Source: Fimbriiglobus sp. | Lineage (GTDB): Bacteria > Planctomycetota > Planctomycetia > Gemmatales > Gemmataceae | Assembly: GCA_025351325.1 (NCBI GenBank) | Contig: JANXWE010000313.1 | Location: forward strand, 1-41,244 | Direction: 5' to 3' | Length of the DNA stretch: 41,244 nt | Part shown: piece by piece, positions 1 through 41,244 of the stretch | Numbering within the stretch: the first letter of the stretch is position 1 | Layout: every line of letters starts with the position of its first letter | The notes under the pieces: generated by a model | What the model saw: the letters and a program-made list of their open reading frames with translations, nothing else | Databases searched by the model: none | What the model was told of the DNA's origin: nothing | Position numbers and translations under genes: made by a program

Positions 1-40
1 AGCTGCCGGATTCTAGATCGGGCAGATGAATCCGGCAGCT
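1..40. repeat. 12-bp perfect inverted repeat (hairpin)
   Basis: Bases 1-12 (AGCTGCCGGATT) are exactly complementary to bases 29-40, with a 16-base loop. The GC-rich stem would form a stable hairpin. It may end a transcript coming from outside the window or be a dispersed palindrome; no T-run follows on the plus strand within the first bases. Confidence 0.6.
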
Positions 41-404
41 GACGCTGGCCGGCTCGCCTCAATCCGTTTTATCGAACAGACACCCATGGCATTGGAAATG
101 CTGGCCAGATCCAAAGAATTCCCGAATCCGCCGATCAAAACGGTTAGAACCCCCTGTTGCACAGTTGTTTAGCAATCGTCGTGTGACCGTCGCTCTGTCC
201 GATGTCCTTGTTTCCGGTGCTTCCGTTGGTTCCGCAGTGGGCAGGGGGGTATTCTCCGCGGAAACAAGAACAAGCATCAGAACAGCACTTTTTCCAACCT
301 GGCGGGACGGCAGAATCCCTTGGCATACCCGGCGGAATCCCGATTCCGCGTTGCTCAGCCCCATAAACTCCGTCATAATACACGTGCTGACTTCCCGCCT
401 TCGG
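41..404. other. Leader region without a supported gene
   Basis: About 360 bases before the first gene. Open frames on both strands run through it, but their translations are compositionally odd, look like no family I know and have no convincing ribosome site. The promoter of the PSD1 gene is expected here; I could not pick a -35/-10 pair with confidence. Confidence 0.4.
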
Positions 405-2753
405 ATGCCATTCTCCATGTACCGATTGCTGCTTGCGTGCTTGTTCGTCGGAGGGGCCACCGCTGGTGCGGCTGAGCCAACCGTCGATTTCAACCGCGAT
501 ATCCGGCCGATCCTTTCCAACAACTGCTATTCGTGCCACGGGCCAGACGAGAAAGTCCGCAAAGGCAATTTGCGTTTGGACTCCTTCGATGGTGCCACCG
601 GGAAATCGGGCGGCGCCGTCGGACTGATCCCCGGCAAACCGGATCGGAGTGAAATCCTCCAGCGGGCCGTGCTCGATGTCACCGACACCGAAGCGATGCC
701 GCCGAAGAAATCGGGCAAGCACCTGAGTGCGTCCGAGGTCGCCAAGTTGAAAGCGTGGATCCAACAGGGGGCGAAGTACTCGTTGCACTGGGCTTACCTG
801 AAACCGGAACGCCCCGCCGTTCCCACGGTGCCCAAAGAGTGGGCCAAGACACCCATCGACGCGTTCTTGCTGGCAAAGTTGAACACTGTCGGGTTGAAGC
901 CCCAAGCCGAAGCGGATCGAGCCGCACTGGTCCGACGGGTCGCCCTCGACATCACCGGCCTGCCACCGACCTTGAAAGACCTGGAAGAGTACCTCCAAGA
1001 TCCGGGTGCGAACGCCTACGAAACCATGGTCGACAAAATGCTGGCCAAGCCGGCGTTCGGCGAGCACTGGGCGCGTTCCTGGCTCGATTTGGCCCGCTAC
1101 GCCGACAGTTGCGGCTACGCCGACGATCCACCGAGGGTCATTTGGCCCTTCCGCGATTACGTCATCCAAAGTTTGAACGCGAACAAACCGTTCGACCAGT
1201 TCACCATCGAGCAACTCGCCGGGGATCTGCTGCCCAAGCCGACCGACGAACAACTGACGGCCACGGCGTTCCACCGCAACACGATGACCAACAACGAAGG
1301 CGGCACGGTCGACGAGGAGTTCCGCAGCGTCGCGGTGGTGGATCGGGTCAATACGACGATGGCCGTCTGGATGGGCACCTCGGCGGCCTGCGCCCAGTGC
1401 CACACGCACAAGTACGACCCAATCACGCAGAAAGAATATTTCGGACTCTACGCGATTCTGAATCAGTCCGAGGACGCGGATCGGGCCGACGATTCACCAC
1501 GCTTGCCACTACCAGAACCGGACGAACGCCGACTGAAACGAACCGAGCTGACCAAGAAAATTGCGGAGGCGGAGAAGATGTTGAAGTCGGCCGCGAGTGC
1601 GGATCAACCGGCGGCGAAAGCCAAAGTCGACGGGTTGAAAAAGGAACTGGCGGCGATCCCCGTGACCATTTCAGTGCCGATCATGCGGGAACTGCCGGCC
1701 GACAAGAAACGCATCACGAAGTTGCAGTACCGCGGGAGCTTCCTCGACGTCGGCGACGTCGTGACCGAAGGCGTCCCCGCCGTGTTTCCACCACTGACGA
1801 AAGGCGAACCGTTCAACCGGCTCGCGCTGGCTAAATGGTTGGTGTCGGCAGAGAACCCGCTGACGGCCCGCGTGGCGGTGAACCGTTATTGGGAACAGAT
1901 CTTCGGCACGGGACTCGTCCGCACGTCGGAAGAGTTTGGCTCGCAGGGGGAACTCCCGAGCCACCCGGAGCTACTCGACTGGTTGGCTGTGGAGTTCCGC
2001 GAACAGAAGTGGGACGTGAAGAAGTTCCTCAAAATGCTGGTGATGACGGCCGCGTATCGCCAGAGTAGCAAGGTGACGGCGGAGCAGTTGGAGAAGGACC
2101 CGGACAATCGTTTCTACGCGCGGGGACCTCGGTTCCGCTTGAGTGCCGAGATGGTACGCGACCAGGCACTGGCGGTGAGTGGATTGCTCAGCGAACGAAT
2201 GCACGGCCCGTCGGTGCGACCCCTGCGGCCGAATAGCGGCCTCACGGCGGCCTTCGGTGGCGGACTCGATTGGGCACCGAGTGCTGGTGAAGATCGCTTC
2301 CGGCGCGGACTCTACACCGAATGGCGCCGCACCAGTCCGTACCCGTCGATGGTGACGTTCGACGCCCCGAGCCGGGAAGCTTGCACCGTCCGACGCATCC
2401 GCACCAACACCCCGTTGCAAGCATTGGTGACACTCAACGACCCCGTTTATGTAGAAGCGGCCCAATCGCTCGCTCGCAAAGTGGCCAGCACTCCCGGCAG
2501 CACCGCCGACCGCATCACGCTGACCTTCCGCACCTGCCTGAGCCGAACGCTGACGGACAAAGAATTGTCCGTACTCACCCGGTTGTTCGACGAGTCGAAA
2601 GTGACCTTCGGCAAAGATCCGAAGAAGGCGACGGAACTGGCCACCAATCCAATCGGCCCGCTGCCCAAGGGCGCGGACGCCGTCGACCTCGCTGCGTGGA
2701 CGACGCTGATGAACGTGGTGCTGAACTTGGATGAAATGTTTTTGCGACGGTAA
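405..2753 (+). CDS. PSCyt1 / DUF1549 / DUF1553 (PSD1) planctomycete cytochrome-type protein
   Basis: Large exported protein of a family highly expanded in planctomycetes. From the ATG at 405 it has 782 residues. A hydrophobic signal segment covers residues 6-23. A haem-type CxxCH (C41, C44, H45) sits in the PSCyt1 domain, followed by the DUF1549 domain with a second CxxCH near residues 329-333, and the DUF1553/PSD1 domain over roughly 470-740 (motif RVAVNRYWEQIFG). The frame is open from 165, but the signal peptide favours 405 or 417 as start. These proteins are usually encoded beside a DUF1501 protein, as here. Their exact function is unknown; a role in polysaccharide or sulfated-glycan breakdown is often guessed. 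The length is at the short side for the family, with no added laminin-G or other carbohydrate-binding domain. Confidence 0.9.
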   Translation: MPFSMYRLLLACLFVGGATAGAAEPTVDFNRDIRPILSNNCYSCHGPDEKVRKGNLRLDSFDGATGKSGGAVGLIPGKPDRSEILQRAVLDVTDTEAMPPKKSGKHLSASEVAKLKAWIQQGAKYSLHWAYLKPERPAVPTVPKEWAKTPIDAFLLAKLNTVGLKPQAEADRAALVRRVALDITGLPPTLKDLEEYLQDPGANAYETMVDKMLAKPAFGEHWARSWLDLARYADSCGYADDPPRVIWPFRDYVIQSLNANKPFDQFTIEQLAGDLLPKPTDEQLTATAFHRNTMTNNEGGTVDEEFRSVAVVDRVNTTMAVWMGTSAACAQCHTHKYDPITQKEYFGLYAILNQSEDADRADDSPRLPLPEPDERRLKRTELTKKIAEAEKMLKSAASADQPAAKAKVDGLKKELAAIPVTISVPIMRELPADKKRITKLQYRGSFLDVGDVVTEGVPAVFPPLTKGEPFNRLALAKWLVSAENPLTARVAVNRYWEQIFGTGLVRTSEEFGSQGELPSHPELLDWLAVEFREQKWDVKKFLKMLVMTAAYRQSSKVTAEQLEKDPDNRFYARGPRFRLSAEMVRDQALAVSGLLSERMHGPSVRPLRPNSGLTAAFGGGLDWAPSAGEDRFRRGLYTEWRRTSPYPSMVTFDAPSREACTVRRIRTNTPLQALVTLNDPVYVEAAQSLARKVASTPGSTADRITLTFRTCLSRTLTDKELSVLTRLFDESKVTFGKDPKKATELATNPIGPLPKGADAVDLAAWTTLMNVVLNLDEMFLRR

Positions 2754-2770
2754 AAGTGGGAGGCTGGATC

Positions 2771-3361
2771 ATGATAGACTTGGCGACGATTCCGATCGGT
2801 TGGGAGAGAGCACTCATGGCCGCCGAGAACGTCAAAGAGCGCTTGCGCCGCGCGACCCGTGCTCTTGATGCCGCAGGCGTGCCCTACGCCGTGGTCGGCG
2901 GCAACGCCGTCGCCGAATGGGTGGCGCGTGTCGATGAAGGCGCCACGCGCAACACGAAGGATGTTGATATCCTCATCGACCGCGCTGATTTTGACGCCTT
3001 CCGGAACGTACTCGAATCCGTCGGTTTCATTTACCATCACGTTTGGGGGGTCGATGCCTTCATCGACGGCCCCCAAGGCAAACCGAGTGAAGGCGTCCAC
3101 CTCCTGTTCGCCGGCGAAAAGTTGAAACCCAGCGACCTCCAAGAACTGCCGACCCTCGAAGAGTCCGAACGGGCGATCGAATTTCAAGTGATCTCGCTGG
3201 AAGGAATCACCCGCATGAAGTTGATCGCGTGGCGGCGAAAGGATCAAGTTCACTTGCTCGACTTGATCGGCGTCGGATTGCTCGACGCAACGTGGCCCTC
3301 GCGATTCACTCCGGCGCTCGGTGCCCGCCTCCAACAATTGCTCGACGACCCAAACGGATAA
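2771..3361 (+). CDS. Nucleotidyltransferase-fold protein (AbiEii / DUF6036-like)
   Basis: Soluble protein of 196 residues with the core of the polymerase-beta-like nucleotidyltransferase fold: GG at residues 43-44 and, 20 residues on, the acidic pair in TKDVDILID (D64, D66). This is the arrangement of MNT/AbiEii-type and DUF6036 proteins. The ATG at 2771 is preceded by GGGAGG at 2758-2763, seven bases away; a GTG at 2756 is an in-frame alternative and ATG 2816 also has a ribosome site. It starts 17 bases after the PSD1 stop and ends 5 bases before the DUF1501 gene, so it is probably translated from the same message. No antitoxin-like or HEPN partner is next to it. Whether it is catalytic is unknown; the third acidic residue is not obvious. 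Confidence 0.75.
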   Translation: MIDLATIPIGWERALMAAENVKERLRRATRALDAAGVPYAVVGGNAVAEWVARVDEGATRNTKDVDILIDRADFDAFRNVLESVGFIYHHVWGVDAFIDGPQGKPSEGVHLLFAGEKLKPSDLQELPTLEESERAIEFQVISLEGITRMKLIAWRRKDQVHLLDLIGVGLLDATWPSRFTPALGARLQQLLDDPNG

Positions 3362-3366
3362 GCACG

Positions 3367-4806
3367 ATGAACCTTTCGCTTTCGCACTTGCAGCACAACA
3401 CCCGCCGGCAGTTCCTCGGTGCCAGTTCGATGGGCCTCGGTGCGGCGGCGCTGGCTTACCTCACGGGGGATGCGGTCGCCAAGCCGGACGATCCGCTGGC
3501 CCCGAAGCAGCCACACTTCGCGGCCAAGGCCAAGCGGGTGATCTACCTGCATATGTCCGGGTCGCCGCCGCATCTCGACATGTTCGATTACAAACCCGAG
3601 TTGGTGAAGCGCAACGGCCAAGAGGTGCCGGAGTCGTTCTTGAAGGGCAAGCGGTTCGCCTTCACTTCCGGCGTGCCGAAGTTGCTCGGCACCCCGCGCA
3701 AGTTTAAGCAGTACGGCAAGAGCGGCACTTGGATGTCAGATGCGATCCCGAACTTCCACGCCCACGCCGACGACATCGCGGTCATCAAGTCGATGAAGAC
3801 CGACGAGTTCAACCACGCCCCTGCCGAGTTGCTGCTCTTCACGGGGAACAACCGCCAAGGCCGGCCGGGCATGGGCACTTGGGTGACCTACGGCCTCGGT
3901 AGCGAGAACGAGAATCTACCCGGGTTCGTGGTGCTCATCAGCAGTGGTGTGCAGCCGAGTGGCGGGGCCAACAACTGGGGCAATGGATTCCTGCCGAGCG
4001 TGTATCAGGGGGTGCAATGCCGGAGCAAAGGCGACCCGGTGCTGTACGTGTCCGACCCCGCCGGGATGGATCGCGCTACCCGCCGCAAGACTATGGACGC
4101 CCTTCGCGACTTGAACGAACTGCAAGCCCAGGACATGGGCCACCCCGACACGGCGACCCGCATTCAGCAGTACGAACTCGCCTTCCGGATGCAGACGGCG
4201 GTGCCGGAAGTCATGGACATTTCGCGGGAAACCAAGGAAGTCATCGAAAGTTACGGTGCCCAACCGGGCGGGGCGAGCTTCGCCAACAACTGCCTGCTCG
4301 GCCGGCGGCTGCTCGAAAAGGGCGTGCGCTTCGTGCAGCTCTTCGACTGGGGTTGGGACTTCCACGGCACCAACCCGACCGAAGACATCCGCGACGGCCT
4401 GACGAAGAAATGTGCGACGATGGACAAGCCGATCTCGGCGCTCATCAAAGACTTGAAGCGGCTCGGTTTGTTCGACGACACCCTCATCGTCTGGAGCGGC
4501 GAGTTCGGTCGCACCCCCTTCCGTGAAGGCCGCACCGCCGGCAGCGCTGTGCTCGGCCGGGATCACTACCCCGACTGCTACAGCGTCTGGATGGCCGGCG
4601 CCGGCATCAAGCGCGGCCTGAGCTACGGCGAGTCGGACGAACTCGGCTTCACCGTCGCCAGCGACAAGGTCCACGTCCACGACCTGCAAGCGACGATCCT
4701 GCACCAGTTGGGCATCGACCACACCAAGCTGACCTACCGCTTCCAAGGCCGGGATTACCGCCTGACCGACGTGCACGGCAAGGTGGTGAAGGGTGTGCTG
4801 GGTTGA
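3367..4806 (+). CDS. DUF1501 family protein, Tat-exported
   Basis: 479 residues. The N-terminus carries a twin-arginine signal (NTRRQFLGAS, R13-R14) followed by a small-residue hydrophobic stretch, so it should be exported folded. The rest is the DUF1501 domain, a member of the alkaline-phosphatase/sulfatase-like fold, with motifs such as SGSPPHLDMFDYKP, WSGEFGRTPF and the late GRDHYPDCYSVWMAG histidine segment. DUF1501 proteins are nearly always paired with PSCyt/PSD1 proteins in planctomycetes; here the pair is separated by the small nucleotidyltransferase-fold gene. The open frame extends upstream to 3229, but that part overlaps the preceding gene and the Tat signal fixes the ATG at 3367. 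Biochemical role unproven. Confidence 0.9.
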   Translation: MNLSLSHLQHNTRRQFLGASSMGLGAAALAYLTGDAVAKPDDPLAPKQPHFAAKAKRVIYLHMSGSPPHLDMFDYKPELVKRNGQEVPESFLKGKRFAFTSGVPKLLGTPRKFKQYGKSGTWMSDAIPNFHAHADDIAVIKSMKTDEFNHAPAELLLFTGNNRQGRPGMGTWVTYGLGSENENLPGFVVLISSGVQPSGGANNWGNGFLPSVYQGVQCRSKGDPVLYVSDPAGMDRATRRKTMDALRDLNELQAQDMGHPDTATRIQQYELAFRMQTAVPEVMDISRETKEVIESYGAQPGGASFANNCLLGRRLLEKGVRFVQLFDWGWDFHGTNPTEDIRDGLTKKCATMDKPISALIKDLKRLGLFDDTLIVWSGEFGRTPFREGRTAGSAVLGRDHYPDCYSVWMAGAGIKRGLSYGESDELGFTVASDKVHVHDLQATILHQLGIDHTKLTYRFQGRDYRLTDVHGKVVKGVLG

Positions 4807-4815
4807 TTATGGGAG

Positions 4816-7311
4816 CTATCTAATCGGATGATAGCCAGGCCCATAGTGATCGTCGGGCAAGGCAATTTGAGATTTGGGAAAACGCATCTTAAGCTTTGCG
4901 AGATCACTCGATGTTAATAAATTGCAGCCACGGAGATCAATCGAATCGATTCTGCCGACGCTAAAGAGCCCGTCGATATTTTTCAAAGACTGACAATCCC
5001 TAAGGCCAAGATAATCTAGTCTCGTATGTGCAGATAACTCATTAGCATTAGTAACAGATTTGCATCCACCTGCTTCAAGGAACGTTAAATTTTTAAGAGG
5101 CTGGATCCCATCAAAACTATCAAGTTTGACACACAAAGAAAGGTCGATATAATGTACTGCCGTGAGATTCTGGAGAGGTTTGACAGTTAGTAGGTTTTTA
5201 CAGAAACTTAGTTCAATAACTTGGATCTTTGAGCAATTTGAAAGTCCGTTTATGTTACTGAGTCGAATGCATTCGCTAAGGTCTATTCCTTTGAGCGATG
5301 TGCATGAGTGGATTCCATCAATATCTTTCAATTTCGTACATCCAAATAAATTGATCGATATAAGCTCATTGCAGTTGCGGAGACCATTTAGATCTACAAT
5401 CGAAGAGCATTCTCGTAAATTTATTGTTCGAAGACTTGCAGACTTTTGTAGGCATTCGATACTTTGTAATTTGTGGCAGTTTGACAAGTTGATAGTTGCG
5501 AGATTATTCCAATCTTTAAGATCACCAAGAGTTTCTAGCGATGGGCAGCTATCAAAATTGACAATTCTGAGTTTAGAAGATCGGAGGCCGCTAATGTCAA
5601 CTAAGTTGTAACAATGATGCATATCAGCAACTTCGATGTTTTGCAAATCATTCAAAACATTTAAGTCCTTGATTTGCGTGGCGCTTAGATCAATTGACTT
5701 AGGATTTAGAATTTTAAACTGAGGATTGAATGCATCCAGCGACTCAATGTTACGAGATTTCTTTGTACCTGCCTCAATTTCTTGATTTTCAATATTCCAT
5801 GTAAACCCGGCATTCCCTAATGTACGTATAGCTTCTCGTTCTTGATACCACGGTTTAATAAATATCCAAGCAGGAAAAAGAAACATAAAAGCGAAAAGAC
5901 AAGCCCAAGCTACCCAAGGTTTAGCTCGGCGCCAGAACGTGCGATGTATACCGTCAAGCACGCGTTCCAATAAATTGGCGACGAAATCATGAGAAATTTG
6001 CCAAACTCGATTTTCAACGCAAGTATCCCGCAATGAATGGCACCGAACCAATCCATGTTCTGAAAGATACTCAAGATGCTGATTAATTATCTTTGAAGTG
6101 AGACCAATTCTAGGGGCCATAACTTCAAGAATCTGTAGCTCTTTAGTTTTGAAATCGGTAAGATACTCACGAAGCAGTTTTGCACGCTCTTCTTTAAGTT
6201 CCGAGCCAAGAGCAGCTCTTACATAGCCTTTGAGAAGTTCGGTGTGTGATTTCCAAAGATTCGGATGATTGGCCATCCTACGCAGCACGATTCCGAACAA
6301 ATTTAATATGATGGGCCGTACCAATTGACCGCCGTTTTCGTGAAGTTCTGCTTCACGTAACACGCGACCCATTCTATCAGCTGGTACAGTGAGGCCTGGA
6401 CAACTATTAAGGAATATGCGAGCTGTTGAGAACTCCAATAACTTCATTGACAACCAATTGTCATTTTCAATCCTTATGGGCAGATTTAACAAATCAAGTA
6501 ATTGATGATAGTCTTCTCGGTACGAAAATAGTAGTTTAGTCTTTGATAGACTCGTAGTACATTGAAAGCGTTCGATAAATTCTTTCATTGCATTTGCTGT
6601 TTTATGAAGTCCATTTTTGTTCATTATATACAAATCTTCAAACTGATCAAATACTATAAGAAGATTGCCATTTTTTGGAAGCTGTTTCTCTGTTCGCTGT
6701 GCTAGTTCGATATGCGTCAGATTATCAAAATCATTTGGCTTATTCTTCCACATCTTTTGCAGTAGTTGATCCCTTAAGCTCTGGAATGGATCTTGGTAAT
6801 CTTTAATTAGAATTACTACGAAATTCAGATCTTTTCCATTTTGCAAACTTGGCGACAAATACGCTGAAATCATCGACGACTTCCCTGCTCCCGACATGCC
6901 CGTGAGCTGGAGTATTGGAGATTTAGAATTTCTAATCCAATTTAAGTATGATTCGTATCCGACTTTAAAAAGATTGTGCTTGTCTTCAGTTATGTCACTA
7001 GTTGTGAAGTAGTTCGCATCCGGTAATACGTCACCTTTTACTGATGGCTGCCAATTTCTTTCTCTTCTCGCTCTATAAGATGGCAGAAAGTTAAATTGAA
7101 GAGTTAAGATTAGAATAAGTGTTGTTGCAATTGTGCCTATAACCTTCACGTCGATATTAAATGGCACGACAGTATTCCATGCCACTGCTACGGCAGCAAT
7201 AGCAATGAATAAAGCGGCCAGTTCTTTTGCGTTTTCTTTTGCTGCGTTTATAAATTTAGAAAGCTCATTTGACATTGAATTGACGCGATCAGTCTTCGAT
7301 GGTTCTGACAT
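4816..7311 (-). CDS. Membrane-anchored STAND NTPase with C-terminal leucine-rich repeats
   Basis: 831 residues. Two hydrophobic helices (about 31-50 and 55-77) are followed by a STAND-type P-loop NTPase: Walker A GMSGAGKSS at 138-146, Walker B LLIVFDQFEDLY with D222 and E225, and a helical/winged-helix part ending near HDFVANLLERVL (441-452), closest to the nSTAND1 group. A third helix, preceded by basic RR residues, spans about 466-486. From about 553 to 800 there are ten repeats of close to 23 residues with the pattern L-x2-C-x2-L-x2-I-x-L-x2-C-x2-L-x2-I-D-G. Bacterial STAND proteins of this build are sensors in phage defence or programmed cell death, but no effector domain or partner gene is visible. 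The gene is clearly AT-rich compared with both neighbours, has rare-looking codon choice, and starts after GAGAGA, suggesting horizontal transfer. Function is inferred. Confidence 0.85.
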   Translation of the reverse strand: MSEPSKTDRVNSMSNELSKFINAAKENAKELAALFIAIAAVAVAWNTVVPFNIDVKVIGTIATTLILILTLQFNFLPSYRARRERNWQPSVKGDVLPDANYFTTSDITEDKHNLFKVGYESYLNWIRNSKSPILQLTGMSGAGKSSMISAYLSPSLQNGKDLNFVVILIKDYQDPFQSLRDQLLQKMWKNKPNDFDNLTHIELAQRTEKQLPKNGNLLIVFDQFEDLYIMNKNGLHKTANAMKEFIERFQCTTSLSKTKLLFSYREDYHQLLDLLNLPIRIENDNWLSMKLLEFSTARIFLNSCPGLTVPADRMGRVLREAELHENGGQLVRPIILNLFGIVLRRMANHPNLWKSHTELLKGYVRAALGSELKEERAKLLREYLTDFKTKELQILEVMAPRIGLTSKIINQHLEYLSEHGLVRCHSLRDTCVENRVWQISHDFVANLLERVLDGIHRTFWRRAKPWVAWACLFAFMFLFPAWIFIKPWYQEREAIRTLGNAGFTWNIENQEIEAGTKKSRNIESLDAFNPQFKILNPKSIDLSATQIKDLNVLNDLQNIEVADMHHCYNLVDISGLRSSKLRIVNFDSCPSLETLGDLKDWNNLATINLSNCHKLQSIECLQKSASLRTINLRECSSIVDLNGLRNCNELISINLFGCTKLKDIDGIHSCTSLKGIDLSECIRLSNINGLSNCSKIQVIELSFCKNLLTVKPLQNLTAVHYIDLSLCVKLDSFDGIQPLKNLTFLEAGGCKSVTNANELSAHTRLDYLGLRDCQSLKNIDGLFSVGRIDSIDLRGCNLLTSSDLAKLKMRFPKSQIALPDDHYGPGYHPIR

Positions 7312-7483
7312 GTTAATTCTCTCTTAAGATAGATTCTATTTGCACCTTTTGACATTCTGGAACGCTACCACAACCCGACTGAATGCATACTTGCATATTG
7401 ATTTACAGATTCGCCAGTATAGGAACCTTCCTGTCGCAAATTTTACCTGCAGTACGGATTCGCGTAATGGAGGGTGTACAAAT

Positions 7484-9196
7484 TCACTTATTATGCACTA
7501 TAGGGTTTAACTTCGGTTCGTCCTTCTTCGGCTCGTCCTTCTTTTTGTCCCGTGGCAATAGTTCGGGCAGGTTCGCCACGCGGAGGGCGGTCACGGCCAT
7601 CACTTGGGCGCCTTGCACCAGGTTCGGGATCTTCACGTGGTCAAAGGTGTCGGTTTGCGTGTGGTGGGTCAGCCGGTATTCGTCCATTTCTTGATCGCAG
7701 GCGAAGCCGGGCACGCCCTCCTTCTCGAACGACAGGTGGTCGGTGCCGCCCATGCCACGCAGGCTGACTCCCTTCCAACCGTCGACAGTTTTGAGCGTCT
7801 CAAGTTCGGGATCGAGAATCTTCCGCACCGCTTCGCGGCCCTGCAACCCGAAGCCTTGCACCTTGCCGGTGCCGGTGTCGTGCACCAACGCCATCGACGT
7901 TTTCGGCATCTCGTCCATGTGGCGTTTTACGTACTGCTTCGATCCGAATAGTCCTTGCTCCTCACCGCTGAAGAGTGCGAATCGGATCGTTCGCTTGGGC
8001 CGGATACCTTGCTTGGCGAGTGCGGCCAATGTGCGGGCGATCTCGAGAACCGTGCAGCTCCCGGTGCCGTTGTCGGTGGCCCCGGTGCCCAAGTCCCACG
8101 AGTCGAGGTGGGCGCCGACGACGACGAATTCGTCCGGCTTTTCGCTGCCGGTGATTTCGCCGATGGTGTTGTACACGGTGATCGGGCCGGGGATGAACTT
8201 GTTGGCCACTTCCAATTCGACTCGCGGTCGCGGGCCATCCTTCGCCTTGGCCAGGCGGTGCAGCATGGTGTAATTTTCGTGCGTGACGAACAGCGTCGGA
8301 ATCGGATCGCCAGCGGTTCCGCGATCTCCTTCGGGCCACGATCCAGTCATCGTCAGTAAGCCGTGTGGCTTCGCCGAGTCGAGCAGAATCGCCGCGGCGC
8401 CTTCGGCTTTCAGGAATTCACCAAGTGCCGCCCGGTACGCCCGCATGTCGGCAAAGGTCGGCCGTGGCCCCGGTTGCGGCAGCGTTTCCGGCGTCTTGGT
8501 CGGTTCCTCTTTTTTGACTTCGTCCTTCTTGGCTTCGTCCTTCTTCGGCTCGTCTTTCTTGGGTGCATCCTTTTTCGGCGTGTCTTTTGGCACCGGCGGA
8601 GCGAGGTAGGTCATATCGGTGATCGGCTTTACGTCGGCGGGCGCACTCCGCAAGATGATCGCGTTCTTGAGTTTCCCTTTGTACTTGGCCAAGTCGTCCT
8701 TGGTCTTCGCATCGAGAAACACCACTTCACCGGTCACTTTGCCCTTGGTGCCCGGTGTCCAAGCCATCGCGGCAGCGATCAGCGCTTTGCCGGGGTTCGG
8801 CTCCACCATCTTGAAGGAGACGGTGCCGCGTTCCCAAGCGACGGGGATCTCCCATGGTTCGAGTTTCACGTTGGTCAACCCGTATTCCTTCATCTTCTCG
8901 GCGGCCCATTTGTTGGCCTTTTCGAGATTGGCGGAACCGGTGACGCGTGGCCCGATCACATCGCAGAGGTGTTGCAGATTCCCCTGCAGTTGGGCGTTGG
9001 CCTTCACCTCGGCGATCACTTTCCGGTCGATCTCGACGGCCGGGGAAACTTCGACCGCTTCTCCTTCGGCTCGTGGCTTCGGGGCCGATTCCAGTTTGGC
9101 CGCGTCGCCGGCGTAGCCAACCCCCACGGCGAGGGAAAGTAATCCCAGAACGGGAACAAGCTTGAGACCAAGTGGGGTGACCCATCTGAACGTCAT
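7484..9196 (-). CDS. Secreted M28-family zinc aminopeptidase/carboxypeptidase
   Basis: 570 residues from the ATG at 9196, which has GGGAG eight bases upstream; the frame stays open further but without a better start. An N-terminal hydrophobic segment (about 9-29) looks like a signal peptide. A PA-type insert region (about 110-350) is interrupted by a lysine/acid low-complexity stretch at about 204-232 (repeats of PKKDE). The M28 catalytic core carries the di-zinc ligands and catalytic acids: H363, D365, D375, E412-E413, D440 and H511/H512. It should hydrolyse peptides or N-terminal residues in the periplasm or outside. A second KKDEPKKDE run ends the protein. Transcribed alone; the long gap upstream is shared with the divergent metalloprotease gene. 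Confidence 0.9.
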   Translation of the reverse strand: MTFRWVTPLGLKLVPVLGLLSLAVGVGYAGDAAKLESAPKPRAEGEAVEVSPAVEIDRKVIAEVKANAQLQGNLQHLCDVIGPRVTGSANLEKANKWAAEKMKEYGLTNVKLEPWEIPVAWERGTVSFKMVEPNPGKALIAAAMAWTPGTKGKVTGEVVFLDAKTKDDLAKYKGKLKNAIILRSAPADVKPITDMTYLAPPVPKDTPKKDAPKKDEPKKDEAKKDEVKKEEPTKTPETLPQPGPRPTFADMRAYRAALGEFLKAEGAAAILLDSAKPHGLLTMTGSWPEGDRGTAGDPIPTLFVTHENYTMLHRLAKAKDGPRPRVELEVANKFIPGPITVYNTIGEITGSEKPDEFVVVGAHLDSWDLGTGATDNGTGSCTVLEIARTLAALAKQGIRPKRTIRFALFSGEEQGLFGSKQYVKRHMDEMPKTSMALVHDTGTGKVQGFGLQGREAVRKILDPELETLKTVDGWKGVSLRGMGGTDHLSFEKEGVPGFACDQEMDEYRLTHHTQTDTFDHVKIPNLVQGAQVMAVTALRVANLPELLPRDKKKDEPKKDEPKLNPIVHNK

Positions 9197-9602
9197 CACG
9201 AAAACTCCCGATGTTCGAATCTGAAAAGTGTGGTCGGAGAGAAGATGAATTGTGCCGTGACCGCAATTGAAACGCAACAGCAGAGTTTTCACTTCTCATG
9301 GTTTGAGTCAGTTCCGTAGCTGCAAACTTGTTGCGAGAGCCGCAATTTCAGCCCCGCACTTCGAATCGAATCGGCTCGCGAACACAAACGTAAACATCGG
9401 TAAACACAACTCAATTTATCGCCCTTCGTTATTTGACACATTCCGCAAAGTTGTCCTAAGTACACGTCGCACCGCAATCCGGCAATCCTCCACCCGTTGC
9501 CGTCGTCGCTCGTCTCGACCGGTTGCAATTCGTTCTGGCCCCGAAAATTCAGGGGTTCCAGGCCTCTGACCGCACTCAGTCCTCCACCCGAGACGCACCC
9601 CT
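9197..9602. promoter_or_regulatory. Divergent intergenic region between two secreted-peptidase genes
   Basis: About 400 bases between two genes read in opposite directions, so it must hold both promoters. On the plus strand a perfect TTGACA stands at 9433-9438, but the best -10 at 18 bases (TAAGTA, 9457-9462) is poor. I saw no convincing promoter on the minus strand, no hairpin of note and no supported small gene. Confidence 0.35.
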
Positions 9603-11513
9603 ATGTTGCTCACGCGTTGGCTCGAACCCAAGAACCCAGTCGGCACCCCGCGCAAAACGACGCTGCGCATGGATTGGCTGGAAGCCCGTGATAATCCATC
9701 GGTCACGATCCAATTCGACTACAGCTACGACACGAGTCACTTCTTCGATCAGCAAAGTCGGCGCGATGAACTCCAACGCGCAGCCGACTCGTTGACCAGC
9801 CAAATCAGTACGTCACTCGGCGCCATCACCTCGAACGCCGCAGCGGGAAACAACTGGACATTGACGACGTTCAATCCGTCCGACCCGTTCAATCACAACT
9901 CGGACATCTCGATCACGAATTTGAACATCGCCGCGGACACGCTCGTCATCTACGTCGGTGCCGAAACCGGCGTCGGTGGCGGCGAAGCCGGGCTGGGTGG
10001 CTACGGTGGCTACAGCGCGTCCGGCGCCCAACCGTGGCTCGACAGTTTGCGGACACGGGGCCACAGCGGCTTCGCTCCGTGGGGCGGTTCGATCACGTTC
10101 GATCCGAACACGAATTGGAATTTCAGTTCCGGCGCCCCCGGTGGCCAACAGATCGACTTCCAGACCGTGGCCGTGCATGAACTCGGCCACGTGCTCGGGT
10201 TCGGCACCGCCCAGCAATACTTCCAGTATGTCTCGGGTGACATTTTCTTCGGGCCGAATGCGAAGGCAGTCAACGGCGGAGCGAACCCGAATTTGCAATC
10301 CAACGCCGATCAAGAACATTGGCGGCAGGGCACGACCAGCAACGGCCAACCGGTGTCAATGCAGCCTGTGGTAACCGCCGGTACGCGGGTTGCTTTTTCG
10401 CAGCTCGATTTCGCCGTGCTCAGCGATATCGGTTGGAACGTGACGGGGTTCCAAGCTCCGACCGGTCCAGGCCCGACTGCTCCGACGGGCAATACCAACA
10501 CAACCCCAACACCGATTCCGACCTCGCCCATCGTGGCGACGAGCTTCTCGGTCGCACAAGATCCTGTGGTCGTCTCCACCGGCAACGGTTCGTACCAACT
10601 GTACAACGCCAGCGCCGGTGGCCTGACCGCCGTCGGCAACCCCGTCAATGCGTTCCCTGGTTACACCGGGCCGGTTCGCGTGGCCACCGGTGACATCAAC
10701 GGCGACGGCGTTCAAGACATCATCGTCGCCGCTGGCCCTGGGGGTGGGCCACACGTGAAAGTGTTCGATGGGGCCACGGGTCAACTCATCCAGTCGTTCT
10801 TCGCCTTCGAGCAAGCCTTCACCGGCGGAGTGTTCCTCGCAGCGGCCGACATCAACGGCGATGGCAAGGCCGATATCATCGTCAGCCCGGATGTCGGTGG
10901 CGGACCTCGTGTTCGTGTCTTCTCGGCCGGTGATCCCAACCGCGAACTGGTGAGCTTCTTCGGGATCGAAGACCCCGCATTCTTCGGCGGTTGCCGGGTC
11001 GCCGCAGGCGATGTCAACGGCGATGGTGTCGCCGATCTGGTGGTCTCGGCCGGTTTCGGCGGCGGGCCACGGATCGCCGTTTGGGACGGTCGATTGTTGG
11101 CCCAAGGCCGACTTGCACGGGTCACCAACGATTTCTATGCTTTTGAATCGACCCTCACCAACGGGGCATATGTCGCCGTGTCCGATGTCGATGGCGATGG
11201 CTACGGCGATCTCGTCTTCGGGGCTGGCCCCGGTGGTGGCCCCCGTGTCCGCATCGCCAGCGGAAAACTGACGACTCAACAAGGGGGAGTTTCGGCGCTG
11301 AACAATCAACTACAAAACTTCTACGCCGGTGATCCTAATGGCCGCGGCGGTGTCCGCGTCGCCGGTGGCGACTTCGATGGCAACGGTCGCGGGGAAGTCT
11401 TGATCGGCAGTGGTGGCGGCCAAGCGGGCGCCATCTACCGGCTCACGGAAAATGGTTTGATGGCGAACCCGCTGACGAACAGCCCACTCACGCAAGGTGT
11501 GTTCGTCGGCTAA
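9603..11513 (+). CDS. Metzincin-type metalloprotease with FG-GAP/VCBS repeats
   Basis: 636 residues. The N-terminus has the planctomycete LEARDNPS motif (residues 27-33) typical of large exported proteins with such leaders. The protease domain has HELGHVLGFG (H192, E193, H196). The classical metzincin third histidine position is T202; instead a distal EHW (H239) precedes a Met-turn-like SMQPVV (M253) and LSDIGWNV, an arrangement like leishmanolysin-type (M8) enzymes. After a Pro/Thr-rich linker (about 284-310) come four to five FG-GAP repeats with calcium-loop motifs such as DINGDGVQD, DINGDGKAD, DVNGDGVAD and DVDGDGYGD, predicted to form a beta-propeller. Probably secreted or surface bound. 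Ends three bases from the convergent thioredoxin-like gene. Confidence 0.85.
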   Translation: MLLTRWLEPKNPVGTPRKTTLRMDWLEARDNPSVTIQFDYSYDTSHFFDQQSRRDELQRAADSLTSQISTSLGAITSNAAAGNNWTLTTFNPSDPFNHNSDISITNLNIAADTLVIYVGAETGVGGGEAGLGGYGGYSASGAQPWLDSLRTRGHSGFAPWGGSITFDPNTNWNFSSGAPGGQQIDFQTVAVHELGHVLGFGTAQQYFQYVSGDIFFGPNAKAVNGGANPNLQSNADQEHWRQGTTSNGQPVSMQPVVTAGTRVAFSQLDFAVLSDIGWNVTGFQAPTGPGPTAPTGNTNTTPTPIPTSPIVATSFSVAQDPVVVSTGNGSYQLYNASAGGLTAVGNPVNAFPGYTGPVRVATGDINGDGVQDIIVAAGPGGGPHVKVFDGATGQLIQSFFAFEQAFTGGVFLAAADINGDGKADIIVSPDVGGGPRVRVFSAGDPNRELVSFFGIEDPAFFGGCRVAAGDVNGDGVADLVVSAGFGGGPRIAVWDGRLLAQGRLARVTNDFYAFESTLTNGAYVAVSDVDGDGYGDLVFGAGPGGGPRVRIASGKLTTQQGGVSALNNQLQNFYAGDPNGRGGVRVAGGDFDGNGRGEVLIGSGGGQAGAIYRLTENGLMANPLTNSPLTQGVFVG

Positions 11514-11516
11514 GGC

Positions 11517-12125
11517 TTACTTTGTTCCTGCTGCTTCGGCCCGGAGATTCTGGGTCGTTTGCAGCAGCTTCTCGTAAGTCGCTTTGTCCGGGGTGCCATT
11601 CACTTTCAAACGCAAGTAGCCAGCGGCATCGATCACCACGAGGTTCGGCTGGCTCTCTTTCACTGTGAATTTATCCGCCATGACGGTGCCGAAGTCGAGC
11701 CAGACGGGCGTATCGGCCGCATCTTTCTTCAACCCTTTGCGAATGAGCATTTTGATCGGCCCAGGTACCGATCCGGCACAGGCCACGGGCACCACTACCA
11801 CGTCCGGCGACTCTTGACCCGCCACAATTCCAGGCAGTGCGACCACCGGAGCCAACCGCGCTTTATCCGGCGTTAGCCCGGCGGCGGTCGGGTGGAACAG
11901 CACGTGCAGTTTCTCGCCGAGCTCCTTGCTCGCTTCGATTCCGTTGCGATCCCCGTAGACGAGGATCACCACTTTGCCTTTCAGGTCACCGAGGTTGTGT
12001 TTCTGCTCGAATTGATCCTCGAAGGCCAACTCCACGGGCTTGGGCTTAGCGGCGTCGGGCTTTTGGGCCACCACGAACGTGCCGCAAGTAAACAAGAGAA
12101 GCGGAATTAAGAGTGTGCGAATCAT
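11517..12125 (-). CDS. Secreted thioredoxin-fold-like protein without CxxC
   Basis: 202 residues beginning with a clear signal peptide (MIRTLLIPLLLFTCGTFVVA). The body reads like a redoxin/YtfJ-type thioredoxin fold: a beta strand in GKVVILVYGDRNGIEASKEL and a late strand NLVVIDAAGYLRLKVNG. There is no CxxC active site; a lone cysteine in the mature part lies at about residue 116. The ATG overlaps the TGA of the upstream ABC permease gene (ATGA), so the two are translationally coupled, and the gene is the last of a three-gene operon. It may help assemble or monitor what the transporter handles, but this is inference from position only. The open frame reaching to 12953 is antisense-free shadow over the permease gene. 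Confidence 0.75.
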   Translation of the reverse strand: MIRTLLIPLLLFTCGTFVVAQKPDAAKPKPVELAFEDQFEQKHNLGDLKGKVVILVYGDRNGIEASKELGEKLHVLFHPTAAGLTPDKARLAPVVALPGIVAGQESPDVVVVPVACAGSVPGPIKMLIRKGLKKDAADTPVWLDFGTVMADKFTVKESQPNLVVIDAAGYLRLKVNGTPDKATYEKLLQTTQNLRAEAAGTK

Positions 12126-13300
12126 GTGTACCCGCGCCGACGGCGCGCCTCCGAGGAAACCAATCGTGCCACCGCCACCGCCAAAAAGAGAGCCGAGAAA
12201 CCGGCGACCACCGAGACGCTGAGGAACGAATCCCAGAATCCGCGACCCTGCCAAGTAACGTTGTCGAAGCCACGCATCGCCCAAGTGGTTGGCAACGCTA
12301 GCGACAAATCGCGGGCCCATCCCGGCAGCACGAACGAAGGAAGCCACAGCCCACCGAGCATCGACACGCCGAGAATTCCGAGGATGCAAATGCTGCGGGC
12401 CCGAGCTTCGGTGCCACCCACTGCGGCGACCAGTAACCCGGTTGCCGCAGCGAGGACGCTGACCCCGAGGGCGAGCAAGAGGAAACCGATCCACGATCCC
12501 GCGACAGTGACACCGAAGACGACGTAGCCAAACGCAAACGTGGCCAACACTTGGAGAAACGCAATGCTCGCCGTCGAGAACGCCTTCGACAGCAGCAAGC
12601 ACCACAAGGGCACCGGTGCGGCCCGCAATCTCAACCACACACTCCGCTGGCGATCCCGCAGTAGTAGTAGCCCGCTTTCCATGCCCCAGAAGAGCAGGTA
12701 TTGCAGCGTCATGCCGCTGAAACTGTGCGAATAGCAATTGAACCCAGCCCGGTGATCCGATGCTTCCACGGTCTCCACTACGAACGGCAGTGTCAACTCT
12801 TGTTCGTTCAAGAATGGCGACAGCTTCGCTTTCGCAAGCTTGCGCATGACTACTTCGGAGACGATTCCTTCGGCCCACTGCCCTTCGCTTTCGCACATCG
12901 GATCGTGCAGCACTTGCACCGTCGGCCGTGGCCCCACGCCACCCGGCTTCCAATTCGCCAACGCTTCAAACCCCTTCGAGAAGACAATCGCAATCCCCGG
13001 CCGACGGTTCGCCAACCGTTCATCCGCTTCGGGCCGCGACACAATTTCTGCTTCGACCCGATGGCTGGCAACCAACTCTTCCGCGACACACCGTGTGAAC
13101 GGACCGTCGTCTTCGACCACCACCAGCAACGGTAACTTCACACCGCCGCTGCGACCTTGGGGCTTGTCGAAAATCAATCCGAATGCGGACGCCAATATGA
13201 TTGGCACGGCGAAACAGAGCAACGCCGCACGCTTGTCCGCGAAGAACAATCGCCAGTCTTTGCCGGCCAAGGCCCAGATGAGATTCAACTCGCGTCGCAC
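12122..13300 (-). CDS. ABC-2 type transporter permease
   Basis: 392 residues starting at a GTG (13300) that lies inside the end of the ATPase gene (16-base overlap), so translation is coupled. One membrane helix near the N-terminus (about 26-44) is followed by a large extracytoplasmic domain of about 170 residues and then five helices (about 185-370), the layout of ABC-2 exporters of the YhgE/NatB or drug-export kind (one plus five helices). The substrate is not predictable. Together with the ATPase at 13285-14253 it makes an export pump, and its stop codon overlaps the start of the thioredoxin-like gene. Confidence 0.85.
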   Translation of the reverse strand: MRRELNLIWALAGKDWRLFFADKRAALLCFAVPIILASAFGLIFDKPQGRSGGVKLPLLVVVEDDGPFTRCVAEELVASHRVEAEIVSRPEADERLANRRPGIAIVFSKGFEALANWKPGGVGPRPTVQVLHDPMCESEGQWAEGIVSEVVMRKLAKAKLSPFLNEQELTLPFVVETVEASDHRAGFNCYSHSFSGMTLQYLLFWGMESGLLLLRDRQRSVWLRLRAAPVPLWCLLLSKAFSTASIAFLQVLATFAFGYVVFGVTVAGSWIGFLLLALGVSVLAAATGLLVAAVGGTEARARSICILGILGVSMLGGLWLPSFVLPGWARDLSLALPTTWAMRGFDNVTWQGRGFWDSFLSVSVVAGFSALFLAVAVARLVSSEARRRRGYT

Positions 13301-14253
13301 GGTTCCCCCTGCACGATGGCCACGGGGACGGAGCGTTGCAACGTATCGAGCCGACCCGGAGGCGTGTGGAATGTATCCAGCGCGATACCGTCGCTGAGTA
13401 CCAACCCGAGTGCCCGGCCGAGTTGTTCCTGGTTCTCGGCAGACAGTCGCAGCCGCCGACCGACGACCTCGATTTCGACGCCCGTTTCGAGCCGTCGGCG
13501 CAACCCTTTGACGAAGAAATGGGCTACGTTCTCGCGGAGTTGCCCGTACAGGATGGCCCGGTCGGTCGGCGTATGGCGGATCAAATCCGACGGCTTACCC
13601 TGGGCCACGATCTTCCCTTTTTCAAGTACGGCGATGCGGTCGCACCCGTACTCGGCTTCGTCGAGATGGTGCGTCGTCAACAGCACAGCATGCCCCGCTT
13701 CACGCAGGCGGTGTAAATCGGCAAACAGGGCATCACGGGATTTGGGATCGAGCGACGCCGTCGGTTCATCGAGTAATAATAATGGTGGATCGTGGAGCAG
13801 AGCACATGCCAGATTGACACGCTGTTTCATGCCGCCGGAGAATGTCCCGACGCGGTCGAGGGCACGATCCATGAGGCGTACCCGATCCAGCGCCGTGGCC
13901 ACTCGGCAGTTCAATTCGTAACCGCTGAGTCCGTAGAGGCGACCGAAGAAACTGAGGTTGGCTTCCGCCGAGAGTTCGTCGTACAGAGCCGGTTCTTGCG
14001 GAACGAGACCGATCTTCTTGGCAAAAGCACAGGGGTCTGCATCGCGGCGCACGCCGCCCGCCGAGACGACACCGCTGAGTGGATCGATGATCCCGGCCGC
14101 GACGGCCAGAGTCGTACTTTTGCCCGAGCCATTCGGCCCGAGCAACCCGACGATTTCACCACGGTGGACTTCCAACGTCACGCCGTCGAGTGCCACGGTG
14201 TTCCCGTAGCGCACCCGGATATCGGTCATCAAAAGGGCTTGTCGGCGCGGCAT
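13285..14253 (-). CDS. ABC transporter ATP-binding protein
   Basis: 322 residues from the ATG at 14253. Walker A GPNGSGKST at 39-47, Q-loop LVPQEP, signature FSGGMKQRV, Walker B LLLLDEPTASLDP and the H-loop histidine in LTTHHLDEAE are all present, so the ATPase should be active. It is of the DrrA/CcmA-like class that works with ABC-2 permeases. After the ATPase domain there is a C-terminal extension of about 80 residues. It is the first gene of the three-gene operon with the permease and thioredoxin-like protein. The frame is open to 14328, but the ATG at 14253 is the first good start; its ribosome site is weak. Confidence 0.9.
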   Translation of the reverse strand: MPRRQALLMTDIRVRYGNTVALDGVTLEVHRGEIVGLLGPNGSGKSTTLAVAAGIIDPLSGVVSAGGVRRDADPCAFAKKIGLVPQEPALYDELSAEANLSFFGRLYGLSGYELNCRVATALDRVRLMDRALDRVGTFSGGMKQRVNLACALLHDPPLLLLDEPTASLDPKSRDALFADLHRLREAGHAVLLTTHHLDEAEYGCDRIAVLEKGKIVAQGKPSDLIRHTPTDRAILYGQLRENVAHFFVKGLRRRLETGVEIEVVGRRLRLSAENQEQLGRALGLVLSDGIALDTFHTPPGRLDTLQRSVPVAIVQGEPCDAS

Positions 14254-14385
14254 GGTCGTTCCGCCGGGGAGACGCTGGCGTCCTTGCCAGCAGCGATGGG
14301 TATAGCCGAATCTCCCCGCCGCCGTCAACCCGAACCGGAGAGAGTATACCTTGTGGAGGTGTTTAGCAACGATTCTTGAAGTTTC

Positions 14386-14440
14386 GTTCGATTCCGTCGT
14401 GGCGGCCAGTTTTTATCTGGCCGTTACAGATGAATCGAAC
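14386..14440. terminator. Nested palindrome, possible terminator
   Basis: Two perfect nested stems: GTTCGATTC (14386-14394) pairs with 14432-14440, and inside it CGGCCAG (14403-14409) pairs with CTGGCCG (14417-14423) around a T-rich loop. It lies after the stop of the minus-strand gene at 14489 and before the ABC operon, where a terminator is expected. The lack of a clean T-run means that a dispersed palindromic repeat is also possible. Confidence 0.5.
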
Positions 14441-14488
14441 CACCAGAATCATTAGCCACCGACTGAATTGTAGAACCTTGCAACTGAC

Positions 14489-16195
14489 TTATTTCTCGCC
14501 ATCTGGCTTAACTAATAAATGAGGAACTGGTATCTCGTTCATCGGTTTGCCAGTCGACTTCGGTTCTGTCGACTTGGGGGTTTCCACTTTCGGAGGCGGC
14601 TGAACACTTGCCGGGGCTGGACTCATCGGTGTGGGCAATGTGATTGGTGGTTGCACTGCCGGCGTAATAGGTGCCGGCATCGGCGGATGCACCACTGGCT
14701 TAGTTTCAACCTGAATCTTCAGCGGTGCGATCCTCGGCGCCGGATCGTCCGCACGGAAATTGCGAACGGCTCCGCCGTTCACTTTTTCGATGACGGCGGA
14801 CGGCCGTTCCAAGTCGACCATCACCGCGTCTTTGTAGACGTTGGTGCCCACGTTCAACGCTTTGTCTACGGCGGTGGCGCGGACGTAAAATTTCCAAAGC
14901 TCTTTATCGTCCACTTCCCAAACGTACCGCGAACTGTTCGGAATCTTGGCCGCGATGGTCTTCCACTCTTTGTCCGGGCTGTTGGGATCTTTGGCGTATT
15001 CCAAGGTAATTGGCTCCGCCGTCAAATTCTTCTCCACGACCGTCCAATCGATTTCAACCCGTGGCCCGTTCAAGCCGCCTGGGCCGACGCGGATCGACTT
15101 GATTTCGATCACCGGCGGAATGGTGTCGACTTCGACAAGCCACTGCGCGGCATCGCCATCGCGGGGGTCGTCCGGCTTATACCCCGCGCCGCTGACGGGC
15201 AGTACCAAGAATCCGTACAGACCATCTTTGGGGGCCTTGTAGGGCATGTCCACCGAAGGGTCTTGGGTCGTCGGTTCGATTTTAACGGGGATGCGGCTGG
15301 CTTCCTTCCAACTGCTTTTGCCGTCGTTCACCCAAAGAATCGCCTCCTTAACTCCGGAGCGGGTCACGCGCGTGAGTTTGGATTTCACCGTCAGCTCGGC
15401 CGATTTCACATATTCGATCTGCGGGCGATTCGGGAATTCATCCGGGCCACCGAAGCCGGTGCCGACGCGGCCACCACCCGCTGCGGTGCGGAGCGGATCG
15501 CCGCCGCCGACGGTGTCGAGGTTGCCGACGTTGGATGTGGGAACACGCACGATGTTGGATTGACCCAAGTGCCCGGCTTTATCTTTGGCGGTGACGCGCA
15601 CTTCCATGATTTCGCCCGGTGGAATTTCCTTCCACGTGTAGCTATCTTTTGCCCCGAATGAGCGAGTTGTGACCGGCGACCACTGCTTGTCGTAAGTGTA
15701 CTTCACGTCGACTCGCACCGAGTCGACGACCAAGTTTTCATCCTCGACCGTCCAAGCGACAGTCCTATTGGCAGTCGCAGTGGCGCGCACTAACGGTGGC
15801 CGGGTGTCGAAGACGATTTGGAACTGAGCCTTCAGCGCCGGGGTGAGTGGTGAGACATCACCGTTTGCGTAAACGTATTGCAGGGCAAACTCTTCTTGGC
15901 CATCACCCCGAGCTTTGTAGTTGAAACCACGGCGGGCAGACTTATTGCCCTGATCAATGATCTCTTCGAGTTCTTCGATGCGGCGCTCGGCGACCAGTTC
16001 AAACTTGCCACGCACTGGGGCCGCGTAGAAACGTAGCTTGGCCGGCTTTGGGTCGAGGCCGTTGAGCTTGTCAGTATCGATGGGAAAGCTGATTTTCTCG
16101 TTCGGCCAGTATCTCGGTTCCTGCGCTGACGCAGGCATAGACCCGAGCAGCAGCACGAGGAAGACTCCGACGATGACTAACAACCGCATCCGCAT
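14489..16195 (-). CDS. Secreted protein of unknown function with Ig-like beta regions
   Basis: 568 residues from the ATG at 16195, seven bases after GGGAGG (16203-16208). A signal peptide ends near ASAQ (about residue 23). The body is rich in beta-strand-like segments with repeated phrases on projected or resolved motion toward a sign change, for example DTRPPLVRATATANRTVAWTVEDENL-type and DTIPPVIEIKSIRV-type stretches, each followed by TAKDKAGHLG or ATAVDKALNVG; this is the look of tandem Ig-like/fibronectin-like domains. A Pro/Thr/Lys-rich tail covers the last 75 residues. No enzyme motif seen. The family appears planctomycete-specific from memory, but I cannot name it. The phrases quoted are only hallmarks, and a structural search is the way to settle the fold. 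Confidence 0.6.
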   Translation of the reverse strand: MRMRLLVIVGVFLVLLLGSMPASAQEPRYWPNEKISFPIDTDKLNGLDPKPAKLRFYAAPVRGKFELVAERRIEELEEIIDQGNKSARRGFNYKARGDGQEEFALQYVYANGDVSPLTPALKAQFQIVFDTRPPLVRATATANRTVAWTVEDENLVVDSVRVDVKYTYDKQWSPVTTRSFGAKDSYTWKEIPPGEIMEVRVTAKDKAGHLGQSNIVRVPTSNVGNLDTVGGGDPLRTAAGGGRVGTGFGGPDEFPNRPQIEYVKSAELTVKSKLTRVTRSGVKEAILWVNDGKSSWKEASRIPVKIEPTTQDPSVDMPYKAPKDGLYGFLVLPVSGAGYKPDDPRDGDAAQWLVEVDTIPPVIEIKSIRVGPGGLNGPRVEIDWTVVEKNLTAEPITLEYAKDPNSPDKEWKTIAAKIPNSSRYVWEVDDKELWKFYVRATAVDKALNVGTNVYKDAVMVDLERPSAVIEKVNGGAVRNFRADDPAPRIAPLKIQVETKPVVHPPMPAPITPAVQPPITLPTPMSPAPASVQPPPKVETPKSTEPKSTGKPMNEIPVPHLLVKPDGEK

Positions 16196-16294
16196 CGCAA
16201 TTCCTCCCGTCGCCCGCACAAACCGCAGAGAATGCGCTATCTGTAGAATCGGGCGAATCTGGGGGGCAACTTGAGGCAAAGGGTAGCGAACTCG

Positions 16295-17575
16295 TCAGTC
16301 GACCTTTTTCACGCTGGCCTGAATCACCCGGTAAAGATGACTCTCGGCATCGGTGCGATTCAACTCGAATCGACCGGTCACTTGCACCGGGGCACGCGAA
16401 AAATCGACTGTTTTCCCTTCGGTCAATTCGACCCAGATTACCTGTGTGGCCCCCGGCGACTCGCAGAACCAACAGCCGACGGGCGACTCCGTGATCAAGA
16501 ACTCCGTTAGGCCGTCGCCGTTGCAGGTCGGCCGCAGAAAGCCGGTGAAGCTCACGGTTCGGCCGTCACAATCTTCGACGTATTTCAAGAACTTCGGCTG
16601 AAACTTCTTCGTGAGCGTCGTTTCGGAAAGTGCGCTCCATGGCAGTGGATTTGTTCCCTTCGGATCAACCTTGGGCAGTTTGGTTTCGTCGATAAGCGTT
16701 TTGAAAACTTTGGCGGACGCGAACTTCAGCGTGCCTTTGTGTACCGTGTGCTCTTCGGTCTTCGCCAATTCGTCAGCGGCGCTGCGATAACGGGCTCGAC
16801 GGGTACGGGCCTCCTCTGCTGGCAATCCAAGTTCGACAATGGCCCCGTCGAGCAAATTGGCGGCCGTACGGACGTCCCCGTGGGCGTTCGCCATCTCCGC
16901 GAGTTGCCACAGCAAGCGGGCGTCGAAGGGAAGCACCAGGGCCAACTCCTGCACGAGGGCGAGCGCGTTCGCGGGCAGCTTTGCCTTTTCTTTCGCATCC
17001 ATCGTGCCGGGATCACCCGAGTAAATTACACCGAAAAGATCATCCAATGTGCTGCTGTTTTTCTTCTCCTTCGCCCGACTGCGTACGAGCTTGATGTGCA
17101 ACGATTCGACCGCGAGAAATTCCTTGGGCGCGAGTCGCACGGCTTCTTCGAGCGCGGCAACGGATTGAGCGAAGTCGCTCGATTGCTGCCAGGCCGACCC
17201 GAGGTTGGCAGCGATGCGGAACTGTTCGGGGTGCGTGCGATTCGCGGGTCGCAACACGCCAACGGCCTTCTCCGGCTGGCCCAACCGCAGGTAGAGTGCC
17301 CCCAGATCGGCGAGTTCGTCGGCAGTCAGGGGGCGCGCTTTTTTGAATTGTTCGAGCTTGACCACGGCATCCACGGCCGTGTCACGCAGCGGCACGAACG
17401 TGTTGAATCCAGCATTCTTCGGGTCGGCCGCGAGCCGCAGTGCTCGTTGATCTCGCAGGAAGCCCGCCCACTCGGCGGGCAGTTCGTTTCGGGCGTCCCC
17501 GGAGTAATACACCCCCGCTTGCATCGGTGATGATAAAACGCCGAGGATCAGAGCCGCGAGCAGTTTGGTTGGCAT
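16295..17575 (-). CDS. Secreted TPR protein with C-terminal DUF3299-like domain
   Basis: 426 residues. A short signal peptide (about 1-20) is followed by helical repeats that read as TPRs at about 85-165 (ADLGALYLRLGQPEKAVGVL and the next unit) and further helices to about 270. The last 100 residues, from VSFTGFLRPTCNGDG to the end, resemble DUF3299: an OB-like domain with FLITESPVGCWFCESPG, which in that family often carries clustered cysteines or histidines for a metal. Such proteins occur in envelope or transport clusters. It is 99 bases downstream of the next minus-strand gene in map terms and probably a separate or second gene in the unit with 14489-16195, since both read leftward with under 100 bases between them. 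Confidence 0.65.
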   Translation of the reverse strand: MPTKLLAALILGVLSSPMQAGVYYSGDARNELPAEWAGFLRDQRALRLAADPKNAGFNTFVPLRDTAVDAVVKLEQFKKARPLTADELADLGALYLRLGQPEKAVGVLRPANRTHPEQFRIAANLGSAWQQSSDFAQSVAALEEAVRLAPKEFLAVESLHIKLVRSRAKEKKNSSTLDDLFGVIYSGDPGTMDAKEKAKLPANALALVQELALVLPFDARLLWQLAEMANAHGDVRTAANLLDGAIVELGLPAEEARTRRARYRSAADELAKTEEHTVHKGTLKFASAKVFKTLIDETKLPKVDPKGTNPLPWSALSETTLTKKFQPKFLKYVEDCDGRTVSFTGFLRPTCNGDGLTEFLITESPVGCWFCESPGATQVIWVELTEGKTVDFSRAPVQVTGRFELNRTDAESHLYRVIQASVKKVD

Positions 17576-17586
17576 ATCAGCATCTT

Positions 17587-17706
17587 AACCGCGGAGGAGC
17601 AATGGAGCGGAGAAGAACAAGATTTTTGTTTCCTCCGCATCTCTGCGTCTCCGCGGTAAAAATGCTTTTGTTTTTTATTTCCTCCGCTCCATTGCTCCCC
17701 GCGGTT
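17587..17706. repeat. Palindromic repeat, AACCGCGGAGGAG type (copy 1)
   Basis: The left arm (17587-17612) and right arm (17681-17706) are inverted copies of about 25 bases differing by one indel. Between them lies a third related stretch (17632-17656, CCTCCGCATCTCTGCGTCTCCGCGG). The outer ends AACCGCGGAG match those of the element at 28285-28419 between rpoA and rpsD. It fills the gap between mqnD and the TPR gene. Confidence 0.8.
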
Positions 17707-17721
17707 CAAAATCTTTCCGAA

Positions 17722-18576
17722 TCAATCCACAAATTCAACAGCCACTGGGGCGGGGATGATGCCGGCTTTGTGGGCTTCGTCCAGCAATCGCTTCACGGCC
17801 GCGCGGCCGCGATCCCCGTAGTCGAGCGTCCAATCGTTCACGTACATCCCGACGAATTTGTCTGCAAGGGTCACATCCATGTCGCGAGCGTACTTCAAAG
17901 CGTAGTCGAGCGCTTCGCGGCGGTGCTCCAGACCGTACACGATACTCTCACGCAGCAACCGGCTGACATCGGCCATCGCTTGTTTGCCGAGATCTTTACG
18001 GATGACGTTCCCACCCAACGGCAGTGGCAACCCGGTCTTTTCTTGCCACCAGACGCCGAGATCAATGACGAGTTGCAGCCCCTGATTCTGGAACGTGAGC
18101 TGCCCTTCGTGGATGATGAGGCCCGCGTCGAATTTGCCCACTTCGACCACGTTTAAGATTTCGTCGAACGGCACGACTTCAAACTGGACTTCTTTGCCAG
18201 GAGCGACGTCCGCAAAGAGCAACTTGAGCGTGAGAAACGCCGTCGTCATGGTGCCCGGCACGGCGATGCGAATGTTCGGCAACTCAGCGAGTGGGTATTT
18301 CGTTTTCGCCACGATCATCGGGCCGTAGTGGTCACCCATGCTGCACCCGCTCGGCAGCAGGGCGTACCGGTCGAGCAAGAAAGCGTACGCATGGATACTC
18401 ACGGCCGTGACTTCGAGCTCGCCCTTCAACGCCCGCCGGTTGAGGGTTTCAATGTCTTGGAGTTCGTGCGTGAATCGGTAGTTCCCGGTCGGGATTTTGT
18501 CGTTCGCCAGCGCGTGGAACATGAAGGCGTCATCGGGGTCGGGGGAGTGGCCGACGCGGATCAGTTGGGTGGTCAT
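17722..18576 (-). CDS. mqnD: 1,4-dihydroxy-6-naphthoate synthase (futalosine pathway)
   Basis: 284 residues of the MqnA/MqnD periplasmic-binding-protein-like fold. The N-terminal HSPDPDDAFMFHAL is the MqnD signature, which separates it from MqnA. It converts cyclic dehypoxanthinyl futalosine to 1,4-dihydroxy-6-naphthoate, the fourth step of menaquinone synthesis by the futalosine route, in the cytoplasm. The start at 18576 is chosen over 18588 because GGAG lies seven bases upstream of it. No other mqn gene is in the window. It lies downstream of the amino-acid transporter operon, separated by a large palindrome that probably limits read-through. Confidence 0.9.
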   Translation of the reverse strand: MTTQLIRVGHSPDPDDAFMFHALANDKIPTGNYRFTHELQDIETLNRRALKGELEVTAVSIHAYAFLLDRYALLPSGCSMGDHYGPMIVAKTKYPLAELPNIRIAVPGTMTTAFLTLKLLFADVAPGKEVQFEVVPFDEILNVVEVGKFDAGLIIHEGQLTFQNQGLQLVIDLGVWWQEKTGLPLPLGGNVIRKDLGKQAMADVSRLLRESIVYGLEHRREALDYALKYARDMDVTLADKFVGMYVNDWTLDYGDRGRAAVKRLLDEAHKAGIIPAPVAVEFVD

Positions 18577-18598
18577 GGGCTGCTCCATCTTTCGGAGT

Positions 18599-18698
18599 CC
18601 TCACCCCCCGGCCCCCTCTCCGAAGCGGAGAGGGGGAGGAAGACTCGGTTCGCTCCGGTTCCCCCTCTCCGCTTCGGAGAGGGGGTTAGGGGGTGAGG
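18599..18698. repeat. Large double-hairpin palindrome, CCTCACCCCC type
   Basis: Arms of 38 bases (18599-18636 and 18661-18698) are inverted copies with about three mismatches. Each arm is itself a hairpin: CCCCCTCTCCG-AA/CTT-CGGAGAGGGGG. The right arm runs into the end of the ABC ATPase gene and supplies its last codons and TAA stop (18686-18688). This is a widespread style of dispersed extragenic palindrome. Confidence 0.85.
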
Positions 18699-19369
18699 TC
18701 TTCAGACACGACTCGCCCCGCCCGCATCGTCAGCACGGCGGTCGCCTGCTTCGCGAAGTCCATGTCGTGTGTCACCACGATCATCGTCTGGCCGCTGTTG
18801 GCGAGGTCGCGCATCACAGCCAAGACTTCGCCGATCATGCTGGGGTCGAGGGCACTCGTCGGTTCGTCGAATAGGATCACTGTTGGATCAACCGCGAGTG
18901 CCCGGGCGATGGCAACACGCTGTTGCTGGCCACCGGACAAATTCCCCGGCCGTGAGTCGAGTTTATCCGAGAGGCCGACGCGGGCCAGTAGCGACTTCGC
19001 CAACTCGATCGCTTCGGCCCGGCTCTTACCAAGTGCGTGAACCGGCCCTGCCATCACGTTTTCGAGAACTGTACGGTGCGGGAACAAGTTGAACTGTTGG
19101 AATACCATCCCGACCCGTTTGCGGATGGCCAGCAGTGCCCGCCCGTCGTGCGGTTTGCCACCGGTGCCGGTCAACTTCAAGTCGGTGCCGATTTGGATCT
19201 CGCCTTCGTGGAAGGTCTCCAAGCCGTTGATGCAGCGGAGTAGGGTGCTCTTGCCGCCACCGGAGGGGCCGACCAGTGCCGTGAGTTCGCCGGCACGGAA
19301 GGTGACCGTCACACCATCTAAGATTCTTTGGCTACCGTGGTACTTCACCAAGTTCGTGATCTGAATCAT
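18686..19369 (-). CDS. Polar amino-acid ABC transporter ATPase (GlnQ/ArtP type)
   Basis: 227 residues. Walker A GPSGGGKST at 34-42, Q-loop MVFQQFNLFPH, signature LSGGQQQRVAIARAL, Walker B VILFDEPTSALDP and switch histidine in VVTHDMDFAKQ are intact and of the class that powers polar amino-acid importers. The ATG overlaps the TGA of the binding-protein/permease fusion gene by four bases, so the two are coupled. The final residues (EDLTP) and the stop codon come from the palindromic repeat at 18599-18698; the family normally runs 10-20 residues further, so the end may have been replaced. Confidence 0.9.
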   Translation of the reverse strand: MIQITNLVKYHGSQRILDGVTVTFRAGELTALVGPSGGGKSTLLRCINGLETFHEGEIQIGTDLKLTGTGGKPHDGRALLAIRKRVGMVFQQFNLFPHRTVLENVMAGPVHALGKSRAEAIELAKSLLARVGLSDKLDSRPGNLSGGQQQRVAIARALAVDPTVILFDEPTSALDPSMIGEVLAVMRDLANSGQTMIVVTHDMDFAKQATAVLTMRAGRVVSEDLTP

Positions 19370-20943
19370 CCCCGACCTCCCGCCGAGGCGTTCAATCGAC
19401 GTTCGAAACGGTTCGCCACGATCGACAGCGGGTAGCTCATCAGCAAGTACAAGCCGGCGGTCACGACCGCGAGTTCCACGATCAAGGTACGGTTGAAGTT
19501 GTACAGTTCGTTGTACTTCCGCGTCAGTTCGACCACGAGGATGATCGAACAGGCGGAGGTGTCCTTGAACAGGGCGATGAAGTCGTTGGTGACGGGCGGG
19601 ATCACCAGCCGCACCGCTTGTGGCACGATGATCCGGCGGATCGCCGTGGCCCGCGTCATGCCGAGTGCCAGTGCCGCTTCCATTTGTCCCTTCGGGATGG
19701 CCAGCAATCCCGCACGGTAGTTCTCCGCTTCGTACGCACTGTAATTCAACGCCAACCCGAGAACACCCGCGAGGAATGGTGAGAGGTTCTTCGCGAGCCA
19801 GACCAATCCGGCCACGTCGGTGCGGAACATCAGCTCCGGGATCAAATAGTAGATCATGAACAACTGAAGCAGAAGCGGGGTGCCGCGGATCACTTCGACG
19901 TAAATACCCAGCGGCACACCGAGCCAGCGTGGGCCGTAGACCCGGCCCACGGCAACGAACAGACCGACGATCATGGCGATCGGAAACGAAGCCAACGCGA
20001 GCAACACGGTCACACCGGCGGCGCCCAGTAGTTCCCGGATGAGCCGTAGCCAGGGGTTCGCCGTCGGGCCGTCTTCTTCCACCTCGTCGGCGTCGTCCAG
20101 GTCGTCCGGGGGCCACGGTTGATCCTGCCAGTACCAGAGCCGTTCCTGATCCTCGTTCCAGATCCGGTACTTTTTATAGATCGCCTTGAGCGAACCGTCC
20201 CGCAGCCCCTCGGCGATCGCCTTGTCCAGCGCCGCACCGAGTTCCGGGTCGCTCTTGCGGTAGTAGATCACATAGAAGCCGGGCTTGACCGCTTCGCCAA
20301 CGGCGACGAGTTCCGGCTGCTTTTTGAGGAAGTAGGTCGCGGCCGGGCTATCTTGGATCGTCGCATCCATCCGGCGATCTTGCACCAGCTTGAAGACGTT
20401 GGCCACGTCCGGGTTCGATTGCAGATTCACCCCGTCGGGGAAGGTCTTCTTCACATGGCGATGGGCGGCACTCCCGCCGAGGACGCCGACGGTTTTGCCC
20501 GGTTTGCCTGCGGTCGGGTAGAGGTCGGCCCAGCCCCGCAATTCTTTGTCGGCCACCGTCTCGTGGTGGCTGATCATCACCAGGCGGTAGACGTAGTACG
20601 GCCGCGTCGCGGCGTAATCGTTGAGCAGATCCTTGCGGAGTTCGTACCCGTTGAGCACGATGTCGAGGCCCTTTTCGACGTCGGCGGGCTTGTCGAGCTG
20701 CTTGGGCAAGTTCGACCAGTCGCCGTCCACCATCACGCTGTCACGCCCCAATTTCTTCGCTAAGTAAGCAGCGAGTTCGACCTCGAAACCGATGAACGTC
20801 TTGTCGGTGCTTTTGTCATCAACGTAGACGTACGGCGCCCCGCCGGTGGGGTCGCAGCCCCAGCGCAGCGGCTTCTTCTCTTGGGCCTGCGCTGGTAGGG
20901 CGAGAAACAAGAAGATGAAGAGCAGTCGGAGCACCGGCATCAC
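19366..20943 (-). CDS. Fused amino-acid-binding protein and ABC permease
   Basis: 525 residues. Signal peptide 1-20; a periplasmic solute-binding domain of the SBP_bac_3 type at about 25-270; an acidic linker (DDLDDADEVEEDG) at about 279-292; then a HisM/GlnP-type permease domain from about 305 to 525 with the coupling-loop motif EAALALGMTRATAIRRIIVPQA. Fusing the binding protein to the permease means the pump needs only this protein and the ATPase encoded next, with two binding domains per dimeric transporter. It overlaps the upstream secreted-protein gene and the downstream ATPase gene by four bases each, in an operon that starts with an ECF sigma factor. Confidence 0.9.
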   Translation of the reverse strand: MMPVLRLLFIFLFLALPAQAQEKKPLRWGCDPTGGAPYVYVDDKSTDKTFIGFEVELAAYLAKKLGRDSVMVDGDWSNLPKQLDKPADVEKGLDIVLNGYELRKDLLNDYAATRPYYVYRLVMISHHETVADKELRGWADLYPTAGKPGKTVGVLGGSAAHRHVKKTFPDGVNLQSNPDVANVFKLVQDRRMDATIQDSPAATYFLKKQPELVAVGEAVKPGFYVIYYRKSDPELGAALDKAIAEGLRDGSLKAIYKKYRIWNEDQERLWYWQDQPWPPDDLDDADEVEEDGPTANPWLRLIRELLGAAGVTVLLALASFPIAMIVGLFVAVGRVYGPRWLGVPLGIYVEVIRGTPLLLQLFMIYYLIPELMFRTDVAGLVWLAKNLSPFLAGVLGLALNYSAYEAENYRAGLLAIPKGQMEAALALGMTRATAIRRIIVPQAVRLVIPPVTNDFIALFKDTSACSIILVVELTRKYNELYNFNRTLIVELAVVTAGLYLLMSYPLSIVANRFERRLNASAGGRG

Positions 20944-21431
20944 TTCCCCGTGCAGGGTTTGGCGAGGATCGCCACCAAGATGGTCTCGCCGGTTTTGAGT
21001 TTGTACGGCGTGACGATGGGGAAAAACTTGTTGCAGACGCAGGTGTAAGTCACGTCGTCGAGGCCGGGGAGTTTGATCGTCAGTTCGACGTGGCCGTCTT
21101 TGTCTTGGCCCTCCGACACGGTCACTTTGGCCGTCTGCTTCTCGGGCAAATCGAACGTGTGGTTCTCGCCGACGGGGATCGACTTGGCGAACGCGGCGAC
21201 GATTTTGAAGCCGATGAATTCGTCGTTGCGCTTCTGCACTTCCACGGCCAACGTCGCCAGCTTTGGGTTGGTCTCCGAGTCGTCGGTGCTGGCCGCGACC
21301 ACCACAACGGTGACGCGGACGGGCTTCGCCACCGCTTTCGGGGCCACTTTGGGTGCGTCATCGCAGCGCTGGGCCGACGCCGGAGTCGGACAGAGTACCA
21401 GCACCAGCAGCCACAGAGAAAACCGGCCCAT
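20940..21431 (-). CDS. Small secreted protein of unknown function
   Basis: 163 codons from the ATG at 21431, with a signal peptide (MGRFSLWLLVLVLCPTPASA) and a beta-rich body. Cysteines are few: one just after cleavage (QRC) and a CVC pair (TYTCVCNKF) plus one near the C-terminus (KPCTGK), which could form disulfides. The N-terminal part after cleavage is valine/alanine rich and repeats PKVAPKAVAKPVRV. I do not recognise the family. It sits between the anti-sigma factor and the transporter, overlapping the latter, and may be the extracytoplasmic partner of either. Confidence 0.65.
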   Translation of the reverse strand: MGRFSLWLLVLVLCPTPASAQRCDDAPKVAPKAVAKPVRVTVVVVAASTDDSETNPKLATLAVEVQKRNDEFIGFKIVAAFAKSIPVGENHTFDLPEKQTAKVTVSEGQDKDGHVELTIKLPGLDDVTYTCVCNKFFPIVTPYKLKTGETILVAILAKPCTGK

Positions 21432-21450
21432 CGCAGATCTACCTTTCGAG

Positions 21451-22071
21451 TTACTTGGCACGAGTCTGGAAAATCATCGGGGAGTCGCCCGCACTCGGAA
21501 CCGAATAAGCACTCCGGCCGGTGCGTTCAATCTGCACGTCGTCGACAGTCGCCAATTCCAGTTGATCCGGTAGCAAGTCCGCGCAGACCACGAACTTCGG
21601 CGACCGATCACCCTGGATTGCATTCACACGTGCTTCCCCGAACGAAGCGATCGGCAGGTCGTCGAATTCCGCCAGCGGATCCTCCGGAGCCACCGCCAGC
21701 GTCCATTTTTCGCAAGGTTGTTCCTGCGGACAGGTCGTCAACAACAGACCCGCCATCGATGCAGCCAACGCCGAAAGAACCACCGGACGAAGCCACGCCC
21801 GGTTCCGTTTTGGCCTCTGCGGACGAAGCCGGGACAAAATGTACTCGCCGCTGCGGCGCAGATCGATGGGATCCAGTTCGGGCAATTCGGCTTCGACCCG
21901 GAAGAGTCGGTTCTTGGGACTCAGTTCCTGCAATTCGTGGAACAGGTCAGCCACTTCGGGTCGGGTTCGGATCCACGCTTCGACTTCGAGTTGCAACACG
22001 GGGTCGAGTTCACCATCGACGTAGGCCAGTACGAGCAGTTGCCAGGTTTCAGGTCGGTCGGCGGGCATCAT
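21451..22071 (-). CDS. Putative anti-sigma factor, single-pass membrane protein
   Basis: 206 residues. The N-terminal cytoplasmic part (YVDGELDPVLQLEVEAWI) has the ASD-like helical pattern of anti-sigma factors, though the HxxxCxxC zinc motif is missing. A membrane helix covers about 96-114 (VVLSALAASMAGLLLTT), and the remaining 90 residues face outward. The ATG at 22071 overlaps the TGA of the ECF sigma gene (ATGATGA order on the minus strand), the usual tight coupling of a sigma factor and its inhibitor. The call rests on context plus topology, since sequence similarity alone is weak. Confidence 0.7.
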   Translation of the reverse strand: MMPADRPETWQLLVLAYVDGELDPVLQLEVEAWIRTRPEVADLFHELQELSPKNRLFRVEAELPELDPIDLRRSGEYILSRLRPQRPKRNRAWLRPVVLSALAASMAGLLLTTCPQEQPCEKWTLAVAPEDPLAEFDDLPIASFGEARVNAIQGDRSPKFVVCADLLPDQLELATVDDVQIERTGRSAYSVPSAGDSPMIFQTRAK

Positions 22072-22655
22072 GATTGCACGTGGTGGGCCAAGGCTTCGCG
22101 GAGACGTTGCCGGGCGTAAAACAGTCGGCTCATGACCGTGCCGATTGAAATCCCAAGGACTTCCGCCACTTCTCGATAACTCAAATCACCATCGACGTGC
22201 AAGACGAATGTCTGCCGTTGAACGACGGGCAAGACCGCGAGGGCATCGTCGAGTAGGGTTCGCAAATCGGCCCGTTCGAGACCATGATCGAGCGGGGTAC
22301 TGCGGGAATCGTACACACCTTGGAAGTCTTCGGTCGGTGCCAGAAACCGCGAGTCACGCCGATTTTTCGCACGCCCAATGTCGAGTGCCGCGTTACTGAC
22401 GATTCGCAGCAACCACGTCCGGAAGCTACTTTGGCCCCGGAAACGCTCCAAGTGCGACAACACATTCACGAAACCATCTTGCACGGCGTCGAGGGCGTCG
22501 GCCTCATGGCGGAGCAATCGACACGCGACCCGGTAGGCCACGGCATGATGCCGCTGCATCAGTGTGTCGAGCGAGGGGGGATCACCCTGTAGAATCCGCT
22601 CGATCAACTCGCGGTCGCTCGGTTCCGGCATCGCCATCCGCGGCAGGGGGTTCAT
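22068..22655 (-). CDS. ECF-type RNA polymerase sigma factor
   Basis: 195 residues. Region 2 spans about 25-95 (helix DALDAVQDGFVNVLSHLERFRG, with SSFRTWLLRIVSNAALD) and region 4 about 130-190 (DLSYREVAEVLGISIGTVMSRLFYARQRL, a clear helix-turn-helix). It directs transcription of a small regulon, likely including this operon. ATG 22655 is favoured by a weak AGGAT upstream; ATG 22664 is possible. The operon reads sigma, anti-sigma, secreted protein, binding-protein/permease fusion, ATPase. This links an envelope-signal sigma factor to amino-acid uptake. Confidence 0.9.
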   Translation of the reverse strand: MNPLPRMAMPEPSDRELIERILQGDPPSLDTLMQRHHAVAYRVACRLLRHEADALDAVQDGFVNVLSHLERFRGQSSFRTWLLRIVSNAALDIGRAKNRRDSRFLAPTEDFQGVYDSRSTPLDHGLERADLRTLLDDALAVLPVVQRQTFVLHVDGDLSYREVAEVLGISIGTVMSRLFYARQRLREALAHHVQS

Positions 22656-22827
22656 TGTGGGCATCCTGGTAGATTCAGACGGCCGAACTCCCTTCGGCAT
22701 TCATCGAAAACATCGTACGCCACCGCTACGACAAATGCGATTACGAATTTTTGTCGGTCTTGCCCGAATTTCCCGATCTTCCAGAATCACTCCACCCATC
22801 TCCCGCCGACTGCCGATTCTAACATCA

Positions 22828-23550
22828 ATGGCTTACCAAGTTCAGCTTGATGCGTTCCACGGCCCGCTTGACCTTCTCCTCTATCTTGTGAAGAAGGAGG
22901 AAGTCGATGTGTTGGAGATTTCCATCTCCCGGCTGGCGGATCAATTCCTCGTCTATTTGCAGACCGTGCGGCAGCTCGATGTGGAATTCGCCGGGGAATT
23001 CTTGGTGATGGCCGCCACACTGATGGAAATCAAGAGTCGGGCACTCCTGCCCCAGACGGAAGATGCTGCAAACGAAGCGGATGCGGTCGATCCACGTCGG
23101 GAACTCGTCCGGCAACTTTTGGAATACCGGCAGTTCAAGGACGCCGCCGCGAAGCTGGAAGAGCAGGCCGAAAAACATGCAGCCCGGTACCGCCGACATC
23201 CTTCTGAATCGATGGTGGTTGCCGGCATGGCGGTGGTGCGTTCGGTGGAACTATGGGACTTGGTGAGCGCCTTCGCCCGCTTGCTACGAGAAACGAGCAC
23301 GAATCAGCCCCAGGCCGTGGTGACCGACGACACCCCGCAACATGTTTACGAAGCCCGAATCCTGGCAGCGCTTGCAGAAACGGACGATCTCGATTTCAGC
23401 GAACTGTTCGAGCGACCCTACGAGAAACTACGGCTCATCGGTATCTTCCTAGCACTGCTCGAACTCATCAAAGCCGGCCGGGTGACACTGAGCCAAGATG
23501 ACCCCTTCGGCCCCATCCGCGTACGGTTTGTTTTGCGTTTGGTCGGGTAA
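22828..23550 (+). CDS. scpA: Segregation and condensation protein A
   Basis: 240 residues of kleisin ScpA. The N-terminal FHGPLDLLLYLVKKEEVDVLEISI is diagnostic, followed by the ALMEIKSRALLP-type helix and a C-terminal winged helix (FLALLELIKAGRVTLSQDDPFGPI). ScpA bridges SMC heads with ScpB to compact and segregate the chromosome. The ATG at 22828 fits the family start, although the frame is open to 22564 and no strong ribosome site is seen. It starts 170 bases from the divergent sigma factor gene. scpB and smc are not in the window. Confidence 0.95.
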   Translation: MAYQVQLDAFHGPLDLLLYLVKKEEVDVLEISISRLADQFLVYLQTVRQLDVEFAGEFLVMAATLMEIKSRALLPQTEDAANEADAVDPRRELVRQLLEYRQFKDAAAKLEEQAEKHAARYRRHPSESMVVAGMAVVRSVELWDLVSAFARLLRETSTNQPQAVVTDDTPQHVYEARILAALAETDDLDFSELFERPYEKLRLIGIFLALLELIKAGRVTLSQDDPFGPIRVRFVLRLVG

Positions 23551-23614
23551 AATTGGAAGTGCAAGGGTCTTCTTGTTGATCTCGGAAAACTCATCACACC
23601 ACCAAAGTTGCATT

Positions 23615-23731
23615 GTAGGAATGGGGCTTTGATACGTAATCGGATTCGGCGTCCAAATCATTGGACTTACGTCGATCACGTAAGGACTTACGTCGAGAAA
23701 ATCGAATTACGTATCAAAGCCGTAGGAATGG
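23615..23731. mobile_element. MITE-like element with 16-bp terminal inverted repeats
   Basis: A 97-base core (23625-23721) begins GGCTTTGATACGTAAT and ends with its exact reverse complement. It is bounded on both sides by the 10-base direct repeat GTAGGAATGG (23615-23624 and 23722-23731), which looks like a target-site duplication. Inside, GGACTTACGTCGA occurs twice (23663-23675 and 23684-23696). No open frame, so it would need a transposase in trans. Confidence 0.65.
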
Positions 23732-23813
23732 CCTAAAATCTTCTCGAAATGTTCAAAGTCGATGCCGATTCCGATTCCGATGAGTCTGCCGATTAATTTT
23801 CAAGGAGATGACG

Positions 23814-23897
23814 ATGGCATGGGGTGAAGTCGGTGATGAAATAGCAAAACATATTAGGTACCCCACTGCCGAATGTAAAAATTTCAACATTTCATAA
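23814..23897 (+). CDS. Possible 27-residue small protein
   Basis: An ATG at 23814 follows AAGGAG (23803-23808) at five bases' distance, one of the best ribosome sites in the window. It opens a frame of 27 residues beginning MAWGEVGDEIAKHIRYP and ending in TAA. It may be a true small protein, a leader peptide for the ABC ATPase gene downstream, or the surviving start of a deleted gene. I do not recognise it. Confidence 0.3.
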   Translation: MAWGEVGDEIAKHIRYPTAECKNFNIS

Positions 23898-24030
23898 ATC
23901 ACCTTCATCCTTCGCGCAATGACACGCCAGTTGGCAACACAAAAGGGTTGTTTTCCTCTTGTGCCAATCCCATCTCTTTGCTATCTAGCCGAAATTGCGG
24001 AACTCACGACGGACGGCCCGAGGATCGGCT

Positions 24031-25035
24031 GTGGCCACGGATGCCGCGGCTCTGGTGATCGAAACGTCGCACTTGACGAAGATCTACCAGAACCGCCAAA
24101 TCGCTTTGAACGACGCCACTTTGGCCATCGAGCCGGGGACGGTGTTGGGGCTCCTCGGCCCCAACGGCGCCGGCAAAACCACGTTCCTGCGGTTGGTACT
24201 CGGGTTGCACACACCCACGGCCGGGTGGGCCAAAGTCTTCGGCAGTCGGATGTCCCCGAACGCCGCGGCACTGCGCCGTCGCATCGGCTACATCCCAACG
24301 AATCCCCAGTTTCCCAAGGGCATGACGCCCATCGTCTACTTGGATTACATCGGTCGACTCTTCGGAATGCCTTCCAATTCGCGGAAACCTAAACTCGCGG
24401 CGCTGATTCGCGCGGTTGATCTGCTGCCACACGCTGGGGAACCGATTGCCTATTTCACACCCGGCATGACGGCACGTTTGGCCGTCGCGGCCAGTCTCAT
24501 CAACGAGCCCGATTTGCTCATTTGGGACGAACCGACGCACGGCCTCGACATCGAAGCGCGCCGGTCGATGCTCGAACTCATCAAACGACTGGCGGCCGAT
24601 AAGACGCTGATTTTGAGCAGCCACAACCTCACCGATGTCGACGAGGTGTGCAATCACGCGGCCGTGCTGAACAAGGGCCAGTTGATTTTCCAAGGCAGTC
24701 TGCAAGATCTCAAAGGTCGCATCCGCAAGAATCATTACGAATTGGACATTGAGGGTGATCAGAAATCGATTGCCAAGACGGTGCAGCAGATCAAAGTGAT
24801 GAAAGAAGTGGGGATGGCTACACTCCGGCACCGCCGGTTGGAAATGAAACTGGTCGACGACGTTCCGAATTCGGGCGTGCTGGCGATGATCTTCCAGACG
24901 ATGTCCGACAACAAAGTGGTGCTGGTCGGCATGCGCAGCGTCGGGATGCAGACCGAACAAGCCTATTTGGACATGGTGGAAAAAGAAGAACAGCGCGGAT
25001 TCACCCGGTTGTACCAATCGGCCGAGGCCGCGTGA
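24031..25035 (+). CDS. ABC transporter ATP-binding protein
   Basis: 334 residues from a GTG at 24031 with GAGGA seven bases upstream; a TTG at 23995 is less likely. Walker A GPNGAGKTT at 43-51 and Walker B LLIWDEPTHGLD are intact, as is the switch histidine in LSSHNLTDVDE. The signature is degenerate: YFTPGMTARLAVAAS in place of LSGGQ, which may weaken ATPase dimer contacts. A C-terminal domain of about 110 residues follows. The ABC-2 permease at 25618 is the likely partner, with a VOC gene lying between them. Confidence 0.85.
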   Translation: MATDAAALVIETSHLTKIYQNRQIALNDATLAIEPGTVLGLLGPNGAGKTTFLRLVLGLHTPTAGWAKVFGSRMSPNAAALRRRIGYIPTNPQFPKGMTPIVYLDYIGRLFGMPSNSRKPKLAALIRAVDLLPHAGEPIAYFTPGMTARLAVAASLINEPDLLIWDEPTHGLDIEARRSMLELIKRLAADKTLILSSHNLTDVDEVCNHAAVLNKGQLIFQGSLQDLKGRIRKNHYELDIEGDQKSIAKTVQQIKVMKEVGMATLRHRRLEMKLVDDVPNSGVLAMIFQTMSDNKVVLVGMRSVGMQTEQAYLDMVEKEEQRGFTRLYQSAEAA

Positions 25036-25066
25036 CGACCGAACTGAGAAATATTTTGAAAAAGGA

Positions 25067-25119
25067 TTGGACGCGACGCGAGTCTGGTGTTATGTTCACT
25101 GTGCTTATTTGAACACAAC
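25067..25119 (+). promoter_or_regulatory. Promoter with overlapping operator-like palindrome
   Basis: TTGGAC (25067-25072) and an extended -10 TGTTATGTT (TATGTT at 25091-25096) are 18 bases apart. The -10 lies in the left arm of a 10-base inverted repeat, GTTATGTTCA (25089-25098) against TGAACACAAC (25110-25119), one mismatch, 11-base spacer. A repressor bound there would block the promoter of the VOC gene. TGTTCA/TGAACA arms recall ArsR-type operators, but no regulator gene is nearby. Confidence 0.45.
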
Positions 25120-25136
25120 ACTTTCGGAGCTTCGCT

Positions 25137-25604
25137 ATGGCGGTTCAGTCGATTCCAACGGGTTACCACTCATTGACCCCGTATCTCACCGTTCGCAACA
25201 GCGAAGAAGCCATTGCTTTTTACGAGAAAGCGTTCGGGGCCGAACTCAAAGTGAAGCTGACCATGCCGGGCGGCGGGGTCGCCCACGCCGAAATGAAGAT
25301 CGGCGATTCGGCCTTCATGTTCGGCGACGAGAACCCGAATTGGGGCAACAAAAGCCCACTGACACTCGGTGGATCGCCGATGGGTCTGATGTTCTACGTG
25401 CCCGATTGCGATGCGGCATTTGCTCGAGCTGTGGCTGCCGGGGCGACGGTGGATAAACCGCTCCAAGATCAATTCTACGGTGACCGCACCGGCGTGGTGG
25501 CTGACCCGTCGGGCCACTTATGGACGATCGGGACGCACATGAAAGACATGGACGAAGCCGAGATGCAAGCGGGCATGGACGCGATGATGGCGGCAATGGC
25601 GTAA
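25137..25604 (+). CDS. VOC (glyoxalase/bleomycin-resistance fold) protein, PhnB-like
   Basis: 155 residues forming two beta-alpha-beta-beta-beta units: the first includes LTVRNSEEAIAFYEKAFGAE, the second FYVPDCDAAFARAVAAGAT and DPSGHLWTIGTH. This is the PhnB/3-demethylubiquinone-methyltransferase-like branch (YdhR/PhnB type) of the vicinal-oxygen-chelate superfamily. Metal ligands of true glyoxalases are only partly present, so the reaction cannot be stated. It has its own promoter with a palindromic operator upstream and is followed 13 bases later by the ABC permease gene, so it may be co-expressed with the transporter. Confidence 0.9.
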   Translation: MAVQSIPTGYHSLTPYLTVRNSEEAIAFYEKAFGAELKVKLTMPGGGVAHAEMKIGDSAFMFGDENPNWGNKSPLTLGGSPMGLMFYVPDCDAAFARAVAAGATVDKPLQDQFYGDRTGVVADPSGHLWTIGTHMKDMDEAEMQAGMDAMMAAMA

Positions 25605-25617
25605 GGAAGGCACAAGC

Positions 25618-26391
25618 ATGGATGCGACCGCGACTCCGACCCGAATTCGCTTCAATCGGCTTCTCCCCTATTGGGCGGTGCTGCAGACCGATCTGCACCA
25701 GACCGCCCACAGCTGGGTCTTCCGCTTGTGGGTGCTCGTATCGCTTCTCTCGGCAGCGGGGTACGGACTCTACAAATACGGGATCCACCACGAAGCGGGG
25801 ATTGTGCAATCGGCGTCGATGCAGACCGGCGATTTACTCCGGGGCGTCGCCGTCGCTAGCTTGGCGTTCGTGGCGTTGTTGTCCGTGAGTGCGGTCAGTT
25901 CCGAACGGGCCACCGTGGCCGATGCGGTGCTCTGCCGGGGTATCAGCCGGCACCAGTATTTTTTGGCCAAGTGGCACGCTCGGACATTCGTGGTTCTGGT
26001 CACCTTCGCGTTGCTCTCGGCCGTCATTCTCACCGGTTACCATTACCTGCTCGATCCTGACTTGACCTTCAGCGGGGGCATCGCGGCCACGGCCATTGCG
26101 CTGGCAGCGTTGGCGTGTGTGATTGCGTGGGGAGTCACCATCGGGGCACTCGCCAATGGAACGGTGCTCGCCATCACCGTCTTTTGGATGATCCTCTACG
26201 GCACGATCCTGCTCTGTTCGTTCTTGCCCGATCCGTTCCCGTCGCCGAGTTACGTGATCACCCAGATGCGGATCATTCTGCGTGGGAACTTCGATGAGTA
26301 CCGCGTCGGTCGGGTGATCGCTGGCTTCTTGATTGCCACCTGTCTCGGTGCCGTCGTCGGCATCATCGGCTTCCGCCGCAAAGATGTTTGA
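25618..26391 (+). CDS. ABC-2 type permease
   Basis: 257 residues with six predicted membrane helices (starting near 35-55, with further helices at about 75-95, 120-140, 150-175, 180-200 and 230-250), the layout of ABC-2/CcmB-like permeases. ATG 25618 follows AAGGAAGG by about seven bases. It probably partners the ATPase encoded at 24031-25035; the VOC gene between them has its own promoter. The substrate is unknown. The gene ends just before the convergent terminator of the ribosomal operon. Confidence 0.8.
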   Translation: MDATATPTRIRFNRLLPYWAVLQTDLHQTAHSWVFRLWVLVSLLSAAGYGLYKYGIHHEAGIVQSASMQTGDLLRGVAVASLAFVALLSVSAVSSERATVADAVLCRGISRHQYFLAKWHARTFVVLVTFALLSAVILTGYHYLLDPDLTFSGGIAATAIALAALACVIAWGVTIGALANGTVLAITVFWMILYGTILLCSFLPDPFPSPSYVITQMRIILRGNFDEYRVGRVIAGFLIATCLGAVVGIIGFRRKDV

Positions 26392-26425
26392 ATGAAAAAA
26401 GCGGCCGAGCTAAGCTCGACCGCTT
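26391..26425 (-). terminator. Rho-independent terminator of the alpha operon
   Basis: AAGCGG-C-CGAGC (26399-26410), loop TAA, then GCTCG-A-CCGCTT (26414-26425) forms an 11-pair stem with one mismatch. On the minus strand it is followed by TTTTTT (26395-26400), so it ends the rplQ transcript. The A-run on the plus side makes it a weak stop for the convergent permease gene too. Confidence 0.85.
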
Positions 26426-26452
26426 CGGGAGAGTGTTTCTTGTCCGTCCGAC

Positions 26453-26971
26453 TTATGAATTCAGCGGAGTCGGGGCGGGAGCCGGTTCGGAACCTCTGAC
26501 CTTCGTCTTCACTTCGCCCTCTTTCATCAGTTCGATGACGGCCGTTTCGCCAGCATCGCCCAGACGTCGGTAGGTCAATTTCAAGACGCGGGTGTAACCA
26601 CCTGGACGGTCGACGAAACGGGCACCGAGCACGTTGAAGAGCTTCTTCAACACGGTGTCGTTACCACCTTCGACCAAGTCGCCAGCTTTGTCATAGACAC
26701 CGGTGCCATGCATTGGCCCGAGTTTCGCCATCGCTTGGCGACGCAGGTGCAGTGCAGCGACGCGATTGGCCACCGGGTCAGCGGCCATCAGCACGGCGGC
26801 GTTCTTCGCCAACGTGATGAGCTTCTCGATGAACGGACGCAATTCCTTGGCCTTCGGCACCGTGGTGCGAATGCTCTCGTGCGTGATGAGCGCCCGGCTG
26901 AGGTTGCGGAAGAGGGCGAGGCGATGGCTCGCATTGCGGTTGAGTTTACGGCCGCGGCGACGGTGATTCAT
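26453..26971 (-). CDS. rplQ: 50S ribosomal protein L17
   Basis: 172 residues beginning MNHRRRGRKLNRNASHR, the universal L17 start. The family core ends with RPGGYTRVLKLTYRRLGDAGETAVIEL; a tail of about 30 residues rich in Pro, Ala and Thr follows and is longer than in model bacteria. It lies at the exit tunnel of the large subunit. GGAG stands six bases before the ATG at 26971. Last gene of the alpha operon, after rpoA and a palindromic gap, and before the operon terminator. Confidence 0.97.
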   Translation of the reverse strand: MNHRRRGRKLNRNASHRLALFRNLSRALITHESIRTTVPKAKELRPFIEKLITLAKNAAVLMAADPVANRVAALHLRRQAMAKLGPMHGTGVYDKAGDLVEGGNDTVLKKLFNVLGARFVDRPGGYTRVLKLTYRRLGDAGETAVIELMKEGEVKTKVRGSEPAPAPTPLNS

Positions 26972-27039
26972 GGTCAACTCCGATCAAGTGAGAACCTCGC
27001 CCCGTTTGAAGGAAGGCGAAGGACACGGGGAAGAAATTC

Positions 27040-27129
27040 GGAGTGTGGCGTTCGGAGTTCGGAGTCATGAATGAAAAGAAGGTTAGCTTTCTTCCATTCC
27101 CCACTCCGCACTCCGAACTCCGCACTCTC
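27040..27129. repeat. Palindrome of degenerate GGAGTTC repeats between rplQ and rpoA
   Basis: The left arm (about 27040-27082) holds degenerate repeats of GGAGTTC(G)GAGT; the right arm (about 27085-27129) holds the complements CCACTCCGCACTCCGAACTCC. The arms pair imperfectly over roughly 40 bases. The pattern, tandem short repeats folded on themselves, recurs with other sequences in the neighbouring operon gaps. Confidence 0.8.
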
Positions 27130-28129
27130 ATCGTTTGGTTTTCATGCCCAGGTGCAAGCCTTTTTCTTTGAGCTTGATCTGGACTTCTTTCAGGGTCGTT
27201 TCGCCGAAGTTGCGGACTTCGAGCAGCTCTTCGTCCGAACGCATCACGAGGTCACGCACCGTGGCGATCCCTTCGGACTCCAAGCAGTTCGTGGCCCGGA
27301 CCGACAGTTCCAACTCGGCGAGGCTCATGTTGAGCTTCTTCTCGAGTTCGTTGTCGACCATGCTCGGGGCAGAACCCGAGAACTCGATCGGATCATCGAG
27401 CGGCACTTCTGGGCCAGGTTCGCTGTACTGAACAAAGGCGTTCAAGTGTTTCCGAAGGATCTTGGCAGCTTCGACCACGGCCATTTGCGGGGCGATGGTG
27501 CCGTTGGTCCAGATTTCCATTACGAGGCGATCATAGTTGGTTTTCTGGCCGACACGGGTCTCTTCGATGTCGTATTTCACGCGGATGACCGGCGAGAAGC
27601 TGCTGTCGACCGGAATCACGCCGATCTCGCGTTCTTTGCCGCTATTCTCTTCGGCAGTCCGGTAACCGCGGCCGTTCTCGACCGTCATTTCGATGACGAG
27701 CGGGACTTCGGCGGTCAGCGTGGCTAAGCGGTGTTCCGGATTGACGATCTGTACGGTTTCGTCATGTTCGATATCTGCGCCGAGCACTTCGCGTTTGTCG
27801 CGGGTGCCGTGGGCGTTGATGCGGATCGTCTTCGGCTGGTCGGACAGATTCTTGACGACCAACGCTTTGACGTTCAACACGATGTCGGTGACGTCTTCGA
27901 CGACGCCGGGGATCGTGCTGATTTCGTGCTGCACACCCTGGATTTTCAACCTGGTGACGGCACTCCCTTCGAGGCTCGACAACAAGATCCGGCGGATACT
28001 GTTTCCGACGGTCATCCCGAAGCCGCGCTCGAACGGTTCGATGTAGAACTTGCCGTACATGTCGGTCAGGGTCGATCGCTCGGCCTGAACGCGGTTCGGG
28101 AGTTCGAGGCCACGCCAGCGAATACGCAT
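27128..28129 (-). CDS. rpoA: DNA-directed RNA polymerase subunit alpha
   Basis: 333 residues. The N-terminal assembly domain includes [27 protein letters not shown], and the C-terminal domain carries the helix-hairpin-helix region ([43 protein letters not shown]). It dimerises to start polymerase assembly and contacts UP elements and activators through the CTD. The ATG at 28129 follows GAGGG by seven bases. The stop codon (27128) touches the right end of the palindromic gap element. Confidence 0.98.
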
Positions 28130-28284
28130 GAGAAACCCTCGGGGTCAGCTGAGTTCGGCTTTCCGCTTCGTCGGTACCCGGGTGCGAAGTCCGGGAATCA
28201 TCGACGGCGAGCCAAAACCGCAAACCGGAGTGAAAGAAACAAACACGGCCCAAGATTCGCAGACACGGGCCAGAATCAAACTAG

Positions 28285-28419
28285 AATATTGAACCGCGGA
28301 GGAGCGGAGACGCGGAGGATACAAAAAGAATTGAGATGAAACCGTAGGGTATCACCATCTATCTCATCTCTCCGGTTTTGTATCCTCTGCGTCTCCGCTC
28401 CTCCGCGGTTCAATATTCT
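28285..28419. repeat. Palindromic repeat, AACCGCGGAGGAG type (copy 2)
   Basis: A 43-base left arm (28285-28327) and right arm (28377-28419) are inverted copies with a single mismatch, starting GAATATTGAACCGCGGAGG. The 49-base centre holds weaker complementarity (GAGATGAAACCG). It fills most of the 313-base gap between rpoA and rpsD. Its AACCGCGGAGGAG ends and internal GGAGACGC match copy 1 at 17587-17706. No gene or promoter was seen in the rest of the gap. Confidence 0.9.
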
Positions 28420-28442
28420 TTTCCTGTCTTCAGTTACCGAAA

Positions 28443-29078
28443 TTACCGAGTGGCAATTTCAATGATCAACTGCTCGCGGATTTCCGAGATGCGGCTATCT
28501 ACATCTTGGCGGGTCGGGATGCGGGTCATCTTGCCTTCCGGCTCCTCGTTGTTGAGCAACATGAGGAAGTCCGGGATTTGCGGTGGGGTGGTTTGCAACG
28601 CGGTGCGAGCCATCTTCTGGCTACGGGCGTTGGTCTTCACTTTCACCACGTCGTTCGGACGCAAAATCATGCTCGAAATATCGCACTTGCGACCGTTCAC
28701 GAGCACGTGGCCGTGGCACACCAGCAAGCGAGCGGCCGCACGGCTTGGGGCGAACCCCAGACGGTGGACGACGTTGTCGAGTCGGCGTTCGAGGAGCGAC
28801 AGCAAACCTTCGCCGGTGTTGGCGGAGGTACGGGCCGCGAGTTCAAAGTACCGTACGAACTGGCGTTCGAGGATACCGTAGAAGAACTTGAGGCGTTGCT
28901 TTTCACGGAGACGGACGCCGTATTCCGACACCTTGCTGCGACGTGTGCCGTGCATACCGGGTGGCGGAGCTTCTCGGTCGATGGGGCACTTCGGGGTGTA
29001 GCAACGGGCGCCTTTGAGATAGAGCTTGATCTGCTCTCGGCGACATCGCTTACAAACGGGGTCGGTGAAACGGGCCAT
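28443..29078 (-). CDS. rpsD: 30S ribosomal protein S4
   Basis: 211 residues with the S4 N-terminal domain and the S4 RNA-binding domain (RLDNVVHRLGFAPSRAAARLLVCHGHVLVNG). Four cysteines, C9, C12, C26 and C31, form a zinc knuckle, the C-plus form of the protein. S4 nucleates 30S assembly and in many bacteria represses its own operon. The start at 29078 has GGGGAAG upstream. In the operon it follows rpsK after a repeat-bearing gap. Confidence 0.97.
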   Translation of the reverse strand: MARFTDPVCKRCRREQIKLYLKGARCYTPKCPIDREAPPPGMHGTRRSKVSEYGVRLREKQRLKFFYGILERQFVRYFELAARTSANTGEGLLSLLERRLDNVVHRLGFAPSRAAARLLVCHGHVLVNGRKCDISSMILRPNDVVKVKTNARSQKMARTALQTTPPQIPDFLMLLNNEEPEGKMTRIPTRQDVDSRISEIREQLIIEIATR

Positions 29079-29189
29079 AAACGAACTTCCCCGGCGTCTG
29101 CCGGGGCCTTAGTAACTGGGGTCGTCGGGAGCGGTCATACAGATGTGCGGGCGAACCCCAGGGTCGTTCCGCAGAGACCGGATGAACAG

Positions 29190-29270
29190 TGATGAGTGAA
29201 CATTGGTAAGTGGTCAGATAAGATTCCGGAGAATGATTTCTGAACACTAACCACTTGACACTAACCACTG
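29190..29270. repeat. Palindrome with AGTGGTTAGTG repeats between rpsD and rpsK
   Basis: The right side carries AACACTAACCACTTGACACTAACCACTG (tandem repeats of CACTAACCACT); the left side has ACATTGGTAAGTGGTCAG that pairs with it imperfectly. It abuts the stop codon of rpsK. Same build as the neighbouring gap elements and partly the same repeat unit (AGTGGT) as the one at 29655-29754. Confidence 0.7.
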
Positions 29271-29651
29271 CTAGACGCGTCGCTTCTTCGGTGGCCGGCA
29301 ACCGTTGTGAGGCAACGGTGTGACGTCTTCAATTGCCTTCACGTTCAACCCGGAGGCTTGCAACGCGGTCACGGCCGATTCGCGGCCGGCACCGGGGCCT
29401 TTGACTTTGACTTCGACTTCTTTCACACCAAACTTCGCAGCCTTGCCGGCACACTCTTCCGCTGCACGTTGGGCGGCGAATGGAGTGCTCTTGCGACTGC
29501 CTTTGAAGCCGACGGCACCACCCGAGGAAGTACAGAGCGTATCGCCATTAGTGTCGCTGATGGTCACAATCGTGTTGTTGAACGTCGATTGGATATGCGC
29601 GACTCCCTTGGACACGTTCCGGCGAGCTTTTTTCTTCTTGTTCTTGGCCAT
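29271..29651 (-). CDS. rpsK: 30S ribosomal protein S11
   Basis: 126 residues, from [19 protein letters not shown] to the conserved end [18 protein letters not shown], including the family motif [13 protein letters not shown]. It lines the platform of the small subunit near the mRNA exit. Upstream of the ATG at 29651 there is no Shine-Dalgarno sequence; the palindromic element runs to within a few bases of the start (CCACTACTACAATG). Translation may depend on coupling with rpsM or on an unstructured leader. Confidence 0.97.
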
Positions 29652-29654
29652 TGT

Positions 29655-29754
29655 AGTAGTGGTCGGTGGTTAGTGGGATAGTGGTCAGATCAGGCCAGAA
29701 GTAATGGCGGGTCAGACTGCCTGACCACTGACCACTGACCACTGGCCACTCCGC
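29655..29754. repeat. Palindrome of AGTGGTC/TGACCAC repeats between rpsK and rpsM
   Basis: The left arm (29655-29695) is built from degenerate AGTGGTCGGTGGTTAGTGG repeats; the right arm (29718-29754) reads GCCTGACCACTGACCACTGACCACTGGCCACT, the near complement. The whole gap between the two genes is this element. The seven-base unit TGACCAC is repeated four times in the right arm. Confidence 0.85.
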
Positions 29755-30135
29755 TTACTTGTCTTTCACACCCTTCTTACCGGCGACAGTCTTGCGAATG
29801 CCTTTCCGGGTTCGGGCGTTAGTCTTGCTACGCTGGCCACGGCAGGGCAGGTTCTTGCGGTGCCGTTCGCCTCGGTACGATTTGATTTCTTTGAGGCGTT
29901 GAATGTTGCCGCCATCGAATCGACGCAGACCCCCTTCGACGAGGTAATCGCGGTCGATGGTGATGGCCAAGCGGGCGACTTCGTCGTCCGTCAGAGTGGC
30001 GGCTTTGCGCTGCGGGTCGATACCGACTTTCGCGCAGAGTTCCAGCGACGTGGTCGGCCCTATTCCCTTCAAATAACGAAGGGAAATGTGGGTCGGCTTG
30101 TTCGACGGAATGTCAACGCCTTGAATACGGGGCAT
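29755..30135 (-). CDS. rpsM: 30S ribosomal protein S13
   Basis: 126 residues starting MPRIQGVDIPSNKPTHISL, with the helix-hairpin-helix of S13 and the conserved tail HRKNLPCRGQRSKTNARTRKG. It sits in the head of the 30S subunit and contacts the P-site tRNA and L5. It starts 26 bases from rpmJ. The ribosome site is weak (GGAC). A lysine-rich extension (KTVAGKKGVKDK) ends the protein. Confidence 0.97.
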   Translation of the reverse strand: MPRIQGVDIPSNKPTHISLRYLKGIGPTTSLELCAKVGIDPQRKAATLTDDEVARLAITIDRDYLVEGGLRRFDGGNIQRLKEIKSYRGERHRKNLPCRGQRSKTNARTRKGIRKTVAGKKGVKDK

Positions 30136-30161
30136 AGCGGTGCGTCCAGTCCGGGATCAGG

Positions 30162-30275
30162 TTAGCCTTGGCGTTGTTTATGACGGGGGTCTTCGCAGAT
30201 GACGCGTACAACGCCCTTCCGCTTGATGAGCTTGCACTTATCGCACATGCGTTTAATACTCGTTCGCACTTTCAT
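30162..30275 (-). CDS. rpmJ: 50S ribosomal protein L36
   Basis: 37 residues, [20 protein letters not shown] to the end. Zinc ligands are C11, C14, C27 and H32, the C-plus form. The true start is the ATG at 30275; the open frame continues upstream to 30389 but that part is not protein-like. It is the first gene seen of the alpha operon. secY, map and infA, which commonly precede it elsewhere, are not upstream. Confidence 0.95.
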
Positions 30276-30513
30276 GTTGCCATCCGCCTGTTTCAAAAAC
30301 CGCATCGAAACCAGTACTATCAAAACGCAAACGCCACCGAGATGACCCGGCGGGCGAGTTGGGCACCGTTGTTGAAGGCGAACCTTCAAGCTGACAAGTG
30401 ACCGGAACGTACCAAAATTCCGGAGATTCGGAATGATGGTGAAGAAACTATATCAACGGCACCGGGAACTGTCTGCGCCGCGCGGGAACTTTTTTAGGAT
30501 TGGCGGAGTCGGA
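30276..30513 (-). promoter_or_regulatory. Leader region of the alpha operon
   Basis: The 238 bases upstream of rpmJ must hold the operon promoter. A perfect hairpin, TTGAAGG (30372-30378) with CCTTCAA (30383-30389) around a CGAA tetraloop, lies in the probable leader, about 100 bases ahead of the rpmJ start, and could be a protein-binding or processing site. A TTGATA further upstream (minus strand near 30460) has no good -10. Confidence 0.4.
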
Positions 30514-31398
30514 TCACGACGAGACGCGGTTGCGGCCGGTTCGTTTCGCTTCGTAAAGCTTCTCATCGGCTAAGCGAATCAGCTCTTCTGGCCCGGACGT
30601 CTCGCGGGTGCTGACCGCGACGCCGACGCTGACGGTTACGGGGATGCGGGCACTTTGATAAACGAAACAATGCTCCTCGACGGCACGCCGGAGTCGCTCG
30701 CAGGCCGTGGTGGCATCTTCGGCGCTCGTTTCGGGTAACACCATGGCGAACTCTTCCCCGCCGTAGCGGGCCAGCAATTCATCTTTCCGGACGACAGACT
30801 TTAGCATGACCGTGAGTTCGCGCAGGGTCAAGTCGCCCGCGAGGTGGCCGTTCTGATCGTTGATCACTTTGAAATGGTCGATATCAAACATCGCCAAAGC
30901 GAGGGGCCGATCAAAGCGTTGGGCGCGGGCCAATTCGCGATCCAAAAACTCCATCAGAAATCGCCGGTTGTGGGCGCCCGTCAGGGCATCTTGAACGGTG
31001 AGACGGTAAATCTCTTCGTGATACTCCGCTTCCAGATTTCCGCCTTCGAGAAACCGATAAATACAATTTCCGATACGCAAATAGTCGCCGTCTTCGAGGC
31101 GACCTTCCTTTTTCAAGACGTTGTTGATGAACGTGCCATTCGTACTTCCGAGATCCACGGCATGAAAGCCATCGTCGCGAAACTCCACGCGGGCGTGATT
31201 CCGAGAGACCGAACCATCGTTATTGCGGATTTGGCATTCTTCGGTGCGACCGATGATCGAGTCAGATGTCTTCAGAACGTAGCGCGCCCCCATCTGCGGG
31301 CCAGTCGGGTAAATGAACACCAAACAGGCATCGGTGGCCGGGACCGCCAAATTCTGCACTTTGGCGGTCTTGTACGTTTGAGACAAGTCTGTCGGCAT
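30514..31398 (-). CDS. FHA-GGDEF diguanylate cyclase
   Basis: 294 codons from the ATG at 31398. An FHA domain (about 35-118) has the phosphothreonine-binding residues G50-R51, S66-R-N-H69 and STNGTF at 85-90. The GGDEF domain (about 130-290) has metal-binding FDIDHFKVIND and the active-site GGEEF (213-217), so it should make cyclic di-GMP from GTP. The product-inhibition I-site RxxD reads RKDE here (204-207), so feedback by the product is probably weak or absent. Cytoplasmic, without membrane segments. The FHA part suggests control by a Ser/Thr kinase, common in planctomycetes. Next to lpdA but in a separate transcript. Confidence 0.9.
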   Translation of the reverse strand: MPTDLSQTYKTAKVQNLAVPATDACLVFIYPTGPQMGARYVLKTSDSIIGRTEECQIRNNDGSVSRNHARVEFRDDGFHAVDLGSTNGTFINNVLKKEGRLEDGDYLRIGNCIYRFLEGGNLEAEYHEEIYRLTVQDALTGAHNRRFLMEFLDRELARAQRFDRPLALAMFDIDHFKVINDQNGHLAGDLTLRELTVMLKSVVRKDELLARYGGEEFAMVLPETSAEDATTACERLRRAVEEHCFVYQSARIPVTVSVGVAVSTRETSGPEELIRLADEKLYEAKRTGRNRVSS

Positions 31399-31570
31399 AG
31401 CTGTCGATCCGTTCGTTGCGTAGCGCCCTCGCGTCAGATTTAGCACCCGCTGACGCCCACTGCGCTGGAAAAGCCTCAAATACCAGCGCGGTTCGTCATT
31501 CTAATGCGAGGACTTCAACTGGGAACAGAAAAACGGGCGATTTCACTCAGGCTCTAGCTGAAAATTGAGG

Positions 31571-33013
31571 TCAGGCATGCAAGGCCATGCCGAGCCAAGC
31601 GGCGCGGGCCGCTTCACCGACGCTTTCCGTCAATGACGGATGCCCATGGATCGTCCGGGCGATGTCCTCGGCGCTCCCTTTATATTCCATCACGATCACG
31701 GCTTCGCCGATCAAGTCCGAGGCCCGTGGCCCTAAAACGTGAACGCCCAAGATGCGATCCGTCTTGGCGTCGGTGATGATCTTCACGAACCCTTCGGTGT
31801 CGTCCATCGCTTTGGCTCGACCGCTGGCCACAAATGGGAACTTGCCCACCTTGTACCCGGTTTTCGGCTCGCGGCCGGTCGCCTGCACTTGCTCTTCAGT
31901 CAGGCCGACGCTGGCGACTTCGGGCCAAATGTAGATCGCGCTCGGCAAGCAGTCGTAGTTCAAATGCGGTTTGTGCCCGGCCAACATTTCGGCGAAGGCA
32001 ACGCCCTCTTCACTGGCCTTGTGGGCCAACATCGGCCCGTCGATCAAGTCGCCGATGGCGTAGATGTTTGCCACGTTCGTTTTGAACTGTTTGTCGACAG
32101 GAATCTTGCCGCTCTTCGCGTCGAAGTTCACACCCGCTTCGGTGAGGCCCAGCCCAGCCGTGTGGGGACGCCGACCCACGGCCACGAGGACTTTGTCGCC
32201 GGTGAACGTGAGTGCCGTGCCATCTTTCGCGGTTGCCGACACAATCACTTGCGAACCACCGAGGATGCCGGGCTTCACGGTCGCCCCGGTCACTTTGGTG
32301 TCGAGGTGGAACTGGAAACCCTGCTTCGTGAGAATCTTTTGCACATTCGTGGCCACTTCGCCATCGCAGATTGTCAGCAAGCGCGGCAGAAACTCCAGAA
32401 CCGTGACGTCCGCCCCGAGCCGTCGCCAGATGGAGCCGATTTCGAGGCCGATATAGCCCCCGCCGACGATGACGAGGTGTTTGGGGACGCTCTCGAAGGC
32501 GAGTGCCTCGGTGCTGCTGACAATCGATTGCCCGTCGAACTTCAGGAACGGCAGTTCGGTACTTTCACTCCCCGTGGCGAGCAGGATCGACTTCGCTTCG
32601 AGTAGGGTCACCGTGCCATCGGCCGCCGTCACTTCCACGCGGTTGGCCCCGGCGAGTTTGCCCGCTCCGTAGTACGCGGTCACTTTGTTCTTCTTGAAGA
32701 GCATGCCGATGCCACTGGTAAGCGACTTCACCACGTCGTTCTTGCGGTTCATCATCTCGCCGAGGTCGAGCGAGACGTCTTTCACTTTGATGCCGTGCTT
32801 GGCGAACTTGTGCAGGGCCACGTCGTACATTTCGGACGAATCGAGCAGGGCTTTACTCGGAATGCAGCCGATGTTCAGGCACGTCCCCCCGAGGGCTTTG
32901 TTCGGCCGCTTCTCGATGCAAGCGACCTTCAGGCCGAGTTGTGCCGCCCGCAGTGCTGCCACGTATCCGCCGGGGCCGGCCCCGATGATCACCAGGTCGA
33001 AATTCTCGGTCAT
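31571..33013 (-). CDS. lpdA: Dihydrolipoyl dehydrogenase
   Basis: 480 residues. FAD-binding GAGPGGYVAALRAAQLG at 11-27, redox-active disulfide GGTCLNIGCIPSK (C45, C50), NAD-binding GGGYIGLEIG, a second FAD motif IYAIGDLIDGPMLAHKA and the catalytic dyad HGHPSLTE (H and E) are all present. It reoxidises dihydrolipoamide on pyruvate or 2-oxoglutarate dehydrogenase and on the glycine cleavage system. No E1 or E2 gene lies nearby, so it may serve several complexes. Stands alone between the GGDEF gene and the TIR gene. Confidence 0.97.
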   Translation of the reverse strand: MTENFDLVIIGAGPGGYVAALRAAQLGLKVACIEKRPNKALGGTCLNIGCIPSKALLDSSEMYDVALHKFAKHGIKVKDVSLDLGEMMNRKNDVVKSLTSGIGMLFKKNKVTAYYGAGKLAGANRVEVTAADGTVTLLEAKSILLATGSESTELPFLKFDGQSIVSSTEALAFESVPKHLVIVGGGYIGLEIGSIWRRLGADVTVLEFLPRLLTICDGEVATNVQKILTKQGFQFHLDTKVTGATVKPGILGGSQVIVSATAKDGTALTFTGDKVLVAVGRRPHTAGLGLTEAGVNFDAKSGKIPVDKQFKTNVANIYAIGDLIDGPMLAHKASEEGVAFAEMLAGHKPHLNYDCLPSAIYIWPEVASVGLTEEQVQATGREPKTGYKVGKFPFVASGRAKAMDDTEGFVKIITDAKTDRILGVHVLGPRASDLIGEAVIVMEYKGSAEDIARTIHGHPSLTESVGEAARAAWLGMALHA

Positions 33014-33076
33014 GCTCGCCTCGTCGGACTGTCGGGGGGATAACGCCTAGAGTGTAGCGTCATTACCGGTTGCAAC

Positions 33077-33637
33077 TTAAAGCTTAGGCAATCGCGGCTG
33101 GAACTTGGTCATGCGATCAAAAAGGCCGTGAGTCTTTTTCAACTGTTCGGCAAACCCATCATCACTTTTGCAAGCTTCCAACATGTGCTTGCACAGTCTC
33201 GATTCGCGAGTCAGAAATTGACAGATCTCGGTCACGCACCAAGCGACTTCCGTCAGCCCAGAAGACGCCTCGAAAAAGCGTCCGCGATCGCGGGCTAATT
33301 GCCAGACACTGCGGGGGAGTCTGGCATCCGACTGCGGCACCAAAAATAACGGAAGGATCACGTTGGCCAGCCTGCCTCCACGATGCGTGAGATTGGCGTC
33401 GAGCAGTTCCGCAAACGCCAACTCCAGAACACACCATCCGCGAGACGATTCGAGCATCGCGTCTGTCACGAAAAAGATCATGTGACGGCTATTTAAAACT
33501 CCATCCCGGAGCGCCGTCCGGGAATCGCGGCCGTAATAGTACGCCTCGATATCAATGAACGGCTTGATCCCCTTCGTGATCAAAGCTTCGTACACGGGAC
33601 GAACGAATTGGTCACGGTCCTCTTGGCAATGGGACAA
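33077..33637 (-). CDS. TIR-domain protein with unusual start
   Basis: 186 residues if translated from the TTG at 33637. Motifs: SHCQEDRDQ (box 1), GIKPFIDIEAYYYGRDS, MIFFVTDAMLESSRGWCVLELAFAE with the catalytic glutamate E72 of NADase TIR domains (WCVLE). A C-terminal part of about 60 residues has no known domain. Reading upstream, codons for Y-H-V-F-L precede this SH, which is the classical start of a TIR fold, but a TAA stop (33650-33652) lies just before them. So either the TTG is a true start or the gene carries a nonsense mutation near its start. The closest in-frame start beyond the stop is GTG 33685, right after the upstream gene. Likely co-transcribed with it. Confidence 0.8.
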   Translation of the reverse strand: MSHCQEDRDQFVRPVYEALITKGIKPFIDIEAYYYGRDSRTALRDGVLNSRHMIFFVTDAMLESSRGWCVLELAFAELLDANLTHRGGRLANVILPLFLVPQSDARLPRSVWQLARDRGRFFEASSGLTEVAWCVTEICQFLTRESRLCKHMLEACKSDDGFAEQLKKTHGLFDRMTKFQPRLPKL

Positions 33638-33689
33638 GAAGACGTGATATTAGCACTTCGGGAATGAGGAGATCTGCCAAAACACGCGG

Positions 33690-34082
33690 TCACGCCCAAG
33701 CCGGTTCGGGGAGTGCCGGAATTGCTTCAGGCACCGGTTCGACACCTGTAACGGCCCCGAACAACCTCTCTCCTAACAAAGTCGGCACGTAACGACGGAA
33801 TTGGTTTCCGGGAAAATCTTCGAGGCCCTTGTAAGGGACAACATCCTTGATGAAACTGTGATTGATCAACTGATCGAGGATCGCTTTCACGTCGGCATCA
33901 CTGAGGGCCGGATGTGCCTCGAGTACTTCGGAGCAAATCCGAGGAAACCCCACCTGGGTTCCCGCCCGACGAATCGCTGTGCCGTCGTCGAAGATTTGGA
34001 TAAAAGCGGCCAACGCCGTGCGATAGACTTCGGGCAGTTTGTCCGCGTATTCCTTCAGTTGCTCGTCCGTTGGTTCCGCCAT
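33690..34082 (-). CDS. 130-residue protein of unknown function, upstream of TIR gene
   Basis: 130 residues behind a very strong ribosome site (AGGAGG region, 34091-34098, eight bases from the ATG). Mostly helical with a likely winged-helix or alpha-helical bundle: repeated acid/alanine-rich helices (EQLKEYADKLPEVYRTALAAFIQIF and ALSDADVKAILDQLINHSFIK), ending in a proline-rich tail (EPVPEAIPALPEPAWA). I do not recognise the family. Only 50-odd bases separate it from the TIR gene in the same direction, so the two probably share a transcript; it may be a partner or sensor for the TIR protein. Confidence 0.6.
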   Translation of the reverse strand: MAEPTDEQLKEYADKLPEVYRTALAAFIQIFDDGTAIRRAGTQVGFPRICSEVLEAHPALSDADVKAILDQLINHSFIKDVVPYKGLEDFPGNQFRRYVPTLLGERLFGAVTGVEPVPEAIPALPEPAWA

Positions 34083-34132
34083 CGCTCTGCCCTCCTCCGA
34101 AGTTCCCTACCCCCATTCTACACCAAGACCGC

Positions 34133-35308
34133 TCACCCTTTCAGCATCTCATCATGCTTCATGCCGCTTGGTGGCAAGTCGGCCGCACGGCAGTTCGCCA
34201 GGGCCGCCTTCGCCCCCGCCAACTGGTCGGCGTCGTTGTCTTCCCACTCGATGCTGACAGCACCGTCGAAGCCGACGCGGTTCAGCTCGATGAAGATCTC
34301 CTCCAAGCTGTTCGCGTCCCGTTTCGTGCCCGCCGTGACGAACTTCCAGCCGTTCGTCCAGTGGCCCATGTTGCGGTGCCCACCCAAGCGACCACCCCGA
34401 CAATGTTCGCGTTCCACCTGCACCCCCTTGACGTGGGCGCTGTGGATGTATTGGCCGAACTCGCGGATGAACTGGATCACCGAGACGTTCTGCCATTCGA
34501 GGTGGCTGCCGTCTAAATTGAAGCCGACGGTGCCCTCGAAGCCCGCTTTGTTCATGTGGTTGATGTAGTCAGCCGCACTTTCTAAATCGCCCATGGCCCG
34601 TTCACTCGGGTGGCATTCGAGGTCGAACGTCACGCCGTATTGTTTGCACAGTTTCCAGACGGGGCTGAACCGTTCCACGAGCAGTTCCAACGACAGTTCG
34701 CGGACGTCGGGGAGTTTGTAGCCTTCGATTTCCCCCGGCAGTGGCGGAAACAAGAACCAGTGGCTCCAGCAATTGGCGGGGCTGCCGACGAAGCCGGGCA
34801 AGGCCACTTTGCGACCCTGCAATTTGCTGAGGTGACCGGCATAACGCACGCACGCTTCGAGATCCTTCAATGCTTCCGCGTGGACGAGCTTGGCCACTTC
34901 GCTCGGTACGAAGTACGGATCGGTGCGCGGTGGATTGTTCCCGGCGAGGCGCCACGCCTTGTACGCGGCCTTGGCTTCACCCTTGCCGCTGCAGAAGTTC
35001 AGCGTCTTGGCGCTTGGCTCGTCGCCCAGCACTTGCCCTTGCAGGTGCGTGGCCACCGTGAAGATTTCCAAACCGTGTGGCTTGGCCAACGCCAGCCGCT
35101 CGGCAGCGTACGCAGCGGCACCGGCATCGGTATCGCACTTGCGCAGGTCGAGTTCCCAGCTCGCTTCTTCCCAGCCGTCGAAGCCGGCGTCGGCAATGAA
35201 CTTCAGCCACGGGGCCTCGGGGATGTTGCCGAACTGCCCGCGCACCAAGCCGATTTGGTGGAAGCTGCCTTTGCCGTTCTTGTGAGTCGGTGTTTGATGG
35301 AAGCCCAT
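34133..35308 (-). CDS. Sugar phosphate isomerase/epimerase (AP-endonuclease-2 TIM barrel)
   Basis: 391 residues of the xylose-isomerase-like TIM barrel. Strand-end acidic and histidine residues that bind the metal in this family are visible: FDLECHPSERAMGD, GFNLDGSHLEWQN, HSAHVKGVQ and VSIEWEDNDADQL. Typical substrates are inositols, hexuloses and other keto-sugars; which one is unclear. Start at 35308 (MGFHQTPTHKNGKGSF) with AAAGG upstream. Housekeeping-like gene lying between the TIR pair and the DarTG module. Confidence 0.85.
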   Translation of the reverse strand: MGFHQTPTHKNGKGSFHQIGLVRGQFGNIPEAPWLKFIADAGFDGWEEASWELDLRKCDTDAGAAAYAAERLALAKPHGLEIFTVATHLQGQVLGDEPSAKTLNFCSGKGEAKAAYKAWRLAGNNPPRTDPYFVPSEVAKLVHAEALKDLEACVRYAGHLSKLQGRKVALPGFVGSPANCWSHWFLFPPLPGEIEGYKLPDVRELSLELLVERFSPVWKLCKQYGVTFDLECHPSERAMGDLESAADYINHMNKAGFEGTVGFNLDGSHLEWQNVSVIQFIREFGQYIHSAHVKGVQVEREHCRGGRLGGHRNMGHWTNGWKFVTAGTKRDANSLEEIFIELNRVGFDGAVSIEWEDNDADQLAGAKAALANCRAADLPPSGMKHDEMLKG

Positions 35309-35650
35309 GGTGCGGGGGACCTTTCGCAATCGTAAAACGGGGGAGACGGTGCGTGCGTTTTACGCCCGGCACGGAAGTGGGCAAGCGGGGGCGTTCGAGT
35401 CGACTGTCCAGCGGTACCACCCCCACCCCCCGTTGGACAGTCGCAGAATTTCTGGACAGTCCCCTTTTTTCTGGAAAGTCGTTACAGGCCAACGAGTTAC
35501 GGCGAGGGTGAAAAAGGGGTCGAGCGTGGACAGTCGAGAGAATGGGCTGGGATCTTGGGTTCGTTCAGCGAGTTTTTGGGAATCCTGGGACGGAATGTGC
35601 ACTTCCAGAACGTCGACGAGCGTCAACATTAAAACTTGAAGAAGTAGGGC
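35309..35650. repeat. Intergenic cluster of TGGACAGTC palindromes
   Basis: Four copies of TGGACAGTC or its complement at 35401-35410, 35434-35443, 35453-35461 and 35527-35536. The first two make a perfect 10-base inverted repeat, and CCCCTTTTT (35461-35469) pairs with AAAAAGGGG (35511-35519). The repeat block covers about 35401-35536. No intact gene is seen in this 342-base gap; its right part runs into the type ISP remnant with a one-base frame shift near 35649. Confidence 0.6.
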
Positions 35651-35838
35651 GATGTCGCCGACCTGCTGAATCGCTTCTACGACTACACCGAACCCGATTA
35701 CCTCGGCTTCGACGAAGCTATCGGTGAGTTCAAGGTGCGTATGCCGGAACTCGGCGGCGGCTTGGCCGACACAATCTCAACCGCGCACAAGAAGAACAAG
35801 CCCTTCCAAGCCGCGTTCGATGTCTTTTTCGAGATTTC
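35651..35838 (+). pseudogene. Remnant of type ISP restriction-modification enzyme (coupler part)
   Basis: About 62 codons reading D-V-A-D-L-L-N-R-F-Y-D-Y, EPDYLGFDEAIGEFK, MPELGGGLADTISTAHKKN and PFQAAFDVFFEI. From memory this is the coupler region just ahead of the methyltransferase domain of LlaBIII-type ISP enzymes. There is no start; the related KLEEVG just upstream is one base out of frame. The match stops at the stop codon of darG. Continues, after a large loss, in the remnant at 37671-38177. Confidence 0.7.
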
Positions 35839-36918
35839 TCAGAGGGAAGGTTTGGAAAAGTCCTTAAGAGTATTTAGTGCTGCTCGCAAAAGCTTATCCG
35901 TGAATAGTGCTTGTTTACGCTCCGCAGCGGACGCACCACCAGGCCAATACTTCAACGCTTGCTTTATGCCGATCAAGGTCGGCTCAGCTTTCTCGTTCAC
36001 CAAGAGCCAATCCACAGTCGCGAGTGCTTCCATGCCAAGCGGGGACTGATAACCGTCGATTAGTGCATCTGTTCGCTCGATTGCGGTTGTGAAAACGGCA
36101 CCGTCTGAGGTGGCGTAAAACGCTGAGAGTACAGCGCGTTTCTCATCTTCAAAACGAATGGTATCTGATGGCGATGCGTCCGCGAGACGCTTGTCGCAAT
36201 GCAGATAGCTACCGTCAAGCGCGTTCAATAAATGGGTAAGATTTTGCGCGAACGGACCGTACCGCTTGGGTGCAAAATCAAGCTTCAGTGGATTCTTCAA
36301 GCGTAGGGATTCGATAACCCGCTGAAGGAACCATGCCAACTTCTGGATTTCTAGAATCGAGCAGTCTAATCCAAGCACACTATACCTGCGAACCATTTCT
36401 GCAATTAGAGCACGTGCTGGCGTTAGTTTTTCCACGCCATGACCCTTCATGACGTTTTGGTATCGCGCGATAGGTTCGTACACAACAACTTCTACATCCG
36501 GCATATTGCCAAGTTGATTCTCAATTAGTTGACGAACCGCTTTCCACGGAAGCCCTCCATTGCCGCTCCCAAGCGGAGGCACCGCAATCGAACGGATACC
36601 GTTTGCTATGATAACCGACCGCAGATCGTGCAAACCCTCAGCAATCCATTCCAATTTAGACGGCTGTCTCCAGTGGCGTTTCGTGGGAAAATTTATGATC
36701 CAACGGGGTCCGGCTAATTCAGTCGACATGGATACAAACATTCGGCCCGTCTGCACTTCGCCGAGTCTTGATGCGGCGGCATAGGCTTTGTAATTGTCCG
36801 GATATCGCTCTTTGAACATTAGAGCGATGCCCTTGCCCATCACGCCCACCGTATTTACGGTGTTCACGACAGCCTCTACGTCGGCGTCCAAAAGATTGCC
36901 TTGAGCAAAGCGTATCAT
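35839..36918 (-). CDS. darG: DarG macrodomain antitoxin
   Basis: 359 residues from the ATG at 36918, one base after the DarT stop. The macrodomain (1-150) has MIRFAQGNLLDADVEAVVNT, the GVMGKGIAL loop and the PPLGSGNGGLPW loop; K80 in INFPTKRHWR matches the catalytic lysine position (K80) of Thermus DarG. It removes ADP-ribose from thymidine in DNA. The C-terminal 200 residues (helical, with KLAWFLQRVIESLRLKNPL) correspond to the DarT-binding/neutralising part of DarG. The DNA is more AT-rich than its surroundings. Its stop codon is exactly at the edge of the left type ISP remnant. Confidence 0.9.
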   Translation of the reverse strand: MIRFAQGNLLDADVEAVVNTVNTVGVMGKGIALMFKERYPDNYKAYAAASRLGEVQTGRMFVSMSTELAGPRWIINFPTKRHWRQPSKLEWIAEGLHDLRSVIIANGIRSIAVPPLGSGNGGLPWKAVRQLIENQLGNMPDVEVVVYEPIARYQNVMKGHGVEKLTPARALIAEMVRRYSVLGLDCSILEIQKLAWFLQRVIESLRLKNPLKLDFAPKRYGPFAQNLTHLLNALDGSYLHCDKRLADASPSDTIRFEDEKRAVLSAFYATSDGAVFTTAIERTDALIDGYQSPLGMEALATVDWLLVNEKAEPTLIGIKQALKYWPGGASAAERKQALFTDKLLRAALNTLKDFSKPSL

Positions 36919-36919
36919 G

Positions 36920-37558
36920 TTAGAAATACCACTGTGGCATTGTCCGGACAGGGATTGACAGATCACGAGATTGCAATTCTGACTCAATTCGCTTATTCGC
37001 AATTACATCATGACACGCAATGCCAAGTAGAGCCCCGACCGGTACCCGCAAATGAACCAATGCCTCTGCTTGGTAGCGGGCGCCTTTTCCAGGATCTTCC
37101 GGATCCTTATTGAAGTTTCTTTGTCGAAGCAATTCCCAGTCTATCTGGTTCAAATTGTCAAGATCATCGTAATACTCCGTTTCCTGGAGGAATGCGTGGC
37201 CGTTCGTATAGACGTAGCGCGTGCCGCCTTCTTCAAGCTTGTAAATTGAAGATACTAGAATGGCGATTTCGCCATTCCGTCGCTGAGTCACATCATTGTA
37301 GCCAGTTTTAATATTATACATCATAATTGAGAACGGCGTAAAGTAGAACGGCACGTAGTCTGCAAGTGTACCTCCGGGCCCAATCGGTACTTGGCGGGAA
37401 GTTCGCTTTTCAATCAGATCTTTCATTCCGATCGACACAAAGTTGAGATCTTGAACCAAACTTGTTTTACAGTGCAAACCGTGGTCAAGGATCCACGGCA
37501 CATTGTCAATGTGCGTGATACGAAAAATACGTGCGGACTCGGGACCGAGCATCGCCAT
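36920..37558 (-). CDS. darT: DarT DNA ADP-ribosyltransferase toxin
   Basis: 212 residues of the DarT (DUF4433) family. Visible landmarks: RITHIDNVPWILDHGL (NAD pocket, H16), the arginine cluster KRTSRQVPIG (R52, R55), DYVPFYFTPFSIMMYNI, and the catalytic glutamate in YQAEALVH (E165), equivalent to E160 of Thermus DarT. It transfers ADP-ribose from NAD to thymidine in single-stranded DNA, blocking replication; DarTG pairs are known phage-defence systems. GAGG lies five bases before ATG 37558. The toxin appears intact and is encoded first, directly followed by the antitoxin. Confidence 0.92.
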   Translation of the reverse strand: MAMLGPESARIFRITHIDNVPWILDHGLHCKTSLVQDLNFVSIGMKDLIEKRTSRQVPIGPGGTLADYVPFYFTPFSIMMYNIKTGYNDVTQRRNGEIAILVSSIYKLEEGGTRYVYTNGHAFLQETEYYDDLDNLNQIDWELLRQRNFNKDPEDPGKGARYQAEALVHLRVPVGALLGIACHDVIANKRIESELQSRDLSIPVRTMPQWYF

Positions 37559-37670
37559 ACGACCTCACACCTCGGCGATGGTCACCTTACTAGATATCCG
37601 GATTCATCTCCATTGGCTACTGTCCAACGACCGCAGAATCGTCGCAGAAGCTGCTCCGCCAACAGCATAG

Positions 37671-38177
37671 TGGGACATCTTCTATTACATCTAAGGCGTG
37701 CTGCACCATCCCGGCTACCGGACGAAGTTCGCCGACAACCTCAAGAAGAGCCTGCCGCGGATTCCGTACGCCCCCGATTTCTGCGCCTTCGCCAAAGCCG
37801 GGAAGGAACTTGCCGCGCTTCACTTGAGCTACGAGAAACTCGAACCGCACCCGCTCCAGTTCGTCACGAAAGTAAAGTCGCTGAGCTACCGCGTCGAGAA
37901 GATGAAGCTGAGCAAGCACACCGCGAACCTGCGGGTGAACAACTCGCTGACGCTCGCCGGGATTCCGCCGGAGGTGTACGATTACCGCCTCGGCAACCGC
38001 AGCGCCCAGCACTGGATCATCGACCAGTACCAGGTGAGCGAAGACAAGCGCAGCGGCATCGTGAGTGATCCGAACCGCGAAGACGACCCGGAATACATCG
38101 TCCGGCTGGTCGGGCAAGTTGTGAAGGTGAGTCTGGAGACGGTGCGGATCGTGAAGGGTTTACCGACGCACTACTGA
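37671..38177 (+). pseudogene. C-terminal remnant of type ISP restriction-modification enzyme
   Basis: The frame reads WDIFYYI-stop-GVLHHPGYRTKFADNL and on through LPRIPYAPDF, LSYRVEKMKLSKH, LAGIPPEVYDYRLGNRS, WIIDQYQVSEDKRSGI and DPEYIVRLVGQVVKVSLETV to the natural TGA. This is the C-terminal DNA-specificity domain of type ISP enzymes (Type_ISP_C). A TAA at 37692-37694 replaces an expected tyrosine codon, and all N-terminal parts are missing. An internal GTG at 37698 opens 159 codons but a free specificity domain is not known to act alone. Confidence 0.8.
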
Positions 38178-38294
38178 ATCCCAGAACCTTCCTCCGTTTC
38201 CCCTTTACCCCCCAAGTCGAACCGCGCTGGAATTCCCTTCGTAGCACCAAGTAAGATGAAGTCGTTGCCTACTGCTTCACCCGAGGATGATGCT

Positions 38295-38876
38295 ATGTCC
38301 GATCCGATTTCTCGCCGCGAGTTTGCTGCCGTGGTTGGCGGCGCTGCGGTGGTGGCTGGTACTGTGGCTGCGGAGCCGGTCAAGCCCGCCGAGGTGGCGA
38401 AGCCGGTGGAGGCCCCGTTCGAGCGCGATTACGACGCCCCGGGCTTCAAACCGGGCTGGAAGAAGCCGCAGATCAACCGGCTGTTGGTGCAAGATTTTGT
38501 CATTTTTGCCCACAGCGATTTAGCCATCGTGAAGAAACTGCTCGCGAAAGAACCGGCCCTGCTGAATGCCGCAATGGACTGGGGTGCCGGCGACTGGGAG
38601 ACGGCCCTTGGCGCGGCTGGGCACATGGGCAACCGGGAGATTGCCGAGTATCTCATCGAACAGGGGGCACGGGTCGATTTGCTCGCCTCGGCCATGCTCG
38701 GGCAACTGGAAGTCGTGAAGGCGTTGCTGACGCTGCAACCGAAATTGGTCGACGCCAAAGGGCCGCACGGTTTCAGCCTACACTGGCACGCCAAAGCGGG
38801 TGGTAAACCGGCCGAAGCGACGCTCGAATATTTGCAGAGTGTGAAAAAGGTCGAGTTCCCGGCGCCCAAGAAGTAG
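38295..38876 (+). CDS. Tat-exported ankyrin-repeat protein
   Basis: 193 residues from ATG 38295 (GAGGA seven bases upstream). A Tat signal (SRREFAAVVGGAAVVAGTVAAEP, first 25 residues) is followed by helical ankyrin-type units: DLAIVKKLLAKEPALLNA, ETALGAAGHMGNREIAEYLIEQGA and LGQLEVVKALLTLQPKLVDAKG. The last unit ends HGFSLHWHAKAGG. Ankyrin proteins bind other proteins; the partner is unknown. Next gene is an ABC permease, but the gap of about 60 bases gives no sign of coupling. Confidence 0.75.
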   Translation: MSDPISRREFAAVVGGAAVVAGTVAAEPVKPAEVAKPVEAPFERDYDAPGFKPGWKKPQINRLLVQDFVIFAHSDLAIVKKLLAKEPALLNAAMDWGAGDWETALGAAGHMGNREIAEYLIEQGARVDLLASAMLGQLEVVKALLTLQPKLVDAKGPHGFSLHWHAKAGGKPAEATLEYLQSVKKVEFPAPKK

Positions 38877-38938
38877 GCACGGCTGTCGGCGGCCATACGT
38901 TGTCATCATTCCATGGTCGTGCCGAACGGGGGCGAGTT

Positions 38939-40780
38939 GTGCTGGGTCCGATCTTCATGCGGGAGTTGACGACGGTCCCGCGGCAAGCCAGCCACTACGG
39001 CACGCGGGCGGCCCTCCTCGGGCTGCTCACCATCCTCGGCATCACCAGTTACCAAGCCAGCATCGGCTTCGACCGCGATCCGAACCTCGGCGAAGTGGCC
39101 CGCTACGGCGAACTCATCTTCCAACTGTCGGTTTACGTCGAACTCGTCTTGCTGATGTTCTTCAGCACGCTCTCCGCGGCCAGTGCTGTCTCGCAAGAGA
39201 AAGATCGCCGCACCTTCATTTTGCTGCTCATCACCGACATGCGCGATTACGAAATCGTGCTGGGCAAACTGCTCGGGAGTCTCCTGCCGATCACGGCGAT
39301 GCTGCTGGTGAGCATCCCCGTGCTGTCGCTCTATCTGCTGCTCGGTGGCATCGATGTGACACAAGTACTGCAAGCGGGGGCGGTGCTGTTGATGACGGCC
39401 TACGCCGCCGGTTCGCTCGGTGGGCTGGTGGCCCTCTGGCGCGAGCGGACGTTCCAAGCACTTGCACTCTCGGTGCTGTTCCTGGTGCTCTATTTCTGCC
39501 TCGCCTTGTCGATTGGCGTCGTCGGGCCGATGATCGCAGCCGATGCCGATTGGCCGACAATTCAAGCGTACTTCGATCCGGTACGGGCGATGGCAACGGT
39601 CATACAAGCCCCGGCGGAGGGGTGGAGTTCGCTGCCGCCGGCGTACGGATTCGCCCTGACCATGCTCGGGTTCTGCACGCTGATGAATCTGTTCGGCATG
39701 AGCAAACTGCGGAAGTGGAACCCGAGTGGCGAGCCGATCATCCAGCGCGAAGGCAAGGATCACGACCCCGAAGCGAACCTCTCGCAAGATCAACTCAAAG
39801 ATTTCCGCTCGAAGGCCCACGCGGCCCCCGGCGACGTTCGTGGCATTTGGGAGAACCCCATTTTGTGGCGCGAGATCAACACACTCGCCTACGGTCGGCG
39901 GCCCGTGTTGGTGAAGGTCGCCTTCGGGATTGTCCTGGCACTGATTCTCTACTTTAGCGTCTCGCAACTCTACCAGCCCGGTGGGAAGCCGATGTTCGCA
40001 GCGGCGTACGGACTCGTCCCGCTGGCCATCATCAGCTTGCTGCTGATTTCGGCCCAAGCGGTGACATCGATCACCTCCGAGCGCGACGGTGGCACACTCG
40101 ACGTGCTCCTCGTCACCGATGTGTCGCCGCGCGAGTTCGTCTTCGGCAAAATCTTGGGGGTGCTCTACAACACCAAAGAATATGTGATCCCACCACTGTT
40201 GCTGGCCATTTTTTACGCCTGTGTCGGATTGTTGACCAAGACCGATCCGGACGCGACGTTCGGGGAACGCTTCGGCAACAACTTCCTCCCGTTGATCGCC
40301 GTGGTCGGCTCGCTGCTGTTGCTCTTCGCGTTCGTCATGGCACTCGGAATCCACGTCGCCTTGCAGATCATCAACAGCCGGCTGGCCATCGTGAACACCT
40401 TGGGCACCGTCTTCTTCTTGAGCGTCGGCACGCTCATCGCCATTTACGTTATCGTCATCAACGGTGGCAGCTTCGCCAACCAGTGGGTGAGTTTCATCGC
40501 CTTCCTCGTGCTCGGCATCGGCGGACTCTGGTGGGTGTTGACCGGCAACCGGCCGGCACCGGCACTCACCGTAGGCTCGGTGGTTTGCCCACTGGCGATG
40601 TTTTACTGCGTCACGAACATTTTGATCGCGAAGCCCGGCACCGAGGAATCGGCCGACCCGATCGTCCCTTTTGTGGCGCTGGCCGCATCGTTCGGGTTTA
40701 CAATTTACGCGATGATCCTACCCCTGGTGACCGAGTTCGACGTGGCCCTGGGTCGCACCACCGTGGCGAACGAGGAGTGA
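38939..40780 (+). CDS. Large ABC-2 type membrane permease with two six-helix halves
   Basis: 613-residue membrane protein from a GTG at 38939 (GGGGG ribosome site at 38928-38932; ATG 38957 is an alternative). It has two halves of about six helices each (about 28-225 and 325-600) joined by a charged cytoplasmic loop (KDHDPEANLSQDQLKDFRSK). The halves resemble ABC-2 permeases fused in tandem: both contain SQEKDRRTFILLLITDMRDYEIVLGKL-like and SERDGGTLDVLLVTDVSPREFVFGKI-like segments, so this is an internal duplication. No ATPase gene is adjacent; it would have to be supplied from elsewhere. It ends by overlapping the next gene's start. Confidence 0.85.
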   Translation: MLGPIFMRELTTVPRQASHYGTRAALLGLLTILGITSYQASIGFDRDPNLGEVARYGELIFQLSVYVELVLLMFFSTLSAASAVSQEKDRRTFILLLITDMRDYEIVLGKLLGSLLPITAMLLVSIPVLSLYLLLGGIDVTQVLQAGAVLLMTAYAAGSLGGLVALWRERTFQALALSVLFLVLYFCLALSIGVVGPMIAADADWPTIQAYFDPVRAMATVIQAPAEGWSSLPPAYGFALTMLGFCTLMNLFGMSKLRKWNPSGEPIIQREGKDHDPEANLSQDQLKDFRSKAHAAPGDVRGIWENPILWREINTLAYGRRPVLVKVAFGIVLALILYFSVSQLYQPGGKPMFAAAYGLVPLAIISLLLISAQAVTSITSERDGGTLDVLLVTDVSPREFVFGKILGVLYNTKEYVIPPLLLAIFYACVGLLTKTDPDATFGERFGNNFLPLIAVVGSLLLLFAFVMALGIHVALQIINSRLAIVNTLGTVFFLSVGTLIAIYVIVINGGSFANQWVSFIAFLVLGIGGLWWVLTGNRPAPALTVGSVVCPLAMFYCVTNILIAKPGTEESADPIVPFVALAASFGFTIYAMILPLVTEFDVALGRTTVANEE

Positions 40781-40785
40781 TGGTG

Positions 40786-41244
40786 ATGCGTGGAATCTCC
40801 GCGATGGTGTTCGTGTGTTTGATGTCGCTATCCGCGAGTGCCCAGAGCGGTTCCGTTTTCAAAGAGGGCAAGCACGGCAACGGCGAACTCAAGTTTGTTT
40901 CGGGTGTGCCGGTGCTGATCGTGCGTGGCAAACCGGCCGAGATCGGCGAACAGATCGGCACACTCGTCGGCAAGCATTCCCCCGACCCGCGGCCGGTGCT
41001 CGACGATTTCTTGAAAGCGGTGAATTTAGAAAACGGCTTCGACGCGCTCAAGTTGGTGGCCCGCAATTTGAAGCCCAATTTCCCCGCCGACTACCGCACA
41101 GAAATCGACCAAATTGCCAAGACCAGTGGCTACGATCCCGACCTGCTCTGGTTCGCCAACACCGTATACGACCTGTCCAGTGGCATGGGCTGTTCGACGC
41201 TGCTCGTGGAGACGCCGCGCAGTAAAACAAACGCGCCGATCTTC
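40786..41244 (+). CDS. C45-family acyltransferase/autoproteolytic hydrolase, partial
   Basis: Start of a gene cut by the window edge; 153 residues are visible. GAGGAG (40772-40777) sits eight bases before ATG 40786, and the ATG at 40780 overlaps the permease stop. A signal peptide (VFVCLMSLSASA) is followed by LIVRGKPAEIGEQIGTLVGKH and the helical lead into YDLSSGMGCSTLLVE, where C after GMG is the expected autocatalytic nucleophile of Ntn-type C45 enzymes such as isopenicillin-N acyltransferase. Missing C-terminus means the substrate cannot be judged. Confidence 0.75.
   Translation, partial: MRGISAMVFVCLMSLSASAQSGSVFKEGKHGNGELKFVSGVPVLIVRGKPAEIGEQIGTLVGKHSPDPRPVLDDFLKAVNLENGFDALKLVARNLKPNFPADYRTEIDQIAKTSGYDPDLLWFANTVYDLSSGMGCSTLLVETPRSKTNAPIF

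Follow-up and report, generated by a model that had tools for sequence, protein, structure and literature searches.

Positions 23615-23731 of the window, the whole 41,244-nucleotide stretch of Fimbriiglobus sp. DNA analyzed here, raise the question of whether a short segment bounded by repeats is a mobile element and, if so, which enzyme moves it. A sequence-only reading had described perfect 16-base inverted ends on a 97-base core, exact 10-base repeats on either side, and an internal 13-base repeat, and all of these features are confirmed (Table 1). The inverted repeat that begins with the perfect ends GGCTTTGATACGTAAT reaches 22 nt at 91% identity, and the 97-bp body is flanked by two exact copies of GTAGGAATGG. 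With at most 32 codons, the element has no room for a transposase gene. The DNA strand of the element and its flanking duplications has a fold with z = -7.2, none of 200 shuffled sequences being equally stable. The location is intergenic, between an ORF at 22564-23550, which we take to be ScpA-like, and one at 23995-25035, presumably of the ABC type. In a genus search, the matches to these two genes fall on separate contigs in each of three congeners, so that no empty site can be read there; on the same basis, the adjacency of the two ORFs around the element may be recent.

Table 1. Coordinates of the MITE and its parts in the window.
Feature	Position	Strand	Remark
Target-site duplication, left copy GTAGGAATGG	23615-23624		identical to 23722-23731
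MITE, 97 bp, non-autonomous	23625-23721		seven matches in its own genome; all five full copies flanked by duplications
Left terminal inverted repeat GGCTTTGATACGTAAT	23625-23640	+	
Core direct repeat GGACTTACGTCGA, 13 bp, copy 1	23663-23675	+	block GGACTTACG also seen in GGCTTTG MITEs from three further genera
Core direct repeat GGACTTACGTCGA, 13 bp, copy 2	23684-23696	+	
Right terminal inverted repeat GGCTTTGATACGTAAT, minus-strand reading	23706-23721	-	
Target-site duplication, right copy	23722-23731		

The feature is a genuine 97-base non-autonomous transposon. The sequence-only reading had named the joint lack of a second copy and of an empty site in close relatives as evidence against a mobile element. 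This does not apply here, as further copies exist: a search of the host genome (G000), assembled in 382 contigs totalling 5.09 Mb, returned seven matches, namely five full-length copies, one on contig C15 that has lost its left end, and a diverged one on C115 that carries a short palindromic insertion and a 10-bp duplication with one mismatch. Each of the five full-length copies is flanked by its own exact 10-bp duplication (GTAGGAATGG, GTGACACATA, GATACGGAAA, ATCCATCCTC, and CCACGACATG), all mutually different, and a chance origin is therefore excluded. A search for the 16-mer end with up to two mismatches gave 17 matches in the same genome, compared with none for the reversed control. At 98 bp, the remaining four full-length copies are longer by one base, which the window copy lacks beside its left end; the copies on C251 and C273 have a perfect inverted repeat of 19 bp. 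When the flanks are rejoined without the MITE, four of the five sites lie within a frame that is open for more than 90 codons, and up to 158. The C251 and C273 copies, the two that were checked, close this long frame. The interrupted frames are putative genes; the one interrupted on C273 found nothing but itself among 59 genomes.

Two larger elements of the host genome have ends similar, but not identical, to those of the MITE and an equal duplication length. The first, on C83, is 3,727 bp long, with ends GGCTTTGTAACGCATT identical over 16 bp and the 10-bp duplication CAAGAATCGG. It contains an intact ORF for a transposase of 409 aa and three ORFs of 174-251 aa on the opposite strand. The second is split by an assembly gap, C49 ending and C285 beginning inside it; GGCTTTGCTACGGAAT is found at both outer ends and CTCAGCGCAC (10 bp) on both flanks. 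The last bases of C49 hold, on the minus strand, a frame that by eye resembles a transposase C-terminus. Each end of the split element is followed by two ATTCCGTATCA motifs, of which the genome has six overall and the reversed control none. By eye, the C49/C285 ends agree with the MITE end at 14 of 16 positions and the C83 ends at 12 of 16. A complete relative of 3,922 bp, with both 16-bp ends as in the split element and the 10-bp duplication CCTCCCGCGC, is present in G112, a genome of the same family, and its transposase is 66% identical to that of C83. The proposal of a non-autonomous MITE-like transposon thus agrees both with the further copies, which have duplications of their own, and with larger elements that combine similar ends with a transposase gene or its tail. 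The search for transposases with the same termini succeeded in part: similar ends occur in C83 and C49/C285, but a complete autonomous element ending in exactly the same 16-mer was not found among the assembled contigs. The closest match is an isolated right end, GGCTTTGATACGGAAT (L034:9117-9132, on C274), with one mismatch to the MITE end and no partner within the 9.4 kb examined; it is perhaps part of a broken or longer element. Another unpaired end, GGCTTTGTAACGGAAA (L036:6804-6819, on C15), is followed by a TGTAACG motif, resembles the C83 left end, and lies at a distance of about 3.5 kb from the C15 MITE copy.

The transposase of these elements consists, in the G112 protein, of a SWIM zinc finger (Pfam, E 2e-5) located N-terminal to a DDE_Tnp_1 domain (E 1.5e-20). 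In an alignment of 15 relatives, including C83 and G112, the SWIM residues C47, C49, C59, and H61 (C83 numbering) are invariant, as are D213 and D288, while E348 is nearly so; D213, D288, and E348 form a putative catalytic triad, as read from the motifs. The top NCBIfam model for the G112 protein is IS5_2 (NF033579), with 99.5 bits against a cut-off of 140, while IS903 scores 352. An hhalign comparison of the transposase profile with IS903 covers 265 columns (97.6%, E 2.6e-12), and the 307-aa IS903 protein can be aligned only from profile column 101, the SWIM part having no counterpart. The enzyme is a distant relative of IS903. In a plasmid collection of 72,556 records, it matches 213 records, each with less than 60% identity and with coverage below 80% of the query; the matches listed (40 of the 213) are IS5-family or unnamed and have 20-33% identity. 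Among those listed are annotated transposase relatives of the IS5 family, namely, ISAba10, ISRm33, ISRhba5, ISRusp1, ISPko1, and ISPpa3.

Relatives of the transposase (E <= 1e-40) are encoded in 23 of 397 genomes class-wide and in 241 stretches of a GTDB-based collection, the best 80 of which come from several bacterial phyla and from archaea. These 80 loci and C83 were searched for a GGCTTTG-type 7-bp end, with one mismatch allowed, and for an exact duplication, with lengths of 7-12 permitted. This delimited both ends at 48 of the 81 loci, with a 9-bp duplication in 41 and a 10-bp one in 7; a relaxed end search added none of the remaining 33. A control with up to 20 shuffled 7-mers at the same 81 loci gave no case at 9 or 10 bp and 21 cases at 7, 8, 11, or 12, of which the 18 at 11-12 are taken to be shifted readings of real ends.

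In two genomes, MITEs and larger elements agree in duplication length. In the host genome, it is 10 bp in all five full MITEs and both larger elements, while in G014 it is 9 bp in the larger element assigned to this genome (L174) and in all three measurable MITEs among four matches, the fourth being severed by a contig end. Of two MITEs in G114, a genome of the same genus as G112, one has an exact 10-bp duplication and the other a 10-bp duplication with a mismatch, and the MITE of G102 has a 9-bp one. Copies with 10 bp and one or two mismatches were found in G082 and G097, respectively, and a further G082 copy has no duplication. The seven rows with a 10-bp duplication are spread over the transposase tree, with 6 changes among 47 labelled rows (L182, with 8 stops, was omitted), so that the target stagger of the parent group seems to shift repeatedly between 9 and 10 bp. 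A group table gave 7 changes of duplication length, compared with a shuffled mean of 6.8. We have also considered 10 bp as the mark of one clade (Fisher p = 0.0076, 3 of 4 vs 4 of 44), but the clade had been picked after seeing the tree, on which the label does not cluster, and the claim was dropped. The suggestion that the uncommon 10-base length points to a particular transposase family holds to the extent that the group found makes duplications of 9 bp or 10 bp, but the latter is not limited to one clade.

On the basis of these results, we consider it very probable that the MITE depends for its movement on a DDE transposase acting in trans, one from the group with IS903-like ends. The transposase would bind the 16-19 bp MITE ends, move the MITE, and join it to target strands cut with a 10-bp stagger; gap repair would then create the duplication. 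Judged by the terminal bases shared, the best source of the acting enzyme would be the split C49/C285 element or a close unassembled relative, while the C83 enzyme is an intact but more distant candidate.

An alternative, to which we assign only a small probability, is that the MITEs are spread by another transposase with a GGCTTTG end, such as that of a classical IS903-type element elsewhere in the genome. GGCTTTG ends and 9-bp duplications are indeed typical of classical IS903-group elements, and no complete autonomous element was found to carry the exact MITE end. However, both larger elements of the host genome combine the GGCTTTG end of the MITE with a 10-bp duplication, and a SWIM-type enzyme is intact in the same genome, whereas the duplications are 9 bp in IS903 itself and in the eight IS5/IS903 entries, of 1,050-1,054 bp, in the part of PMC3281130 consulted.

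The core of the MITE extends the comparison to other genera of the family. A class-wide search for paired CGTAAGTCC gave hits in 8 of 397 genomes, while the reversed control gave at least two, in G133 and G225. The pair lies inside GGCTTTG MITEs of G000, G014, G114, and G102, whose outer ends differ (GGCTTTGATACG, GGCTTTGCAACG, GGCTTTGCTACG, and GGCTTTGCACAA); another G014 match (C815, L209) has no such ends in the stretch examined, in G036, G065, and G080 the pair is part of another short element, and in G158 it falls within neither kind. The GGACTTACG block is among the best-conserved stretches of the alignment of MITEs from four genera. Neither the C83 nor the G112 element contains the core 9-mer, and of the 48 delimited elements 2 have it, with one occurrence each; the MITE therefore did not arise by simple internal deletion from any element found here. 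The core may be a protein-binding or otherwise functional site or a relic of shared descent; alternatively, it may belong to an old common body whose ends change to follow the resident transposase.

Such conservation across genera, together with the strong fold and the position of the window copy between long ORFs, would also be compatible with a static, non-mobile repeat family that serves the cell, for instance as a regulatory hairpin. We consider this improbable, more so than the involvement of another transposase. The target is duplicated separately at each full copy, and the five different duplications speak against a static repeat as the sole explanation. In addition, a scan of 23300-24100 with Rfam gave no family at threshold, and promoter-like and terminator-like sites are at background level only. 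That the copies are remnants of recombination between the ends of larger elements, as the extra end-like motifs near those ends could suggest, is highly improbable, because one core kept in four genera and intact duplications in all five copies would be unexpected and the core is absent from C83.

Mobilization in trans, the preferred reading, has a proposed parallel. The closest known system, going by the portion of PMC6382973 consulted, is MITEAba12 of Acinetobacter, which is 113 bp long (97-98 bp here) and likewise has no transposase gene, 16-bp ends starting with GGCTTTG, and a single duplication length, and for which mobilisation in trans by the co-resident ISAba12 with matching ends was proposed. 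It differs in its duplication, 9 bp instead of 10 bp, and in its parent, since according to the same portion ISAba12 is 1,039 bp long with one gene, whereas the candidate parents here are larger (C83, 3,727 bp) and have extra ORFs and a SWIM-bearing transposase. ISAba10 is entered in a table of that source with GGCTTTG ends and a 9-bp duplication. The MITE alone is an ordinary, already known kind of element.

The parents, on the other hand, were compared with IS903 as found on an E. coli chromosome (L221), where it has ends GGCTTTGTTGAATAAATC, the 9-bp duplication TAGTTAACC, a length of 1,057 bp, and one annotated gene. The GGCTTTG inverted ends, delimited at 48 of 81 loci, and an alignable DDE-type transposase are shared with IS903, as is the 9-bp duplication in 41 of the 48 relatives, but not in the host-genome elements. 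The G112 protein stays below the cut-off of the curated IS5 model, and the transposase-only layout of about 1.05 kb is found in none of the 48, all of which are longer, at 2,140-7,953 bp (median 4,015.5), and encode at least one ORF of 100 aa besides the transposase. From these comparisons, the parent group differs from the IS903 group in its SWIM domain, its cargo, and, partly, its duplication length.

The cargo of the delimited elements has a recurring theme. Scanning 143 of the 144 listed ORFs, which were chosen mechanically so that some are spurious (the one omitted is a 152-aa C83 ORF overlapping the transposase start), gave as recurring Pfam families N6_Mtase (7 members), Eco57I (6), HSDR_N_2 (4), N6_N4_Mtase (3), C-5 methylase (2), Mrr_cat (2), AlwI (2), and a SocA-like antitoxin (2), where one protein may match several and the counts are drawn from 25 of 47 families. 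PADLOC and NCBIfam agree with Pfam on the cargo. Of ten larger cargo proteins, hand-picked from nine elements, nine match restriction or modification families and one, from L140, has no match. The control set comprised 134 ORFs from outside these elements, at most three per locus. Twelve of its families were matched by at least two members, and none of these is a restriction or DNA methylase family; with 25 of 129 families considered, single matches may be hidden. The theme is seen in the relatives, while the cargo of the host-genome C83 element (L086:3330-5307) gives no NCBIfam hit up to E 0.1 and does not convincingly resemble the cargo of C285 or G112. For the C285 cargo (L032:3-1476), Pfam gave no match up to E 0.01; one of its ORFs has a weak likeness to TIGR04255 (23.9 bits, cut-off 30).

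In the portions of the open-licence literature consulted, no SWIM-bearing IS5-type transposon with cargo and no Planctomycetes MITE with these ends were found described, which is weak evidence. Taking these points together, we lean slightly toward the joint view that the parents constitute a distinct, apparently undescribed transposon group with IS903-like ends, a transposase with an N-terminal SWIM domain, and a duplication of 9 bp that repeatedly shifted to 10 bp, a group that occurs in bacteria and archaea, nearly always has passenger genes (prominently restriction-modification and antitoxin-like ones), and acts as a general vehicle for small defence cassettes, its MITEs retaining a common core as their ends follow the local transposase. 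If the group is general, it would explain the compact movement, in units of a few kb, of single restriction-modification or toxin-antitoxin cassettes among distant bacteria and archaea. The MITE itself serves as a small, clean marker for a group whose G112 transposase misses the cut-offs of the curated IS models tried. Related transposases with different duplication lengths, such as those of C83 (10 bp) and L123 (9 bp), which are 57% identical, would permit a direct test of what determines the stagger of DDE enzymes.

It should also be mentioned that a CGTAAGTCC...CGTAAGTCC pair is present in another short inverted-repeat element, found in G036 (L197), G065 (L198 and L205), and G080 (L199), the ends of which resemble TACTACAGCGCAGGCTTG.
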